A stretch of DNA of 64,000 nucleotides from Verrucomicrobiota bacterium (GCA_963205275.1 CAUJIH010000011.1:1-64000), one strand, 5' to 3'. Positions 1-64,000 are shown, counted from the first letter of the stretch. Numbers and translations: made by a program. The notes: generated by a model from the sequence alone, not told the origin.

Positions 1-53
1 GCATCTGGTGTGATTGTGCGGTTTTAAGTCATTCGTAGTCGTTCAGCCGATTC

Positions 54-100
54 GAAAAAGCGGTCTCGACCCACCGTGCTTCGCAGCACTTCGCACCGAG
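54..100. repeat. Degenerate REP-like hairpin remnant
   Basis: The stretch GAAAAAGCGGTCTCGACCCA followed by CCGTGCTTCGCAGCACTTCG resembles the intact REP-like copies at 3412-3452 and 6500-6539 (AAAAAGCGGTGTCGGGCC then ACCGCACTCC), with several substitutions. It sits just upstream of the restriction gene and would be the leftmost member of the repeat family in the window. The degeneracy makes this tentative. Confidence 0.4.
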
Positions 101-175
101 TATATCAAAAATGTCCTTGTCTTGAATCGCCCCAAACAAGATAGATAGAACAGGACGCTCTCTCCTACCGATCCC

Positions 176-3100
176 ATGTCGAACCATTTTTTTGACAAGC
201 CTATCCTCAACTCTCCCTACGATTATCCTTCTCGTCACTGGGAGCTGGATGATCAGGGACAGCCGACGCAAGAAGTCATCGAGTCTCGCCGCAAGTGCTC
301 GTACGTCACTCCGGTTCCTCAGCCAAAAAAGTCAAAAAAATCCTCACTAGCAGCGCAGCAGGATGACTTATTCGCAGAAAAGGTGGACGACATCATCGTC
401 GATGATCAGCTCTACGATCCCACCTCCATCGTCAACGAAGTGCGCGCAGCGGTGGATGCTTGGCGCAAGCTCCCCCACCCTCGCGACTGGGGCGTCACCC
501 CAGAAACCGCCCGCCTGCTCCAGTATTGGCGCACGCATGAGTTCACGGGCATTCGGCCCTTTTTCTGCCAAATCGAGGCCGTGGAAACAGCCATCTGGCT
601 GTCCGAAGTTGCTCGCAATTCCAGTAACAAAGCCCACAAGAAACTCTTCCAATACCTCGAAGCAGCCAATAGTCACTCCGACCTCTTCCGCCTCGCTCTC
701 AAGCTCGCCACTGGTGCGGGGAAAACCACCGTCATGGCCATGCTCATCGCCTGGCAAACGGTCAATGCCAACCACCGCCCGAACTCAAAGCACTATTCCA
801 ACGCCTTCCTCATCGTCGCGCCGGGCATCACCATCCGCGATCGCCTGCGCGTGCTGCTCCCGAACGATCCAGAAAGCTACTACTTCAATCGCGAGCTGGT
901 CCCCGCCGATATGCGCAAGGAGATCGAAAAAGCCCGCATCGTCATCACCAACTACCACGCCTTCCAGCGGCGGGAAAAAGTAAATCTGGCCACCGGAACA
1001 CGCGCACTCCTCAGAGGGCACGCTCCTTACGATCTAGACACACGGGAAAGCGAAGGCGAAATGGTGCGCCGAGTCGTCGGCTCGCTTATGGGGTGCAAAA
1101 ACATCATCGCCATCAACGACGAAGCCCACCACTGCTATCGCGACAAAAGGGGACCCGATGCCGTCGATTGGGAAGACGATCTGAAAGGCGATGACAAAAA
1201 AGTGGCTAAACAGCAAAATGAATACGCCCGGCTCTGGATCAATGGACTGGAGGCAGTCAAGCGCGTGCTCGGCATCTCCATCGTCTATGACCTCTCCGCC
1301 ACACCCTTTTACCTAGCTGGCTCCGGTTACCGCGAGGGCACCCTCTTCCCCTGGGTGATGTCCGATTTCTCGCTGATGGACGCCATCGAGTGCGGCATCG
1401 TCAAACTCCCCCGCGTCCCCATCGCCGACAACGTCCCCGACGCCGAGCACGCGATGCCCAAGCTCCGCCGGCTCTGGGACGCCATGAAGGACGCCAAGCA
1501 ATCGCTGCCAAAAATGGGACGCGGCACGAAGACGAGTTCTCACGATCCCCTCAGCCTACCTCCGCTCTTGATCACCGCCCTTGATGCCCTCTACGGCCAC
1601 TACGAGAAAACCTACCGAGCATGGAAAGACGCGGGGATTATCGAGCCACCGGTATTCATCGTCGTCTGCCAAAACACCAATATCTCCGACCTCGTCTACC
1701 GTTACATCTCCGGCTTTGAATACGAGTCGAAAAAAGACGGTACCATCCCACCACCATATCTGGGAAAATTCGAACTGTTCCGCAATTTCGATAGCAACGG
1801 CAACCGTCTCGCCCGCCCCAACGCCCTGCTCATCGACTCCGAGCAACTCGAATCTGGTGACGCATTGGATCCCGATTTCCGCCAATCTTTTGGCACAGAA
1901 ATCGAGCAATTCCGCCGCGATCTCATCCAGCGCAGCGGCAACCCACAAGCGGCTGAGAACATCGATGACGCTACCCTCCTGCGCGAGGTCATGAACACAG
2001 TTGGCAAGAAAGGTCGCCTCGGCGAGCAGATCCGCTGTGTCGTCTCCGTCTCCATGCTCACCGAGGGCTGGGATGCCAACAACGTCACCCACATCCTCGG
2101 CGTCCGTGCCTTTGGCACCCAGCTACTCTGCGAGCAAGTCGTCGGCCGGGGCCTGCGCCGCCGCTCCTACGAGCTCAATTCAGAGGGCCTCTTCGATGTC
2201 GAATACTCCGACATCCTCGGCATCCCCTTCGACTTCACGGCCAAGCCCGTCGTCGCCGGGCCCGAGCCACCGCCTCGCAGCACCCACGTACAGGCCGTCT
2301 CTCCCGAGCGCGACGACCTAGCCCTGAGCTACCCTCGCGTCATCGGCTATCGCGTCGAGCCACCGGGAAAAGACTTCACCGCCCAGTTCTCCGAGGACTC
2401 CACCCTCGTCCTCACCCCAGAAAACGTCGGTCCCACCCGCACCATCATTTCAGGCATTGCCGGGCAGACAGAGGAACTCACCGTCGAGCACCTGAAAAAT
2501 ATCCGCCCCTCCACCATCCTCCTCCGCCTCACCATGCACTTGCAGGAGACCAAGTTCCGAGACGAAAGCGGAGATACCTCCGATTTCGGATACTTCGGGG
2601 CCTTGAAACGCATCACCCGCCAGTGGCTCAATAACTACCTCAAGTGCGAGGGTGGCACCTACCCCGCCCAAGTGCTCATCCCCCAGTTCACCGATGAAGC
2701 CTGTAACCGCATCGCCAATGCCATCGTCGCCGCCAACCCGTCCCCCCAGTCGGTGCTCGCCATCCTCGATCCCTACAATCCCACGGGTTCTACCCACTTC
2801 GTCAACTTCCGCACCTCCAAAGGAACCTACCAAGCCGACCCCAAAAAATCACACATCAACTACGTCGTTCCGGACTCTGATTGGGAAACTCAATTTGCCA
2901 TGGCGGCCGAGCATCATCCGCAAGTCCTCGCCTACGCGAAAAACCAAGGACTCGGCCTCGAAGTTCCCTACCATTACAAAGGCCACGCTCACCGCTACCT
3001 TCCCGACTTCCTGCTCACAATCGACGACGGCCACGGCGCTGACGATCCGCTTCACCTCATCGTAGAAATCAAAGGCTACCGAGGCGAAAACGCCAAGGCC

Positions 3101-3301
3101 AAGGCCGATGCCATGAACACCCACTGGATTCCCGGCATCAACAACCTCAAAAAATTTGGTCGCTGGGTCTTTATCGAAATCACCCAGCCCTACACCATGG
3201 AAGAAGACCTCAGCGAGCTTATTCGCGAGGAAATGGACAAGAAACTCGCCGCATTACCTCACTCCGAAAGCGAAACCGAAATCGCCCTAGAATCAAAATG
3301 A
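176..3301 (+). CDS. Type III-like restriction enzyme: SF2 helicase with C-terminal PD-(D/E)XK nuclease (Res-type, BPTD_3080-like)
   Basis: This 1041-residue protein has the layout of a type III restriction subunit. Walker A is GAGKT near residue 180, the DEAH box is NDEAHH near 315, motif III is SATPF near 373, and motif VI is QVVGRGLRRR near 650. Close to the C-terminus, PDF (about 943) followed by VEIKG (about 962) matches a PD-(D/E)XK nuclease core. It would translocate on or cut unmodified DNA. The partner methyltransferase lies 219 bp downstream on the same strand, separated by a REP-like inverted repeat. Canonical type III loci have mod before res; here the order is reversed. I recall the family name BPTD_3080 from database annotation, so treat that label as memory and not a search result. 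The start is the first ATG of the open frame and gives a complete N-terminal region before the helicase core. No frameshift is seen. Confidence 0.85.
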   Translation: MSNHFFDKPILNSPYDYPSRHWELDDQGQPTQEVIESRRKCSYVTPVPQPKKSKKSSLAAQQDDLFAEKVDDIIVDDQLYDPTSIVNEVRAAVDAWRKLPHPRDWGVTPETARLLQYWRTHEFTGIRPFFCQIEAVETAIWLSEVARNSSNKAHKKLFQYLEAANSHSDLFRLALKLATGAGKTTVMAMLIAWQTVNANHRPNSKHYSNAFLIVAPGITIRDRLRVLLPNDPESYYFNRELVPADMRKEIEKARIVITNYHAFQRREKVNLATGTRALLRGHAPYDLDTRESEGEMVRRVVGSLMGCKNIIAINDEAHHCYRDKRGPDAVDWEDDLKGDDKKVAKQQNEYARLWINGLEAVKRVLGISIVYDLSATPFYLAGSGYREGTLFPWVMSDFSLMDAIECGIVKLPRVPIADNVPDAEHAMPKLRRLWDAMKDAKQSLPKMGRGTKTSSHDPLSLPPLLITALDALYGHYEKTYRAWKDAGIIEPPVFIVVCQNTNISDLVYRYISGFEYESKKDGTIPPPYLGKFELFRNFDSNGNRLARPNALLIDSEQLESGDALDPDFRQSFGTEIEQFRRDLIQRSGNPQAAENIDDATLLREVMNTVGKKGRLGEQIRCVVSVSMLTEGWDANNVTHILGVRAFGTQLLCEQVVGRGLRRRSYELNSEGLFDVEYSDILGIPFDFTAKPVVAGPEPPPRSTHVQAVSPERDDLALSYPRVIGYRVEPPGKDFTAQFSEDSTLVLTPENVGPTRTIISGIAGQTEELTVEHLKNIRPSTILLRLTMHLQETKFRDESGDTSDFGYFGALKRITRQWLNNYLKCEGGTYPAQVLIPQFTDEACNRIANAIVAANPSPQSVLAILDPYNPTGSTHFVNFRTSKGTYQADPKKSHINYVVPDSDWETQFAMAAEHHPQVLAYAKNQGLGLEVPYHYKGHAHRYLPDFLLTIDDGHGADDPLHLIVEIKGYRGENAKAKADAMNTHWIPGINNLKKFGRWVFIEITQPYTMEEDLSELIREEMDKKLAALPHSESETEIALESK

Positions 3302-3304
3302 CAT

Positions 3305-3452
3305 GCGCCGCAGGCTTTGGAGTGCGGTGGCCCGACACCGCTTTCCGTACAAACCCTACCATCTACCACCACCTAAAATCGCACCCTTTCCCCTCTACCG
3401 CCCAAGGCTCCGAAAAAGCGGTGTCGGGCCACCGCACTCCAAAGCGCCTCGC
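3305..3452. repeat. REP-like inverted repeat pair between res and mod
   Basis: CTTTGGAGTGCGGTGGCCCG... at 3315-3344 and its exact 30-bp reverse complement at 3415-3444 are separated by 70 bp. Each arm also folds alone (GCGGTG paired with CACCGC, six-base loop). The unit fills most of the 219-bp gap between the two restriction-modification genes. It could act as a transcription attenuator or mRNA stabiliser between res and mod. The same family recurs at 6393-6539, 7171-7789 and 9960-10005. Confidence 0.85.
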
Positions 3453-3520
3453 GCTGAACGCGTTGTACACTATCCCTGCACTAGCACTTCATAATTCATA
3501 ATTTCCCCAATCCTTTCCCC

Positions 3521-6349
3521 ATGTCCGCTCAACAGAAAAAGACCGTCGTCACTCAAAAGCACATCGATGCTACCCGCACCAACATCCCTACGGCGGAGAT
3601 GCAGTCTGTCGTGGATGATGAGGTGAAGCAGGCGATCGAACTCGCTTACGAAAATCGTAATCCGGACCTCGACCCGCAACTCGTCTGGCGGGGGAAATAC
3701 GACGCGGATCAACTCCTCGTCCAAGCGCCACCGCTCTACATCCAAGAGAAAATCCACCCCAAGGCGCTCATTGACGATCTCCAGCGCGTCACCCGCGAGA
3801 GTAAGGAGGAGCAAGGGCTGGAAACTCCCGATCTCTTTGCCGATTTCAATGGCTTCTCCAGCGAGGCAAAGACCGCCGACTTCTACCAGCACCACGGACA
3901 CTGGACCAACCGCATGATCTTGGGCGATTCCCTGCAAGTCATGGCCAGCCTCGCCGAGCGCGAGGGCCTGCGCGGCAAAGTGCAGTGTATCTACCTCGAC
4001 CCGCCCTACGGCATCAAGTTCAACTCGAACTTCCAGTGGTCCACCACCAGCCGCGATGTCAAAGACGGCAACAAAGATCACATCACCCGCGAGCCGGAAA
4101 TGGTCAAAGCCTTCCGTGATACCTGGCGCGATGGCATCCATTCCTACCTCAGCTACCTCCGCGATCGCCTCATCGTCGCCAAGGATTTGCTTACCGAATC
4201 AGGGTCTATTTTCGTGCAGATTGGCGATGAGAATGTTCATCGAGTACGGGCTGTGATGGATGAGGTGTTTGGGGAGGAGAATTTTGTGAGTATAATCACC
4301 TATGCAAAAACAACTGGCTTTTCAGGCAATACTTTATCGTCCATTGCAGACTATATAGTATGGTACGCTAAATCTAAGGACTCTGTTAAGTATAGACAGT
4401 CATTAATTAATAAAAGTGCGCACGGAGAAGGAAAATCAAAATATAGGCCGGGTCATACAATAACTGCATTACAACTTTTCCCGTTTGATCTGAATAGAGA
4501 GGCGGTTTCAGATCAATTGACTTCGCAAGGAGCTTCTCCAAACAGCGAGCAGAAGTGGGAATTTCAAGGTAAGATTTGGAATCCTTCAACAGGACTTCAC
4601 TGGAAAACTAGATTAGAAGGGCTAGATCGTCTAGCTCTAGCAAGTCGTGTAATGCCAGAAGGGAATTCTGTTCGATATGTTCGGTTTTTTGATGATTTTT
4701 CTGTTCAACCGCGTGTTAATGTATGGATGGATATTGGTGGAATTCAGAGTCGTTCAGATCCAAAAGTCTATGTTGTACAGACTGCAACCGAAGCCATCCA
4801 ACGCTGCCTCCTCATGGCCACCGATCCCGGCGACCTCGTGCTCGCCCCACCCTGCGGCTCCGGCACCACCGCCTACGTGGCCGAGCAGTGGGGACGACGT
4901 TGGATCACCATCGACACCTCGCGCGTTTCCCTCGCGCTAGCCCGCGCCCGCCTCATGGGAGCACGCTATCCCTACTACCTCCTCGCCGACTCCCGCGAGG
5001 GCCAGTTGAAAGAAGCCGAAGTCACCCGCAGCGTCCCCCGCGACGCGCCCACCTACGGCAAGATTTCCCACGGTTTCGTCTACGAACGCGTGCCCCACAT
5101 CATGCTGCGCGACATCGCCAACAACGCGGAAATCGATGTCATCTGGGACCAATTCGAGCGACAGCTCCAGCCCCTGCGCGAAGCACTGACTGCCGAACTT
5201 CCCCAAGGCTGGCTGGCCATCTACCGCAAGGCCCAAAAATACACCGCCGAGGTGCCCGTGGAGATTGCCGAGTGGGAGGTGCCCCGCGAGCGCCCCGCCG
5301 AGTGGCCGGAATCCACCCAGGCATGGCTCGATCAATTCTGGAAACTCCGCATCGCCCGCCAGAAGGAAATCGATGCCTCCATCGCCGCCAAGTCCGAGTC
5401 CGAATACCTCTACGACAAACCCTACGAGAACAAAAGTAAAGTCCGCGTGGCTAGCCCCTTCACCGTCGAATCCGTCTCCCCCCACCGCATGCTCCACGTG
5501 GGGCCAGAGGATGAAGTGATCGATCCTTGGAAAAAGGTCAACGAAGACCCCACCGAACTCAAGCGCATGCAGGACTTCACCACCCTCATGCTGGAGAACC
5601 TACGAACCGCTGGCGTGCAGCAAGCGCACAAAGAGAATCGGCTCCATTTTGACAGCATAGATGCCTTCCCCGGCAGCGGCTACGTCTGCGCCATAGGCAC
5701 CTACACCGAGGGCGAGAGCGAGAACGCCCCCACCCGCCGCGCCGCCATCCACATCGGCCCCGAGTTCGGCACCACCAGCCGCGAAGACCTCGTGGCCGCC
5801 GCCCGCGAGGCCGGCGACTTGCAGGCCGACATACTCCTCGCCTGCGCCTTCAACTACGACGCCCACGCCACCGAGTTCGAGCGACTCGGCAAAATCCCCG
5901 TCCTCAAAGCCCGCATGAACGCTGACATGCACATGGCCACCGATCTGAAGAAGACCAAGACCGCCAACCTCTTCGTCGTCTTTGGAGAGCCGGACGTAGA
6001 AGTGGAAAAGCTGGAAGGCGATCAGCTCCGCGTCCACCTCCACGGAGTGGATGTGTTCAAGCCCCAGACCGGCGAAGTCGTCAGCAGCGAACCCGACGAC
6101 ATCGCCTGTTGGATGGTAGACACCGACTACAACGAAGAGAGCTTTTTCGTTCGCCAAGCCTACTTTCTCGGTCAGAACGATCCCTACCAATCGCTCAAGA
6201 CCACCCTAAAAGCCGAGATCAACCGCGAGGCCTGGGAAACCCTCCGCAGCACCATCAGCCGCCCCTTCCCCCGCCCCGCCACCGGGCGCATCGCCGTCAA
6301 GGTCATCAACCACCTAGGCGACGAGGTAATGAAAGTGATTGCGGTGTGA
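3521..6349 (+). CDS. Site-specific DNA methyltransferase, beta class, long Mod-type subunit
   Basis: A 942-residue N6-adenine/N4-cytosine-type methyltransferase. Motif IV (DPPYG) lies near residue 160 and motif I (CGSGTT) near 445, so the order IV-TRD-I marks the beta class used by type III Mod subunits. It should protect host DNA from the upstream helicase-nuclease. At 942 residues it is much longer than a usual Mod of about 650; the extra part is a C-terminal region (about 500-942) with no motif I recognise. Two oddities are visible. Residues about 220-425, the expected target-recognition domain, are encoded by markedly AT-rich DNA (about 4190-4795) inside GC-rich flanks, as after domain exchange. 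Motif I reads LVLAPPCGSGTT where the family normally has Asp before the proline (D-P-x-x-G-S-G), which may affect cofactor binding. The frame is open throughout. Confidence 0.88.
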   Translation: MSAQQKKTVVTQKHIDATRTNIPTAEMQSVVDDEVKQAIELAYENRNPDLDPQLVWRGKYDADQLLVQAPPLYIQEKIHPKALIDDLQRVTRESKEEQGLETPDLFADFNGFSSEAKTADFYQHHGHWTNRMILGDSLQVMASLAEREGLRGKVQCIYLDPPYGIKFNSNFQWSTTSRDVKDGNKDHITREPEMVKAFRDTWRDGIHSYLSYLRDRLIVAKDLLTESGSIFVQIGDENVHRVRAVMDEVFGEENFVSIITYAKTTGFSGNTLSSIADYIVWYAKSKDSVKYRQSLINKSAHGEGKSKYRPGHTITALQLFPFDLNREAVSDQLTSQGASPNSEQKWEFQGKIWNPSTGLHWKTRLEGLDRLALASRVMPEGNSVRYVRFFDDFSVQPRVNVWMDIGGIQSRSDPKVYVVQTATEAIQRCLLMATDPGDLVLAPPCGSGTTAYVAEQWGRRWITIDTSRVSLALARARLMGARYPYYLLADSREGQLKEAEVTRSVPRDAPTYGKISHGFVYERVPHIMLRDIANNAEIDVIWDQFERQLQPLREALTAELPQGWLAIYRKAQKYTAEVPVEIAEWEVPRERPAEWPESTQAWLDQFWKLRIARQKEIDASIAAKSESEYLYDKPYENKSKVRVASPFTVESVSPHRMLHVGPEDEVIDPWKKVNEDPTELKRMQDFTTLMLENLRTAGVQQAHKENRLHFDSIDAFPGSGYVCAIGTYTEGESENAPTRRAAIHIGPEFGTTSREDLVAAAREAGDLQADILLACAFNYDAHATEFERLGKIPVLKARMNADMHMATDLKKTKTANLFVVFGEPDVEVEKLEGDQLRVHLHGVDVFKPQTGEVVSSEPDDIACWMVDTDYNEESFFVRQAYFLGQNDPYQSLKTTLKAEINREAWETLRSTISRPFPRPATGRIAVKVINHLGDEVMKVIAV

Positions 6350-6352
6350 GCG

Positions 6353-6375
6353 TGGGGGAGAAACACGCTCCCCCA
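6353..6375 (+). terminator. Hairpin just after mod
   Basis: TGGGGGAG, a seven-base loop and CTCCCCCA form an 8-bp GC-rich stem starting 4 bp after the mod stop codon. There is no T-run after it, so a classical intrinsic terminator is not assured. It could stall transcription or protect the 3' end of the res-mod transcript. Confidence 0.4.
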
Positions 6376-6392
6376 AAGCGGCACTACCCTTG

Positions 6393-6539
6393 GCGCGAAG
6401 CGCTTTGGAGTGCGGTGGCCTGACACCGCTTTCCGTAAAACCCTACCATCCACCCATCACCTAAAATCGACACTTTCCCTCCATCGCACACGCTCCCCCA
6501 AAGCGGCGCTTCACGCCGCACTCCAAAGCGCTTCGCGCA
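6393..6539. repeat. REP-like inverted pair downstream of the RAYT gene
   Basis: A left arm (6403-6432, CTTTGGAGTGCGGTGGCCTG...) and a right arm (6500-6528, AAAGCGGCGCTTCACGCCGC...) face each other and both extend into GCGCGAAGCG / CGCTTCGCGC. The left arm folds with a GCGGTG/CACCGC-type stem, the right arm with GCGGCG/CGCCGC. The right arm ends 5 bp before the transposase stop codon, so the RAYT gene is directly bordered by its presumed substrate. Confidence 0.85.
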
Positions 6540-6543
6540 CACA

Positions 6544-7098
6544 CTACCAGTCGCTAGCCACCTCGAAGTTATCTTTTACAGCAAGCTGATCCACCTTAAA
6601 ACTCTCAATCGTCTTTGCAGTCGCTGTATCCGCCGTACTTTCAAACCACCCTGCCGAGCACCACGGATACTGGTTCGCCACCGGAACCAACCCATGCCGA
6701 ACGGCATTATGATGCACATACTTCAGCCTTGCGTAGTAACTCTTCTGAAAGGTCAATCGAGTCTCCCAATAGTTATGCCACACTTTACGGCCCGGAGTCG
6801 CGTCCAATCGATTCACCCAGATGGCCATTTTTGTATGGAGGATCTGTAGCATTTCACTCAGATTTTCCGCTGTTTTCGGCGATTGCCCGACAAAATGATA
6901 ATGATTCGAAAACACCGCCCAAGCCTCAAGCTGCCAGTCAAAGTCACGTGCCACCTTGAGCAATCCTCGCTGGAGTACCGCTAATCGCTGTGCTCCTCGG
7001 AAGAAATGTTCATGTTGATAGCTTGCCGCCGTCACAATATACACTCCATTTTCTCCTATTTGATGGAGTGGTGCATGCGGCCACGGAGTATCGCTCAT
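6544..7098 (-). CDS. REP-associated tyrosine transposase (RAYT, Y1/TnpA-REP family)
   Basis: A 184-residue single-domain HUH transposase. The metal-binding HUH motif is NHYHF at residues 65-69. The catalytic tyrosine would lie in the segment SYYARLKYVHHNAV around 120-132, as in Y1 transposases. RAYTs nick and rejoin single-stranded REP hairpins and are thought to be domesticated enzymes that spread REP/BIME elements. Here REP-like repeats lie immediately on both sides (6393-6539 and 7171-7789), as expected for a RAYT and its cognate repeats. It is transcribed opposite to the restriction genes. Length is usual for the family and no disruption is visible. The ATG at 7098 gives a normal N-terminus. 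Confidence 0.88.
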   Translation of the reverse strand: MSDTPWPHAPLHQIGENGVYIVTAASYQHEHFFRGAQRLAVLQRGLLKVARDFDWQLEAWAVFSNHYHFVGQSPKTAENLSEMLQILHTKMAIWVNRLDATPGRKVWHNYWETRLTFQKSYYARLKYVHHNAVRHGLVPVANQYPWCSAGWFESTADTATAKTIESFKVDQLAVKDNFEVASDW

Positions 7099-7170
7099 TA
7101 CCCACGAGTCTCCCTAAATTACGAGTGATCGGTCAAGGAGATAGTGTCCTTATTTTTAGGATATGCGCAC

Positions 7171-7789
7171 GATACCCTCGGCGCGAAGCTGCATTACCAA
7201 TCAAACATTCCCGTCTACCGCCCAAGCCTCCAAAAAAGCGGCGCGAAGCGCTTTGGAGTGCGGTGGCCCGACACCGCTTTCCGTAAAACCCTACCATCCA
7301 CCCATTACCCAAAATCGCACACTTTCCCCTCTACCGCCATCCCCCCCCCAAAGCGGCGCTTTACGCCGCACTCCAAAGCCTGCGGCCCATGTACAGTGCG
7401 GGATACCCTCGGTGCGAAGCTGCATTACCAATCAAGCATTCCCCTCTACCGCCCGAGCCTCCAAAAAAGCGGCGCGAAGCGCTTTGGAGTGCGGTGGCCC
7501 GACACCGCTTTCCGTAAAAACCCCACCATCTACCCGTCACCCAAAATCGCACACATTCCCTCCATCGCACACCCTCCCCCAAAGCGGCGCTTCACGCCGC
7601 ACTCCAAAGCCTGCGGCGCATGTACAGTGCACGATACCCTCGGCGCGAAGCTGCATCACCGATCAAGCATTTCCCTCTACCGCCCGAGCCTCCGAAAAAG
7701 CGGCGCGAAGCGCTTTGGAGTGCGGTGGCCCGACACCGCTTTCCGTAAAAACCCCACCATCTACCCACCACCAATAACGCACACATTAC
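7171..7789. repeat. 231-bp tandem repeat (two full and one partial copy) carrying REP-like hairpins
   Basis: The marker GATACCCTCGGYGCGAAGCT begins at 7171, 7402 and 7633, a constant 231-bp period. Each full unit holds a GCGCGAAGCGCTTTGGAGTG...-type arm and an opposing AAAGCGGCGCTTYACGCCGC arm; the third unit breaks off near 7789 after its first arm. Copies differ by scattered substitutions. Because 231 is divisible by 3, long frames run through the array (7144-7842, 7163-7777) and give repetitive translations; I treat these as non-coding. The array separates the RAYT from the helicase gene. Confidence 0.9.
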
Positions 7790-7869
7790 ACATGGCGACT
7801 ATGCCAATGTATAGTATTCTCCTCATTGTGCTCGTCCCGTAGACTTTCTATAACATCATCCCCACAAGC

Positions 7870-9939
7870 ATGCTCCACTTCCGTCTCGCTGATACCTTTT
7901 CTGACAGTCTCACCAAACTCACTGCCCAAGAGCAGAAGGCGGTGAAGATGACGGTGTTTGACATGCAGATGGATCACGCTCACCCGTCGCTCCAATTTCA
8001 TCGAGTAGATAAGGCGAAGGATGCGAATTTCTGGTCGGCTCGTGCCAGCGGGGATATACGCATCATTGTGCACAAAACAGCCGCTGACTTTCTCGTCTGC
8101 TACGTGGATCATCACGATGCCGCGTATGCCTGGGCCATGAAGCGCAAAATCGTCCAACATCCCAAAACCGGGGCGATGCAGCTGGTGGAGTTAGAACACA
8201 AGCTCATTGAAATTCCACAATACAAACAGGTATCTGTAGATGCGCCCACAGAGCAGGCATCGGCCAAAAGCCTAAACTCTCTATTTGCAGATCATTCGGA
8301 TGACGAATTGCTTTCCTACGGAGTCCCAGAAGAATGGCTGGATGAGGTCAAGCAAGCCACGGAGGAAAGCTTGCTGGATCTGGCCGAGCGTCTGCCGGGG
8401 GAAGCAGCGGAGGCCTTACTGGAACTCGCGGTTGGAAATACGCCGGAACTACCACCGACGCCGGAGACTGGTGCCGCTACAGGCTTCGACCACGCAGACT
8501 CGCAACGTCGCTTCCGTCTCATTACGGACCATGATGAGCTAGAGATCGCACTGGAATACCCGTGGGAGAAGTGGACAATCTTTCTCCATCCCTCACAAAA
8601 GTCGGCAGTGGAAGCGAATTACCACGGTCCGGCACGAGTGACTGGCTCCGCTGGCACAGGAAAGACAATCGTTGCCTTGCACCGTGCCGCTTTCCTCGCC
8701 AAGGCGAATCCTCAAGCTCGTATTCTGCTCACCACCTTTTCCCAAGCATTGGCCGAATTGCTGGAAATCAAACTGGATCGATTGGTAGGCGCGGAGACGG
8801 AGTTGAGAAAGCGCATCGAACTCCGCTCGCTGCCCAAGCTGGTGCAGGAGTGGACAGGCGACTTTACAGAACCGAGTGCCGAGGAACTAGCCGAATGGAC
8901 GGCTGAAGCCATGGAATCCACGCCTGATCAATCATTTCCCCCGCGATTTGTGCGCGATGAATGGGCGCACATCTTCGATGCCTATCAGATCCATGATCTC
9001 GATGACTATCTCGCAGTGTCTCGTCATGGACGTGGCACTCGACTGGTCGCTTCTCAGCGAAAAACCATGTTTGATCTCATGGAGAACTTGCGACAGCGCA
9101 TCCACGCTGCTGGCAAGCGAACTCTGGCGGAAGTCTATCATCAGCTAGGCGAGGAGCACGCCCAGAGCTACGATCACGTCATCGTGGACGAGGCTCAAGA
9201 CCTCAGTGTCCCGGCTCTAAAATTCCTCTCTGCCATCACCAAAGAGGGAGACAACAATCTGTATTTTGCAGGAGATACTGGGCAGCGTATTTTTCAACTT
9301 CCTTTCTCTTGGAGCAGCCTAGGGATCAACATCCGTGGTCGATCTCGCACTCTGCGAGTCAATTACCGCACCAGCCACCAGATCCGCCAACGTGCCGATA
9401 CCCTGCTAGATGAGACGATCATCGACGGCGATGGCATCGAGGAATCTCGTCGTGGTATCGTGTCTGTCTTCAACGGCCCACCGCCCCAATGCTTCATTGC
9501 AGAGTCACAGGAGGAAGAAATCGAGCACGTAGTCGAGCATTTGTACGATCTGCTCGAACGTGGCTTTGCTCCTGAGCAAGTCGGCATCTTCGTGCGCAGC
9601 CGTGCGCAAATGGCACGCGCCCGTGCCACTCTGAAGCAAGCTGGTATGAAGTGGGACGAGCTAGAAAACACCCGCCATCCCAGCACCGACCGCATTTCTC
9701 TCAGCACTATGCACCTCGCCAAAGGTCTGGAATACCGCGCCGTCATCATCATGGCCTGTGACGACGAAATTATCCCTCTGGAAGAGCGCATTGAAGCCGC
9801 TCAAGATCAAGATGCCTTGGAAGAAGTGTATAACACCGAGCGCCATCTCCTCTACGTCGCCTGCACCCGTGCCCGCGAAGAACTGCTCATCACTGCCACA
9901 GATCCCGAGTCAGAGTTCCTTGCCGATAGCTTTGTCTAG
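7870..9939 (+). CDS. RelE/ParE-like domain fused to a UvrD/Rep-type superfamily 1 helicase
   Basis: A 689-residue two-part protein. Residues 1 to about 115 resemble the RelE/ParE toxin fold: the order is F.R.....HP.L.FHRV..AKD.NFWS.R...D.RII and then a basic stretch. The remainder is an SF1A helicase with Walker A GSAGTGKT near 260-267, motif II VDEAQD near 438, a NYRTSHQIR motif IV-like stretch, a late STMHLAKGLEYRAV segment and motif VI YVACTRARE. It should unwind DNA using ATP; whether the N-terminal domain acts on mRNA, gyrase or only as an adaptor cannot be told. No antitoxin-like small ORF is adjacent. It follows the REP array and lies in the same island as the restriction genes, so a defence role is plausible but inferred. 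Start ATG at 7870. Confidence 0.8.
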   Translation: MLHFRLADTFSDSLTKLTAQEQKAVKMTVFDMQMDHAHPSLQFHRVDKAKDANFWSARASGDIRIIVHKTAADFLVCYVDHHDAAYAWAMKRKIVQHPKTGAMQLVELEHKLIEIPQYKQVSVDAPTEQASAKSLNSLFADHSDDELLSYGVPEEWLDEVKQATEESLLDLAERLPGEAAEALLELAVGNTPELPPTPETGAATGFDHADSQRRFRLITDHDELEIALEYPWEKWTIFLHPSQKSAVEANYHGPARVTGSAGTGKTIVALHRAAFLAKANPQARILLTTFSQALAELLEIKLDRLVGAETELRKRIELRSLPKLVQEWTGDFTEPSAEELAEWTAEAMESTPDQSFPPRFVRDEWAHIFDAYQIHDLDDYLAVSRHGRGTRLVASQRKTMFDLMENLRQRIHAAGKRTLAEVYHQLGEEHAQSYDHVIVDEAQDLSVPALKFLSAITKEGDNNLYFAGDTGQRIFQLPFSWSSLGINIRGRSRTLRVNYRTSHQIRQRADTLLDETIIDGDGIEESRRGIVSVFNGPPPQCFIAESQEEEIEHVVEHLYDLLERGFAPEQVGIFVRSRAQMARARATLKQAGMKWDELENTRHPSTDRISLSTMHLAKGLEYRAVIIMACDDEIIPLEERIEAAQDQDALEEVYNTERHLLYVACTRAREELLITATDPESEFLADSFV

Positions 9940-9959
9940 TCCGGACCCGCGATCATCCC

Positions 9960-10005
9960 GGCGCCGCAGGCTTTGGAGTGCGGCGTGAAGCGCCGCTTTT
10001 GCGAA
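9960..10005 (+). repeat. Solitary REP-like hairpin after the helicase gene, possible terminator
   Basis: CTTTGGAGTGCGGCGTGAAG CGCCGCTTTT occupies 9971-10000. The stem GCGGCG/CGCCGC with a five-base loop is followed by TTTT, so this copy also looks like an intrinsic terminator for the gene ending at 9939. The same GCGCCGCAGG left flank is seen in the 3305 copy. Confidence 0.8.
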
Positions 10006-10102
10006 ACCCGAGCGACAGAAGGAAAAGGGTACGTTTTCAGGTGGCGGTTATTTACGGGGTCATGCAACATTTCTTAACACAACTTTCGCTCGGTTCTGGT
10101 CC

Positions 10103-10812
10103 ATGTCCGTGTACCGTCAAGAAATAATCGCAGCAGAGTTGAAACAGGTTCCCGTGCTTCATGCGGACGAAACGGGCGTGCGTTGCTGCAAAAAGACTCA
10201 TTGGCTACACGTTGTCGCACCGAGCACCTGACCCATGACAGCGACAGCGACAAGCGCGGACTGGAAGGCATGAGCGACGGCGGAGTGTTGCCGGAATATC
10301 GTAACAAACTCATGCACGACTTTTGGGGAGCCTACGACAAGCTCGAACACTGCGAACACCTGCGCTGCAATGCGCACCTGCTGAGAGAGCTCAAATCCTG
10401 CGCCGAAGACGGACACCAATGGGCGGCAGAATTGTCGGGTGCTCTGATCACGATGAAGCAGGCGCGGTACCAAGCGTTGCGTGAGGAGAAGCCGCCGGGG
10501 AAGAAGGGGCGCGTCAAGCAGAGCCGTGAGCACAACCTGCTCAAGCGCCTGAAGAAGAAGAAGGCTGAGATCATTGCCTTTCTGCACGATCCGAGCCTTC
10601 CCTTCGACAACAATCAAGCGGAGCGTGATTTGCGGATGATGAAAGTGCCGCAAAAAGTCTCTGGTTGCTTTCGCAGCGAAGACGGGGCCAAGATGTTCTG
10701 CGTCATCCGCAGCTACCTGTCCACGGCACGCAAACAAGGCCTGAGCATTATCGAGGCCATCCGCAACGCCCTGTGCGGATACCCCCAGCCCTTTGCTGTG
10801 GGTGCTGAATAG
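10103..10812 (+). pseudogene. IS66-family transposase remnant, 5'-truncated and frameshifted
   Basis: The frame starting at 10103 encodes VLHADETGVRCCKKTHWLHVV, the conserved DDE segment of IS66 transposases, and stops near 10230. The continuation (GMSDGGVLPEY, then NAHLLRELK, then NNQAERDLRMMKVPQKVSGCFRSE) lies in the other frame, the 10183-10812 ORF. A frameshift near 10222-10230 therefore breaks the gene. The N-terminal half expected for a full-length TnpC of about 500 residues is absent. The 9-bp sequence GGTACGTTT occurs at 10028-10036 and 10812-10820 and could be a target duplication, but recognisable IS66 termini were not seen. This is a dead element sitting 68 bp upstream of the TonB receptor gene. 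Confidence 0.85.
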
Positions 10813-10845
10813 GTACGTTTCTTGAAAGTTCTCTGAAAAATTCGC

Positions 10846-10873
10846 TTGCAGAATTCAGCAATTCTTTTATAAC
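10846..10873 (+). promoter_or_regulatory. Candidate promoter for the TonB receptor gene
   Basis: TTGCAG (10846-10851), a 16-bp spacer and TATAAC (10868-10873) resemble a sigma-70 promoter. The -10 element ends six bases before the ATG at 10880, so the transcript would be leaderless or nearly so. No Shine-Dalgarno sequence is visible. No cobalamin-riboswitch-like B12 box was recognised in the short space left between the IS66 remnant and the gene. Confidence 0.45.
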
Positions 10874-10879
10874 AATTCA

Positions 10880-12847
10880 ATGCATCGTTATATATTGATT
10901 TGTTGTTTCTCACTTGCCTTCACTCTTCCCGCGCTCTCGCAGGGCGACGCCACGAATCTCAATCCCACCGTGGTCGAAGCGACCAGCCCGGCACGGAAGG
11001 CGATTCAGCGGAAAGAGTCTCTTCAACAGGCACTCATGCCTAAGATTGACACGGCCACTCCTCCGTTGACCATCTCCGACGCGGCGGAAGTACCGAGCTT
11101 TCTTGAGCAGACTCTACCCTCGGTCGATACACTCTCTGCGACGGATATTCGCGTTTTGCAGAGACGCGACCTGACGGATGTATTACGCCAATCCGCCGGG
11201 CTTCATCTGGTACAGACCGGACAGATGGGAGCACAGAGTTCCCTGTTTATCCGTGGAATGGAAAGCAATCATACCGTAGTGATGTTAGATGGCCGTCGAT
11301 TGCCTCCCGGACTCGGTGGAATGTATCAGCTCGAATCACTGGATCTCTCGACTCTGGAATCAGTCCAACTGCTCCGTGGAGCGGCCAGTTCTCTCTACGG
11401 ATCGGATGCACTCGCAGGTGCGATCAATCTCCGCTCGACAGATGCTCGCTACGTAGAGTCCGACACTCTCGAGTCCTACGCTGAAGGGGGTTCATTTGAT
11501 ACATTCCGCATGGGACATAAGCTGACTCTGCGGGACGGACGAGCTTCAGCCGCCCTCGATACGAGCTGGCTGACAACGGCCAATGACCGCCCCTTTTCTG
11601 ACTACGAAAATCGTGTTCTGCGCGGTAGTTTCGCTTACGATCTGGGCGAAGGAGCATTCCTCGACGTACTCGGATACATTCAAAATTCCGATCTCCAGGT
11701 TCCGGGTTCTCGCCTGAGTCCGACTTTCCCCGAATCCCAGTTAAATCATTACCAAACCTCGCTCTTCTCCCCTCGATTCAGTGTGACTCGGGACGAATGG
11801 GATTTCTCACTGCTCTACAGCTACACAAAGAGCGATCTGGAGGCGACGAAGGATGTCTTTTTCAATGACAGCCTGCTCAAACAATGGGGCCATGAACTCG
11901 AAGCCGTCTTCCACTGGCATCCTGACAAGTCTGCGACCTACACTCTCGGTGCTGGATACTATTCCAACGGATTCGAGCGCATCCCTCTGATCCCGGGATT
12001 TTTCAATCCTGCTGCGGAGTTTGACTACGGCTATACCAGCATCTTCGCCCAAGCGGAAATGAATCTGCCTGCGAACTTTCACCTTGTGGTCGGAGGCCGT
12101 CACGACGAGCAGGACTCCTTCACCAGCAAACCCACCTGGAGCGCGCAGCTCGACTACACCGTCGAGCCGACCGGCACTGTCCTCTTTGCCAAAGCTGCGA
12201 CCGGCTATAAGGCACCATCAGGACAGGATTTCATCTACCTAGCACCGACGGTGCTCCCGTCCACACTCGCGCCGGAAGAGAGCTTCACCCGTGAGTTCGG
12301 CTTGCGGCAGCCGATCTTTAATCCGCGAAGCTCGATTTCCGTTACCTATTTCGAAAATAAAATCGATAATCTGATCGACATCGATCCCTTCACCTTCGTC
12401 AATCCTGCCATCGTCGATACGGAGAGTTCAGGAGTGGAGTTGGAGACGGTTCTGTCGCCTACGGAGAATCTCAGCTTTTACGTGAATGCTACTTGGTTGG
12501 ATGCACACGTCCTGCGCGGTCAGTATCTCGGCGGGTTTGGTGGCAATCCCGGTGATCGTCTGCCGCGCCGTCCCGAGTTCGCTCTCTCCGGAGGAGTTGT
12601 GTATTCTGGCGATGGCTGGAAGCTCGGCGCTGAGTTAAGTGGTGCCTATAAGAGGCTCGATACTCCCGGCGTGATTCTCGACGATTACACGGTAGCGAGA
12701 ATCTTCGGTAGCTACGAGATTACCGACCAAGTGGAAATCTATGGCCGGATCGAGAATCTTTTCGATCACGATTACGAGACGACCCGAGGCTTTGATGCAG
12801 CCGGACTCGGTGCCTTCGCCGGAGTGCGTATTCTCTGGGGTAAATAA
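10880..12847 (+). CDS. TonB-dependent outer-membrane receptor, probable vitamin B12 receptor (BtuB-like)
   Basis: A 655-residue receptor. It has a signal peptide (MHRYILICCFSLAFTLPALS), then a plug domain with LTDVLRQSAGLHLV, SLFIRGMESNHTVVMLDG and ...GSDALAGAINL, and a 22-strand-type barrel ending in FDHDYETTRGFDAAG...GVRILWG. The length and plug sequence resemble BtuB. The next gene, 42 bp downstream, is the cobalamin-dependent methionine synthase, so B12 import is the best guess; an iron or other chelate cannot be excluded from sequence alone. It would use the TonB-ExbBD system, which is not in this window. A decayed IS66 copy lies directly upstream and may have replaced the native leader. 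Confidence 0.82.
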   Translation: MHRYILICCFSLAFTLPALSQGDATNLNPTVVEATSPARKAIQRKESLQQALMPKIDTATPPLTISDAAEVPSFLEQTLPSVDTLSATDIRVLQRRDLTDVLRQSAGLHLVQTGQMGAQSSLFIRGMESNHTVVMLDGRRLPPGLGGMYQLESLDLSTLESVQLLRGAASSLYGSDALAGAINLRSTDARYVESDTLESYAEGGSFDTFRMGHKLTLRDGRASAALDTSWLTTANDRPFSDYENRVLRGSFAYDLGEGAFLDVLGYIQNSDLQVPGSRLSPTFPESQLNHYQTSLFSPRFSVTRDEWDFSLLYSYTKSDLEATKDVFFNDSLLKQWGHELEAVFHWHPDKSATYTLGAGYYSNGFERIPLIPGFFNPAAEFDYGYTSIFAQAEMNLPANFHLVVGGRHDEQDSFTSKPTWSAQLDYTVEPTGTVLFAKAATGYKAPSGQDFIYLAPTVLPSTLAPEESFTREFGLRQPIFNPRSSISVTYFENKIDNLIDIDPFTFVNPAIVDTESSGVELETVLSPTENLSFYVNATWLDAHVLRGQYLGGFGGNPGDRLPRRPEFALSGGVVYSGDGWKLGAELSGAYKRLDTPGVILDDYTVARIFGSYEITDQVEIYGRIENLFDHDYETTRGFDAAGLGAFAGVRILWGK

Positions 12848-12889
12848 GCCCGGAGTCTCTCCTCCATATCCTCCCCTCCTTTCTTATTT

Positions 12890-15800
12890 ATGAAAACTTC
12901 GCCATACCATCCATCAGAACTCACTCGTGACCTTCAGGCGGAACTGAAAAAGCGCATTCTCGTGATCGATGGAGCCATGGGAACCACGATCCGTGAATAT
13001 AAGCTCACGGAGGCAGAGGCACGTGGCGAGGCCTTCGCGAGCAACAAAAAGGATCTGCTCAATAATGGAGACATCCTCTCGATCACCCGACCCGATGTGA
13101 TCGGCGATATTCACAAGCGCTTCCTGGAGGCGGGGGCCGATATCCTTATCACAAACACCTTTTCTGGCACCATCCTTGCCCAGAGCGAATTTTTCGTCAC
13201 CGATCCACGAGAGTCGGGGAAAGGTCGCAAAGACCCGGAATTCTTCGCACGTGAGGTGTGCGACAATGAATTCCTCCGCGATCTGAGCTGGAACCTGAAC
13301 GTCGAATCCGCAAAGCTTGCTCGTCAATGGTGCGACCGATTCAGTCATGACACAGGTCGCCGCCGCTACGTCGCCGGATCAATCGGTCCGATGACCGTCT
13401 CTCTGACGAATGCCCCCGATGCGGACGACCCCGTATTCCGTGTCATCACTTTCGACCAAGTGCGTGATGCCTATAAACAACAGGTGAAAGCCCTCATCGA
13501 GGGAGGAGCGGACATCATGCTCGTCGAAACGATTTTCGATTCTCTGAACGCCAAAGCCGCTCTCGTCGCTCTGCAGGAGGTTTTTGAAGAAGAAGGACGC
13601 GAGTTTCCCATCATCGTATCTGCCGCTGTCGGTCGCGGAGGTGAGACAATGATCTCGGCTCAGAAGGCGGAGGCTCTCTGGAATGCAGTGGCCCACGTTC
13701 ATCCGTTAGCCATCGGACTCAACTGTTCACTCGGCCCAGATCTGATGGCTCCCCACCTGGCGGAACTCGCACGCGTCGCTGGCACGAATATCTCCGTCTA
13801 TCCCAATGCCGGTCTTCCGAATCCACTCGCTCCCACCGGCTTCGACCTGCTCCCTCCAGACATGGCACGTGAGATCGAAAGCTTCGCCGCTAACGGATTG
13901 GTCAATCTCGTCGGTGGTTGTTGCGGGAATTCTGCTGACCACATCGCCGCCATCGCGAAAGTTGCGGAGCGCTACGCACCTCGCTCGATTCCGGCACTAG
14001 CTCCGGCGATGCGTCTCAGCGGATCTGAGGTATTCAATCAGACTCATGAGCGGGGATTCCTCATGATCGGCGAACGAACGAATGTAATGGGTTCGCCAAA
14101 GTTTTCGAAAATGGTAAAGGCGGGGCAACTGGAAGAAGCTGCTGCCATCGCTCGTCAGCAAGTGGAGAACGGAGCACCCGTGATCGACGTCTGTATGGAC
14201 GAAGGAATGCTCGACGGCGTGGACATGATGAACCGCTTCCTACACATCCTAGCAGGCGAACCCGACGTCGCAGCCGTGCCTGTGATGGTCGATTCCTCAA
14301 AATGGAGCGTCATTCAGGCTGGCCTCAAATGCTTGCAGGGCAAAGGGATCGTGAACTCGATCTCCCTGAAGGAAGGCGAGGAAGTCTTCATCGCCCATGC
14401 CCGAGAGGTAATGAAATATGGTGCCGCAGTCGTCGTGATGGCTTTCGACGAACAAGGTCAGGCGTCGAGCTACGAAGACAAAATCCGGATCTGTGAGCGA
14501 GCCTATCGAATTCTGGTGGATCAAGTAGGCTTCGACCCAGAGGACATTATCTTCGATCCGAATATCCTGACCATCGCTACCGGGATGGAGGAGCACAACA
14601 ACTACGCAGTCGATTTTATCAAGGCCACTCGCTGGATCAAAGAGAATCTGCCGGGGGCCAAGGTCAGCGGCGGAGTCTCGAACATCTCCTTCTCCTTTCG
14701 TGGAAACAACGCCGTGCGCGAGGCGATGCACTCCGTCTTCCTCTACCACGCCGGGAAAGCTGGCATGGACATGGGGATCGTAAATGCCGGAATGCTGGGA
14801 GTCTATGATCAGATCGAGCCGAAACTGAAGAAACTTGTCGAAGACGTTGTCCTAAATCTCCTACCGGAAGCCACGGAGGAGCTGATCAATTACGCTGAAG
14901 AATTGAAAGCTCAGGGCGCTGGGAAAAAGGACAATGGAGAAAACACTGCTCTCGCTTGGCGTTCGGGGAACTATGCTGAACGTATTTCCCATGCGATCGT
15001 TCGGGGAATCGTCGATTTTGTTGAGGAAGACACAGAGGAAGCCCGTGCGGCACTGGGAAAACCACTCGACGTGATCGAAGGCCCTCTCATGGACGGGATG
15101 AAGATCGTGGGAGAACTCTTCGGAGCTGGAAAAATGTTCCTCCCTCAGGTCGTTAAAAGCGCCCGGGTAATGAAAAAGGCCGTCGCCTATCTCGAACCTT
15201 TCATGCTCGCTGAGAAAGAGGAAGGCGCAGAAGATAACGCCCCCGTCGTGGTAACATGCACAGTGAAAGGTGATGTCCATGACATTGGAAAAAATATTGT
15301 TGGTGTCGTATTGAGTTGCAATGGCTATAAGGTCATCGATCTCGGCGTGATGGTTGACTGCGACCGCATCCTCACTGCCGCGAAGGAGTACAAGGCCGAC
15401 ATCATCGGCTTCAGCGGGCTGATCACTCCTTCACTCGACGAGATGATCTACAATGCCAAAGAGTTTCAGCGCCGAGGTGAAACCATCCCAATCCTCATCG
15501 GCGGAGCGACTACCTCACGAGCACACACAGCGGTAAAAATCGCGCCGAACTATTCCAATCCGGTCGTACATGTGCTCGATGCGTCACTGGTCGTCGGAGT
15601 GTGCAATTCCCTGCTATCTGAAAATCTGCGCGAGCAATTTCTCGCGGACAATCTCGCCCGGCAGGCACACGAACGTGAGCTGTTTTCCGGCAAGGTTTCC
15701 CAAACCGTTTACGTTCCCTACGAAGAAGCTCTCCAGGCGGGGGACAAAGTGGACTGGGCGACTGTCGAAATTGCCGCAGCACCAGAGATTGGCAGTCATG

Positions 15801-16684
15801 TGATCGACCCTTTCTCTTTGGAAGAAATCGCGGAGATCATGGACTGGACTCCCTTCTTCCATGCTTGGCAGTTGCGCGGGGTGTTTCCGAAGATTCTTCA
15901 GCACGAGAAACACGGCGAGACAGCACGCAAGCTCTACGAAGATGCTCTGCGCATCCGTGATGAACTGATCGCTAACCAGCGTATCTATGCGCGTGGCGTC
16001 TGGGGTATCTGGCCCGCCGCATCCACTGGACAGGACGTGCAGCTCTACACCGACGAATCGCGCTCGGATATTTTGGAAACTTTCTATTTCCTTCGTCAAC
16101 AGAAAGAAAAAGTCCAAGCGAGTTCGGCGCATCTGAGTCTCGCCGACTTCGTAGCTCCGATCAGCAGTGGACGGTCAGACTATCTCGGTGCATTCGCCGT
16201 GACGGCAGGAAATGAAGTCGAAGAGTACGCGAAATCCTTCCGTGATGCGGGCGATGATTACACCGCCATTATTATTCAAGCTCTGGCGGACCGCTTTGCG
16301 GAAGGATCGGCTGAGTTACTGCATCGAAAAGTACGGCAGTTCATGGGCTTTGGAAAAAGTGAGAATCTGACCGTCGAGGATATGATCGCCGAACGCTATC
16401 GTGGCATCCGCCCCGCCGCCGGATACCCCGCCTGTCCGGATCACTCTGAGAAAAAGACCCTCTGGCGCTTGCTCGATGTTGAAGCAAAAACCGGTATCCA
16501 GATCACCGAAAGCTACGCCATGTTCCCGCCTTCGAGCGTCAGTGGTCTGTATTTCTTCAACGAGGCCGCACGGTATTTCAACGTCGGGAAAATCGATCGC
16601 GACCAGTTCGACTCCTATGCACAGCGCAAAGGCATGACACAAACCGAGGCCGACAAGTGGCTAGCGCCTTGCTTGGAGGAGTGA
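12890..16684 (+). CDS. metH: Cobalamin-dependent methionine synthase
   Basis: A 1264-residue cytosolic enzyme that moves a methyl group from 5-methyltetrahydrofolate to homocysteine via methylcobalamin. All four modules are visible. The homocysteine domain (about 10-340) has zinc cysteines in NCSLGP and GGCCGN. The pterin domain (about 360-640) contains GERTNVMGS and [11 protein letters not shown]. The B12 domain has the haem-like ligand motif DVHDIGKN near 795 and GFSGLITPS. The reactivation domain (about 930-1264) has [12 protein letters not shown]. Length is close to the usual 1,230 or so. It follows the putative B12 receptor by 42 bp and is probably co-transcribed with it. The start ATG at 12890 leads directly into the conserved domain. 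Confidence 0.97.
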
Positions 16685-16729
16685 GGAATTCGCAGCGAGA
16701 TCGACTACTGATCGCACGGCGCCTTAAAA

Positions 16730-16801
16730 AATCTCCTTCTCCGACCCTGTCGAACGCCCAATGACGAATCGGCGTATCGGCAGCGACACAAGAAGGAGAT
16801 T
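16730..16801. terminator. Inverted repeat between convergent metH and phosphatase genes
   Basis: AATCTCCTTCT (16730-16740) and AGAAGGAGATT (16791-16801) are perfect 11-bp complements with about 50 bases between them, in the 140-bp gap where two genes end facing each other. Flanking A and T residues make a bidirectional terminator plausible, although the loop is long. Confidence 0.5.
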
Positions 16802-16824
16802 CTCGGAATTTCACTGGGCCTGAC

Positions 16825-17841
16825 TCAGCCAATCTGAACAGAACCGTCGAGGCTCTTCGTGAACTTGTGCACAACCTCACCTTTCGCATTGTGATACGTG
16901 AAAAGTATCTTGTCAGCGCTCAGATTCATGTGGAGAAAGCCATTAATCCCCTCCCCATAGGGAATCGGTCGCTTGGTGCTGATCACGGGACGTGTGGTCG
17001 CTCCCCCTGCGCCGGCCAATAGGAATGAGGTGAACTTCCCGTCGATCTCGATATGCTGGAGATCGTGATCGTGTCCGGCTAGGTAGGCATGGACTTTGTG
17101 CTCCTGAAAGAGTGGCCCCCATGAATCGATCAGACGCTGTGTGTCCTTGTGCGAACCGTTGCTGTAGAGCGGAAAGTGCGACATAACAATTGTAAAGGGA
17201 GCACGCGGTTTAGCCAACTCCTCCTTCAGCCAAGCATCCTGTTCAGCCGCTTCCTTTTTAGTTCGATATGTAAAGGTTTTCCCGGTTTTCTTGTTTCTGG
17301 AAGTGCCGACCGTATTGCTGTCGAGAGCGATCACCGTTGCATACGGTGAGGCCTCCGGCCCCAGTTCAAAGCGGAACCACTTGGCCGGCATTTTCCAACG
17401 CGTCCCCGGCTTTTTGGAATATTCCAACTGCACCTTCTCACCGCCGATGTTGTTCGAGTAATCGTGATTCCCTAGCACAGCATAAAACGGGCCGGGAAAA
17501 ACAGAAGCCGGGTACATATCTTCAAACACTTCTTTCCAAAGCGTCGAGTCCACGGAGAACTTTCCTTTATCTACTGCGTAGAAATTATCTCCGAGCAAGA
17601 GCATGCAATCGGGAGTCAGATTCGATGTCTGACAAAATTTCGCCATGGTTTCCGCAACCTTCTTTTGAGCAGCACCAGTTGTACCGAAGTCACCGATGAT
17701 CAGTGCGTTTACTGATTTTCCATCACCCGCCGCTCCATGCACGGATCGGGAGAGGAGATCTAGGGAGAGAAGTGCGCCGGAGCCGAGGAGTGTCTTTAAC
17801 GTACGGCGGCGACTGGGATGACTTTGGCTCGTTTCGATCAT
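16825..17841 (-). CDS. Tat-exported metallophosphoesterase (purple acid phosphatase-like)
   Basis: A 338-residue calcineurin-like phosphoesterase. The N-terminus carries a twin-arginine signal (RRRTLKTLLGSGALL). The metal-binding blocks appear in order: GDFGT near 50, LLGDNFY near 82, GNHD near 124, VMSHFPLY near 218 and AGHDHD near 256. This is the pattern of acid phosphatases and related enzymes with a dinuclear metal centre, and it would release phosphate outside the cytoplasm. It is followed, beyond a 400-bp gap, by a second exported phosphatase on the same strand, which suggests phosphate scavenging. Substrate is unknown. The ATG at 17841 is required to include the Tat motif. Confidence 0.88.
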   Translation of the reverse strand: MIETSQSHPSRRRTLKTLLGSGALLSLDLLSRSVHGAAGDGKSVNALIIGDFGTTGAAQKKVAETMAKFCQTSNLTPDCMLLLGDNFYAVDKGKFSVDSTLWKEVFEDMYPASVFPGPFYAVLGNHDYSNNIGGEKVQLEYSKKPGTRWKMPAKWFRFELGPEASPYATVIALDSNTVGTSRNKKTGKTFTYRTKKEAAEQDAWLKEELAKPRAPFTIVMSHFPLYSNGSHKDTQRLIDSWGPLFQEHKVHAYLAGHDHDLQHIEIDGKFTSFLLAGAGGATTRPVISTKRPIPYGEGINGFLHMNLSADKILFTYHNAKGEVVHKFTKSLDGSVQIG

Positions 17842-17955
17842 GGGAATAAGTTAGAAGTAGATGTTGATGGGAGTCTGGAGAACAGCCTGAATGAATTCTG
17901 GGACTATAAGAGGTTATCGCCATAGTGGGAGCGGCGCAGTTACGGTAATTTTTGT

Positions 17956-17971
17956 AAAATCTACCGATTTT
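17956..17971. other. Short palindromic hairpin in the gap between the two phosphatase genes
   Basis: AAAATC TACC GATTTT forms a six-base stem with a four-base loop. It lies in the AT-richer 17,842-18,239 gap, upstream of the metallophosphoesterase start. It may be an operator or part of the promoter; no further support is visible. Confidence 0.3.
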
Positions 17972-18065
17972 AAGTATCGCGTCTTGAAACCAAATCCGAC
18001 AAAAGAACGGAAAAGAGAAGCACTTCGACGCGAGCTAACTACCCTAATGATCGCTATCGTAGGGC

Positions 18066-18230
18066 ATGATCTATTCAAACTTCGACTCAAGGACCAAGGG
18101 AACTTTGGCAATCCCAGCCGAGCGGCTTCGCTCACTGCGTGAACTGGAAGCCCGCATTCGTCTGAAACGCGATATTCGCAAGCGACTGCGTATGTCGGGC
18201 AAGTCTCGCAAGTCTTTGGCGCTACCCTGA
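18066..18230 (+). CDS. Possible small basic protein (54 residues)
   Basis: An ATG-TGA frame too short for the ORF track encodes 54 residues, with a strongly basic, helix-prone middle (AERLRSLRELEARIRLKRDI then RKRLRMSGKSRKSLALP). It lies in the roughly 400-bp gap between two minus-strand phosphatase genes. No clear ribosome-binding site precedes it, and longer frames on both strands cover the same bases (17891-18142 plus, 17914-18243 minus), so coding is uncertain. The regular Arg/Glu/Leu heptad-like pattern is the only reason to list it; I do not recognise a family. Confidence 0.25.
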   Translation: MIYSNFDSRTKGTLAIPAERLRSLRELEARIRLKRDIRKRLRMSGKSRKSLALP

Positions 18231-18239
18231 GTGCCTGAG

Positions 18240-19916
18240 TCAAAAGGAGCTGAAGTCGATTACCTCAGGCAGTGCATTTCCTACCGCCCCATTCGGTGGC
18301 TGAATGCGCAGGATGCTCGTGATCGTCGGAGCGATGTCCTCCATGTGAACGGTCCGAAAGCACTTGCCTCCCTTTTTTACTCCCCAGCCGATCCACAGAT
18401 TCGGAATTTTAGAATCATAGGGATTCCAATCGCGGTGCGTCGTCCCCTGCGACTTGAGTGAGAGACTATTCGGATAGAGGATGAAAATGATGCGCCCGCT
18501 GCGCTCCTGATTGTACCCATTGACGATTTTCGTACGGATGACTTCGGGAATCGCCGCGTCTCCGACGTGATACATGTCCACCACATGCTCGATCAGAGGA
18601 TTTCGACGCAACTGCTGCATACAGATCTCGGTCATTTTTTCCTCATCGATTTTATTGTCTCGGATGAGAGCGTAGTTGTAATACAGTTCCGAATCGCTCG
18701 TCACTTTTGCGATCAGCTTATCTACGCCGAACTCTGTCTTCAGAAGCTTGTTCAAGTTGCTCGCAATCTCGTTACCGGAAGCAGTGTTGACCTGCAGTTT
18801 ATGCTGCTTCAAGAAAGAGGTATTGTGATTTCCCCCGTGATCTGCCGTCAAGAATAGCGTATATTGCCCCTTGCCAATCTGTTCATCGAGGTAGCTGAAG
18901 AAGCTAGCAAAATCGCGGTCCAAGCGCAGAAAGACGTCCTCTGTCTCGATAGCGTTTGGACCGAACTGGTGAGAAACCGAGTCCGTGCAGGGTAGATTGA
19001 TCGTCAGCATGTCGGTTTCTCCTCGCTGCCCCAGTTTTTCATTGGCGATCACTGCTTTCGCAAAATCTAGGACCAGCGAATTACCGAAAGGGGTATTGTA
19101 GAAGATCGTAAAATCGTCTGAACTGTGCAATTCTGACAGTTTGATCGGGAAAACCGGTTTCTCCTGTCCTTTGTACGCCTTTTCCCACGGGGAATCATCC
19201 GGCGAACTCTGGAGGTAGGTCTCGATGGGATAGAGCGTGTTCCATTCTCCACTGAGAACTTTCTTCACTCGACCTTCTGCGTTGAAATCCTGTACCCACT
19301 TCGGAAGTTCCTTCATGTAATACGTGCTACTGATCCAGTTTCCCTCCTTTTTCTCCAGCCAATAGGCGGCATCGGCTGCGTGACCCGCAGGCAGGATGGC
19401 TGCGCGATCCTTCAGCGAGACCCCGATGACCTTGGCACGGAAATTGGTTGCCAGCTTCAGTTGGTCTCCGATGGTATCGGCCAGCATGAAGTGAGGAGAC
19501 ATTTTCCCGGCTTCGCTCGTTGTGCCGACAGAATCGACATTCTCGTCGGAGACGGCGTTGCTCTGCGCTCCAGTAGAATTGAAAATCAACTCATTCGAGG
19601 TAATCCCATGAACGGCCGGAACGGTCCCGGTAAAGACCGTCGCATGCCCTACCGCAGTGATCGAAGGGATGTGATTAATGTAGGTATTCTCAAAGGAATA
19701 TCCGTCGTTGATCAGGCGTTTGAAGCCACCTTCACCGTAGCGGTCATAATAGCGATAGAGGTAATCCCATCGCATCTGATCGACCGCGATTCCCACGACC
19801 AGCTTGGGTCGCCTGAGCTTGCTCGCTTCCTGTTTTCCCTGTTCTTGTCCCCGTCCGAGTGCACAACCGAGGATCATCGTCGTCACTCCCAAAATAACCA
19901 ATACAGTCTGTCTCAT
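18240..19916 (-). CDS. Secreted alkaline phosphatase, PafA-like (type I phosphodiesterase/nucleotide pyrophosphatase superfamily)
   Basis: A 558-residue alkaline phosphatase superfamily protein with a signal peptide (ILGVTTMILGCALGRG). The first metal Asp is in GIAVDQMRWDYLYR. The nucleophile Thr is in the ITAVGHATVFTG segment, as in the PafA group. The later metal-binding blocks appear as LPCTDSVSHQFGP and TADHGG, with a C-terminal H in THRDWNPYD. It should hydrolyse phosphate monoesters outside the cell. PafA-type enzymes are typical of Bacteroidota and PVC bacteria. The gene ends 10 bp beyond a possible small ORF and is transcribed away from the secreted dehydrogenase pair, so 19,917-20,187 is a shared divergent control region. 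Confidence 0.88.
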   Translation of the reverse strand: MRQTVLVILGVTTMILGCALGRGQEQGKQEASKLRRPKLVVGIAVDQMRWDYLYRYYDRYGEGGFKRLINDGYSFENTYINHIPSITAVGHATVFTGTVPAVHGITSNELIFNSTGAQSNAVSDENVDSVGTTSEAGKMSPHFMLADTIGDQLKLATNFRAKVIGVSLKDRAAILPAGHAADAAYWLEKKEGNWISSTYYMKELPKWVQDFNAEGRVKKVLSGEWNTLYPIETYLQSSPDDSPWEKAYKGQEKPVFPIKLSELHSSDDFTIFYNTPFGNSLVLDFAKAVIANEKLGQRGETDMLTINLPCTDSVSHQFGPNAIETEDVFLRLDRDFASFFSYLDEQIGKGQYTLFLTADHGGNHNTSFLKQHKLQVNTASGNEIASNLNKLLKTEFGVDKLIAKVTSDSELYYNYALIRDNKIDEEKMTEICMQQLRRNPLIEHVVDMYHVGDAAIPEVIRTKIVNGYNQERSGRIIFILYPNSLSLKSQGTTHRDWNPYDSKIPNLWIGWGVKKGGKCFRTVHMEDIAPTITSILRIQPPNGAVGNALPEVIDFSSF

Positions 19917-20038
19917 AAGTGTTGCGTGGGCTTTCGTCGCTTCCTGAGCGATGGATCCAGTGGCGGAGGCAAGGGAGTGGAAACAACATTTTCAGATTGT
20001 GTTTACTGCAAAAATTACCCCCTAACAATCAATTTTGG

Positions 20039-20048
20039 ATCACGTGAT
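20039..20048. promoter_or_regulatory. Palindrome in divergent AT-rich intergenic region
   Basis: ATCACGTGAT is a perfect 10-bp palindrome in the AT-rich gap (about 19,917-20,187) between the divergent alkaline phosphatase and secreted-protein genes. A dimeric regulator site is a reasonable guess; nothing identifies the regulator. Confidence 0.35.
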
Positions 20049-20187
20049 TTTTACAATTTTTTGAGAAACGGATCTTCGGAATGCGATCCTGGTGCCCTCA
20101 GCGTATTTGCGTACTTTTCTCAGCCTTCCGGATAGAACACCATAGGATTCAGTTTTGAATACCATCGCCCCCCTTATCGGAAAGTAC

Positions 20188-20874
20188 ATGCGCCTGTTGC
20201 TGGCCATCGCCTGTCTTCTCATAGCAATGCCTCTAATCCAAGGAGAACCAAGCGAAAACTCCAAACAGCGAGCGGAGGAACGCTATCCTCAAGTATTTCG
20301 AACCTTCATGCCTGAAGCGGGTCCTTCCGCCTTCGCGGTGCAGCTTTCTCCGAATCTGGGACTCTGCTACGATCCGCTTCGCGGTGGCGTGAACCAGATA
20401 TGGAGGGGAAGGGTCGATCTAACACCGACGAATCTGGCGAAGATCAATCAGGTCGCGATGGTGCCTGAAGCTGTATTTTATGAGGAGCGGCTGGTGCAAC
20501 CGCTGCACCTAGGTGCAATCGATGCACCGGTGGAGCGACGTTTCAAAGGATACCGTTACGAGAAAGACGTCGTCATTTTCGAATACACGATTAATGGCCA
20601 TTTGATCAGTGAGTCTCTAAGGATGACCTCCGACGGCTCGAGCGTAGAGCGAATCTTTCGGCTTCCCAAGGACGGCGGCGAAGCCTTTTTGCCTGTTGAA
20701 CCGCAATCGAAATCCAAAGTCTCGATAGAAGGAGGCAGTGAACAATCCTCTGGGCTATGGACTTTTCCCGCTGGGGGCGAAATTCGGATGTTCATTCGCC
20801 CTCGGGACGTGATCATCAGCCATCTGCCCGTAAAGCGCCGTACATCTTCTCCCCTTGCCCATTCCTGCTCGTGA
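20188..20874 (+). CDS. Secreted protein of unknown function coupled to the dehydrogenase
   Basis: A 228-residue protein with a signal peptide (MRLLLAIACLLIAMPLIQG). The tracked frame starts earlier with TTG at 20155, but the ATG at 20188 puts the signal sequence at the N-terminus, so I use it. The mature part contains FAVQLSPNLGLCYDPLRGGVNQIWRG and many beta-strand-like stretches; the single Cys-containing segment does not match a haem motif. I do not recognise a family. The stop overlaps the next start as GTGA, so the two products are probably made in fixed ratio and may work together in the periplasm, for example as an accessory or substrate-binding part of the dehydrogenase. Confidence 0.7.
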   Translation: MRLLLAIACLLIAMPLIQGEPSENSKQRAEERYPQVFRTFMPEAGPSAFAVQLSPNLGLCYDPLRGGVNQIWRGRVDLTPTNLAKINQVAMVPEAVFYEERLVQPLHLGAIDAPVERRFKGYRYEKDVVIFEYTINGHLISESLRMTSDGSSVERIFRLPKDGGEAFLPVEPQSKSKVSIEGGSEQSSGLWTFPAGGEIRMFIRPRDVIISHLPVKRRTSSPLAHSCS

Positions 20875-22850
20875 GTGCGACCTCCTCTTTCATTCCCTAC
20901 ATTTCGCTCGCTTTCGTTTTCGCGGTTGTGCCCCTCTGCTCCGGAGAAGACTCTGGGAATTCCTATGAAATCGAGGAAATTCATCTACCTCAAGACATGA
21001 ATCCTGAAATCTCAGGAGTTGCCTTTACACCGAGAGGGAGGCTCGTAGTGACGAATCGCCACGGAGATGTCTGGTTCACCGATCATCCGAGCGAAGGTCC
21101 GTGGCACCGTTATGCCTTCGGACTTCATGAACCTGTCGGTATTCTCGCCGTATCGGATCGAGAAATCTACGTCACCCAGCGTCCGGAACTCACGCGCTTG
21201 CTCGATACTGATGGCGACGGAGTCGCAGATCGCTACGAGACGGTCAACGACGACTGGTGCATGACGGACAACTGGCACGAATTCACTTTTGGACTGCATC
21301 GTGACAAGAAGGGGAATTTTCTTCTCGCTGTGGGGATGCCGGACATGGCTGGTCCCTTCAACTCCCGATATCCGCGCCTGCCGCTCAGCGAGGTCAAAGT
21401 TCAGAAAGAGCAGAAGCCCTCGCTAGGGAGCTATCAAGGCTGGGTTCTGAGCATCTCTCCGGAGGGAAAAATGATTCCGGTCGCCAGTGGATTTCGTCAG
21501 CCTGCGGGGATAGGAATCAGCCCAGATGACGAAGTGTTCGTGACTGATCAGCAGGGGGATTATATCGCGACCAGCACTCTAGCTCATATCAAACCCGGTG
21601 GATTTTACGGCTATCCAGCCTCGCTGAAGTGGAGGGAAGATTACCGCGGGCCAATTCCCGATATCGAAACGCTGGCAGCCATGCGTATCCCGGAATCGGT
21701 CTCACTGCCTCACGGCGCTCTGGGCGGAAGCCCCGGAGAACCGATCTGGGACACGACAGGAGGAAAGTTTGGTCCCTTTGAGGGGCAAGTCTTTATCGGG
21801 GACTTCACGAAGCTCATTAGTCGCGTTTTCCTCGAAAAAGTGGCCGGAGAATATCAAGGAGCCGCCTTCCCGTTCATCCGCGATGCCGTGGGATTGGAAG
21901 CCATTCAGGCCAATAGTGGAGCGAATAATCTGACCATTCCGGCGGGAAAAGAAGGGCTGAAATACTTTCGCGACACGCCTCCGCGTTCCGGGACTCCATT
22001 GAGGCCTGGGAACATGCGCATGGTTTTCGCTCCTGACGGCAGTCTCTATAGTGGACAAACGACGCGAGGCTGGGGAAAAGGCGATGGGCTGCAGCGCATC
22101 GTCTGGAGCGGACGCGATCCGGTGGAAATAGAGGCCATCCGACTGACCAAAGACGGCTTTGACATCTCTTTCACTACCGAGATGGATGCAGCAAAGCTGG
22201 CCGCTGAGGAGACGTGGAAGCTAAGTCGATTTCGCTACCTATATCTTCCGGGTGGTTCTTATCGGGTGGATGTAACAGATTGTCGGATCACCTCGATTCA
22301 TCCAGCGGCGGATGGTCGAAGGGTTTCTTTGAAAATCGAAGCACTTGACCCCGGATATATCTACGAATTCGAACCGTGGGAACTCGTCTCATCCACCGGG
22401 AAACCAGTGGAGAACCCTCTGGCCTTTTACACGCTCAATCGCCTACTCGACGGACGAAGGTTCGAAGGACCGCTGACTCGTGCTCTGCTAAAGGAAAAAC
22501 CGAGTAACAGCGAAATTAATCTGACTGCTGGGGCACAGGTGTACAGCGCCTTTTGCATGATTTGTCACCAGGCGGACGGACGAGGCGGGGCCCTGCCGGG
22601 ATCGGAAGCGAGTGCTGGCAGTGGAGTTGTATCGCTCGCTGCGGCGAATTTCCGTCAGCGTGGGCCGGACTCACCACTCGCGAAAAGTGACGAAGATTTA
22701 GTCCGCATCGTCACGCATGGCCCAGAGGGCAAACCCATGCCTCCTTTCGGTGGGGTGTTGAGTCAGGAGCAAATCCGCAATGTTATCGCCTACCTTCGCA
22801 GCGCCTTCGGAAAATCCGAGCCTTCCCCTGAGCAAAAATCTGTAAAATAA
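20871..22850 (+). CDS. Secreted beta-propeller dehydrogenase with C-terminal cytochrome c domain
   Basis: A protein of about 659 residues. I place the start at the GTG at 20871, which overlaps the previous stop (GTGA) and gives a clean signal peptide (SFIPYISLAFVFAVVPLCSG). The ATG-initiated frame at 20757 would bury that signal behind 38 residues. The body resembles sorbosone/glucose dehydrogenase-type propellers (GVAFTPRGRLVVTNRHGDVW; GFRQPAGIGISPDDEVFVTDQQGD). The C-terminal cytochrome c has CMICH near 562, GGALPG and MPPFGGVLSQEQIRNVIAYLR, which supplies the methionine ligand. It would oxidise a sugar or similar compound and pass electrons to haem c. The substrate is unknown and cofactor (PQQ or none) cannot be told. 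Confidence 0.82.
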   Translation: MSATSSFIPYISLAFVFAVVPLCSGEDSGNSYEIEEIHLPQDMNPEISGVAFTPRGRLVVTNRHGDVWFTDHPSEGPWHRYAFGLHEPVGILAVSDREIYVTQRPELTRLLDTDGDGVADRYETVNDDWCMTDNWHEFTFGLHRDKKGNFLLAVGMPDMAGPFNSRYPRLPLSEVKVQKEQKPSLGSYQGWVLSISPEGKMIPVASGFRQPAGIGISPDDEVFVTDQQGDYIATSTLAHIKPGGFYGYPASLKWREDYRGPIPDIETLAAMRIPESVSLPHGALGGSPGEPIWDTTGGKFGPFEGQVFIGDFTKLISRVFLEKVAGEYQGAAFPFIRDAVGLEAIQANSGANNLTIPAGKEGLKYFRDTPPRSGTPLRPGNMRMVFAPDGSLYSGQTTRGWGKGDGLQRIVWSGRDPVEIEAIRLTKDGFDISFTTEMDAAKLAAEETWKLSRFRYLYLPGGSYRVDVTDCRITSIHPAADGRRVSLKIEALDPGYIYEFEPWELVSSTGKPVENPLAFYTLNRLLDGRRFEGPLTRALLKEKPSNSEINLTAGAQVYSAFCMICHQADGRGGALPGSEASAGSGVVSLAAANFRQRGPDSPLAKSDEDLVRIVTHGPEGKPMPPFGGVLSQEQIRNVIAYLRSAFGKSEPSPEQKSVK

Positions 22851-22856
22851 GCTATC

Positions 22857-23831
22857 ATGTACTTCCGTATCCGCCTCCTCTCTGTCGTCGCCGGTCTCTC
22901 TCTCTGGATGACCTTCGGCCTTCTGTCTCATGCCGAGCCCGGAGAGAATGTGAAAGAGCCGCGCATCAACCACTTCATCGAGATGATGGAAGCCGGAAAA
23001 CATGCCTTCGGAGTCTTTTCTCATAATGTATCCGTCCGCACCGGCGCGGGAATGGCGAGTAGCGGTCTGGATTTCGTCATCGTCGATCTGGAACATTCAC
23101 CTTACGATCCGACCCGCTTGGAAGGCTATCTGCTGGGCATGATTGACAAAGCAGGAATCACGAAGAAGGGGCTCGTGCAGCCCACCACACCGATCATTCG
23201 AGTCCCTGCCGCCGGACGCGAGCACTTGCAGTTCGTGATCAAACAGGTGCTCGATCTCGGTCCCATGGGCATTCTTGTCCCCCACGTCGAAACAGCAGAA
23301 GATGCTCGCGCCATGGTGCAGGCGAGTCGCTTTCCTCAACTCAAAGGCGTTCCCGACTTTGCCCCGGAAGGCAAACGGGGCGTCGGATACGGTTGGGCCG
23401 CCCGCTATTGGGGACTCAGCGGGGGGGACTATGCCCGTCGAGCCGACCTCTGGCCGCTCGATCCGCAGGGCGAGCTAGTTCTCTGGGTGATGATCGAGAG
23501 CGTCCCCGCTGTAGAAAACTGCCGAGCCATCGCTGAGACTCCCGGAATTGGCGGACTCTTCGTCGGACCTTCGGATCTCGCGTTTTCAATGGGGGTACCG
23601 CTCGGAGATCCTTCGGTAGAAGTCGCAATTGAAACGGTGCTCACTGAAACGAAGGACACAGGTGTACGACTCGGCACACTCTGTGGAGCGAAGGAGGTCG
23701 AGCATCGACTGGAGCAGGGCTTCCACTTTCTCGCCGTCGGTGGTGATGGCGGGCCTTCTGGTTCTGTGCAGGAGGCTGTAAAACTCGGGCGATCTTTTAA
23801 GAAATCTTCCAGCGGCAAGTCGAACAAGTGA
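22857..23831 (+). CDS. HpcH/HpaI aldolase family protein with an N-terminal signal peptide
   Basis: A 324-residue protein starting 6 bp after the dehydrogenase stop. The core matches the HpcH/HpaI (2-oxo-acid aldolase/citrate-lyase-like) barrel: FVIVDLEHSPYD, LGPMGILVPHVETAEDAR, VMIESVPAVENCRAI and GGLFVGPSDLAFSMG. The family normally works in the cytoplasm on 2-keto-3-deoxy acids with a divalent metal. Here the first 27 residues (LLSVVAGLSLWMTFGLLSHAE) form a credible export signal before the conserved region begins, so the enzyme may act in the periplasm beside the secreted dehydrogenase. Family assignment is firm; location is inferred from the signal alone. Confidence 0.85.
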   Translation: MYFRIRLLSVVAGLSLWMTFGLLSHAEPGENVKEPRINHFIEMMEAGKHAFGVFSHNVSVRTGAGMASSGLDFVIVDLEHSPYDPTRLEGYLLGMIDKAGITKKGLVQPTTPIIRVPAAGREHLQFVIKQVLDLGPMGILVPHVETAEDARAMVQASRFPQLKGVPDFAPEGKRGVGYGWAARYWGLSGGDYARRADLWPLDPQGELVLWVMIESVPAVENCRAIAETPGIGGLFVGPSDLAFSMGVPLGDPSVEVAIETVLTETKDTGVRLGTLCGAKEVEHRLEQGFHFLAVGGDGGPSGSVQEAVKLGRSFKKSSSGKSNK

Positions 23832-23836
23832 GGGCA

Positions 23837-24259
23837 TCAGGCTCGCGGCCCGCTCAAATCATCTGCTAGCTCTGACAACTCCGTTAGCGCGGCGCGAATT
23901 CGATGAATCTTTGCAGCGGTATCCGAGTGAATCTCAGCAGCATTCAGCATGTCGAGTCCGAAGGCATCGGAGCCGGGGATGCACGCCAGTGTGAAATCGT
24001 GCCCCCTCAGATAGAGCTTCGCCTCCTCTGCCTGCACGAGGCTGAACACGCCAGAGTAAAACCAGGGCTTCGGATCCTCACCCGAGGGTCGGCGATGATT
24101 CAGAAGAAATCGCGCCCGGTGACAGGATGTGCGCAAGCGATGCGGATCTGCGAGGCCCAGAAAATCGAGGTAGGCTGCCGTATCCTTACGCAAGCACTCT
24201 CCCACGATCCAGCGCTCGTTAATTTTTCGTGCCCAATCGATGTCCCCTAAGTGTTTCAC
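23837..24259 (-). CDS. Hypothetical protein (DUF-like, 140 residues)
   Basis: A 140-residue soluble protein with a GTG start at 24259 and an in-frame stop just upstream. The translation looks protein-like, with a mixed helical content and Trp, His and Arg residues (GDIDWARKINERWIVGECLRK; LNHRRPSGEDPKPWFYSG). I recognise no domain. It converges on the aldolase gene, ending 5 bp from its stop. A plus-strand frame (23903-24250) overlaps it and looks like a shadow with biased composition. Real coding is likely but not certain. Confidence 0.5.
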   Translation of the reverse strand: MKHLGDIDWARKINERWIVGECLRKDTAAYLDFLGLADPHRLRTSCHRARFLLNHRRPSGEDPKPWFYSGVFSLVQAEEAKLYLRGHDFTLACIPGSDAFGLDMLNAAEIHSDTAAKIHRIRAALTELSELADDLSGPRA

Positions 24260-24404
24260 TGATATGGCAATTCATCAGCGCTTCGCCGAGAATCAGCAAG
24301 TGATATTCGCGAGCGATCAGGGGACGACAATCTCTTCGAGTCAGTTCAACTTGCCAAACCGCTTTCGCATGGCTATAAAGTGATCGTCGGTTCTACTCAT
24401 TTTT

Positions 24405-25010
24405 ATGCAGGCATTCTGGCAGTACTTTTCGCCCTTGTGGCGAGCGCTCAATCCAGAGCTACAGATCTTTTACGGGATCGGTATCATCGCCCTCGTGATT
24501 CTGCTTCTACAGTTACTGATCAGTTTTTTCTTGGGGGATTCCGATTCCTTTGATCTAGACGTCGATGGACATGGCGATGGGATGGGAGTTTTCTCTGTTC
24601 GTGGGGTCACGGCTTTCTTTATTGGATTCGGCTGGACGGGAGCGATCATCCTACGGGCAGGCCATTCCCTGGGGCTAGCCGTTCTAGGTGGTGCATTAGT
24701 TGGCATGGTTTTTATGGTGGCCATCTTTCTCATGATGCGATCCATGATGAAACTCCAGGCGAGCGGCACATTGAACTACGCCAACGCCGTTGGCGAAGTA
24801 GCTACCGTATATGTAACGATTCCAGCGGACACAAAAGCAGGCGGGCAGGTAGAGGTAATGATTCAGGGTCGTCTCATGACCGCAGAGGCAATTTATCGCG
24901 GTCCAGTCGCAATTTCTCCTGGCACAAAAGTCCAGGTGATTGATCGAGTCGGTTCTTCCACGCTCGTCGTCTCCCCGCTCAGTTCATCGTCCACACTCCC
25001 CACTCATTAA
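24405..25010 (+). CDS. NfeD/YuaF-like membrane protein, partner of flotillin
   Basis: A 201-residue membrane protein. Three hydrophobic segments are visible (about 22-45, 65-90 and 92-112), followed by a C-terminal domain from about 120 with the beta-rich OB-fold character of NfeD proteins (GEVATVYVTIPADTKAGGQV...VQVIDRVGSSTLVVSPL). NfeD-like proteins are encoded next to flotillin/SPFH proteins and are thought to assist membrane microdomain assembly; the flotillin gene follows 20 bp downstream, which confirms the pairing. An acidic patch (DSDSFDLDVDGHGDG) sits between TM1 and TM2. No protease domain is present, so this is a short form. Confidence 0.78.
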   Translation: MQAFWQYFSPLWRALNPELQIFYGIGIIALVILLLQLLISFFLGDSDSFDLDVDGHGDGMGVFSVRGVTAFFIGFGWTGAIILRAGHSLGLAVLGGALVGMVFMVAIFLMMRSMMKLQASGTLNYANAVGEVATVYVTIPADTKAGGQVEVMIQGRLMTAEAIYRGPVAISPGTKVQVIDRVGSSTLVVSPLSSSSTLPTH

Positions 25011-25030
25011 CCCTCCCCTCGCTCCCTATT

Positions 25031-26497
25031 ATGAATATTGAAATCCTCGTCCTCGTCGGTGCCGCAGCGGTCCTCATCTTTTCGATGATTCTGGCTCTAG
25101 CCTCCCGCTATAAAAAGTGCCCATCTGATCGCATCCTCGTCGTCTATGGAAAGGTCGGTTCCGGCAAGTCTGCGCAATGCTACCACGGCGGAGCGGCGTT
25201 CATCTGGCCGATCATTCAGGACTATCAGTATCTCAGCCTTACCCCATTGCCCATTGACATCAAGCTGGAGGGCGCGCTGTCCAAACAAAACATCCGGGTG
25301 AATACACCATCGACTTTTACCGTTGGGATCTCGACAGAACCCGGCGTGATGGAGAACGCCGCCGAGCGCCTGTTGGGGCTGACGCTCCAACACGTCAACG
25401 AGCTGGCGAAAGACATTATCTTTGGGCAAATGCGCGTGGTGATCGCCACGATGGATATCGAGGAAATCAATGCGGACCGTGACAAGCTGATCGCCAATAT
25501 TTCCACCGGGGTAGAGGTAGAACTCAAGAAAGTCGGCCTGCGACTAATCAACGTGAACGTCCAAGACATCACGGACGCCTCTGGCTACATCGATGCACTC
25601 GGGCAGGAAGCGGCCTCCAAGGCGATCGCCGAAGCTAAAATCAAAGTCGCCGAGGCGGACCGCGATGGAGAGATCGGTTCGGCAGCCGCTCAGCGAGATA
25701 AGAGAATTGCGGTATCGAATGCCAACGCGGAAGCGACACGGGGAGAGAACACGGCGGCAGTCGATATCGCCAATTCCAACGCTCAACGTCGCAGTGCCCA
25801 GGCCGAAGCAGATCGACTGGCAACAGCGGCGGAGAAAGTGGCAGAGGCCAAGGTGCTCGAAGAAGCCTACGCCGCCGAACAAAAGGCGGAGCAACAGCGT
25901 GCTGAGCGGGAGCGAGCGACGCAACACGCGAATATCGTCGTGCCCGCCGAGATCGCCAAAGAGCGTCAAATCGTGGAGGCAGATGCTGAAGCGGAGAAAG
26001 CACGCCGTATACAACAGGGGATGTCCGACGCCGTCCGATCAGAGAAACAGGCTGAAGCGGATGGGATCAAGTTCGTCCAGATTGCCGAAGCAGAGGGGAT
26101 CCGGGCCAAACTGCTGGCCGAAGCCGAAGGCGCACAGGCGGTGCTCACCGGTAAAGCGAAGGGTTTCAAAGATCTCGTCGAAAGCTGTTCCGGACCTCAG
26201 GGAGCGCAACAAATGCTGGTCACAGAACTGCTTCCCCAGCTTGTTCGCGAGCAAGTGCAGGCGATTTCTAACCTGCAGATCGACAAGATTACCGTCTGGG
26301 ATGGCGGTGCTGGAGCGAACGGAAAATCTTCTACAGCGAACTTCCTCTCCGGTTTTGGCTCGGTAGTTCCACCACTGCATGAACTTGCGAGGAACGCTGG
26401 CATTGAACTGCCGGAGTATCTCGGAAAGATGGCGGAGGAAGAGGTGAAATCTCCGCCCATTGTCGCTCCCATAGCACCACCGAAGAATGCAGAGTAA
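25031..26497 (+). CDS. Flotillin-like SPFH-domain protein
   Basis: A 488-residue flotillin. An N-terminal hydrophobic anchor (about 4-25) is followed by an SPFH domain (ILVVYGKVGSGKSAQCYHGG, FIWPIIQDYQYLSL, RLLGLTLQHVNELAKDIIFGQMR). A long Ala/Glu/Lys-rich coiled-coil stalk spans about 200-385 (EAKIKVAEADRDGEIGSAAA and similar repeats), and the C-terminal oligomerisation region ends near AGIELPEYLGKM. Flotillins form rings or scaffolds in the inner membrane and are tied to membrane fluidity and protein organisation. It is the second gene of an NfeD-flotillin pair. The GKVGSGKS stretch looks like a P-loop but is a conserved part of the SPFH region of this family, not an ATP site. Confidence 0.92.
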   Translation: MNIEILVLVGAAAVLIFSMILALASRYKKCPSDRILVVYGKVGSGKSAQCYHGGAAFIWPIIQDYQYLSLTPLPIDIKLEGALSKQNIRVNTPSTFTVGISTEPGVMENAAERLLGLTLQHVNELAKDIIFGQMRVVIATMDIEEINADRDKLIANISTGVEVELKKVGLRLINVNVQDITDASGYIDALGQEAASKAIAEAKIKVAEADRDGEIGSAAAQRDKRIAVSNANAEATRGENTAAVDIANSNAQRRSAQAEADRLATAAEKVAEAKVLEEAYAAEQKAEQQRAERERATQHANIVVPAEIAKERQIVEADAEAEKARRIQQGMSDAVRSEKQAEADGIKFVQIAEAEGIRAKLLAEAEGAQAVLTGKAKGFKDLVESCSGPQGAQQMLVTELLPQLVREQVQAISNLQIDKITVWDGGAGANGKSSTANFLSGFGSVVPPLHELARNAGIELPEYLGKMAEEEVKSPPIVAPIAPPKNAE

Positions 26498-26518
26498 TCC
26501 TCAACACATCGCTCTCCA

Positions 26519-26538
26519 CGCTCGAGACGCATCGAGCG
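26519..26538. other. Hairpin after the flotillin gene
   Basis: CGCTCGA, loop GACGCA and TCGAGCG form a perfect 7-bp stem 22 bp after the flotillin stop. No T-run follows. It may contribute to transcript ending in the 170-bp gap between this gene and a convergent one. Confidence 0.35.
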
Positions 26539-26667
26539 CTTGAGGGATCGGATGATCTTGCTCCCAGATCGAATAGTAGATGGATACCGCCGAGTCTCCA
26601 ACACCTCTCGACCGCACCGGGTCCCAAGGACTGCGATGGTGATTCGGGCTCAGTGCCCATCTGTGAG

Positions 26668-27165
26668 TCACCCACCTGGAGGCCTAGTAAAAGGCGCTGC
26701 TGCCAGTCTAGCCTCCTGTTCCAGATCGGATTCCCAGTATCCATCGCGTACACACTGCGTCAGATATTCATGTAGAAAGCCTTTGACCCCACCGAGTCGC
26801 TCAAATTGAGCGACGTGAGTCAATTCGTGAACCAGCAGAGATGGATTCGTCGCCTGAGAGGCTTCGAGATAGATTCCATAGTTGACCGCCATGCCAGACG
26901 GACTCTCGAAGAGAAAGCCGAAAAGACGGTTGAGTAACTGCGATATCGCCAAGCCCGGAGTCGGAACTCTCGGTACAGGGAGGACACGGACTTCCATGGG
27001 GTTCTTCACTCCTACGCCCCTTGCCCAAGTGAGCTCCCATTCGCAGAGCGGACGCCCCTCGCGGAGGATCGCAGCCTCCTGCTTCCGCACCCAGTGCGTG
27101 CCAAAGGGGAGCGTCGTTTTCACAAAGACGCCTATCCAGAACGATTTTATTTTTCCCCAGTGCAC
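26668..27165 (-). CDS. Zincin-like protein with HELTH motif (DUF4157-like)
   Basis: A 165-residue protein. Its only strong motif is HELTHVAQFE near residue 114, the HExxH zinc-binding signature seen in DUF4157 and related minimal zincins. The surrounding sequence (MAVNYGIYLEAS, GVKGFLHEYLTQC and a terminal LEQEARLAAA) supports this: the downstream Glu in EQEA could be the third zinc ligand. No signal peptide is clear; a hydrophobic stretch FWIGVFVKTTLPFG lies at the N-terminus. Peptidase activity is not proven. It is the last of three minus-strand genes but is separated by about 130 bp from dacB, so it may have its own promoter. Confidence 0.7.
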   Translation of the reverse strand: MHWGKIKSFWIGVFVKTTLPFGTHWVRKQEAAILREGRPLCEWELTWARGVGVKNPMEVRVLPVPRVPTPGLAISQLLNRLFGFLFESPSGMAVNYGIYLEASQATNPSLLVHELTHVAQFERLGGVKGFLHEYLTQCVRDGYWESDLEQEARLAAAPFTRPPGG

Positions 27166-27298
27166 ACAGATACAATAACCGAAGATGCTCTGAGTTCCAG
27201 TCAGGCAAAGGCAAAATTCTCTTGAAATTTCATCTTTTCATGACCCGTAAGAGTTCATTCGGACTGAACGCGTCACGACCAAGAAGGTCTGTGACACG

Positions 27299-28789
27299 CT
27301 AAAGATCGACCATCGCATTCCATACCGATACGATTTTCGACTTCACCGTGATCGAGTCTACGGTGTAATTGGTGAAAAACAGGGCAAAGGCGAATTTGCG
27401 CCCTGACCGCGCATTCACGTAGCCGACGTAATTTCGTACGCGCCCCATGGTTCCGCTCTTGGCGTGGATTCTCCCTTCGGCGGCGGTTCCACCTCCGATG
27501 CTGCGCAGCGTCCCTGATCGCCCGGCGATGGGCAGCGAGTCGTAAAAAGTCGAAAAGTGCTCGTGGTCTGCAGCGATTCGCAAGATCGATGCCATCTGTC
27601 TCGGTGTGATCGCGTTCGCCCGAGAAAGTCCGCACCCGTCACTCAGCACACTCCCGACCATATCGACACCTCGCCCGGTCCAGTAGTCAGTCACTGCTTG
27701 AGCGGATGTTGCGGGATCACCCTTTCCCTTCAGCTTCACTCCTATCATCCTCTGGATGCTCTCGGCCTTCAGATTATCGGAGCGGAGATTGGTCGTTACG
27801 AGTATGGTGGACAGAGGCTCTGACGGGAGACTGTCGAGAGTCATCCGTGCTCCTATCTCCCTACCCTCGGCGGTCAACAATCGTTCCGTCGTACCTCCAC
27901 CGGAGACAGGGATCCCCTTACGGACGAGATATTCGGCGAATCGCTCGGCACAGAATCGAGCAGGATCAGGTAGGGAGCCTTTGATCGAAAAGGTCGCAGC
28001 TCCGGCAGGAACAGTTCCTCGTAGAGTAATCACGCTGCCATAGGGATCGCTGTAAATGTATCCTTGGTCTCCCGATCCGGCGGCACCGACTCTGACTTCA
28101 TTGAAAATCTGAATTCTCGGCAATTCCGGCTCCGTCCTCAGAAGCGGGGCCTGCCGACCCGCAGCGGGAGTGGAGAAGACGGCTCGAAAGCTATTCCGAA
28201 GCACCGAGAGACCACACGCCCCCGCTCCATAATAATTCCCCAGGTCTCCCCATTGCCAGGAATCTGGAATCAGTGGACTACCGAAAATAGAAGCGTCTCC
28301 GACGACGGAACCTGTGATCTTTTTCACCCCTTTTTCACGCAGAGCCGTTTCCCATCGCAAAAATATCTCGTCCGTTCCATCGGCTCCTAGAGTCGGATCT
28401 CCGCCCCCACGCAGGATGACATCACCCTGCAAGACTCCCGCATCATCTAGGGAGCCGGTGGTTTGAAGCTCGGTTTCAAATCGGAAATTAGGACCCAGGA
28501 TTTCGTTGGCAGCAGCGGTCGTAATCACCTTCATCGTCGAGGCCGGGACCAGCGGCGTATCCATCTGATATCCGGTGGCGGTATCGAGATTCGCCTTGAG
28601 TTCGATCAGACAGAACCCTGTCAGAGTGGTGCGAAAGACAGGCTGAGACGCGATTCGGGAAAATTCCGCAACCACTTCCTCGACAGTGCCCGCAGATGTT
28701 AGCCGAAGGACGGTGAAGCCGAGCGCCACGGCCCACAGCGCGACCCGATTCGTCTTCGCTCCCGTCAGGCCCGACCGTACCCTCTTCAT
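27299..28789 (-). CDS. dacB: D-alanyl-D-alanine carboxypeptidase/endopeptidase, PBP4 type (peptidase S13)
   Basis: A 496-residue penicillin-binding protein. The export signal runs through VALWAVALGFTVLRLTSAG. The acyl-serine motif SxxK is STMK in VPASTMKVITTAA. The second motif is in DGCGLSRANAITP (Ser...Asn), and KTG appears as the KSGT variant in HAKSGTMGRVRNYVGYV. PBP4-type enzymes trim or cut peptidoglycan cross-links in the periplasm, and the order and spacing match family S13. It lies 18 bp after the SHD1/LamG-like secreted gene on the same strand, so the two are probably one operon. Nothing in it looks damaged. Confidence 0.93.
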   Translation of the reverse strand: MKRVRSGLTGAKTNRVALWAVALGFTVLRLTSAGTVEEVVAEFSRIASQPVFRTTLTGFCLIELKANLDTATGYQMDTPLVPASTMKVITTAAANEILGPNFRFETELQTTGSLDDAGVLQGDVILRGGGDPTLGADGTDEIFLRWETALREKGVKKITGSVVGDASIFGSPLIPDSWQWGDLGNYYGAGACGLSVLRNSFRAVFSTPAAGRQAPLLRTEPELPRIQIFNEVRVGAAGSGDQGYIYSDPYGSVITLRGTVPAGAATFSIKGSLPDPARFCAERFAEYLVRKGIPVSGGGTTERLLTAEGREIGARMTLDSLPSEPLSTILVTTNLRSDNLKAESIQRMIGVKLKGKGDPATSAQAVTDYWTGRGVDMVGSVLSDGCGLSRANAITPRQMASILRIAADHEHFSTFYDSLPIAGRSGTLRSIGGGTAAEGRIHAKSGTMGRVRNYVGYVNARSGRKFAFALFFTNYTVDSITVKSKIVSVWNAMVDL

Positions 28790-28807
28790 CCCGGGAGCTG
28801 ACAGGGT

Positions 28808-29749
28808 TCACTTTTTGGATTTTGCGGCCTCATCAGCGACTTCCTTACTCGCTGGGGCTGCTTTAATGGAAAAGTCGTCGTATTGCACATCGTCGATATT
28901 GGTCGTCAGACTGACCAAGGACTTGTGATCGTGGCCGATTCCCTCGGACTTGAATTTTCCGACCTCGAAGCCGTTGATCGAGACGACTACTTCGTCGCCC
29001 TTCGTGCGAATCAGCAAGGTGTGCCAAGTCTCCCGTTTCAGTTCCAAGGGAACGGTCGTAGATTTTGACTTGAGCAGTTCTTTGGTCGCCTCGTCCAGAG
29101 TTCCACCACCCGAGCGCTTCTCGTAGATCGAGTTTTCAAAGTTTCCGGTTTTCGCATCACTGACGTTTAATTGAGTCGGACTGACACTGATGCTACAGAT
29201 ATGGCCGGCGTGGGAACCTTTATACTCGTGATCGTCGAACCATACGTTGAAACGCTCCGCTGACTCACCTGCGAAATTGAACTTCACAGAGACCTCCATG
29301 TCCTTGTAGCCATCAGGGAAACGGATACTGTCTACTCCGGCGTGATCTTTAATATCGATGGTTTTTCCGATCAAAACACCGCCTTTGACTTCGCTCTTGC
29401 TCTTGTAATGCCCCCACCGCTCACCGAATTCATCCGAGTCGAAGTTATCAGTGAAAAGGACATCGCTGTAATACATCTCTTCCTCTTTCCCTTGGCGCTT
29501 AATGTCCCAAGTCTTGATAAATTCCTGATCCTCCTTCGAAAATATCTCGAGCGGAACCTCGAATGGCTTCAGATTCACGATCAGCTTTACTTTTCCATCC
29601 TTCACATCCTTCAGTTCCGCCTCAATTTTCTTACCGCTCGTGTCAGTAAAGGTGCGAATTTCGCGCTTTTCCAGCGCGGAGAGCAGGGTCGGAAGAATTC
29701 CGATGACGATTAGGGCAAGCAGAGTCTTGAATCTCATACTCGGTAACAT
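28808..29749 (-). CDS. Secreted SHD1 plus DUF1080/LamG-like protein
   Basis: A 313-residue exported protein. After the signal peptide (TLLALIVIGILPTLLSAL) comes an SHD1-like module (REIRTFTDTSGKKIEAELK, then VPLEIFSKEDQEFIKTW), which is common in exported proteins of Planctomycetota and Verrucomicrobiota. The C-terminal half (about 95-300) looks like the jelly-roll of DUF1080/3-keto-disaccharide hydrolase proteins (LFTDNFDSDEFGERW; ETWHTLLIRTKGDEVVVSING). The function is probably sugar- or wall-binding; no catalytic residues can be assigned. It is encoded directly upstream of dacB, which hints at a role near the cell wall. An ATG four codons downstream is an equally possible start. Confidence 0.72.
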   Translation of the reverse strand: MLPSMRFKTLLALIVIGILPTLLSALEKREIRTFTDTSGKKIEAELKDVKDGKVKLIVNLKPFEVPLEIFSKEDQEFIKTWDIKRQGKEEEMYYSDVLFTDNFDSDEFGERWGHYKSKSEVKGGVLIGKTIDIKDHAGVDSIRFPDGYKDMEVSVKFNFAGESAERFNVWFDDHEYKGSHAGHICSISVSPTQLNVSDAKTGNFENSIYEKRSGGGTLDEATKELLKSKSTTVPLELKRETWHTLLIRTKGDEVVVSINGFEVGKFKSEGIGHDHKSLVSLTTNIDDVQYDDFSIKAAPASKEVADEAAKSKK

Positions 29750-29932
29750 GAACGATTTTCCCCCCTTTGGTCAATCTCATCTTTTTCTCTTGCGACTCGG
29801 ATTCGCGCCAGATCCGACAACATTCTCGCGCAACGGGATCCATCATCTGATTGCACGATTCTCAGAAAGCGCTGTTCCACTGCGCGGATTCATTGACTTT
29901 CGGCTCTCCAACTCTACACTTCGCTCTCTTTC

Positions 29933-31693
29933 ATGATCGTTCCCCGTCTCCCCGTGTCTGCGGCATCCCTCGTGCTTGCCTTTCTGCTTTGCACATCGAT
30001 CCGCCTCGATGCCCAGCAGGGCACCACCCCTGTAGCACCTTCCGCTTCAGCGGTGACAGAATCGGAGTTGACCGAACTGGCCTCGGCCGATGCTGCTCAG
30101 ACTGACATCTCGGAAATCGAATTCGATGCCATCGTCCGAGTGGAAGTGGACACGAAACAGCCCAATTACCGAGTTCCGTGGAATATCGGCGGAATGGGTA
30201 GCGGTAATGGAACGGGATTTCTGATCGGGAAGAACCGATTCCTGACGAATGCCCACGTCGTCAGTGACGCACGGCTCATCTATCTGAAAGCCGTCAATCA
30301 ACCACAACCCTACAAGGCCCGAGTCCTATTCGTGGCACACGACTGTGATCTTGCGATGGTGGAGTTGGAGTCTGAGGATGACTTCGAGCAGGCCTTCAAA
30401 GGAATCCGCCCGCTTCACCTCGGGGATGTCCCGAAACTGAATACCACAGTCGTGGCCGTCGGCTATCCCGTCGGCGGCGAGCGCATCTCCGTCACGCGGG
30501 GAATCGTGTCTCGTATCGATTTCCGTGGCTACAGCCACTCCGCAGTGGACAATCACCTCGCCATCCAGGTAGATGCGGCGATCAACCCTGGAAACTCGGG
30601 CGGTCCCGTCCTCCAGAATAATCAGGTCGTCGGAGTCGCCTTTCAGGGCTACAGCGGCGATGTCGCGCAAAATGTTGGTTACATGATCCCCGTGCCTGTG
30701 ATCCAGCGTTTCCTCAAGGATGTCGAAGATAGACAATATGACTATTACGTCGATCTGGCGACGAGCTTTCTCAATATGCTCAATCCCGCTCAGCGACGAG
30801 CTTTTAACCTGCCCAATGATGGCAGCGGCGTGATGGTGGTGCATGCCGACGCTGCCGGATCCGCCGGAGGGATACTGAAAACTCGTGACGTAATTCTATC
30901 CATCGACGGCCACCCCATCGCTTCAGATGGATTCATCGAAATCGATGGAGAGCGAGTGGATCTGAACGAAGTGATCGAGCGAAAATTCTCCGGTGACACT
31001 GTCGCGATTGAGATCTGGCGGGATGGACGACGGCAGGAGGTCTCGGTGACGCTCAAGCGTTTCATCCCCTACCTGATCCAAGCGATGCAGTATGATAAGC
31101 AGCCGAACTTCGTCCTCTTCGCCGGACTTCAGTTTCAGCCACTGGATCGGAATGTGATGGGTGCCCATGGAATCACCGATCTACGCACTCGCTACTTTTA
31201 CGGATTCTATTCGGAGGATGAAATCTATCGCGAGCGCCCTCAGGTGATCGTCCTCACCGATGTTCTACCGGATTCTACGAATACTCACCTCCAGGGATAC
31301 AAACACATGGTGGTCGATACGATTAACGGGAAGAAGATTCGCCTTCTGCAGGATGTTTATGACGCCTTTTACGGAGACTTTCACGAAGAGGGAAAAGAGG
31401 CCTATCACGTCGTGCGTATGATCGGGGAGAATCGTCCCCTCGTCCTGATGCGAAAAGATGCAAAAACAGCGCACGAAAGAATCGACAGCCAATACAATGT
31501 CGGCTTTGACCACTTTATCGAGCAGCCAGAAATTCTCCAACTAAAGAACCTGTTGCAGCCCAATGACGCAAAGGCGAAGGAAACGGACGCAATCAAGGAA
31601 GGCGTGAAAGAAGCCCACGAGAATCCATCCACCCCAGCGGGCAACGCCGCCACTGACTCCCCGTCCGAAAAGAAGCCCATTCTTTCGCGATAA
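29933..31693 (+). CDS. HtrA/Deg-type trypsin-like serine protease with PDZ domain
   Basis: A 586-residue exported protease. The signal peptide is LPVSAASLVLAFLLCTSI. The chymotrypsin-fold triad is visible: His in FLTNAHVVSD (about 108), Asp in HDCDLAMVEL (about 139) and Ser in NPGNSGGPVLQ (about 222). A PDZ domain follows (about 290-385: GVMVVHADAAGSAGGILKTRD then ILSIDGHPI), and a long C-terminal region resembles the second PDZ-like part of DegP/Deg proteins (VLPDSTNTHLQGY...INGKKIRL). It should degrade or refold misfolded periplasmic proteins. A closely related, apparently inactive paralogue starts 40 bp downstream, so the two are probably co-expressed. Confidence 0.88.
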   Translation: MIVPRLPVSAASLVLAFLLCTSIRLDAQQGTTPVAPSASAVTESELTELASADAAQTDISEIEFDAIVRVEVDTKQPNYRVPWNIGGMGSGNGTGFLIGKNRFLTNAHVVSDARLIYLKAVNQPQPYKARVLFVAHDCDLAMVELESEDDFEQAFKGIRPLHLGDVPKLNTTVVAVGYPVGGERISVTRGIVSRIDFRGYSHSAVDNHLAIQVDAAINPGNSGGPVLQNNQVVGVAFQGYSGDVAQNVGYMIPVPVIQRFLKDVEDRQYDYYVDLATSFLNMLNPAQRRAFNLPNDGSGVMVVHADAAGSAGGILKTRDVILSIDGHPIASDGFIEIDGERVDLNEVIERKFSGDTVAIEIWRDGRRQEVSVTLKRFIPYLIQAMQYDKQPNFVLFAGLQFQPLDRNVMGAHGITDLRTRYFYGFYSEDEIYRERPQVIVLTDVLPDSTNTHLQGYKHMVVDTINGKKIRLLQDVYDAFYGDFHEEGKEAYHVVRMIGENRPLVLMRKDAKTAHERIDSQYNVGFDHFIEQPEILQLKNLLQPNDAKAKETDAIKEGVKEAHENPSTPAGNAATDSPSEKKPILSR

Positions 31694-31733
31694 TCTTCCT
31701 AACCCGCCCTTCCCATCTCGATCCATCCTCACG

Positions 31734-33224
31734 ATGATCTCTCCACGCTGCCTGACCGTTTTTTCCTTCCTCTTTCTCGCCCTCTCGCTTCCGGCGGTGG
31801 CGCAGAAGTCCAGCCCCGCCAAGTCAATCGTGCGGGTCAATGCCACTCTGCAGGACTACAACTTCATCCGCCCCTGGGAAAAAGGCGCACCGGTCTCCCG
31901 TCGAGGACTCGGTGCTTTGCTCGAAGGAAACCGCGTGCTCGTTACTGCGGAAATGTGTGCGAATTCGACTTTTTTGGAGCTGGAGCATCCTTCAAGCGGA
32001 GCTCGGGGAACGGCTCGGATCGTCGGCAGTATCGACTATGAGGCAAATCTGGCTGTGCTCGAATTGGTCGACAAGGATTCCAAAGCACTGGAAGGACTCC
32101 AACCTCTCGCCCTCGATGAATCGGTCGTCCCTGGGGATACTCTAGAAGTATGGCAGGTCGAAGACAACGGTGACGGTGTCTCTACCGATGTCGCCGTGCT
32201 GCGTGTTGATGTCGGACGCTATTTCATCCCTGATTCCGTCTTCTTGCTCTATCAGATTAAAGGCTCCCTTCAAGCACGCTCGAACAGCTTTACCCTGCCT
32301 GTTGTGAAAAATGGTAAGCTGGCCGGTATGCTGCTGAGCTATTCGTCCAAGGAGCAAACTGCAAACGTGCTACCGGCTCCCATCATTCACGCGTTTCTGA
32401 GTGATCTTGCCGATGGAAAGTACGAAGGCTTCCCTAATCTGGGGGTATCGATTGCTCCGACCCTCGATGAGACGTTTCGCAAGTTCACTGGCATCGAGGA
32501 CCAAAAGGGTGGAGTTTTCATCTCTAAGGTAGTGAAAGGCGGCTCCGCTGATACTGCCGGGATTCGCGAGGGTGATGTGCTGCTTTCGATCTCAGGCAAG
32601 CCGATCGACTCGCGAGGGAACTACGATGATCCGAAGCGTGGCAAGCTTAGCTTCTCCCATCTCGTGCGCGGTGGTGCGAAGGTGGGCGATACGGTCTCGG
32701 CCGAATTGATCCGCGACGGGAAACCTCTTTCTCTCGAAGTTCGCCTGACTCGAAAGAACCCACAGGATTTCCTGATCGATCCCTACATGTTTGATCGGGG
32801 TCCGAAGTTCCTCATCTTCGGTGGACTGATTTTTCAAGAACTGACGCTCCCCTATCTCGAAAGTTGGGGGGACGAGTGGACGAACCGTGCTCCTTTCAAC
32901 CTCGTCTATTCCGCAGCCGATCCAGAGAAATACGAGAAGGAAGGGAGAAAGAAGCTCGTTTTTCTCAGCACCGTGCTCAAAACTCCTAGCACTCTCGGCT
33001 ACGAGTCACTATCCTCCATCATCGTCACCAAAGTAAACGGACGGGCTATCCGCGACATCCGCGATCTCGCTGCGGCTTTGTCGACACCTCCGCCCGATAA
33101 TGCTCTACATACCATCGAGTTCGAAAGCTACCCCAAGGTGATTTTCGTCGAAGATCGCCTCTCACGCATGGTTGATCAACAGTTGATCCAGTATGGAATC
33201 GGACAATTGATGCGACTCGATTGA
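31734..33224 (+). CDS. PDZ protein with degenerate trypsin-like domain (pseudoprotease paralogue of the upstream HtrA-like protein)
   Basis: A 496-residue protein with a signal peptide (LTVFSFLFLALSLPAVAQ). It aligns by eye with the preceding protease through a shared order of segments. The catalytic positions are changed: the His block TNAHVV corresponds to VTAEMCANS, the Asp block CDLAMVEL to ANLAVLEL, and the Ser block GNSGGPVLQ to SNSFTLPVV. The PDZ domain (about 255-345: GVFISKVVKGGSADTAGIREGD) is intact. It therefore looks like a secreted adaptor or regulatory subunit rather than an enzyme. Activity loss is inferred from aligned residues, not from an alignment run. It follows the active paralogue by 40 bp. 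Confidence 0.82.
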   Translation: MISPRCLTVFSFLFLALSLPAVAQKSSPAKSIVRVNATLQDYNFIRPWEKGAPVSRRGLGALLEGNRVLVTAEMCANSTFLELEHPSSGARGTARIVGSIDYEANLAVLELVDKDSKALEGLQPLALDESVVPGDTLEVWQVEDNGDGVSTDVAVLRVDVGRYFIPDSVFLLYQIKGSLQARSNSFTLPVVKNGKLAGMLLSYSSKEQTANVLPAPIIHAFLSDLADGKYEGFPNLGVSIAPTLDETFRKFTGIEDQKGGVFISKVVKGGSADTAGIREGDVLLSISGKPIDSRGNYDDPKRGKLSFSHLVRGGAKVGDTVSAELIRDGKPLSLEVRLTRKNPQDFLIDPYMFDRGPKFLIFGGLIFQELTLPYLESWGDEWTNRAPFNLVYSAADPEKYEKEGRKKLVFLSTVLKTPSTLGYESLSSIIVTKVNGRAIRDIRDLAAALSTPPPDNALHTIEFESYPKVIFVEDRLSRMVDQQLIQYGIGQLMRLD

Positions 33225-33309
33225 CGAGCAGACTCTGATTCTGCACTCACTCTCCTAACCCGACCTTCGTTAACCAAACCATCTTTTCGGACTCAGCATT
33301 TCCCTCATC

Positions 33310-33939
33310 ATGTTCTCATTAGCAAAATTTTTCGGCCGCTCCGACCGCTTCTTTGAACTTCTCTCAGAAAGTGCTCGCTCCGCACGACAGAGCGTCGAGC
33401 TACTAGCGGATCTCCTGAACGAGTCGGACGGAAATGTCTCTCTAGCGAAACTATCCGCCACTCGGCGACAGGAGAAAAAAATCGCCGAGACGATCAATGA
33501 GGAACTGGTAAAAGTCTTCGTAATGGCTCTGGATCGCGAAGATGTTCAAGCTCTCTCACGAGCTCTCTATCGCATTCCAAAGACGGTCGAAAAGTTCGGT
33601 GAGCGCTTCGACATCATGCGGCACCTCGTGCGCCCCAGCGATTTTGCTTCCCAAATGGAGATCGCGAAGGAAGCAGCATCAGTCGTTTCCCGCATGGTGG
33701 ACATGCTGCCGGGCAGTCCGCAGCTCGATGCGATCAAGAATGAAAATGACACCATGCAGGTTCTGGAGGGTCGGGCCGATTTGCTGATTGTCGATATGCT
33801 CCGCGAGATTTACTCCGGCTCCACTGATCCGATCCGCGCGATGGCGTTGAGAGATCTTTACGACCTTCTGGAGAAGGTCATTGATCGATGCAGGGATGCC
33901 TGTAACGTCGTGTCTCACATCGTACTGAAAAATTCCTGA
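33310..33939 (+). CDS. DUF47 family protein (PhoU-like Pit accessory protein)
   Basis: A 209-residue all-helical protein (FFELLSESARSARQSVELLAD; TRRQEKKIAETINEELVKVF; LEKVIDRCRDACNVVSHIVL), which is the arrangement of DUF47/PhoU-like proteins. It is encoded 12 bp upstream of the Pit transporter on the same strand, the standard partner. It probably regulates phosphate uptake through the transporter. The Asp-containing ends of the helices fit the metal/phosphate site described for PhoU-like folds, but individual residues cannot be assigned. Confidence 0.9.
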   Translation: MFSLAKFFGRSDRFFELLSESARSARQSVELLADLLNESDGNVSLAKLSATRRQEKKIAETINEELVKVFVMALDREDVQALSRALYRIPKTVEKFGERFDIMRHLVRPSDFASQMEIAKEAASVVSRMVDMLPGSPQLDAIKNENDTMQVLEGRADLLIVDMLREIYSGSTDPIRAMALRDLYDLLEKVIDRCRDACNVVSHIVLKNS

Positions 33940-33951
33940 GTTTCCCATATC

Positions 33952-35430
33952 ATGGCTCTCGGAATCGTCTTTCTAGTCATCTTCATTGCGCTCGCCTTTG
34001 AGTATATCAACGGCTTTCACGATACAGCGAACTCAATCGCCACGGTGGTCGGCACGAAAGTTCTCACCCCTCGTCAGGCGATTCTGCTCGCTGCGACGAC
34101 GAACCTGATGGGAGCGCTCGCTGGTCACGCCGTGGCCAAAACAGTTTCTTCGGGCCTAGTTGATGCACACTTTGTCTCTCCTCTCGTTATCGCTGGGGCT
34201 TTGCTCGGGGGGATCACATGGAATCTGATCACTTGGTGGTTCGCACTTCCTTCTAGCTCGACTCACGCCCTAGTGGGCGGGATCTGTGGCGCTACGGTGG
34301 CAGCAGCAGGAAATCACCTGGGAGTCATCATCTGGTCTGTTGAGAAAGTTCAGGACGGGAAAATTGTGATGGATGGTGTGTTTCACAAAGTGATCGTCCC
34401 CATGATCGCCTCCCCTCTGCTCGGCCTGATCGGCGGCTATCTCATCATGGGCGTACTTTATTTCCTGCTCGCCTCTGTTCGCCCCCACATTATCAATCGC
34501 TTCTTCGCCAAGGCGCAGATTGGTAGCGCGGGCTACATGGGCTTCGCTCATGGTCTCGCCGATGCGCAGAAAACGATGGGGGTGATTACACTGGCTCTCG
34601 TCACAGCTACCTCTGCGGGAACTTTTTCACAGACTCCTGAATGGCTCGATTTCCTGAAAATGGAAAAAACAATGGCTTCCGATCAGAGTATCAAGTCTCT
34701 GCTAAAGCCAGATGCCTCTCCAGTCTCGCTGCGCTCTGCTGCTTCTGTGCTTGAGACGGAGGCTCTGAAACTCTCCCCTGGGGAGTTCCGAGAAGCATTC
34801 CTGTCCCTCTCCTCACGTGTATACTACTTACTAGGTGACACAGAGGCTGCAAGCCGAACGAAACAAGAAGCCGCCGACACCCATGCAGCACTCCTGACGG
34901 CCGAAGGGTCTCGCCTATTGCCACGGATCCCCCTCGTTGGACGCTTCTTTGCTTGGCACTACACCTACTGGGCTCCAGAGCTAGATCAGGTGATGGCGGA
35001 GGCGAGCAATTCTGGCCATTCCGAAATCATTGCCGCCGCTACCAAAGTGGGCGAACTCACCCCGGACGTACCCATCTGGATCAAGATTCTCTGCTCCCTC
35101 ACGATGGCTGCCGGAACCATGGCGGGAGGATGGAGAATCATTAAAACCCTCGGCCACAAAATGGTGAAGCTGCAGCCCGTCCACGGATTCGCAGCAGAGA
35201 CTACCGCAGCCACCATTCTCGCCGTCACCGGTGGACTCGGAATGACCGTCTCCACCACCCATTGCGTTACCACGGCCATCATGGGAGTTGGCAGTGCGAA
35301 GCGCTCGAACGCAGTGAAGCTATCTCTCGTCGAAAAAATCCTCTGGGCTTGGGTTCTCACTCTACCCGCCGCCGCCGCCGCCGCGTATATCTATGTTGAA
35401 ATCTTCCGCCTCTTCGGATGGATGCCCTAA
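33952..35430 (+). CDS. pit: Low-affinity inorganic phosphate transporter, Pit family
   Basis: A 492-residue inner-membrane carrier. The duplicated Pit signature is visible at both ends: GFHDTANSIATVVGTKVLTPRQAI near residue 22, and HGFAAETTAATILAVTGGLGMTVSTTH near 408. The central HGLADAQKTMG stretch belongs to the first half. About ten hydrophobic segments flank a hydrophilic middle of roughly 130 residues (about 225-365), like the long central loop of PitA. It imports phosphate in symport with protons or as a metal-phosphate complex. With DUF47 it forms a two-gene operon, and two exported phosphatases elsewhere in the window could feed it. Confidence 0.93.
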   Translation: MALGIVFLVIFIALAFEYINGFHDTANSIATVVGTKVLTPRQAILLAATTNLMGALAGHAVAKTVSSGLVDAHFVSPLVIAGALLGGITWNLITWWFALPSSSTHALVGGICGATVAAAGNHLGVIIWSVEKVQDGKIVMDGVFHKVIVPMIASPLLGLIGGYLIMGVLYFLLASVRPHIINRFFAKAQIGSAGYMGFAHGLADAQKTMGVITLALVTATSAGTFSQTPEWLDFLKMEKTMASDQSIKSLLKPDASPVSLRSAASVLETEALKLSPGEFREAFLSLSSRVYYLLGDTEAASRTKQEAADTHAALLTAEGSRLLPRIPLVGRFFAWHYTYWAPELDQVMAEASNSGHSEIIAAATKVGELTPDVPIWIKILCSLTMAAGTMAGGWRIIKTLGHKMVKLQPVHGFAAETTAATILAVTGGLGMTVSTTHCVTTAIMGVGSAKRSNAVKLSLVEKILWAWVLTLPAAAAAAYIYVEIFRLFGWMP

Positions 35431-35492
35431 CGCGACGTCCCGAGAAAAGCGAAATATCTTCGCAGATTCCTCATTTCCTCAGCAACGAATCG

Positions 35493-35520
35493 TTGACTTT
35501 TTCACTCCGAAACGTATTTT
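35493..35520 (+). promoter_or_regulatory. Candidate promoter for the rpmH operon
   Basis: TTGACT (35493-35498), a 16-bp spacer and TATTTT (35515-35520) resemble a sigma-70 promoter about 120 bp upstream of rpmH. The leader between it and the gene contains a small hairpin. Confidence 0.45.
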
Positions 35521-35552
35521 CACCGCCCCCCGAGTCACTTTCTCTCATCAGG

Positions 35553-35572
35553 AACACAGTTTTCGCTGTGTT
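35553..35572 (+). other. Leader hairpin upstream of rpmH
   Basis: AACACAG, loop TTTTCG and CTGTGTT make a 7-bp stem in the presumed 5' leader of rpmH, about 70 bp before the start codon. It could be a regulatory leader element; there is no T-run and no known ligand motif. Confidence 0.35.
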
Positions 35573-35642
35573 TGATCTCCGGAGAAGCCATGACTTCAGG
35601 GACACGCTCTCCTGAGACGAGCGAATCATATTCGACGAATCG

Positions 35643-35825
35643 ATGAAACGGACTTATCAACCTTCTAAGCGCACCCGTAAGAATCAACACGGGTTTCGTG
35701 CCCGCATGGCCACCAAGGCAGGTCGCGACATTATCCGCCGCCGTCGGCAAAAGGGTCGCAAGCGACTCGTGCCAAAGGGGGTGGAAATTCACTTCAAGCG
35801 CCATACGGTTCAGCACGGAAATTAA
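35643..35825 (+). CDS. rpmH: 50S ribosomal protein L34
   Basis: A 60-residue basic protein. Its first part is unmistakable L34 ([20 protein letters not shown], then [20 protein letters not shown]). L34 usually ends near residue 44-47 after KGRKRL; here 14 extra residues follow ([17 protein letters not shown] region). It starts the conserved rpmH-rnpA-yidD-yidC-jag order, a cluster often near the replication origin, although dnaA is not in this window. Translation probably begins at this ATG. Confidence 0.97.
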
Positions 35826-35876
35826 TCCGTGTTTCAGGGGACCTGCTCCTGCCTCTGAGAGCGGGTCCAACCTGCC

Positions 35877-36245
35877 ATGATGAAACTGCCTCGCTCTCGC
35901 AGGATTGCACACCGAGGCGATTTTGATCGCGTGAGAACTCAGGGGCGTTCAATTCGAGGCCACTTTCTCGTGCTTGGATACTTGGCTGATGCGAATCTAA
36001 CCGAATCTTTTCGACTGGGCTTGATCACAACGAAACGCTTGGGCGGGGCCGTCGTTCGAAATCGAGTGCGTCGGCGACTCCGGGGGATACTCCACCGCAC
36101 CGGCGAACTGGTCACGCAGCCACATTGGATCGTCTTGATCGCACGAACTCCGGCAGCTACGGCCAGCTCCGCTCAGTTGGAAAAAGAGTGGCACTGGCTT
36201 CTTCGCAAAGCATCTCTGTCCAAGACCTCAGGAGAGAAAGAATGA
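35877..36245 (+). CDS. rnpA: Ribonuclease P protein component
   Basis: A 122-residue basic protein 51 bp after rpmH. The RNase P protein signature appears as RLGLITTKRLGGAVVRNRVRRRLRGILH, and the N-terminal segment RIAHRGDFDRVRTQGRS fits the family. It binds the catalytic RNA and leader of precursor tRNA. Its stop overlaps the yidD start (ATGA), as is common for this pair. The ATG at 35877 is followed by a second Met, so the exact first residue is ambiguous by one codon. Confidence 0.95.
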   Translation: MMKLPRSRRIAHRGDFDRVRTQGRSIRGHFLVLGYLADANLTESFRLGLITTKRLGGAVVRNRVRRRLRGILHRTGELVTQPHWIVLIARTPAATASSAQLEKEWHWLLRKASLSKTSGEKE

Positions 36246-36580
36246 AGTTTCTCCTGATTCTTCCTGTCCGTATTTACCAAATGGTGATTTCGCCACCTCT
36301 ACACTTTCTTTGTGGCCCACTCAGTGGCTGCCGCTTTTTTCCATCCTGCTCCCAGTACTTTATTGATGCCGTTACCGTCAACGGTCCAATCCGAGGCAGT
36401 TGGCTCGGATTCAAACGCATCGTTCGATGCAATCCCTGGGGGGGCCAGGGCTATGATCCTCCTCCCGGCTGGGAAGAATACGTAAAACTTCACCCCGACG
36501 CTGCGATCAAAGGACGCCGCGCCTGTGATCTTCCCGCCTGTAATCCCAATCACTCACACCCAGAAGATACCATTTCCTGA
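36242..36580 (+). CDS. yidD: Membrane protein insertion efficiency factor YidD
   Basis: A 112-residue protein. The start is the ATG at 36242, which overlaps the rnpA stop; the tracked frame begins earlier within rnpA. The family core is present: LPVRIYQMVISP, CRFFPSCSQY and RCNPWGGQGYDPPP. YidD is an amphipathic, membrane-associated protein that helps YidC/Sec-dependent insertion. The C-terminal tail (RRACDLPACNPNHSHPEDT) extends past the usual core of 70-90 residues and adds a Cys pair. It is followed 2 bp later by yidC. Confidence 0.95.
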   Translation: MKFLLILPVRIYQMVISPPLHFLCGPLSGCRFFPSCSQYFIDAVTVNGPIRGSWLGFKRIVRCNPWGGQGYDPPPGWEEYVKLHPDAAIKGRRACDLPACNPNHSHPEDTIS

Positions 36581-36582
36581 CG

Positions 36583-38517
36583 ATGAAAAACATGGACCGT
36601 ACCTCGTGGATCGGGGTGATCATAACCTTCTCCCTGCTCATCGCGTGGAGCTGGTGGAGCATGAAAGAGACTTCGAAGCAAGCTCGACAGCTTGAAGAGA
36701 GGAAAGCAGCTGCCGCTGCTGCCCCCAAGTCTCCAGAAAAGCCCGAGAACAGCCCCAAGGACGCAAAGCTCAGTGATGCCGTCGCTGAGAAATCTCAAGC
36801 ATCTCCTCCGAGCGACATCAAAGTAGAAAAGACGATCCTTGAGAACGACTTCGTCCGCCTGCATCTGACCAACGCCGGGGGTGGAATTCAGATCGCAGAA
36901 CTGAAAAAGCACCCACAAAAGCTCGGCGATCCACAACTGGTCTCGATCAATGAAACTGCAGCGCATCCTGTCGGTGCAATTTCGCCTGCACCGAAGCAAT
37001 TCGACGACACGGTATGGAAATTGGCATCGAAATCTGATCGCGAAGTTGTGTATGAAACGACTGACGCCCATGGTCTTGAATGGCGCAAGACCTTCCGTCT
37101 CCCAGAAGGGAAAACTGACCCCTACGCCATCACTTTGCTGCTCGATGTAAAGAACGGAACTGCTAAGCCTGTGAATCTCGGGAGTGAATATCTCTATGCG
37201 GGAAGCGCAGCTCCCAGACAAGCGAACGAGATATCCATGCACATCGGAAGTAGCTGGATGGGAAAAGACGGTGACTTCCGCTACAAAACGGTCGATTCCT
37301 TCGGTGGGAGTAAGTTTTTGGGAATCTTCGGCAGTGCAGAAAAGCCCTACATTGAGTCTGCCATTGGGCAACTTCACTGGGCTGCGGTCAATGATCAATT
37401 TTTCGCCACGATTTTCCGTGCGACGAAGCCCTATGAGGGTGATATCTGGATCAGTCGCTTTCCCATTACCCTGCCTGGATCAACTGCGGCATCTGGAAAG
37501 CGTCCAACTTATGCTTCGGAAACAGCTCTGAGCCTCCCGAAAGAGACCCTCGCCCCGGAGACTGCGACTCAGATCGAATACGAAATCTATCTCGGCCCGA
37601 AGGAATACGCCCGACTGAAGGCGCTCGGAGACCGTCAGCAGCGCGTGATGCACTACGATGCCATTCCCGTCTTTGGATGGCTATTCGGATGGGCGATCAA
37701 GCCTCTGGCCTCCTTCCTAATTTCCGCCATGGTCTACATCAAGGGGATCGTCGGAAATTATGGAATCGCGATTATCCTCGTCACGCTGCTCATCCGACTC
37801 CTCATCTGGCCGGTCTATGCGAAGTCGACGCGGACGATGAAGCGCATGTCGAAGCTGACTCCTCTGATGAAGGAGATCCGGGAGAAATACGCTGACAATC
37901 CGGAAAAGATGAACCGAGAGACCATGCAGCTCTATCAAACCTACGGCGTTAATCCGCTAGGCGGCTGCCTTCCCATGTTCATCCAGCTCCCCGTCTTCCT
38001 TGCTTTCTATCGAATGTTGTGGAGTGCTGCTGAACTGCGACAGGAGAGTTTCCTTTGGGTCAAAGACCTCTCCATGCCCGACACCCTATTCACCATTCCT
38101 GGGATCGGAATCGATCTCAATCCTCTTCCGATTATCATGGGAGTCACAAGTTTCATTCAGATCGCGATCACTCCGAAGACGGGCGATAAGACACAGCAGA
38201 CCATTTTCATGCTGATGCCGTTGATCTTCATTGTGATTTGTTACAACTTCGCTGCCGCTCTAGCGCTCTACTGGACCACATCGAACGTCTTCACCATCTT
38301 CCAGACTTGGGTGATGAACCGCCTGCCCGAACCAGAACTCACGAAACGCACAGGAGGGAGCAAAAAAGGCTTCATGCAGCGAATGGCTGAGAAAGCAGAG
38401 ACCGCTCGCAAAGCGCAGGCAGAAGCCGGAACCCCCGCCAATCCAGCCCTCAGCCGAACTCGTCTGCCCAGCGAAAAAGGTGAGCGCCACACCAAGGGCA
38501 AAAAGAAACGTCGTTAA
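36583..38517 (+). CDS. yidC: Membrane protein insertase YidC/Oxa1
   Basis: A 644-residue insertase. TM1 is near the N-terminus (WIGVIITFSLLIAWSWWSM), followed by a low-complexity Ala/Lys/Pro linker and a large periplasmic beta domain (about 85-350). The conserved Oxa1 core then follows: GIVGNYGIAIILVTLLIRLLIWP, KLTPLMKEIREKYADNPEKMNRE and LPVFLAFYRML. The C-terminal tail is strongly basic (KGEKHRKK-like, ending KKRR), as expected for ribosome contact. It is the fourth gene of the rpmH block and starts 2 bp after yidD. Confidence 0.96.
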   Translation: MKNMDRTSWIGVIITFSLLIAWSWWSMKETSKQARQLEERKAAAAAAPKSPEKPENSPKDAKLSDAVAEKSQASPPSDIKVEKTILENDFVRLHLTNAGGGIQIAELKKHPQKLGDPQLVSINETAAHPVGAISPAPKQFDDTVWKLASKSDREVVYETTDAHGLEWRKTFRLPEGKTDPYAITLLLDVKNGTAKPVNLGSEYLYAGSAAPRQANEISMHIGSSWMGKDGDFRYKTVDSFGGSKFLGIFGSAEKPYIESAIGQLHWAAVNDQFFATIFRATKPYEGDIWISRFPITLPGSTAASGKRPTYASETALSLPKETLAPETATQIEYEIYLGPKEYARLKALGDRQQRVMHYDAIPVFGWLFGWAIKPLASFLISAMVYIKGIVGNYGIAIILVTLLIRLLIWPVYAKSTRTMKRMSKLTPLMKEIREKYADNPEKMNRETMQLYQTYGVNPLGGCLPMFIQLPVFLAFYRMLWSAAELRQESFLWVKDLSMPDTLFTIPGIGIDLNPLPIIMGVTSFIQIAITPKTGDKTQQTIFMLMPLIFIVICYNFAAALALYWTTSNVFTIFQTWVMNRLPEPELTKRTGGSKKGFMQRMAEKAETARKAQAEAGTPANPALSRTRLPSEKGERHTKGKKKRR

Positions 38518-38585
38518 AAATCATTTTTCGGTTCCCTTTTTTCCGATCAATCCAGTATGCTCGTGAGAGCGTAGTTCTCTCACCC

Positions 38586-39056
38586 ATGGATCCTCTCACT
38601 GCTTCCCAGGAAATTCTCGACACCATGCTCGGTTATCTGGGCTTTACCGCCGACGTCACTTGTGATCCGGAGGCCCATTTGCTGCAGGTCAGCACACATG
38701 ACGGAAAGCTGCTGATCGGAGATCACGGCTCGCGCATCGACGATATCGCCCACCTCGTCAATCGCCTCGTAGAAACACGGTTCCGCGATGCCCCGCGCAT
38801 TCGCGTCGATGTGGACAATTATTTCGCCTCTCGCGATTACCAGATGATCGAGGAAGCCGATCAGGTTGCCGCCCAGGTTCTGGCAACCGGACGGACGATG
38901 AAGCTCGAACCGATGAACTCGTATCAGCGTCGCATGATCCACAATCACTTCAAAGACCATCCCTCCGTCCGCACTTGGAGCCCAGAGGACAATGCCCGCC
39001 TGAAACGCATTTCTCTCTCTGTGAAGTCAGTCACGCGGAATTCATCTTCTGAGTGA
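38586..39056 (+). CDS. jag: Jag/KhpB-like RNA-binding protein (KH plus R3H domains)
   Basis: A 156-residue protein. The KH-like part contains LIGDHGSRIDDIAHLVNRLV, and the R3H part reads MNSYQRRMIHNHFKDHP. The N-terminal Jag_N domain found in longer relatives is missing, so this is a short form. KhpB proteins bind RNA and are linked to cell wall or division control. Position directly after yidC matches the usual gene order. The ATG at 38586 gives a complete KH domain. Confidence 0.92.
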   Translation: MDPLTASQEILDTMLGYLGFTADVTCDPEAHLLQVSTHDGKLLIGDHGSRIDDIAHLVNRLVETRFRDAPRIRVDVDNYFASRDYQMIEEADQVAAQVLATGRTMKLEPMNSYQRRMIHNHFKDHPSVRTWSPEDNARLKRISLSVKSVTRNSSSE

Positions 39057-39090
39057 GTGAAGCACACAATCCGAAGCGACAACAGAAGCG

Positions 39091-40350
39091 ATGAAACGGA
39101 GGCATTTTCTCAAAATCGCTGCCACATCTGGCATAGCATTCACGTCTGGTGATCGATCACTGCTCTCCGCTCAGTCGGATCAGGATCTCATTCGAGATAT
39201 TTCCAAACACACCCTCTGGAGGAATCGCGATGGAAAGGGTATCACTTGGTTTCATCCGCGCTGCTGCATGATCCCGCGAAAGGGTGCGGCCCCGCAGGCC
39301 ATGATGACGCTTCAGCAGATCACTGGTTCTGACTACTTCGGTCCGGTTCATTGGTCGGTCTCCGAAGACGAGGGCCAGCACTGGACGGATCCCGCGCCTA
39401 TCGATTCTCTCGGACGCCGTCCTGTAAAAGGGCATGAGGGATTACAGGAAGGCGTCTGCGATGTGGTGCCGGAGTATCACGCCGCGACGGGAACCGTCCT
39501 CGCTCTCGGTCACAATGTGTACTACCGCGGCCCGAAATTCTCGAACAACGATCAATTGGCCCGGGGACCCGTCTATACAGTCCGAAAGGAGGACGGAAGC
39601 TGGACCGAGCAAAAAATCCTGCAATGGGATGCCGCCCGTGGTTCGATTTATACCAACGGCTGCGGACAGCGTGTGACGATGCCTGATGGCGATGTAATCT
39701 TGGCTCTTAGCTTCGATGCCGGATCTCCTGCTCGCCAAGTCTGCGGAGCGCGATGCAGTTTTGATGGAGAAACTCTCGAGATCCGTGAAACCGGACCAGC
39801 TCTCACGCTCGATGTAAAACGCGGTCTGTTGGAGCCATCTGTCACCCGTTTTCGAGATCGGATTTTTGTCACCATTCGGGCCGAAGATGATCGTGGCTAC
39901 GTCGCCGTCAGCGATGACGGTCTCCAGTACGGCGAGAAGAAAGCATGGACTTGGGACGACGGCGAGCCTCTGGGCATGTCCACCACCCAGCAGCATTGGC
40001 TCACACACTCGGACGCCCTCTATCTCGTCTACACGCGTAGAGATGTGTCGAATGAAAAGATCATTCGCTGGCGTTCTCCGCTCTGGCTGGCTCGGGTCGA
40101 TCCGGAGAAACTGTGTTTAATTCGGAAAACCGAGCGCATTGTCCTGCCTCTAGTCGGGGATGCCGTCAACGATCCTGATGGAGTCACACTAATGGGTAAT
40201 TTCCACGTCACCAACGTCTCTCCGACTCAAAGCTGGGTAACTGTGGGCGAATGGATGCCCAAGCGCAAAGCTCTCGGCGATACTCTGCTTGCTCGCATCG
40301 ATTGGAGTCGACCGAATCTCCTCGCCCCCTCCCACGTCTCACACGAATGA
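39091..40350 (+). CDS. Tat-exported sialidase-like (BNR/Asp-box) protein
   Basis: A 419-residue protein with a Tat signal (MKRRHFLKIAATSGIAF). The body fits a six-bladed sialidase-superfamily propeller. One clear Asp-box is SVSEDEGQHW near residue 90, and AVSDDGLQYG is a weaker second one near 270. The active-site FRIP motif and other sialidase residues were not recognised, so the enzymatic activity (if any) is unclear. Similar exported exo-sialidase-like proteins are abundant in PVC bacteria and work on glycans. It is placed 34 bp after jag and could be in the same transcript. Family assignment is moderate. Confidence 0.68.
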   Translation: MKRRHFLKIAATSGIAFTSGDRSLLSAQSDQDLIRDISKHTLWRNRDGKGITWFHPRCCMIPRKGAAPQAMMTLQQITGSDYFGPVHWSVSEDEGQHWTDPAPIDSLGRRPVKGHEGLQEGVCDVVPEYHAATGTVLALGHNVYYRGPKFSNNDQLARGPVYTVRKEDGSWTEQKILQWDAARGSIYTNGCGQRVTMPDGDVILALSFDAGSPARQVCGARCSFDGETLEIRETGPALTLDVKRGLLEPSVTRFRDRIFVTIRAEDDRGYVAVSDDGLQYGEKKAWTWDDGEPLGMSTTQQHWLTHSDALYLVYTRRDVSNEKIIRWRSPLWLARVDPEKLCLIRKTERIVLPLVGDAVNDPDGVTLMGNFHVTNVSPTQSWVTVGEWMPKRKALGDTLLARIDWSRPNLLAPSHVSHE

Positions 40351-40545
40351 TTGTGCGAATTGCTTTGGTTCGAGAATTCGATTGAAGAAAGCCGAATCCT
40401 GATCGACAATCCATCCTTTTTCGCTGCGGATTCATCGCATCTGAAAAAGGGGACACTTCCCTGCTTTCAGTCCCGGCCATCAATTCCGGAAGAACATCAT
40501 CCCACGCGACCCCATTCCCCTACACGATTCTACCTATTCTGCTCT

Positions 40546-40758
40546 ATGAAAAGTGAACTGATCGAAGCCGCCTCTACTGTCATCAACGACGCGCCTGCCC
40601 TTATCAATCTAGTCTCAGCCAGAATCCGAGAACTGAACGACAAGGATAATCGTCGTACTCCTCTTATTCAGACGACACTCCACATGGGCAGTGCCGACAT
40701 CGCGCTCACCGAGATTCTCGAGGGCCAAATCGAAATCGCACCGCTCGACGCAGAGTAA
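40546..40758 (+). CDS. rpoZ: RNA polymerase subunit omega
   Basis: A 70-residue protein whose ATG at 40546 is preceded by non-coding sequence (the tracked frame runs further back). The pattern NDAPALINLVSARIRELN, RRTPLIQT and DIALTEILEGQIEIA matches RpoZ. Omega supports assembly of the beta-prime subunit. It lies 58 bp upstream of uvrB, an uncommon but not unheard-of neighbour. The 195 bp before it show no other gene. Confidence 0.88.
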   Translation: MKSELIEAASTVINDAPALINLVSARIRELNDKDNRRTPLIQTTLHMGSADIALTEILEGQIEIAPLDAE

Positions 40759-40816
40759 GCATTTGCGCAATTCCGATTCCCTGCCTAGGGAAGCGCCCCG
40801 CGACGGCATTCCTGCC

Positions 40817-42967
40817 ATGTCTCGGTTTCACCTCCACTCCGACTTTCAGCCGCAGGGAGATCAGGCCCAAGCCATCGCCAAGCTGACGAAATCCATCGTC
40901 GCTGGCAATAAGCATCAAACCCTGCTCGGAGTTACTGGCTCGGGCAAGACCTTCACCGTTGCGAACGTCATCGCGGCCCTCGGCAGGCCCACACTGGTGA
41001 TGTCGCACAACAAGACGCTGGCCGCCCAGCTCTACAGTGAACTGAAGACCTTCTTCCCAGAAAACGCTGTCGAATACTTCGTCTCCTATTTCGACTTCTA
41101 CCAGCCAGAAGCCTATATCCCTCGCACCGACACCTACATCGAGAAGGATTCCGCGATCAATGATGAGATCGAGCGACTACGCCTCTCGGCCATGAGCTCT
41201 CTCCTGACGCGACAGGATGTCATCGTCGTCGCCAGCGTCTCCTGCATCTACGGATTGGGATCGCCCGACGACTACCGGGACATGATGATCCCTGTTCAGG
41301 TCGGGGCCACCCTCGACCGCGACGAATTTCTTCACAAGCTCGTCTCCATTCTTTATGAACGGAACGACACTGAGTTCGTTCGCGGGCGCTTTCGCGTCCG
41401 AGGCGACGTAGTCGAAGTCTATCCAGCCTATCTTGACGAGGAGGCCGTTCGTGTCGAATTCTTCGGCGACGAGATCGACCGTATCACCCTCTTCACTCCG
41501 TTGACTGGCACCACAACTGGTCAAATCGACAGCTACACCTTCTACCCGGCGAAGCAGTTCGTAACGCCGCGTGAAAAAATGCTCGCCGCCGTCTGCGAAA
41601 TTCGGAAGGAACTGGCCGCACGAATTGAGTATTTCGAGGCACACCAGCAGTATCTCGAAGCCCAGAGGATCAAGCAACGGACGGACTTCGATATCGAAAT
41701 GATGATGGAGATGGGGTTCTGTCCTGGCATCGAGAACTACTCCCGACATCTCGCCGCTCGACCGCCCGGCAGTCGCCCCGGTACACTGATCGACTTCTTT
41801 CCGCCCGATTTTCTCACTGTCATCGACGAATCTCACGTATCCGTTCCCCAGATCGGAGGCATGTATGAAGGGGATCGCTCGCGAAAACAGACTCTCGTCG
41901 ATTTCGGTTTCCGTCTTCCCAGTGCCTTAGATAACCGACCTCTGCGCTTTGACGAGTTCATGAGCATGACTGACCAGAGGCTCTACATCAGCGCAACCCC
42001 TTCAAATTTCGAAATCGAAAATTCGGTTTCCGGGAATACGAGTTACCGAGTTCGCCCTTCACGCTCTCGGCGAGAGCAGGACGCGAAAGAGATGGCCCCT
42101 CCCCGCATTCCACGTATTTCCGGCAGCCGTCAAGCCATCGCCGACTTTCATCCAGAAAAATCAGGCACGGATCTCATCGTCGAACAGATCATCCGCCCCA
42201 CCGGGCTACTGGATCCCATCGTGACTCTGCGCCCACTAAAAGGCCAGATCGACGAAACCATCGAACTCTGTCGTCAGCGGATCGAGCGTCAAGAGCGCGT
42301 CTTGGTAACCACACTCACCAAGCGCACTGCCGAGGATCTGACTGATTACCTGCGAAATGTCGGACTGCGCGTCCGCTACATTCACTCTGATGTCGACGCC
42401 ATCGAGCGTGTTGAAATTCTGCGCAGCCTGCGGGCAGGCGATGTCGACGTTCTGGTCGGAATCAATCTCCTCCGAGAAGGCCTCGATCTCCCAGAGGTCA
42501 GTCTAGTCTGCATCCTCGATGCAGACAAAGAAGGCTTTCTTCGCAGCGAGACGGCATTGATTCAGACTGTCGGACGGGCTGCACGCCATGTGAATGGCGA
42601 AGCTGTCCTCTTCGCCGACGTCGTCACCGACTCTATCCAGAATCTGATCAACATTACCGAGTATCGTCGTCGCATACAATCCGAGTTCAATGCTGAACAC
42701 GGGATCACGCCACGCACCGTGTCCCGAGGAGACCAAGGCAGCCTGCGCATCTATCAACGCAGCCGAGACAGTGAATCGTCCTTGGTCGCAGAGAACAGCG
42801 ACGAAGACATCGCTCTCATCATTCGCGAACTTCAGGAAGAGATGCAGGAAGCCGCTACCCAGCTCGAATTTGAAAGAGCCGCTCTCATCCGCGACCAAAT
42901 CCAGAATTTGCAAAAGCAAGCGGGTGAAAAGCCGCTCGCCATCAAGCGAAAAAAAGTGCGATATTAA
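40817..42967 (+). CDS. uvrB: Excinuclease ABC subunit B
   Basis: A 716-residue nucleotide-excision-repair helicase. I start at the ATG at 40817; the tracked frame begins upstream in non-conserved sequence. Motifs: Walker [12 protein letters not shown] near 41, the beta-hairpin region [26 protein letters not shown], the DEAD-box-like [15 protein letters not shown] near 336, SATPSNFE near 395, and [23 protein letters not shown]. The C-terminal UVR motif ([20 protein letters not shown]) binds UvrC. An insertion of about 46 residues rich in Arg and Ser (about 402-450) sits between the SATP block and [14 protein letters not shown], where UvrB normally has only a few residues. Confidence 0.97.
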
Positions 42968-42999
42968 TCGCCAAGCCCGTTCGCACTCAGCCTCCTATC

Positions 43000-44334
43000 T
43001 CATGTGTACGACTCGGGTAAGCGACGGGCCATCAATGCCTCGATCTCATCCGCTGCGATGGGGATATGGGCCATCAGATCGAGATTCCCTTCTCGCTTCA
43101 CGACGACATCATTTTCCAGCCGTATCCCGAAGCCCTCTTCACGGATGTATATGCCCGGCTCCACTGTGACCACCATATTCTCTACGAAAGCGACATCCAC
43201 AGGCGTAACATCATGCACATCTAGCCCTAGGCTATGAGAAGTCCCGTGCATGAAATACCGCCGATACGCACGCTTCTCCTCCGGTAGGCCTTTGAGATTT
43301 TCATCCGCGATCTGATCGGCGGTGAGTAGCCCGAGCGCAAGCAATTCCCCCTCAACAGCTCGTGCGACTTCTGGATGATACTCAGAGCGAATCGACTTCC
43401 CAGGCACAATCAGATGGTCGATGCAAAGTCGCAAAATGCGGTGAACCGCATCGTAAACAGCTCGCTGGCGAGGAGTGAACTTTCCACTCACCGGGAGAGT
43501 CCGGGTGAGGTCAGAATTATAATTGGCATATTCGGCAGCGACATCGAGCAGTACCAGATCGCCATCGCGACAGATCTGATCATTCGCGATGTAGTGGAGC
43601 ACGCAGGAATTCGCTCCTGACGCGATGATCGGCTGATAGGCAAAGCCCTTCGCTCCCTGGCGAATGAATTCGTGCAGCAATTCAGCCTCGATTTCATATT
43701 CTCGAACCCCTGGTCGAACAAAACCGAGGAGGCGGTTAAATCCATCGGCAGTGATATTGCAGGCCCTCTGAAGCAGATCGATCTCTTCTGGCTGTTTCGT
43801 TGCTCGCAGTTCGTGCAACAAAGGAGCTAGGCGATGATAGGAATGATTGGGCCATCGATCTTGGCACTGCTGACGAAAACGGTCGTCGAGTGAGAAATTG
43901 ATCGGCGATCCGGAACGTGAATGTTCATTGTGATTCAGCCAGACGGATTTGGCTCTCGGCACCTGTCGTCGCAACAGCCCATCGAACTCCGAAGTCCAGT
44001 GGACATGGGTAATTCCCGAGATCGCCGATGCCTCTTCACAGCTCACTTTTTTCCCTTCCCAGATCGCGATCAGATCCGAAGTCTCACGCACGAAAAGAAT
44101 CTCACGCATTGCGGGATCGACATGACCTGGGCACAGTACAAGCACAGTCTCCTCCTGATCAATTCCCGTCAGATAGAACAAATCGGGATTCTGCACAAAA
44201 GAAAGGGTGCTATCAGCGCTGCTCCAAGGCAGATCAGCAGAGTGAAGGATCGCGATCGCGCCATCGGGTAGCAACTCGACAAGCCGCTTCCGATTGCGAC
44301 AAAACAGGTCAGATGGCATGGCATCATATCTCAT
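43000..44334 (-). CDS. pepP: Xaa-Pro aminopeptidase (aminopeptidase P, M24B)
   Basis: A 444-residue cytosolic peptidase. The family-conserved start MRYDAMPSDLF lies at 44334; the tracked frame begins 18 codons earlier (MET SEYLS...), which I regard as less likely. The N-terminal creatinase-like domain precedes a pita-bread catalytic domain with metal ligands visible as LLDVAAEYANYNSDLTR (two Asp), HGTSHSLGLDVHD (His), VTVEPGIYI (Glu) and IRLENDVVV (Glu). It removes N-terminal residues before proline. It converges with uvrB; the 32-bp gap holds no evident terminator. Confidence 0.93.
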   Translation of the reverse strand: MRYDAMPSDLFCRNRKRLVELLPDGAIAILHSADLPWSSADSTLSFVQNPDLFYLTGIDQEETVLVLCPGHVDPAMREILFVRETSDLIAIWEGKKVSCEEASAISGITHVHWTSEFDGLLRRQVPRAKSVWLNHNEHSRSGSPINFSLDDRFRQQCQDRWPNHSYHRLAPLLHELRATKQPEEIDLLQRACNITADGFNRLLGFVRPGVREYEIEAELLHEFIRQGAKGFAYQPIIASGANSCVLHYIANDQICRDGDLVLLDVAAEYANYNSDLTRTLPVSGKFTPRQRAVYDAVHRILRLCIDHLIVPGKSIRSEYHPEVARAVEGELLALGLLTADQIADENLKGLPEEKRAYRRYFMHGTSHSLGLDVHDVTPVDVAFVENMVVTVEPGIYIREEGFGIRLENDVVVKREGNLDLMAHIPIAADEIEALMARRLPESYT

Positions 44335-44517
44335 GATCGTAACAGGCACCTTAGAACAGATATCACTCAAGTATTCGGACGTTTCCAAAAATTCTCATCA
44401 GAAAACTGCGAAATGATTACTACTCTTCAATGAAACCGAAAGGGATGAGAGATGGTCGCTTCCCGTAGATTTCTGATTTATGGCAAAGTGACCCTCTCCA
44501 TGGAACTCTTGCAGTTA

Positions 44518-44543
44518 GATTGAGTCATTTCGCACTCTCAATC
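44518..44543 (+). other. Inverted repeat in the rpmB upstream region
   Basis: GATTGAG and CTCAATC are separated by 12 bases, about 130 bp upstream of rpmB in the roughly 340-bp gap between the pepP start and rpmB. The region is AT-rich and is the promoter area of both divergent genes. A leader structure or operator is possible. Confidence 0.3.
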
Positions 44544-44676
44544 CATCCTGTTTTATTCCTTCTCCCATATTCTGCGTAATTTTCCTTGACCATCGCACAA
44601 ATGCGAAGACATTGCCCGCCCGCTGATCACGCGAAACCATCCGGATCAGCCCTGAATCATTTTACCGATCCCAGCC

Positions 44677-44940
44677 ATGTCCAGAACTTGTCAAATTACC
44701 GGAGCGAAAGTCGTCAGCGGACGGCGCATACATCGCAGTGGTCGTGCCAAGAAAAAAGGCGGTATCGGTCTGCACATTACCAAGACGGTGGATCGCAAGT
44801 TCAAGCCCAATCTTCGCGATAAGCGCGTCTGGGTGCCCGAGTTGAACCGCTTCGTCCGTGTACGTGTCAGCGCCCGCGGACTGAAGACGATCGACAAAAA
44901 CGGGGCTTACCAGACTCTGAAAGAGGCGGGATTGATCTAA
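44677..44940 (+). CDS. rpmB: 50S ribosomal protein L28
   Basis: An 87-residue basic protein. The L28 pattern is clear: MSRTCQITGAKVVSGRRIHR, a Lys/Arg-rich middle, KFKPNLRDKRVWVPEL and a C-terminal RVRVSARGLKTIDKNG. Length is normal for bacterial L28 (77-90). It is followed 19 bp later by a UreF-like gene and then clpS. L28 is often beside rpmG, which is not seen here. Confidence 0.96.
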   Translation: MSRTCQITGAKVVSGRRIHRSGRAKKKGGIGLHITKTVDRKFKPNLRDKRVWVPELNRFVRVRVSARGLKTIDKNGAYQTLKEAGLI

Positions 44941-44959
44941 GCGGATCGGAGCTTCGTCG

Positions 44960-45592
44960 ATGGGCGACGTTCTACGAATCCCACCCCTAGGCGAATTCGA
45001 TCCTGTCGGACTCGCCCACACGATCTCTCGGATCGGAATTCCCGGAATCACGAATGTCACGTTTCAGTGGCAGGACGGTATTTTGCAAAATGCATGGGAG
45101 AGCTGGCTGGAACGCCTGTTTCTTCCGATTCTGGCTCCCCATTTTTCTACAGTACATCGGCTGGGCGGAGAGGGGAAAGCTCAAGAAATCCGCATTCTTG
45201 ACATGGAGCTGTCGGAACGTCTGAGTGCCCATGAGACGGAACGATCCAGCCTTGCTGGCGCTCGTTTTCTCGATACCAAATCCGGTATCCGGGCCGAACG
45301 CGTCTGGACCCGCTTCGTCGAGTCCGTTCGCTGCGATCAGTGTCCAGGGCATCTCCCCACCTTTTTTGCGCTTCAGACGGTGCTGTTCCAACTCCCTCTA
45401 GCGTCCGCACTCGCCACATACGCCTGGTTTGAATTAGAATCCGGGAGTTCAGTCCATCGCTTTCGCAATCCTGATGAGCGACAGGCGAAAATCGCTCCGA
45501 TTTTTAGCAATACTCTCCCGACGATCCGACTTGCTCTGGAGGGAAATCGAACCGATTCTGCTCAGGGTACGCCTTTCCTGCGATCTGTCTGA
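44960..45592 (+). CDS. UreF-like helical protein, orphan
   Basis: A 210-residue helical protein. I see a weak pattern match to the urease accessory protein UreF: DMELSERLSAHETERSSLAGARFL lines up with the [21 protein letters not shown] region, and ALQTVLFQLPLASALATYAWFELES with the MALSLGYSWIES region. The N-terminal UreF signature (LPVGGYSWSQGLE) is not conserved. No urease genes are in the window, so the role is unknown; a nickel- or GTPase-linked function would be a guess. It lies between rpmB and clpS, tightly spaced, and probably shares their transcript. Confidence 0.45.
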   Translation: MGDVLRIPPLGEFDPVGLAHTISRIGIPGITNVTFQWQDGILQNAWESWLERLFLPILAPHFSTVHRLGGEGKAQEIRILDMELSERLSAHETERSSLAGARFLDTKSGIRAERVWTRFVESVRCDQCPGHLPTFFALQTVLFQLPLASALATYAWFELESGSSVHRFRNPDERQAKIAPIFSNTLPTIRLALEGNRTDSAQGTPFLRSV

Positions 45593-45624
45593 AGATCCGC
45601 ACGACTCTCAGATCACCCAGTGCC

Positions 45625-45912
45625 ATGCTCCCCGATCTCGACGAAATCACTATCACGGAGACGCAGACTGATGCCGAGTTGTCTGCCGGCTGGAATGTGA
45701 TCGTCTATGACGATCCAGTCAATCTCATGGCCTACGTCACTCTGATTCTCCAGCGTGTGTTCGGCTATCCGCACGAAAAGGCGGAGGATCTCATGCTGGA
45801 AGTTCATAATACAGGACTGTCGATCGTCTGGAACGGCGAGCGTGAGAAAGCTGAGCTGTATGTGCAGCAGCTTCAGTCCTATCAGTTGCTCGCCCGTCTC
45901 AAGAGGGCGTGA
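45625..45912 (+). CDS. clpS: ATP-dependent Clp protease adaptor ClpS
   Basis: A 95-residue adaptor. Typical features are WNVIVYDDPVNLMAYVTLILQRVFGYPHEKAEDLMLEVHNTG and the tail AELYVQQLQSYQL. ClpS delivers N-end-rule substrates to ClpAP; the Asp-Asp-Pro and Val-His residues of the pocket are present. It follows the UreF-like gene by 32 bp. Its 3' end overlaps the convergent ccoI gene by 31 bp, so their transcripts share complementary ends. Confidence 0.95.
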   Translation: MLPDLDEITITETQTDAELSAGWNVIVYDDPVNLMAYVTLILQRVFGYPHEKAEDLMLEVHNTGLSIVWNGEREKAELYVQQLQSYQLLARLKRA

Positions 45913-48374
45913 GATCTTTGTCCCTCACTCTTTCGCCTGCTCGATGAGAGCATAGCTACCGATGAGGTCACGATCGAGCTTAGTGGCATAAGAATCGCGG
46001 CTAGGAGTGGATTCATCTTTCCCGCCAGACTGATGGCGATCACGATCACATTATACGGTAGAGCAATTCCAAAGAGGGCATATAGCGCCGCCGTTCGCTG
46101 ACGTGTTGCTTCCAAAATCCGCGTCAGCACGCGAAATCCACGTCCGGTGAAGACGAAGTCAGCTTGGCCTTCCACCTCTCGCGATCCTGTCGCGGGCGTG
46201 CCTTTGACTCCAGAGATTTCCATCGCGAGACGATCATTTCCTCCATCCCCGAGATAGAGCGTCTTCTCTGGACCGACAGACTCGATCCACGCCGCCTTTT
46301 CCTCCGGTGACTGGTTGAAGCGAGTTTCTTCTTCGGTAAACCCGAGTTGGCAAGCAATCTGATTCACTCGTTCCTCATCAGGATCGCCACTGATCAGGTA
46401 AAGATCGTATCCCCTCTGACGCAGGCTCTCCATCTCACGAACTGCTCCATCCCGCACGCTTTCCGAGATGCTAAATCGAGCCACTGAAGTACCGTCCACT
46501 GAAAGTGTGCAGCCAGAACGGAGATCACAGCTTCCATTCCCAGTCGCCCAGTCGTCTCTCCCGAGGCGCCAACGAGCACCGTCAAAGGTGATTTCCATGC
46601 CCTTTCCGGGATGATAGGGTGCCTCGTGAACGTTCGTTTCAGAGATCACATCCACAGAACCGAATCGAGAACCGATCTCTTCACGCAGCGCTCGGGCATA
46701 GGGATGCTCATTTTGATCTGTGAGCATACGAAGTGCATACAAATCCGTCGAGCGCAGGAGATCGAAGACTTCTGGATTACTCACACGGTGAATTGTTTCA
46801 GTCAGAGTGCCGGTCTTATCGAATGCAATGGTTCTCACCTGCGAAAGACGAGACCAGAGGGAATGCACTCGTACGTAGATCCCATCATCGCGCAGACTTG
46901 CCAGGATTCGTTCGTTCAGAAGTGGTAGGGCTAATCCCAGTGCACAGGGACAGGAAACGACGAGCACTGAGATGAGCACCTGCAGAGCCCTCCCCAGAGA
47001 ATGATCACAGACCATCCAGATTCCTGCCCCCAGAAAAGCAGCCGCCAGCACCACTGTCATATAGGGGCGCATCCAGTGTGCAGAGGGAGAGTTCGCTTCG
47101 GGATCCCCTGATTCCTCCTCATCGTTTTTCGAATTGAGCAACGACTGCAGCAGCGATCCCGAAAAGTCCTCACGCGCACGCACGAGAATCGGAGTAGAAG
47201 AGACGTTCCGTGCTCCCGCAGGGATTTCCCGGCCTTGAGTGAGTGTGAGTGGGTCTGGCTCACCCGTAATCCAATCGACGGCAAAGCTCGCCTCATCAGC
47301 CAACAAAATGGCTCGCGTCGGCACGAGTCCCCGTCGAAGAATCTCCAGCAGATCTCCGGAGATGACTGCGTCCATAGAAATCATCTCTCTCGAGTGATCC
47401 GGAAGGATTCGCACTGTTCTGGACAGACTTTGTCCGCGTGCATGAATCTGCATCCGATTTCGATCCAGCCAGCGCAAATGCAACCAGCGGCCAGCGAGCA
47501 TCAAAAAGGTGAAAATCGCCACGAAATCGAAGTAATGCAAGCCTTCGATATGAAAGATCCAGCCCGCAATCGATCCCATATAGGCAAAGAACAATCCCAG
47601 TGCGATGGGCACATCCATGTGCATAACTCCCGCACGAAGCGCAAGCCAAGCTCGACGAAAGAAATAGCTCCCTCCGACTGCCATCGCGAGACTAGCGGAG
47701 GCAAAGCTGATGAGGGCGAACAATCCGGATAACTCCGATTCTGCGGATAGTCCGAGATAGGTGGGCAAGGTGAACGCCATCGCATTCAGGGCGAGACCAC
47801 CCGTTACTCCCAATCGAGTCAGCAAGGAAGCGCTTTCCGCTGTCGGCGGCTCCTGGCTCTCATCACAAAGCGAAACCTGATACCCAAATCGATGTAGTTC
47901 TGACAAAAAGTCTCGTACGACGAATTCTCCGGGATTCCACCAGAGTGTCAGGAGGGAGCGATTCGTATCTGTGGTGAATTTTAGTGCTCCGCTGTGTTTG
48001 CGGAAAAGATGTTCGATCAACCAGATGCAGGCAGTGCAAGTGAGATTCCCGACGCGCAGGCTGATCCGGGCGGCCTTGCTCGTAATGAGCGCATGATTCT
48101 CCGCGTCTTGGATGGCTCTCTCTATGCCTGTGCCCAACTCAGTCGCAGCGTCTGCATGAACTGCCGGGTCAAGTTTTCGTCCGCCCAGCAATTCGTAGAA
48201 GGAGCCAAGCCCGCCCGCGTGCAAGGCTTCATATACCACACGACAGCCGGCACAGCAGAATCGCTCGTCACGACGCCGAGTTCGGAACTCACTTCCACAA
48301 TGAGCGCATGATCGTTCCCTAGCGTCATGCAGCCCCGTGAGGGTCAGTCCATCCACTTCCGGCGACGAGATCAT
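45882..48374 (-). CDS. ccoI: Copper-translocating P-type ATPase for cbb3 oxidase assembly (CcoI-like)
   Basis: An 830-residue heavy-metal P1B ATPase. A cysteine-rich N-terminal stretch (CAHCGSEF...CCAGCRVVYE) is followed by an HMA-like domain with CTAC. About eight TM segments follow. The metal-site motif is SCPCALG, the phosphorylation site DKTGTLTE and the hinge GDGGNDR. In cbb3 operons CcoI/FixI exports copper for the haem-copper centre. It is the last gene of the operon, with its start overlapping the SafE-like stop by 4 bp. Its 3' end overlaps clpS by 31 bp on the opposite strand. Confidence 0.9.
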   Translation of the reverse strand: MISSPEVDGLTLTGLHDARERSCAHCGSEFRTRRRDERFCCAGCRVVYEALHAGGLGSFYELLGGRKLDPAVHADAATELGTGIERAIQDAENHALITSKAARISLRVGNLTCTACIWLIEHLFRKHSGALKFTTDTNRSLLTLWWNPGEFVVRDFLSELHRFGYQVSLCDESQEPPTAESASLLTRLGVTGGLALNAMAFTLPTYLGLSAESELSGLFALISFASASLAMAVGGSYFFRRAWLALRAGVMHMDVPIALGLFFAYMGSIAGWIFHIEGLHYFDFVAIFTFLMLAGRWLHLRWLDRNRMQIHARGQSLSRTVRILPDHSREMISMDAVISGDLLEILRRGLVPTRAILLADEASFAVDWITGEPDPLTLTQGREIPAGARNVSSTPILVRAREDFSGSLLQSLLNSKNDEEESGDPEANSPSAHWMRPYMTVVLAAAFLGAGIWMVCDHSLGRALQVLISVLVVSCPCALGLALPLLNERILASLRDDGIYVRVHSLWSRLSQVRTIAFDKTGTLTETIHRVSNPEVFDLLRSTDLYALRMLTDQNEHPYARALREEIGSRFGSVDVISETNVHEAPYHPGKGMEITFDGARWRLGRDDWATGNGSCDLRSGCTLSVDGTSVARFSISESVRDGAVREMESLRQRGYDLYLISGDPDEERVNQIACQLGFTEEETRFNQSPEEKAAWIESVGPEKTLYLGDGGNDRLAMEISGVKGTPATGSREVEGQADFVFTGRGFRVLTRILEATRQRTAALYALFGIALPYNVIVIAISLAGKMNPLLAAILMPLSSIVTSSVAMLSSSRRKSEGQRSHALLRRASN

Positions 48375-49087
48375 GGTTCAACTGATTCGCAGCGACAGGT
48401 GGCCGCGCCGCCGTGATGGGCATGGAGAGGGGTCTGCAGAAGAGAAAAATGCCAGATCAGTGATCCCGCCGCAGCCGCAGCCAGAACACGCTTTGCAATT
48501 AGAAATTTTTTTGCTCCGAGTTGCTGACTCACCATCACGGAGCCTATCTGTACGCATCCAATGGCAAGGATAGGACCGAGTCCGAAGGCGAGTAGCATTT
48601 TCGCTCCCACCACGGGAGATTGACTCGCCAGTGCCAACGCGAGAATTGCATAAAGAGGGGCACAGGGGAGCAAGGGAGTAGCCAGCCCAACCAGAGCTGC
48701 CCGACGCAATGGGTGAAGTCCTAGGGAAACCGTCCGCACGCGGAGATTCAGGCGATTCAGCCAAGGAATCGACGCCACCCGTCGATCAAAGCCTAGAGCA
48801 ATCGCCACCAATACCAGGGCTAGTAGCAGCGGCACCCAACGGGAGCCGTCCAGGGAGACTCCGATTCCGATCCAGGCACCGATTCCTCCCATGATCGCCC
48901 CGGCGAGCGCGTATCCCACCAGTCGCATCGCATGATACACTCCTGTCCCGGCCATACCGGATCCGTATCCTGCAATCCCCAGACCACAGGTGAGCAATCC
49001 ACACATCCCCGCACAATGAAGACTAGTGGCTATCCCCGCCACAAAGAGTCCGCCCAAAGTGAGGGCGCCAGTATCGAGTGAGCTCAT
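48371..49087 (-). CDS. SafE/DsbD_2-like membrane protein of the cbb3 operon (HCAGMCG)
   Basis: A 238-residue membrane protein with about six hydrophobic segments. The HCAGMCG motif near residue 24 and PLLPCAPLYAIL near 140 define the TauE/SafE-related DsbD_2 group, which is repeatedly found in cbb3 oxidase clusters and is linked to copper delivery. A His-rich tail (LHAHHGGAATCRC) adds metal-binding residues. It overlaps ccoI by 4 bp (48371-48374) and the 49-residue upstream gene by 4 bp (ATGA). Sulfite export, implied by older names, is unlikely here. Confidence 0.85.
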   Translation of the reverse strand: MSSLDTGALTLGGLFVAGIATSLHCAGMCGLLTCGLGIAGYGSGMAGTGVYHAMRLVGYALAGAIMGGIGAWIGIGVSLDGSRWVPLLLALVLVAIALGFDRRVASIPWLNRLNLRVRTVSLGLHPLRRAALVGLATPLLPCAPLYAILALALASQSPVVGAKMLLAFGLGPILAIGCVQIGSVMVSQQLGAKKFLIAKRVLAAAAAGSLIWHFSLLQTPLHAHHGGAATCRCESVEP

Positions 49088-49233
49088 GATCTTATTGATT
49101 CAGAGTGGGAGATCGGAAGTGCACGAGGGCCGTATTGATTGGCGATATAGATCACGCAAGTCCAAGCAAGAATCAGAATCGTGAAAAAAGCGACGATCAG
49201 AATCCAGGGACGGCGGCGGAGAGAGGAGATCAT
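49084..49233 (-). CDS. Small single-TM protein in the CcoH position (49 residues)
   Basis: This frame is too short for the ORF track. It starts at the ATG at 49233, which overlaps the ccoG stop (ATGA), and its TGA overlaps the SafE-like start (ATGA), so it is translationally locked between two genes. It encodes a basic N-terminus (MISSLRRRPW), one hydrophobic helix (ILIVAFFTILILAWTCVIYI) and a short tail (ANQYGPRALPISHSE). The position between ccoG and ccoI is where ccoH/fixH is found, but CcoH is about three times longer and has a soluble domain. It may be a minimal CcoH substitute or an unrelated assembly peptide. Confidence 0.75.
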   Translation of the reverse strand: MISSLRRRPWILIVAFFTILILAWTCVIYIANQYGPRALPISHSESIRS

Positions 49234-50642
49234 GGATTATTTGAATCCTTGCGAAGAGTATAAGGACTGGGACCGAGGAACTCCGCTCCATGCATCACGG
49301 AAACATGACCGGGAGAAACATCGGCAAAGACGCGAAAATGGAACTCACTCTTAAACTTTGAAACAGGCAGAGCGAGGATGAGAGTCTGATTCATCTCCTT
49401 TGACGGACCGACCTCCACCTCCTCCGGCAGTCCTATGATCTGCATTCCCTCCGGCATTCCCTCGGTGCGGAAGCGAAACTTCACGGTTCGCTGCTGCTTA
49501 TTCACTAACTGTAGACGAAACTGGTTGCGAATGACTTCTTCACCGAGATAGAAAGGCTGCCCCGGCATTCGAATCAGTTCGATTTTGGCCGAGCGCAGGC
49601 TGCTGAGAAAAATCGTCATCATCAAAGCTCCCAGAATCATAAATCCTGTATAAATCAATGTACGAGGCCGAACGAATCGGGTCTTCTCTCCAGCGAAGCT
49701 TCGCATCGATCCATAGCGAATCAATCCGCGGTCACGCCCGGTTTTGTCCATGATATCATCGCAGGCATCGATGCAGTAGGAACAGCCGATGCACTCCATC
49801 TGTAATCCATTGCGGATATCAATCCCGGTGGGGCAGACCTGGACACAGCGAAAACAATCGACACAATCCCCGGCACTGCTGTCTTTCGCCTTGCCTCTAG
49901 GCTCCCCACGACGGGAGTCATAGCCGATCACTACCGTATCATCATCCGTCAGTGCCGATTGAATGCGCCCGTACGGACAGACGATGACGCAGAACTGTTC
50001 TCGGAAAAAGGCGAAGCAGTAGTAAAAGGCACCAGCGAGGAAAGCCATGGTCCCGAAGGCCTTCAGGTTATTCATCGGTGAACTGCGCATGTAGTCATAC
50101 AGTCTCGGAATGGAGACGAAGTAGGATACGAAGATGTGTGCGAGCAGAAGAGATACTAAGATGAACAGACCGTGTTTGATCACACGCCTGACCGTCTTCG
50201 ACAGGGTCCAAGGAGCAGCATCCAGGCGGCGGCGCTGGACGGCGTCTCCGTCAATCCATCGCTCGACTCGACGGTACACGTGATCCAAGAACACGGTATA
50301 GGGACAAGCCCATCCGCACCAGAGACGCCCGAAGAGAGAGGTTACGTAAAACAGGGAGAAGCCCAGCCCCGTCAGCAGAAAAAATCCGATCCACAGATCC
50401 TCCGACAGAAAGGTTAAGCCCATGAAGTGGAATCGACGGTGAGCGAGATCAAAGAGCACCGCAGGATTGCCATTGATCGGAATCCAAGGAAGCAAAATAT
50501 AAACCGCCAAGAGCACTACTGCGAAGATGCGCCGAGCGATCGTAAAGCGCCCGTTCGCGTCAGCAGGATGCACGGCATAGCGAGAGCCATCGGCATTGAC
50601 CGTGGTGAGGGATACCAGATTCGGCTTTTTGATTCTCGACAT
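49230..50642 (-). CDS. ccoG: Cytochrome c oxidase accessory protein CcoG (FixG-like ferredoxin)
   Basis: A protein of about 470 residues; I take the ATG at 50642 (MSRIKKPNLVSL) because the tracked start 55 codons earlier lies in ccoP. Several TM helices (about 30-240) precede two 4Fe-4S clusters in CVDCFRCVQVCPTG and CIGCSYCIDACDD near 280-310. The C-terminal Ig-like FixG_C domain follows. CcoG reduces copper or supplies electrons during oxidase assembly. It follows ccoP by 11 bp and overlaps the next small gene by 4 bp. Confidence 0.93.
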   Translation of the reverse strand: MSRIKKPNLVSLTTVNADGSRYAVHPADANGRFTIARRIFAVVLLAVYILLPWIPINGNPAVLFDLAHRRFHFMGLTFLSEDLWIGFFLLTGLGFSLFYVTSLFGRLWCGWACPYTVFLDHVYRRVERWIDGDAVQRRRLDAAPWTLSKTVRRVIKHGLFILVSLLLAHIFVSYFVSIPRLYDYMRSSPMNNLKAFGTMAFLAGAFYYCFAFFREQFCVIVCPYGRIQSALTDDDTVVIGYDSRRGEPRGKAKDSSAGDCVDCFRCVQVCPTGIDIRNGLQMECIGCSYCIDACDDIMDKTGRDRGLIRYGSMRSFAGEKTRFVRPRTLIYTGFMILGALMMTIFLSSLRSAKIELIRMPGQPFYLGEEVIRNQFRLQLVNKQQRTVKFRFRTEGMPEGMQIIGLPEEVEVGPSKEMNQTLILALPVSKFKSEFHFRVFADVSPGHVSVMHGAEFLGPSPYTLRKDSNNP

Positions 50643-50653
50643 GACTCGCCGCT

Positions 50654-51220
50654 CTAACGGGGATGGTAGGTGAGGATATAAGAGACGACCTGCGCGATCT
50701 CGACTGGACTGAGCTGAGAGCTCCAGGCAATCATGCCCTTGGTCACGTCGGGAGAGCCATTGGTAATGGTATTCATGATCTCCAGAGGGGCTCCTCCGTA
50801 TTTCCACTCCGCATCATTCAGAGGCAGTCCGGGCAGGGCCACGCCACCCAGTTTCGCAGACAGATCCATACCGTGGCAGGCTGCACATTTCGCCTCGAAA
50901 ATGGCTTTCCCGGCCTCGGTTTGCTCCGGCTTTTTGCTCATTTCATAAAGGGCGTCATTGTCAAGCGTCGCTAGCACCTTCTCTGTTTCGGCCTCCTTCT
51001 TCGCGTGAATCTCCGCCATTTCTGAGTCGATCGACTGGAAGTCATCCACTAGCCGCAGTGGACTCTGATAGTACAGCGCCCATCCGATCACGAAAAAGAC
51101 GATAGCGATGTAGAAGGTGAATAGCCACCAGTTGGGCAATCTCTGATCGTATTCCTCAATTCCGTCGAACACATGCTCACGGATGGGGACAGACTCCTCT
51201 TTGCTTTGTTTTTGACTCAT
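50654..51220 (-). CDS. ccoP: cbb3-type cytochrome c oxidase subunit III with a single haem c (CcoP-like)
   Basis: A 188-residue membrane cytochrome. The FixP_N signature EHVFDGIEEYDQRLPNWW is at the N-terminus, then one TM helix (about 32-52), then a single cytochrome c domain with CAACHGMDL near 110 and a possible Met ligand in TKGMIAW. Standard CcoP carries two haem-c motifs and is about 280-300 residues, so one domain is missing here. The remaining domain ends in the usual EIAQVVSYILTYHPR. It donates electrons to the fused subunit encoded upstream. It overlaps ccoQ by 4 bp. Confidence 0.88.
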   Translation of the reverse strand: MSQKQSKEESVPIREHVFDGIEEYDQRLPNWWLFTFYIAIVFFVIGWALYYQSPLRLVDDFQSIDSEMAEIHAKKEAETEKVLATLDNDALYEMSKKPEQTEAGKAIFEAKCAACHGMDLSAKLGGVALPGLPLNDAEWKYGGAPLEIMNTITNGSPDVTKGMIAWSSQLSPVEIAQVVSYILTYHPR

Positions 51221-51408
51221 GGGTGAAACGGGGGTTCGGAACGGGATGACTTCGGCTCATCTAGTGGGAGACGAGCCAGACTTTCTGCTTCATCTCGTCT
51301 CATGGTGACCGCTCGAAAAAGGATGACGAGAAACGAACCTGCGACCAAGAAGAAGGCGATGTAGGGCACCATCGCGTGCCAGTTCTCGAGGATTACACGT
51401 TGAAACAT
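51217..51408 (-). CDS. ccoQ: cbb3 oxidase small subunit CcoQ-like
   Basis: A 63-residue protein with one TM helix (VPYIAFFLVAGSFLVILFRAV) and an acidic/basic tail (RRDEAESLARLPLDEP). Its place between the fused ccoNO and ccoP is that of ccoQ. Sequence similarity between CcoQ proteins is low, so the call is from context and topology. The stop overlaps the ccoP start (51217-51220); the start lies 12 bp after ccoNO. Confidence 0.8.
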   Translation of the reverse strand: MFQRVILENWHAMVPYIAFFLVAGSFLVILFRAVTMRRDEAESLARLPLDEPKSSRSEPPFHP

Positions 51409-51420
51409 AGAAATCGGGTA

Positions 51421-53988
51421 TCAGGGGTTACTCGCTGTGGTTCCGCTCTGAGCCGCAGTACTCTTCGGAGCGGGATCGACGTCCATACCACCGGTTCGAT
51501 ACTCGTCGGGGATACCGAAACGGAGCGGATTGGGAGATTGTCCGGGAGTCTTTTTCTTCGGAGCGACCTCCTCGAAGCTGCCGAGCTTTTGCAAATAGGC
51601 GATCAGTGCTACGGCCTGCGTTCCAGCGAGATAATCACGAGCGGAGTTTGCATCTGTCGGCTCGGCATGACCTTTGGCTACTGGAATTTTCACCTGCTTT
51701 CCCACGAGGCGCCCGGCGATTTCGAGCGCCTGTTCGCGTGCCCCCTGCTCGATCTCATCGGGAGTCATGATCGGATAAGGCACTCCAATCATGCGCTGGA
51801 CGGCGATTTTGCTCGGCAGAGCCTTGAAATCCGTCTGGTGTTGAGCCAGCCAAGGATAATTCGGCATCCGAGACCCCGTGCTGAGACTGCGAGGATTCAT
51901 CAGGTGGAGATACTGCCAATCATCTCCCCGCTTTCCACCCTCGCGAGCTAGATCGGGGCCTGTGCGCTTTGATCCCCATTGATACGGGTGATCGTAGATA
52001 GACTCTCCTAGGCGAGAGTAATCGCCGTAGCGAAGAACATCCGGCACGAGAGTTCGGATCATCTGCGAGTGACAGTTGTAACAACCTTCGCTCACATAGA
52101 TATCGCGCCCAGCAAGCTCCAAAGGAGTATAGACCTTCTGCAGGCGATCTTCGATATTCTTCGCGCGATTGACTGTCACCACTGGTACGATCTGGACCAA
52201 TCCGCCGATGGCCACCGCGATCAGTACTAACACAGAGAAAGGTAGGTAGTTTTCTGACAGCTCGTCATACCATGCAGACCACTCGGTAGCATGCCTCCGA
52301 GCCTGGATCCAAGCCATGGCGGCAAATCCGAGCGTACAAAGCATCGCCACATGACTCGCTCCAGGCGGTAGGAAGAACCAAAGAATGCAGAAAAACAGGC
52401 ACCAGAAGGTGTAGGCGACCGGATCCTTGCGGAAGACAGCTCCCCAGACCATGCGATCTTTTTCCAGCTCTGGATCCTCATAGACCTCCCGCGTTTCATT
52501 CACAGCCTTCCCAAGACGTGCCGTCTTCCAGATATTGACGGCTAGCAGTAGGAAGCCCGTCAGATAGAAGACACCTCCGATCACACGCAGGAGCATGAGC
52601 ATCTGAATCTTATCCACAGTCTGGACGAACTCATTCACCAGACGGGTTCCGGTTTCATCCGTCTCATTCAGCATCAGTCCCTGAATAATCCCAGCGAACC
52701 AGAGCGAGGCGACGTAAAGCAAAATCCCCGTGAGGCCAATCCAAAAGTGGAAATTGGCGAGACTTTTCGACCATAGCTCGCGTCCCCAGAAGCGAGGGGC
52801 CAGCCAGTAAAACATCCCGGCTGCCATAAACCCGTTCCAGCCCAGCGTGCCGCTGTGAACGTGTCCGACGATCCAGTCCGTGTAGTGCGCCAGTGCACTG
52901 ACAGAACGGATCGAAAGCAATGGCCCCTCGAAGGTAGCCATTCCATAGAACGTAATACCGACCACGAAGAACTTGATCACCGGATCCGTGCGCAGCTTAT
53001 CCCAAGCCCCACGCAGAGTGAGCAGTCCATTGATCATCCCGCCCCAGGAGGGAGCCCAGAGCATCAGACTGAAAAACATCCCCAGCAACTGTAGCCAAGT
53101 GGGCAGGGCCGTGTGCAGCAGATGGTGCGGTCCCGCCCAGATGTAGATGAACACGAGCGACCAGAAGTGTACGATGGACAGTTTATACGAATAAACCGGC
53201 CGCTCCGCCGCTTTCGGCAGGAAGTAGTACATGATTCCCAGAATAGGAGTGGTCAGGAAGAAGGCCACCGCATTGTGTCCATACCACCATTGGACCAGAG
53301 CATCCTGCACTCCACCGAAAATCGGATACGCATGGACCCAGCTCGTGGGGATCTGCAGGTGATTGACGATGTAGAGCATCGCGACAGTGATGATCGTGGC
53401 GATATAAAACCACAGCGCCACGTAAAGTGAACGCTCTCGCCTGACCTTCAGAGTCATGAAGAAATTCAGGGCGAAAATGACCCAGACGATTACGACCGCT
53501 AGATTGATCGGCCAGATCAGTTCGGCGTATTCCTTGCCTCGTGTTAGTCCGGCTGGGAGTGAGATCGCAGCACCCACGATGATGAGCTGCCAACCCCAAA
53601 AATGGATTTTCGACAACAGATCCGAGTATGTACGGGCGGAACAGAGTCGCTGCGTCGAGTAATAGATGCCAGAGAACATCATGTTTCCTACGAAGGCGAA
53701 GATCGCCGCGTTCGTATGGAGAGGGCGTAGTCGTCCAAAGGTGAGAAAATGAATCCCGTCGGTATCGAAAATTGGAATGAATGACAGTCCCAATCCCTCA
53801 TTCAGGAAGCGAGTAAACATCTCGAAGATATGTCCATTCGCCTGCCAGAAGTTGAGCTGTGATGCAGCGATCACACCCACCAGCATGGCGACGACACCCC
53901 AGAATATGGAGGCGATCATGAACCAGCGCGGCGTCTGGTCGTCGAATTCGATCGTGATTTTACGAGAAGATGCGGAGGGATTGCTCAT
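51421..53988 (-). CDS. ccoNO: cbb3-type cytochrome c oxidase, fused subunits I and II (CcoN-CcoO)
   Basis: An 855-residue fusion. The first ~490 residues are CcoN with 12 TM helices and haem-copper ligands visible as PLHTNAAIFAF, WWYGHNAVAF, AGPHHLLHT and DWIVGHVHSG. A linker with further TM helices joins a CcoO-like part, with a haem-c site GCYNCHSQMIRT near 640 and a conserved tail (LAGTQAVALIAYLQKLG). It is the catalytic core of a high-affinity terminal oxidase. CcoN and CcoO are usually separate; the fusion is known in several phyla including PVC bacteria. It overlaps the upstream ccoS-like stop by 4 bp (ATGA). Confidence 0.93.
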   Translation of the reverse strand: MSNPSASSRKITIEFDDQTPRWFMIASIFWGVVAMLVGVIAASQLNFWQANGHIFEMFTRFLNEGLGLSFIPIFDTDGIHFLTFGRLRPLHTNAAIFAFVGNMMFSGIYYSTQRLCSARTYSDLLSKIHFWGWQLIIVGAAISLPAGLTRGKEYAELIWPINLAVVIVWVIFALNFFMTLKVRRERSLYVALWFYIATIITVAMLYIVNHLQIPTSWVHAYPIFGGVQDALVQWWYGHNAVAFFLTTPILGIMYYFLPKAAERPVYSYKLSIVHFWSLVFIYIWAGPHHLLHTALPTWLQLLGMFFSLMLWAPSWGGMINGLLTLRGAWDKLRTDPVIKFFVVGITFYGMATFEGPLLSIRSVSALAHYTDWIVGHVHSGTLGWNGFMAAGMFYWLAPRFWGRELWSKSLANFHFWIGLTGILLYVASLWFAGIIQGLMLNETDETGTRLVNEFVQTVDKIQMLMLLRVIGGVFYLTGFLLLAVNIWKTARLGKAVNETREVYEDPELEKDRMVWGAVFRKDPVAYTFWCLFFCILWFFLPPGASHVAMLCTLGFAAMAWIQARRHATEWSAWYDELSENYLPFSVLVLIAVAIGGLVQIVPVVTVNRAKNIEDRLQKVYTPLELAGRDIYVSEGCYNCHSQMIRTLVPDVLRYGDYSRLGESIYDHPYQWGSKRTGPDLAREGGKRGDDWQYLHLMNPRSLSTGSRMPNYPWLAQHQTDFKALPSKIAVQRMIGVPYPIMTPDEIEQGAREQALEIAGRLVGKQVKIPVAKGHAEPTDANSARDYLAGTQAVALIAYLQKLGSFEEVAPKKKTPGQSPNPLRFGIPDEYRTGGMDVDPAPKSTAAQSGTTASNP

Positions 53989-54176
53989 AGAGTGGGAAAG
54001 TCGTCCTGAGATCGATTTGATTCAGATTGATCCGGGAGTGTCTCGAAACGACGAAAGGGAATTAGCGAGTCCTGATCGGCACACGACTCTGCCTTCTGCC
54101 TCACCCGCAGAAACAGGACGAGGAAGAGGGCGGCGAAAAGAACGCTGAACAGAGTGGTGAGATACAGTACGTCCAT
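53985..54176 (-). CDS. CcoS-like cbb3 assembly peptide
   Basis: A 63-residue protein; the ATG at 54176 (MDVLYLTTLFSVLFAALFLV) starts right at the TM helix, while the tracked frame begins 18 codons earlier. One helix followed by a polar tail (RVRQKAESCADQDSLIPFRR) matches CcoS in size and topology, although the usual GQFDDLE motif is not evident. CcoS aids cofactor insertion. It is the first gene of the oxidase operon, and its stop overlaps the ccoNO start. Function is inferred from position. Confidence 0.5.
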   Translation of the reverse strand: MDVLYLTTLFSVLFAALFLVLFLRVRQKAESCADQDSLIPFRRFETLPDQSESNRSQDDFPTL

Positions 54177-54300
54177 AACCGAAACCGATGGGATCGCGCC
54201 TTTGCCATGAGTCGAGTCACTCAGGACCATCCGTCTTCGATTTCTTCGACAAAGGTGCGAGAAAGTCCTTCAGATGATTCCTGTCCGCTGTGCAGTTCTT

Positions 54301-54325
54301 GCGAATTACTGCGCATTACTTGCGC
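54301..54325. promoter_or_regulatory. Short direct repeat between AraC-type gene and cbb3 operon
   Basis: GCGAATTACT and GCGCATTACT are adjacent 10-bp repeats with one mismatch, followed by TGCGC. They lie in the divergent gap (54,177-54,361) between the cbb3 operon and the AraC-type gene. AraC-family proteins often bind direct repeats about one helical turn apart, so this is a candidate operator. No Fnr-type palindrome was seen. Confidence 0.4.
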
Positions 54326-54361
54326 TTTGGCCATCTCTGGTGAAGTCTTGTCGCACTCAGA

Positions 54362-55258
54362 ATGAAGGAGAGGTCCACGGACACCTTTCGGAAAATCCGA
54401 CAATCCCCATTACTCGCGCAATATACCGCCGCTTTTGAAGCTGCGACAGGGTTGCCACTGGAGCTTCACGAACCGGAATTGGAGCGAATCTGTCATGGGT
54501 CCACCTCGTCCAACCAGTTTTGTAGTCGTCTCAATCAGGATGGGAATTTCTCCGAATGCGTAGCTGTCATTGAGGAGTTCCGCAGAAGTGCTGATTCAGT
54601 TCCACAGTCTCTCTGTTGCTTCGCGGGACTTCAGGAATCCATCGTACCTGTGTTCGCCGGACAGACCGTGGTGGCCTATCTATCGACGGGGCAAGTCTTC
54701 GTGAAAGAGCGTTGCGAGGTCCAATGGGAGGATGTCGCGAATCACCTGATCGAACAAGGATGTGACTGTGAGGAGGTTACCGTTTTGGAAAAATCATGGC
54801 GCAAATCGCGTATCCTGAGTGAGAAGAGTTATGGTGGCGCGGTCAATCTGCTCGCTGTTTTCGCCACTCAACTCTCTGCACTCGTCGAGCAGATCGTACT
54901 CGGAGAGAATCAGTCCGAGCCACCCGCCATCACGCGCGCGAAGCGGTACATCAATGCCCATCTCTCTGAGAACATCGGGCTGAATGAAGTTGCCGCTCAT
55001 GTGGCGATGAGTCCGTACCACTTCTGCCGTATTTTCAAAAATGTGACGGGACTGACCTATAAGCAATTCCTAACCCGTCGGCGGATCGAACTAGCGAAAT
55101 GCCGACTTCGCCATCCTGATGCGAGGGCGAGTGAGGTCGCCTACGAGGTGGGATTTGGCTCCCTGTCCCAGTTTAACCGCAGTTTCCGTCAGACCGTGGG
55201 AATCTCGCCCAGTGAATGGCGGATCAAAGACTCTCCTCGCATGGAGGAAGACTCGTGA
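54362..55258 (+). CDS. AraC-family transcriptional regulator with PocR sensor domain
   Basis: A 298-residue regulator. The N-terminal half (about 15-185) looks like a PocR ligand-binding domain with Cys residues (ICHGSTSSNQFC, LCCFAGLQESIVPV, AYLSTGQVF). The C-terminal ~100 residues form an AraC double helix-turn-helix (IGLNEVAAHVAMSPYHFCRIFK, YKQFLTRRRIELAK and ASEVAYEVGFGSLSQFNRSF). PocR domains sense small organic ligands such as diols. It could control the divergent cbb3 operon, or the convergent glycan genes; the sequence does not decide. The first ATG of the frame is used. Confidence 0.88.
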   Translation: MKERSTDTFRKIRQSPLLAQYTAAFEAATGLPLELHEPELERICHGSTSSNQFCSRLNQDGNFSECVAVIEEFRRSADSVPQSLCCFAGLQESIVPVFAGQTVVAYLSTGQVFVKERCEVQWEDVANHLIEQGCDCEEVTVLEKSWRKSRILSEKSYGGAVNLLAVFATQLSALVEQIVLGENQSEPPAITRAKRYINAHLSENIGLNEVAAHVAMSPYHFCRIFKNVTGLTYKQFLTRRRIELAKCRLRHPDARASEVAYEVGFGSLSQFNRSFRQTVGISPSEWRIKDSPRMEEDS

Positions 55259-55310
55259 GGCAAATCATGTTCCCCCTGTGGGAATCCAAGGATCGTCAAT
55301 GGAATCCCAT

Positions 55311-57761
55311 CTACCTGATCCGCTCCACGCTGAAATCGTCGATGTAAATGGTGCTGCCAGCGGGAAATCCATCCAATAACACCATCATTTCGATTTTTGT
55401 TTCGGTCGGAACATCGGCTTTCGGGAGATGGAAGGGAATGGCGAAGGAATTCCACTCTCCGTTCTGGATGCTCATGAACTGTTGCGGGAGGCCCCAGGTG
55501 GCAACGATTTTTCCATCGACTTTGTTCGCGGTCATTCGGAGTCCGACCTGCCCGGCTTGCATACCCTCGGGCAGATAACAGCTCACTTTGACCACATAAT
55601 CACCTGAGATGTAATCGATGCGTTGATAGACTCCGCCGCGCCCGAGGCCACTGATGCTCAGACTGTGCATTCCACTGAAGGCACGCTCGTCCGTAATCTT
55701 CCATGTCCCACGGGCATACTCCTTCGATTCCCCGGCTTTGTCCCAGTAGATCCAGCCATTCTTTCCTTCCTCGAAGGATTTATTTTCTGTGATCAATTCT
55801 ACCTTGCCCCCGGCAGCTCGAAGCATCTGGTCTGCCTGCTCGCGCAGTTTTCCTTCCGCCTTCGCTGCGAGCGACTGAATTCGCTCCCTCACCTGTGTGC
55901 TCTTGCCGATCCAAGGCTGCAGTTGCCAAAGAGGAGCCGTAGCCCAATTCTCTCCACTCAGAGGATTTGCTCGTGTGATCCATTGATAGTTCACCTGATG
56001 CAGTGGATCATTTTTTAAGCTCGCCAATAACTCCTGTCGTTTAGCACCCGCCTCGAGTGTCTCCACCGCTTGGTCCAGCATCGTGAGAGCCTCTTTTTCT
56101 GATTGAGCGACGCGCACGGGCTTTGTCCCCCGGAAGGAAAGAACGTTCGTCCGATAGAAGGACCACATTTTCTGTAGCATCTCCACCCGTGCTTTCCGTT
56201 GCGGGGTGTCAGTCAACTTCAGCGCCGCCTCCATCGCGCGATCAGACTCAGCAAGCATTTCATCAGTAACGTCGAGTAGATAGGTGGGCGTGCCATTGAA
56301 GGGCAAATACTGACCTCGCTTCGTATTCCACTCTGATTTTAGGAGACCCTCGGTCCAGAATTTCTCCCAGACACTGTAGAAGCGTGCGAGTTCTGGCGCA
56401 GCCTTTTCTCCGGCACAATGCGTGTACCAGTCAGTCAGCAGGGCATCCACATCCTGATTCGGATTCCACAGCAGTCGAGTGAAGATCCAAGGCTTCGGTC
56501 CCTCTCCCCAGTTGGGATAGAGTTCGGAGTAATGATACTTCACCTGATGAGCCGCTCCCCAACTCAGATACCGTTGCATCTCGTGAAAATACACGCGAGG
56601 AAGCAGATAGGAGCCTCCGTAATCGTAGCCATACCAGCCGAGAGTCGGAGCAGCTTTCAACCACTGCTCGGTGAGATCTTCGCCCAGTTTACGCAACTCC
56701 GGATCCGTCCAGCGCATCCTGTCATAAGTCATGAACGGGATGATGCGCGGGTGAACTCCGACTCGCGTCGGAGGCGAAAACAGACCATTGTAGGCGAGGG
56801 TTCCGAACCATTTGTCGGGATATTTTTTGAGCACCTTCTCGACCACCTCGTTCGCCCACTGAAAATAGTCATCGGACACGTCTTGGTAGCCCAGCGCGTT
56901 CTCCTTTCCTGAGCGTCTCGCGAGTGACTCCGGGGATTGATCCCAGTTGTTGGAATCGTTCATTCCGAGCGAGTAGGTCTGCTGATCTGGATTCTCGTCG
57001 AAATATTCGATGATGCGTTTTACAGAGGCATCGACAATACCAGGAGCCGACAGGTTTGGCTGCCAGCGAATCTCACTTTTCTCGAAGGGAATCAGTCGCT
57101 CACCGTTCAGCAGGGGGTAGAACTCGGGATGCGTTTTCCCGAATTCACTGGCGGGCAGGAGATTTAGCAGATTGTGGTGAAAAGCCATGCGCGTGGGACC
57201 GTCGCGCTGGACTTTATTGAAGCGGCCCCACTCAAGCAAAGACGCTCGCGGCGAGAGCGTCCGAAAGAGAAACGTCGGCTCTTGGAGGATATCTACCTCC
57301 GGCAGATCGATATCCGTGTGAACGGGAATATCGATCCCCAGATCAGTAGGCATCAGCCAACGGACCCCGAGAAAGCGCTCCAGAAACTCATAAACTCCGT
57401 ATTCAATTCCGTAGTCACTGCCTCCGCTAATCACGAAATTGTGAGAATTGAGGCTCCGGAGGACGAAGCCTTCCTCGTCCAGCTTCGAGACATCCACCTC
57501 AGGATGCTTTCCGATGAACAGGAGATTCTCGGCAGTCTCATCATTGATCGCTATCGTCGCTCCGGTGCTCTTTTTCACATACTCCTGCAGGATTTTTGCC
57601 GCTTCGTGGACTGCCTCGCTGGCATCTGGAGTGAGTCGAATCGTTACTGTAGAACTCCCGTTTTTTACAAGCGGCATAGCGGCGGCAGAAGACGGAAGAA
57701 GACTCATTCCGCCACCGATGAGCAGCAGAGTCGACAGACAAAGGGAAAATTTTGTAATCAT
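55311..57761 (-). CDS. Secreted DUF4838 (alpha-glucuronidase-like) protein
   Basis: A protein of about 816 residues; I use the ATG at 57761 (MITKFSLCLSTLLLIGG), which opens a signal peptide, not the one 30 codons upstream. The N-terminal part looks like a GH67/hyaluronidase-like fold (AAKILQEYVKKSTGATI), then the DUF4838 core with GVRWLMPTDLG, YSLGMNDSNNWDQSPE and WYGYDYGGSYLLPR. The C-terminal ~170 residues are carbohydrate-binding-like (NKSFEEGKNGWIYWDKAG...IYIDDFSVERI). It probably acts on extracellular polysaccharides. No catalytic pair can be named with confidence. It faces the AraC gene and diverges from the next one. Confidence 0.82.
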   Translation of the reverse strand: MITKFSLCLSTLLLIGGGMSLLPSSAAAMPLVKNGSSTVTIRLTPDASEAVHEAAKILQEYVKKSTGATIAINDETAENLLFIGKHPEVDVSKLDEEGFVLRSLNSHNFVISGGSDYGIEYGVYEFLERFLGVRWLMPTDLGIDIPVHTDIDLPEVDILQEPTFLFRTLSPRASLLEWGRFNKVQRDGPTRMAFHHNLLNLLPASEFGKTHPEFYPLLNGERLIPFEKSEIRWQPNLSAPGIVDASVKRIIEYFDENPDQQTYSLGMNDSNNWDQSPESLARRSGKENALGYQDVSDDYFQWANEVVEKVLKKYPDKWFGTLAYNGLFSPPTRVGVHPRIIPFMTYDRMRWTDPELRKLGEDLTEQWLKAAPTLGWYGYDYGGSYLLPRVYFHEMQRYLSWGAAHQVKYHYSELYPNWGEGPKPWIFTRLLWNPNQDVDALLTDWYTHCAGEKAAPELARFYSVWEKFWTEGLLKSEWNTKRGQYLPFNGTPTYLLDVTDEMLAESDRAMEAALKLTDTPQRKARVEMLQKMWSFYRTNVLSFRGTKPVRVAQSEKEALTMLDQAVETLEAGAKRQELLASLKNDPLHQVNYQWITRANPLSGENWATAPLWQLQPWIGKSTQVRERIQSLAAKAEGKLREQADQMLRAAGGKVELITENKSFEEGKNGWIYWDKAGESKEYARGTWKITDERAFSGMHSLSISGLGRGGVYQRIDYISGDYVVKVSCYLPEGMQAGQVGLRMTANKVDGKIVATWGLPQQFMSIQNGEWNSFAIPFHLPKADVPTETKIEMMVLLDGFPAGSTIYIDDFSVERIR

Positions 57762-57881
57762 AACAGAAGGGCGCAATTCAAGCCTGGAATGATTCATGGA
57801 GCTTGCCAAGTCAAAGGATTTCCGCAACCCCGCCTTTTCATCAGTGCGCAATTCTGCTATTCGTTACAGTCATCAATCATC

Positions 57882-60800
57882 ATGAGACCAATCCACAACT
57901 CTCTCTTCCGTTTATCGCTGTGGCTTCTGTCGTGCCTCCTCCTGTCGAGTCTGACAATCTCCGCCGACGATGCACCAGCACAGGCGACGACAACGGCTTC
58001 CCGCTGGTGGGAGAAAATCCCGGTGACGGACGCGACATCTCCTCGCACGCTGGCGCTCTGGCGCTTTGACACGGCTGAAACCGTGGGAAAAAACGAGTCT
58101 TCTCATAAGCTCGATGACGGGAAACTCGCGGGTGCCCTCTGGAGTGCCGAGGGCAGATTCGGGGGCTGCATCGAAAGTGCTCCCGGCTTTCCAGTCGAAG
58201 ACAAGCGTCACGCTTTCCTCGTAAAACGATCCCCCTTACTGTCGCCCTCTGGGCCGTTCACACTGGAGATGTGGCTCCGTCCGAAACCCGCTGACATATT
58301 CGTTCCTGAACTCTCTCCAGTGTTGGCAGACTCGAAATACGTGCCCTATCGACACAATGGTTTCAAATGGAGTCTGACCAAGGGCCAGAAAGACGGAACA
58401 CGACGTTTTGCCCTTGAGATCGGACTCGGAAACCGCTCGGCAAACTGGATTTCTAATCCGATCACCCTTTCGTCTGAGGAATGGCACCATGCGGCGTTTT
58501 CCTATGACGGTCAGGGAACGACCAGTTTCTGGCTCGATGGTGTCCAAATCGGGCAGTCCTCAGTGCCTGCTGCGGGTGGAATGGCGATGGCTGAGCAGGA
58601 TCTGTCGATCGCGGACCGACTCGGATCAAATTTCCAGGGCTTTCCCGGCTGGATTGATGAAGTCCGGCTGAGCGAAGGTCTCCTCACCTTCCGCCCTTTC
58701 CAGATTGAAACGCAATCTGCACGCCCTGCGTTCCTCCGATTCACAGAGAAAGCGGCGATTCGATTGAATCTTCGCAATCTCGCTACAACGCCGCTCACGG
58801 GAGCGAAGCTCCGACTCGCGCTTCCCGGAGCGGGAACGAAGGAGATCAGTCTGCCCGCGATCGCTCCTGGCGAATCCCATCCGCTGGAACTCCCCATTGA
58901 CGCGACATTGCGGGCGGATGAATACACCGCAGACGTGACCTTTCTCCTGCCGGGATGGGGAGGAGAAAAGGAGATCTACACCGCTACCGAGCGATTGCCC
59001 TACGTCCTCGTGCGCCGTCCTCTGCCCCACCGTATGCCCGTCGTGATGTGGGGAATCGGGGGAAATGGACTAACGAAGGAATTGCCTCGCCTGAAAGACA
59101 TCGGCTTTACCCACTGCCTAGGACTCTGGGTAGACATGAAAGCTGTCTGGGACAATGGCGCCAAGGCGGAAATTAATCCTCCTGATATTGTTCGCTCCAG
59201 CCGCGACATGCTCGATCTGGCGCTGGCAAACGACATGCGTATCATTTCATCAGTTTCTCCGACTCATTGGCTGAGCGAATCAGAGGATGGCAAACCCTAC
59301 GTCCGAATCAATCGCGAGGGAAAACCCTACGACAGACCGGATGTGAGCGGTCTCTTTCCGAGGGTACAGGAGTTCAGTCACGACGTCGGCGTAGCGCTCG
59401 GTCGCACGTACGGCGATCATCCCGCCTTCGAGTCTGCCCTACTCAGCACTGAGCAGCGCGACGCCACGCAACTCTCCTTCCACCCGATCGAGATCGAAGC
59501 TGCGAAAAAGGCGCTCGGCTCCGACATTCCCGCAGTGGCCAAGATTAAGAATGGAGTGAAATACGATGAACTGCCTGACTTTCCGAAGGACCGCGTCGTG
59601 GCTGATGATGATCCCGTCTTGGCCTATTACCGCTGGTTTTGGAGCGATGGAGACGGATGGAGCGCCATCCATTCCCGACTAAATGATGGCCTGCACGAAT
59701 CCATCAATCGGAAGAACTTCTGGACTTTCTTTGATCCTGCGGTGCGCGTGCCCAGCGTACACGGCAGCGGGGGGAATGCCGATGTACTCTCTCACTGGAC
59801 CTACACCTACCCAGATCCGATTCGCATCGGACTCTGCGCGGACGAGCTGTTCGCTATGGCACGAGCGAACGGTCATCATCAGCGTGTGATGAAAATGACT
59901 CAGATCATCTGGTACCGCAGTCGCACCGCTCCGGCAGCACCCGCAGCATCCGAGGGTCTGCCGGTCACGCAATCTCCCTGGCTCGACTACGATGCCGGTG
60001 CCAGTTACATCACCATCGCCCCGATGCACCTGCGTGAGGCACTATGGCTGAAACTCGCCCGCCCTGTATCCGGCATTATGTATCATGGCTGGGGGTCGCT
60101 GGTGCCACTCGATCCTCCGACAGGCTACACCTTCACCAATCCCAACACCGCTCCGGAGCTAAAGCGTCTGATCTCTGACGTCGTGGAGCCACTCGGTCCA
60201 ACACTCCTGCAGGTTCCGGACGTGGAATCCGACGTCGTGTTTCTAGAGAGCTTCACCTCTCAGATGTTCGCTCGGCGCGGCACCTACGGCTGGGGAAATT
60301 CTTGGGCGGCGGACCTTTACCAGATCGCTACGAGCGCACAGTTGCAATCCGACGTAACCTATGAGGAAAACCTCACCGAAGAGCGTCTCAAACGAGCAAA
60401 AATCCTAATTATGGGCGATTGCGATGTGTTGCCAAAATCCATCGTGACTCGTGTTCTGGCTTTTCAGAAGGCTGGAGGGATCGTAGTCGGCGATGGAGAA
60501 CTCTGCCCTGCGATCAAGCCCGACATTCTGGTGCCTCGCTACGCTCGGGTGGGCAAGGCCGCGGAAGATTACAAAGTGCTGCTCGGCTTGGCCGACAAGC
60601 TGAAGACTGATCTCTCGGGCAAGGGGTATCAGTGGATTCTCGCCTCTGACAATTCAAAGGTCTATACACGCCGTCGCGCTGTCGGAAACACTGATTATCT
60701 TTTCGCGATCAATGATTCCCGTGAAGCCGGCACCTATGTCGGCGGTCACGGACTCGTCATGGAGGATGGCGTGCCTTCAGATACCGTGCTGAGGCTGCGC

Positions 60801-61244
60801 CGTGCGAAAGGTCATGCCTACGACCTGTCCGCACATCAGCCGATTCCGATGGAAGGGGCAAAGGACGGACAGCTCTCCTTGCCCTTGTCCCTCGGCCCCT
60901 GTGAAGGGCGCGTCATCATGGTGACTGAGCGACCTGTCGAGAAAATCGGACTGAATGCTCCCAAAGAAGCGAAAGCAGGTGACTCAGTGCCTCTGGAGAT
61001 CGCCATCACAGACGCCGAAGGCAAGCCCATCGACGCCGTCGTCCCCGTCGATCTGCGAATCGTCGATCCCGAGGGAGCACCCGCTGAGCCGAACGGATAC
61101 TACGGAGCTGGAAATGGGGTGCTGAAGCTCACTCTCGATCTGGCTAAGAATGATCGTGTCGGTCTCTGGGAAATCCGTGCAAAGGAAGGAGCCACCGGAA
61201 GAGAAGTAGTCGGCTGGCTCCGCGTCAAACCTTCTGCGAAATGA
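57882..61244 (+). CDS. Secreted multidomain glycoside hydrolase-like protein with LamG domain
   Basis: A protein of about 1120 residues. The tracked frame (1356 residues) starts inside the DUF4838 gene on the other strand; the ATG at 57882 gives a signal peptide (LFRLSLWLLSCLLLSSLTISA) and is preferred. A LamG-like jelly-roll (about 55-265: TLALWRFDTAE, FTLEMWLRP, EEWHHAAFSYDGQGTT) is followed by a beta-sandwich, a barrel-like part (MPVVMWGIGGNG, GFTHCLGLWVDM, HPAFESALLSTEQRD) and a glutamine-amidotransferase-like trimerisation segment (KAGGIVVGDGELCPAI), as in GH42-like enzymes. Likely substrate: a plant or algal polysaccharide. Catalytic residues not assigned. Confidence 0.78.
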   Translation: MRPIHNSLFRLSLWLLSCLLLSSLTISADDAPAQATTTASRWWEKIPVTDATSPRTLALWRFDTAETVGKNESSHKLDDGKLAGALWSAEGRFGGCIESAPGFPVEDKRHAFLVKRSPLLSPSGPFTLEMWLRPKPADIFVPELSPVLADSKYVPYRHNGFKWSLTKGQKDGTRRFALEIGLGNRSANWISNPITLSSEEWHHAAFSYDGQGTTSFWLDGVQIGQSSVPAAGGMAMAEQDLSIADRLGSNFQGFPGWIDEVRLSEGLLTFRPFQIETQSARPAFLRFTEKAAIRLNLRNLATTPLTGAKLRLALPGAGTKEISLPAIAPGESHPLELPIDATLRADEYTADVTFLLPGWGGEKEIYTATERLPYVLVRRPLPHRMPVVMWGIGGNGLTKELPRLKDIGFTHCLGLWVDMKAVWDNGAKAEINPPDIVRSSRDMLDLALANDMRIISSVSPTHWLSESEDGKPYVRINREGKPYDRPDVSGLFPRVQEFSHDVGVALGRTYGDHPAFESALLSTEQRDATQLSFHPIEIEAAKKALGSDIPAVAKIKNGVKYDELPDFPKDRVVADDDPVLAYYRWFWSDGDGWSAIHSRLNDGLHESINRKNFWTFFDPAVRVPSVHGSGGNADVLSHWTYTYPDPIRIGLCADELFAMARANGHHQRVMKMTQIIWYRSRTAPAAPAASEGLPVTQSPWLDYDAGASYITIAPMHLREALWLKLARPVSGIMYHGWGSLVPLDPPTGYTFTNPNTAPELKRLISDVVEPLGPTLLQVPDVESDVVFLESFTSQMFARRGTYGWGNSWAADLYQIATSAQLQSDVTYEENLTEERLKRAKILIMGDCDVLPKSIVTRVLAFQKAGGIVVGDGELCPAIKPDILVPRYARVGKAAEDYKVLLGLADKLKTDLSGKGYQWILASDNSKVYTRRRAVGNTDYLFAINDSREAGTYVGGHGLVMEDGVPSDTVLRLRRAKGHAYDLSAHQPIPMEGAKDGQLSLPLSLGPCEGRVIMVTERPVEKIGLNAPKEAKAGDSVPLEIAITDAEGKPIDAVVPVDLRIVDPEGAPAEPNGYYGAGNGVLKLTLDLAKNDRVGLWEIRAKEGATGREVVGWLRVKPSAK

Positions 61245-61290
61245 AACGATTGTCTCTTCTTCAATCAAAATCCCACCTTTTTTCACAGAT

Positions 61291-62202
61291 ATGAAGCTGA
61301 AACTCTCCCTGCTGTTGGGCATACTCACCGCCTCTCTCGTCACGTCCGCCTCTGCCCTGACCGTCGGTTCCTATAACATCCGCTACGACAACGAAGGCGA
61401 CCGCAAGAACGACAATGGTTGGGATCAGCGGGCACCCATCATCGCCTCTCTGGTCCGCTTCCACGGCTTCGATATCTTCGGAACGCAGGAGGGCATCAGT
61501 ACGCAAATGGCCGATCTGATGAAACTGCTTCCAGAATACGCCTGTATCTCGTATGGACGAGATGACGGAGATCAAAAGGGCGAACACATGGGCATCTTCT
61601 ATCGCAAGAGCCTCTTTGATCGAGAGGACAGTGGTCGCTTTTGGCTCTCTGAAACACCTGATCAACCCGGAAAAGGCTGGGATGCTGCACTGCCTCGCAT
61701 TTGCACTTGGGCCAAGTTGAAGCCGAAATCCGGCGGGGCACCCCTCTGCTTCATGAGCATCCACTTCGACCACATCGGAGTCACTGCCCGAAACGAAAGC
61801 GCCAAACTACTTTCGAAAAAGGCGATAGAAATCGTCGGCGATGGCTCAGCGATTCTCGTGGGAGACTTCAATTCCTCGCAAGATAGTGAAGTGTACAAAA
61901 CAATGACCCACCTGCCAAACTTCGTCGATTCTCGGGAAAAAGCCGCGATTCGCTTCGAGTTAAACGGCACCTTCAATCAGTTCGATCCCAATTCCTGGTC
62001 GGGGACTCGGATCGACTACATCTTCGTGAGTCCCAATTTTCGCGTTCGACGCTATGGCGTCCTGACAGATTCCTACCGCACTCCTATCGAAGTACCTACA
62101 GCGGACGGAGAAAAGAAACCGTCGGAAATAAAGTGGGTCCGCTCTGTCGCACGAATGCCATCAGACCACTTCCCGATTCTCGCCGAACTCGAGCAACCGT
62201 AA
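61291..62202 (+). CDS. Secreted endonuclease/exonuclease/phosphatase family protein
   Basis: A 303-residue exported protein with signal peptide KLSLLLGILTASLVTSASA. The EEP (DNase I-like) motifs appear in order: VGSYNIRYDN, GTQEG, MSIHFDHIG, LVGDFNSSQDSEVY, RIDYIFVS and SDHFPILAEL. Enzymes of this type cleave phosphodiesters with a metal ion; in secreted PVC proteins substrates may be nucleic acids or lipids. It lies 46 bp after the LamG protein and 39 bp before the sugar transporter, so it is probably co-expressed with them. Confidence 0.88.
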   Translation: MKLKLSLLLGILTASLVTSASALTVGSYNIRYDNEGDRKNDNGWDQRAPIIASLVRFHGFDIFGTQEGISTQMADLMKLLPEYACISYGRDDGDQKGEHMGIFYRKSLFDREDSGRFWLSETPDQPGKGWDAALPRICTWAKLKPKSGGAPLCFMSIHFDHIGVTARNESAKLLSKKAIEIVGDGSAILVGDFNSSQDSEVYKTMTHLPNFVDSREKAAIRFELNGTFNQFDPNSWSGTRIDYIFVSPNFRVRRYGVLTDSYRTPIEVPTADGEKKPSEIKWVRSVARMPSDHFPILAELEQP

Positions 62203-62241
62203 CCTCGAGCCCCTCACCTGCCTCTCGAATCGCCTCTCCGA

Positions 62242-64000
62242 ATGAAGCAGTCAACAGCGCCCGTCGTCCCGCCCAAACTCCTCGTCCCTTTTCTGCTGGT
62301 AACCTTACTTTTTCCCCTTTGGGGATTCGCCAACGACATCACGAACCCGATGGTCGCGGCGTTTAAAAATATCCTTCTACTAAGCAATTTCGAGAGTTCG
62401 CTCGTGCAGGGGGCCTTTTACGGAGGCTATGCGCTCATGGCCATCCCAGCAGCGATCTTCATCACCCGTTTTACCTACAAGAAGGGTATCCTCCTCGGCT
62501 TGGGGCTCTACGCCCTCGGCTGTCTCCTGTTCATCCCGGCCGGATGGACGCTCAGCTTCTATCCCTTTCTCTTCGCCTATCTGGTGATGACCAGTGGCCT
62601 ATCCTTTCTGGAAACCACTGCCAATCCCTACATTCTGTCGATGGGGGATGAGAGCACGGCGACTCGACGGCTGAATCTGGCACAGGCCTTCAATCCGATG
62701 GGTTCCATCATCGGGATGTTCGTCGCCAGCATGGTGATCTTGGTCAATCTCAACAGCACCAGCGAGAGCACGAGGCGTATCCTAGTGGCTGCAGCGGATC
62801 AGGGGCAATCGGCACATCTCCAAGTGAGCGAAAAAATCGCCTCCGATCTGGATGTTCTGCAAAAGACGATTTCGGAGCCGAACTGGACCGCACGGAAGCG
62901 ATCTGCAAAAAAGGCGGAGGAGCTAACTGCAGCCCTGACTCATGATCTCGATCTGCTCGTCAATCCTCACGCAGATCGGATTCCCTCGATCCGAGAGGCG
63001 CTTACCTCAACTCCACGGAGCAACCCATTCGTCGAAGCGCTTCGCTCAGTCGCCGTCGTTCTCCAACTTCTCCCTGCTCCGACTCCGAGCCTTGCAGAGA
63101 AGGAACAACAGGAGTTCTTCGGAGGTCCGGTGGGGATGGAATTAGCGACAATTTTGGATCAGGAAACTCAGGCGGCAAAAGCCCTACCCGAGTTTAAGGA
63201 AGGGAAAGCGGCTCTCGCAAATGCGCTTCCGATGGCAGAAGCTGTGCTTGCAGAAACCTCCGGCATATATTCCGCTCTGAATGAAGGCAGTCAGGCCGAC
63301 AAATCGACGGCGGCAGATCAAGTCTCCTCGACTATTCTGTCGTTGGAAAAAGCGATCCTCGACGCCAAGCAAGCCTTTGCCGCACTCCCTATCCTAACTC
63401 TCCAGCCTGTGTTTGAAAAATTCGGAGATGAATTTGCGCAGATTCGAGAGACAGATCTTTTCACGGTCGTTGGTCCCTATGCACTGATGGGCGGACTGCT
63501 CCTGCTCGTCTTCCTCTTTTTTGTCTGGAAGCTTCCCGCTTCTGTCCCCAGCGAGAGCGGTACTTCGGAGAATCGCAGTTCCTCTCACCAGCCTCTCCAC
63601 ATCGCAGCGACTTTGAAGCGACTGCGTGGGCGCCCTCGCTACTGGGAAGGTGTGATTGCCCAAACCTTTTATGTAGGAGCGCAGATCATGTGTTGGACCT
63701 TCATCATCCAATACGCCGAGCTTGAACTGGGGATTTCCAAAGCGACTGCCCAGAATTGCAATATCTTGGCAATGGTGATCTTCGTCTCCAGCCGCTTCGT
63801 TTGTACCTTCCTACTTCACTACGTTTCGCCCGGATTTCTCATCGGACTGCTGGCTCTCGGCGGGATCCTCTTCACCGGTGGCACAATTTTTCTTCAGGGC
63901 TACGCTGGGCTATATTGCCTGATCGCGGTCTCTGCTTGCATGTCGTTGATGTTTCCCACCATATACGGGATCGCATTGAAAGGACTCGGCGACGATGCCA
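62242..64000 (+). CDS. FucP-like MFS sugar:H+ symporter (truncated by the window edge)
   Basis: The frame opens at the ATG at 62242 and runs past the end of the window (586 codons so far, no stop), so the gene is partial. The start PFLLVTLLFPLWGFANDITNP is the FucP signature. TM segments include GGYALMAIPAAIFITRF and a characteristic SFLETTANPYILSMGD, and late parts read YVGAQIMCWTFIIQYAE and SLMFPTIYGIALKGLG. FucP imports L-fucose, and relatives import other hexoses with protons. An unusual hydrophilic insert of about 235 residues (about 172-407), rich in Ala, Glu and Lys, replaces the short TM6-TM7 loop. It follows the EEP gene by 39 bp. Confidence 0.88.
   Translation, partial: MKQSTAPVVPPKLLVPFLLVTLLFPLWGFANDITNPMVAAFKNILLLSNFESSLVQGAFYGGYALMAIPAAIFITRFTYKKGILLGLGLYALGCLLFIPAGWTLSFYPFLFAYLVMTSGLSFLETTANPYILSMGDESTATRRLNLAQAFNPMGSIIGMFVASMVILVNLNSTSESTRRILVAAADQGQSAHLQVSEKIASDLDVLQKTISEPNWTARKRSAKKAEELTAALTHDLDLLVNPHADRIPSIREALTSTPRSNPFVEALRSVAVVLQLLPAPTPSLAEKEQQEFFGGPVGMELATILDQETQAAKALPEFKEGKAALANALPMAEAVLAETSGIYSALNEGSQADKSTAADQVSSTILSLEKAILDAKQAFAALPILTLQPVFEKFGDEFAQIRETDLFTVVGPYALMGGLLLLVFLFFVWKLPASVPSESGTSENRSSSHQPLHIAATLKRLRGRPRYWEGVIAQTFYVGAQIMCWTFIIQYAELELGISKATAQNCNILAMVIFVSSRFVCTFLLHYVSPGFLIGLLALGGILFTGGTIFLQGYAGLYCLIAVSACMSLMFPTIYGIALKGLGDDA

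Follow-up and report, generated by a model that had tools for sequence, protein, structure and literature searches.

The closest described relatives of the proteins analyzed here fall into families of uneven familiarity. HpaI, GarL, and YfaU share the HpcH_HpaI domain (PF03328) and are class II pyruvate aldolases, a group that is, to our knowledge, cytoplasmic. Propellers are found in the PVC-type haem-binding CxxCH proteins (TIGR02604, N-terminal part; GSDH-NHL propellers) and in the soluble PQQ glucose/sorbosone dehydrogenases (PF07995). For the DUF6797 proteins (PF20601), our literature search retrieved no paper naming the domain and no described function, and a search for exported HpaI aldolases returned nothing relevant.

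Layout of the three-gene cassette

The window, i.e., the whole stretch of 64,000 nucleotides analyzed in this study, belongs to a 4.08-Mb draft genome of Verrucomicrobiales. Three genes on the + strand constitute the cassette, of which the features are as follows.

20188-20874, +: gene 1 (228 aa), secreted stand-alone DUF6797-type protein without an electron-carrier domain
20188-20244, +: predicted signal peptide of gene 1, MRLLLAIACLLIAMPLIQG (hydropathy)
20287-20727, +: DUF6797-type domain of gene 1 (profile boundaries; alignment A2)
20871-20874, +: GTGA overlap, the start of gene 2 lying in the stop of gene 1; the two are likely coupled in translation
20871-22850, +: gene 2 (GTG start, 659 aa), secreted dehydrogenase-like propeller protein ending in a cytochrome c
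20871-20945, +: predicted signal peptide of gene 2 (hydropathy)
20964-21878, +: propeller part of gene 2 (family profile match; PVC-type/TIGR02604 superfamily)
21879-21989, +: insertion of ~37 residues in gene 2 (RDAVGLEAIQ...; alignment A1, motif scan), only in aldolase-linked propellers
22521-22796, +: C-terminal cytochrome c domain of gene 2 (Cytochrome_CBB3), with the CMICH haem motif at 22554-22568
22851-22856, +: 6-bp spacer between the TAA of gene 2 (22848-22850) and the ATG of gene 3 (22857)
22857-23831, +: gene 3 (324 aa), exported HpcH/HpaI-type class II aldolase homologue
22857-22934, +: predicted signal peptide of gene 3 (hydropathy)
23049-23750, +: HpcH_HpaI domain of gene 3 (PF03328; Pfam, alignment)

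The coordinates, the GTGA overlap, the 6-bp gap, and the three export signals reported in the first-pass annotation were all reproduced. A Sec-type N-terminal hydrophobic segment was found in each of genes 1, 2, and 3, with the best 12-residue mean hydropathy of 3.15, 2.63, and 2.03, respectively, as judged by a simple hydropathy scan rather than SignalP. Because the gene upstream of the cassette, encoding a PafA-type alkaline phosphatase (18240-19916; NF042991 over cutoff), is on the - strand, the cassette is probably a transcription unit of its own. The PafA-type gene adjoins that of a calcineurin-like phosphoesterase with a twin-arginine-like start (16825-17841, - strand), and the two are likely a phosphate-scavenging pair divergent from the cassette. 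At 24405-26497 on the + strand, a membrane NfeD-like protein precedes a flotillin (FloT-like, below cutoff), which is an established membrane-scaffold combination.

The DUF6797-propeller pair and its electron carrier

Gene 1 itself received no direct family match in the Pfam and curated profile searches. The first-pass annotation regarded its product as an unknown secreted protein; the predicted signal peptide agrees with secretion, but the protein is identifiable through its homologues, as the relatives aligned with gene 1 in L077, L025, L125, L184, and L188 matched PF20601 above cutoff. Gene 1 relatives were detected in 59 of the 190 genomes of the order, several of them being longer and matching DUF6797 of Pfam, and profile iteration over the fetched loci recovered the DUF6797-type domain in 62 reading frames. 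As far as these homologues indicate, gene 1 represents a diverged DUF6797-type protein that stands alone. It shares with the DUF6797 proteins the position immediately upstream of a propeller gene but lies below detection, and most of its relatives bear a cytochrome c, a five-haem array, or an azurin/plastocyanin-type cupredoxin N-terminal to the DUF6797 domain. A sequence-profile search of PDB with DUF6797 yielded no credible match.

The family varies in architecture. The five-CxxCH form was found in L107, L110, L117-L121, L123, L124, L126, L128, L129, L131-L133, and L135-L138 (family f4), where the overlap with the propeller gene is mostly -7. DUF6807, an azurin-like cupredoxin, and DUF6797 reside in a single protein of L106 (4898-6850), and other DUF6797 relatives are fused to PA14 domains. 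Upstream of the propeller in L190, a 3-keto-disaccharide hydrolase domain (PF06439) is fused ahead of DUF6797 (3414-5558); no haem motif was seen in this fusion protein, and the contig ends inside the propeller. Two more distant DUF6797-type copies are present in the genome of the window (G000:C22:55285-55722 and G000:C70:7722-8207).

Gene 2 showed weak Pfam matches to NHL and GSDH together with a match to Cytochrome_CBB3 (E = 2e-12) that covers the CMICH motif. On these profile matches, gene 2 is best described as an NHL/GSDH-like propeller of the PVC type that ends in a cbb3-type cytochrome c, in agreement with the propeller-cytochrome c protein claimed previously. It resembles the TIGR02604 proteins in being secreted and in belonging to the same propeller superfamily, but scored 26.5 bits (E = 3.8e-6) against the curated cutoff of 122.2 bits (relatives reached up to 4e-16), had no HEAT array found in it, and differs further in its standing DUF6797 partner and its cbb3-type cytochrome c end. 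The weak propeller similarity extends to the PF07995 dehydrogenases, from which gene 2 is separated by a score under the Pfam cutoff (19.5 versus 25 bits), the two-protein architecture, and the lack of detected PQQ synthesis genes. Neither PqqC nor an above-cutoff PqqE was found in the 7 genomes searched, albeit PqqC had no match in the control genomes either, rendering that control uninformative; PQQ dependence via host synthesis is thus unsupported by the search. We also set aside the matches of the propeller profile in PDB, which were mostly designed 'Pizza' NHL repeats and were driven by a short repeat match.

A DUF6797 gene lies directly upstream of a propeller gene on the same strand, the spacing being mostly -4 or -7 nt. 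Such pairs are widespread across the phylum and form a module with likely translational coupling, in agreement with the coupling that had been proposed from the GTGA overlap alone. We then located the electron-carrier unit (cytochrome c, multi-haem array, or cupredoxin) in each locus. Of the 78 scorable loci, 66 had it on the DUF6797 protein, 8 on the propeller, and 4 in a fusion of the two, and none had it on both or on neither; these numbers are a tally of sampled, mutually related genomes that favour one order and include drafts with contig breaks, and not a probability. Within the order, the carrier was confined to the DUF6797 protein in 50 loci (42 cytochromes and 8 cupredoxins) and to the propeller in 6, and 2 loci were fusions. 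A further 20 loci, sampled elsewhere in the phylum (other orders and classes), were divided into 16 of the DUF6797 side, a single one of the propeller side (L188), 2 fusions, and an unscorable one (L190); L190 and L127, both at contig edges, were omitted from the count. L076 was discarded as a candidate carrier-less pair, as a frameshift had placed its CGTCH motif in another frame. The natural fusions are of three kinds, namely DUF6797-propeller-cytochrome c (L093), cytochrome c-DUF6797-propeller (L130 and L187), and cupredoxin-DUF6797-propeller (L186). Such a one-carrier rule is what is expected if the DUF6797 protein and the propeller form one electron-transferring unit.

A structure model of the L093 fusion was unsuitable for examining the interface between DUF6797 and the propeller (mean pLDDT of 54; propeller part unusable), and a fold search with this low-confidence model gave only propeller-like matches, in which GSDH, gluconolactonase, and NHL were mixed. 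This mixture, the weak SGL/gluconolactonase and NHL matches of family members, and the lack of a confident cofactor signature (no clear PQQ-type one in the gene 2 propeller) would fit a propeller acting as a lactonase, hydrolase, or binding scaffold, with DUF6797 and the carrier relaying electrons for another dehydrogenase. We regard this scenario as quite improbable, as GSDH-like matches recur and one carrier unit is always kept within the pair, single-chain fusions included. A propeller that itself oxidizes a substrate is preferred here.

The carrier is on the propeller side in the window, L070, L071, L074, L076, L091, L094, and the more distant L188, and the haem of the L093 fusion is also at the propeller end. 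Leaving L188 aside, these loci together with L093 correspond exactly to the aldolase-bearing genomes. The aldolase-linked propellers were monophyletic (100/100) with a stem of 0.97 changes per site. Furthermore, the ~37-residue insertion occurred in 8 of 8 aldolase-linked propellers and in no other propeller in the sample, as scored by the RDAVGL motif and alignment A1 (a regex length scan matched too far downstream and was unreliable). As the clade mixes the families f1, f4, and f5, transfer as a cassette is suggested; ancient presence with loss may be the alternative. In L188, the carrier is likewise shifted, but the insertion is absent and no aldolase lies in the stretch of that locus, implying that the carrier shift may have preceded the recruitment of the aldolase. 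The insertion and the aldolase may stem from one founding event.

The exported aldolase homologue

Gene 3 matched PF03328 with 93.1 bits (cutoff of 25 bits; E = 2e-26), and its best PDB matches by both sequence and fold were the class II aldolases HpaI, GarL, and YfaU (model pLDDT of 74; best Foldseek E = 3.6e-18). Besides the fold, gene 3 shares with them D77, H80, R115, D133, and the metal ligands E214 and D240, among which E214, D240, R115, and H80 are invariant in the orthologues. The equivalents of R115 and H80, Arg70 and His45, are reported to be important for specificity, C-C cleavage, and enolate stabilization (PMC8560999). On the other hand, gene 3 is far below the equivalog cutoffs of HpaI (108.1 versus 368.8 bits) and GarL (91 versus 406.75 bits), and is exported. 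The export signal, claimed previously for this protein alone, was detected in 14 of 14 distinct orthologues by the hydropathy scan, directly ahead of the start of the conserved domain. Two other HpcH/HpaI homologues in the same genome showed no such N-terminal segment by inspection.

The position two residues before the metal-binding Glu is Met (M212) in all of the orthologues but Gln in the displayed HpaI-family structures and in the two homologues just mentioned (VQIE and PQIE); thus, the reaction of gene 3 may differ. Coupled with a conserved, clade-specific block (GYGWAAR.WG...RAD.WPLD) and the presence of SbnG citrate synthase among the fold matches, this substitution raises the idea that gene 3 has retained the fold yet lost aldolase activity, catalyzing another metal-dependent 2-oxo-acid reaction instead. 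The retention of both metal ligands, R115, H80, and D133 makes this unlikely in our view, and we continue to treat gene 3 as a candidate aldolase.

Within the order, 7 of the 190 genomes possess a gene 3 orthologue (at least 69% identity), and the same 7 hold gene 1 (at least 45%) and gene 2 (at least 62%). The spacing between genes 2 and 3 is 6, 12, -4, and -4 nt in the window, G017, L091 (G082, of the window's genus), and L094, respectively. One extra cytochrome-propeller gene is inserted ahead of the aldolase gene in G066, the gap is ~0.7 kb in G005, and the genes are split over contigs in G136. The three-gene order noted in the window is therefore contiguous in Verrucomicrobiales wherever one contig spans it, barring the G066 insertion and the G005 gap. 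As the overlap of genes 1 and 2 and the three-gene order both recur in other families, the arrangement is more than chance.

The linkage does not hold beyond the order. No orthologue without a signal was encountered, but six genomes outside Verrucomicrobiales, from Planctomycetota, Kiritimatiellae, Acidobacteria, and Bryobacterales, carry the aldolase (53-77% identity) without an adjoining pair; 4 of the 6 had no propeller match at E <= 1e-20, and none has a propeller of the clade type. The aldolase thus does not need the pair as its redox partner. Its partners there are different: the gene follows a Tat-signal Gfo/Idh/MocA oxidoreductase gene in Planctomycetota (77%), lies beside a PSCyt1/DUF1549/DUF1553 cytochrome in Acidobacteria, and, in one Bryobacterales case, shares an overlap with a 3-keto-disaccharide hydrolase gene. 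In a Kiritimatiellae genome, the exported aldolase is directly followed by a protein combining XamI-type restriction endonuclease and Eco57I-type methylase domains (L092:6097-8847).

These pair-free genomes, the rare and patchy occurrence of the aldolase (2 of 388 in the phylum sample), and the monophyly of the clade, by which the co-occurrence may be a single event, invite a different reading, in which the pair is a redox module and the aldolase a neighbour that was transferred independently and acts on a substrate of its own, their adjacency reflecting one founding event and inheritance as a cassette. We consider this reading doubtful, albeit deserving attention. The cassette has been kept in four genera of three families with its order preserved and a spacing of -4 to 12 nt in four loci, the insertion is exclusive to its propellers, and several of the aldolase neighbours elsewhere are also exported redox or sugar enzymes. 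We therefore retain the reading in which the redox pair and the aldolase work together.

Proposed function

Altogether, we propose, with a probability of roughly 0.55, that the three genes are an extracytoplasmic cassette comprising a secreted redox pair and a recruited exported HpaI-type lyase. Genes 1 and 2 would each supply one half of a single secreted redox enzyme, in which the propeller bears the putative active site and oxidizes a small extracytoplasmic substrate, while gene 1, as the DUF6797-type standing partner, may hold or gate the complex. Electrons would be handed to the haem tethered at the end of the propeller protein and would then enter the cytochrome c pool, a path supported by the architecture of the pair. 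The metal-dependent gene 3 product would most likely cleave a 2-oxo-acid-type compound from the redox pair, or run in reverse; cleavage of the resulting or a related 2-oxo acid would give pyruvate and an aldehyde. We infer both the action of the pair as a dehydrogenase complex and the order of oxidation before cleavage.

The extracytoplasmic route of oxidation and cleavage envisaged in the first-pass annotation therefore stands in part. The coupled pair, the c-type haem of gene 2, and the export signals agree with it, and an oxidise-then-cleave route is plausible from sequence, but the pair-free aldolase genomes do not fit. The sugar acid named there as the substrate would go beyond the gene set, in which a redox pair and a class II aldolase fold are all that can be read. 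Indirect hints of sugar chemistry come from the 3-keto-disaccharide hydrolase fusion of L190, the PA14 fusions, and the aldolase neighbours.

More tentatively, the pair may represent a phylum-wide class of secreted two-subunit dehydrogenases, with DUF6797 as the obligate partner and the carrier as an interchangeable plug-in, in which one branch moved the carrier and added an exported aldolase for an extracytoplasmic oxidise-and-cleave pathway. The one-carrier rule and the natural fusions point to a specific role for DUF6797 that can be tested, namely as one half of a secreted redox enzyme. An exported aldolase family whose signals are kept in Verrucomicrobiales, Kiritimatiellae, Planctomycetota, and Acidobacteria would place the C-C cleavage of acids outside the cytoplasm, with the fragments then imported.
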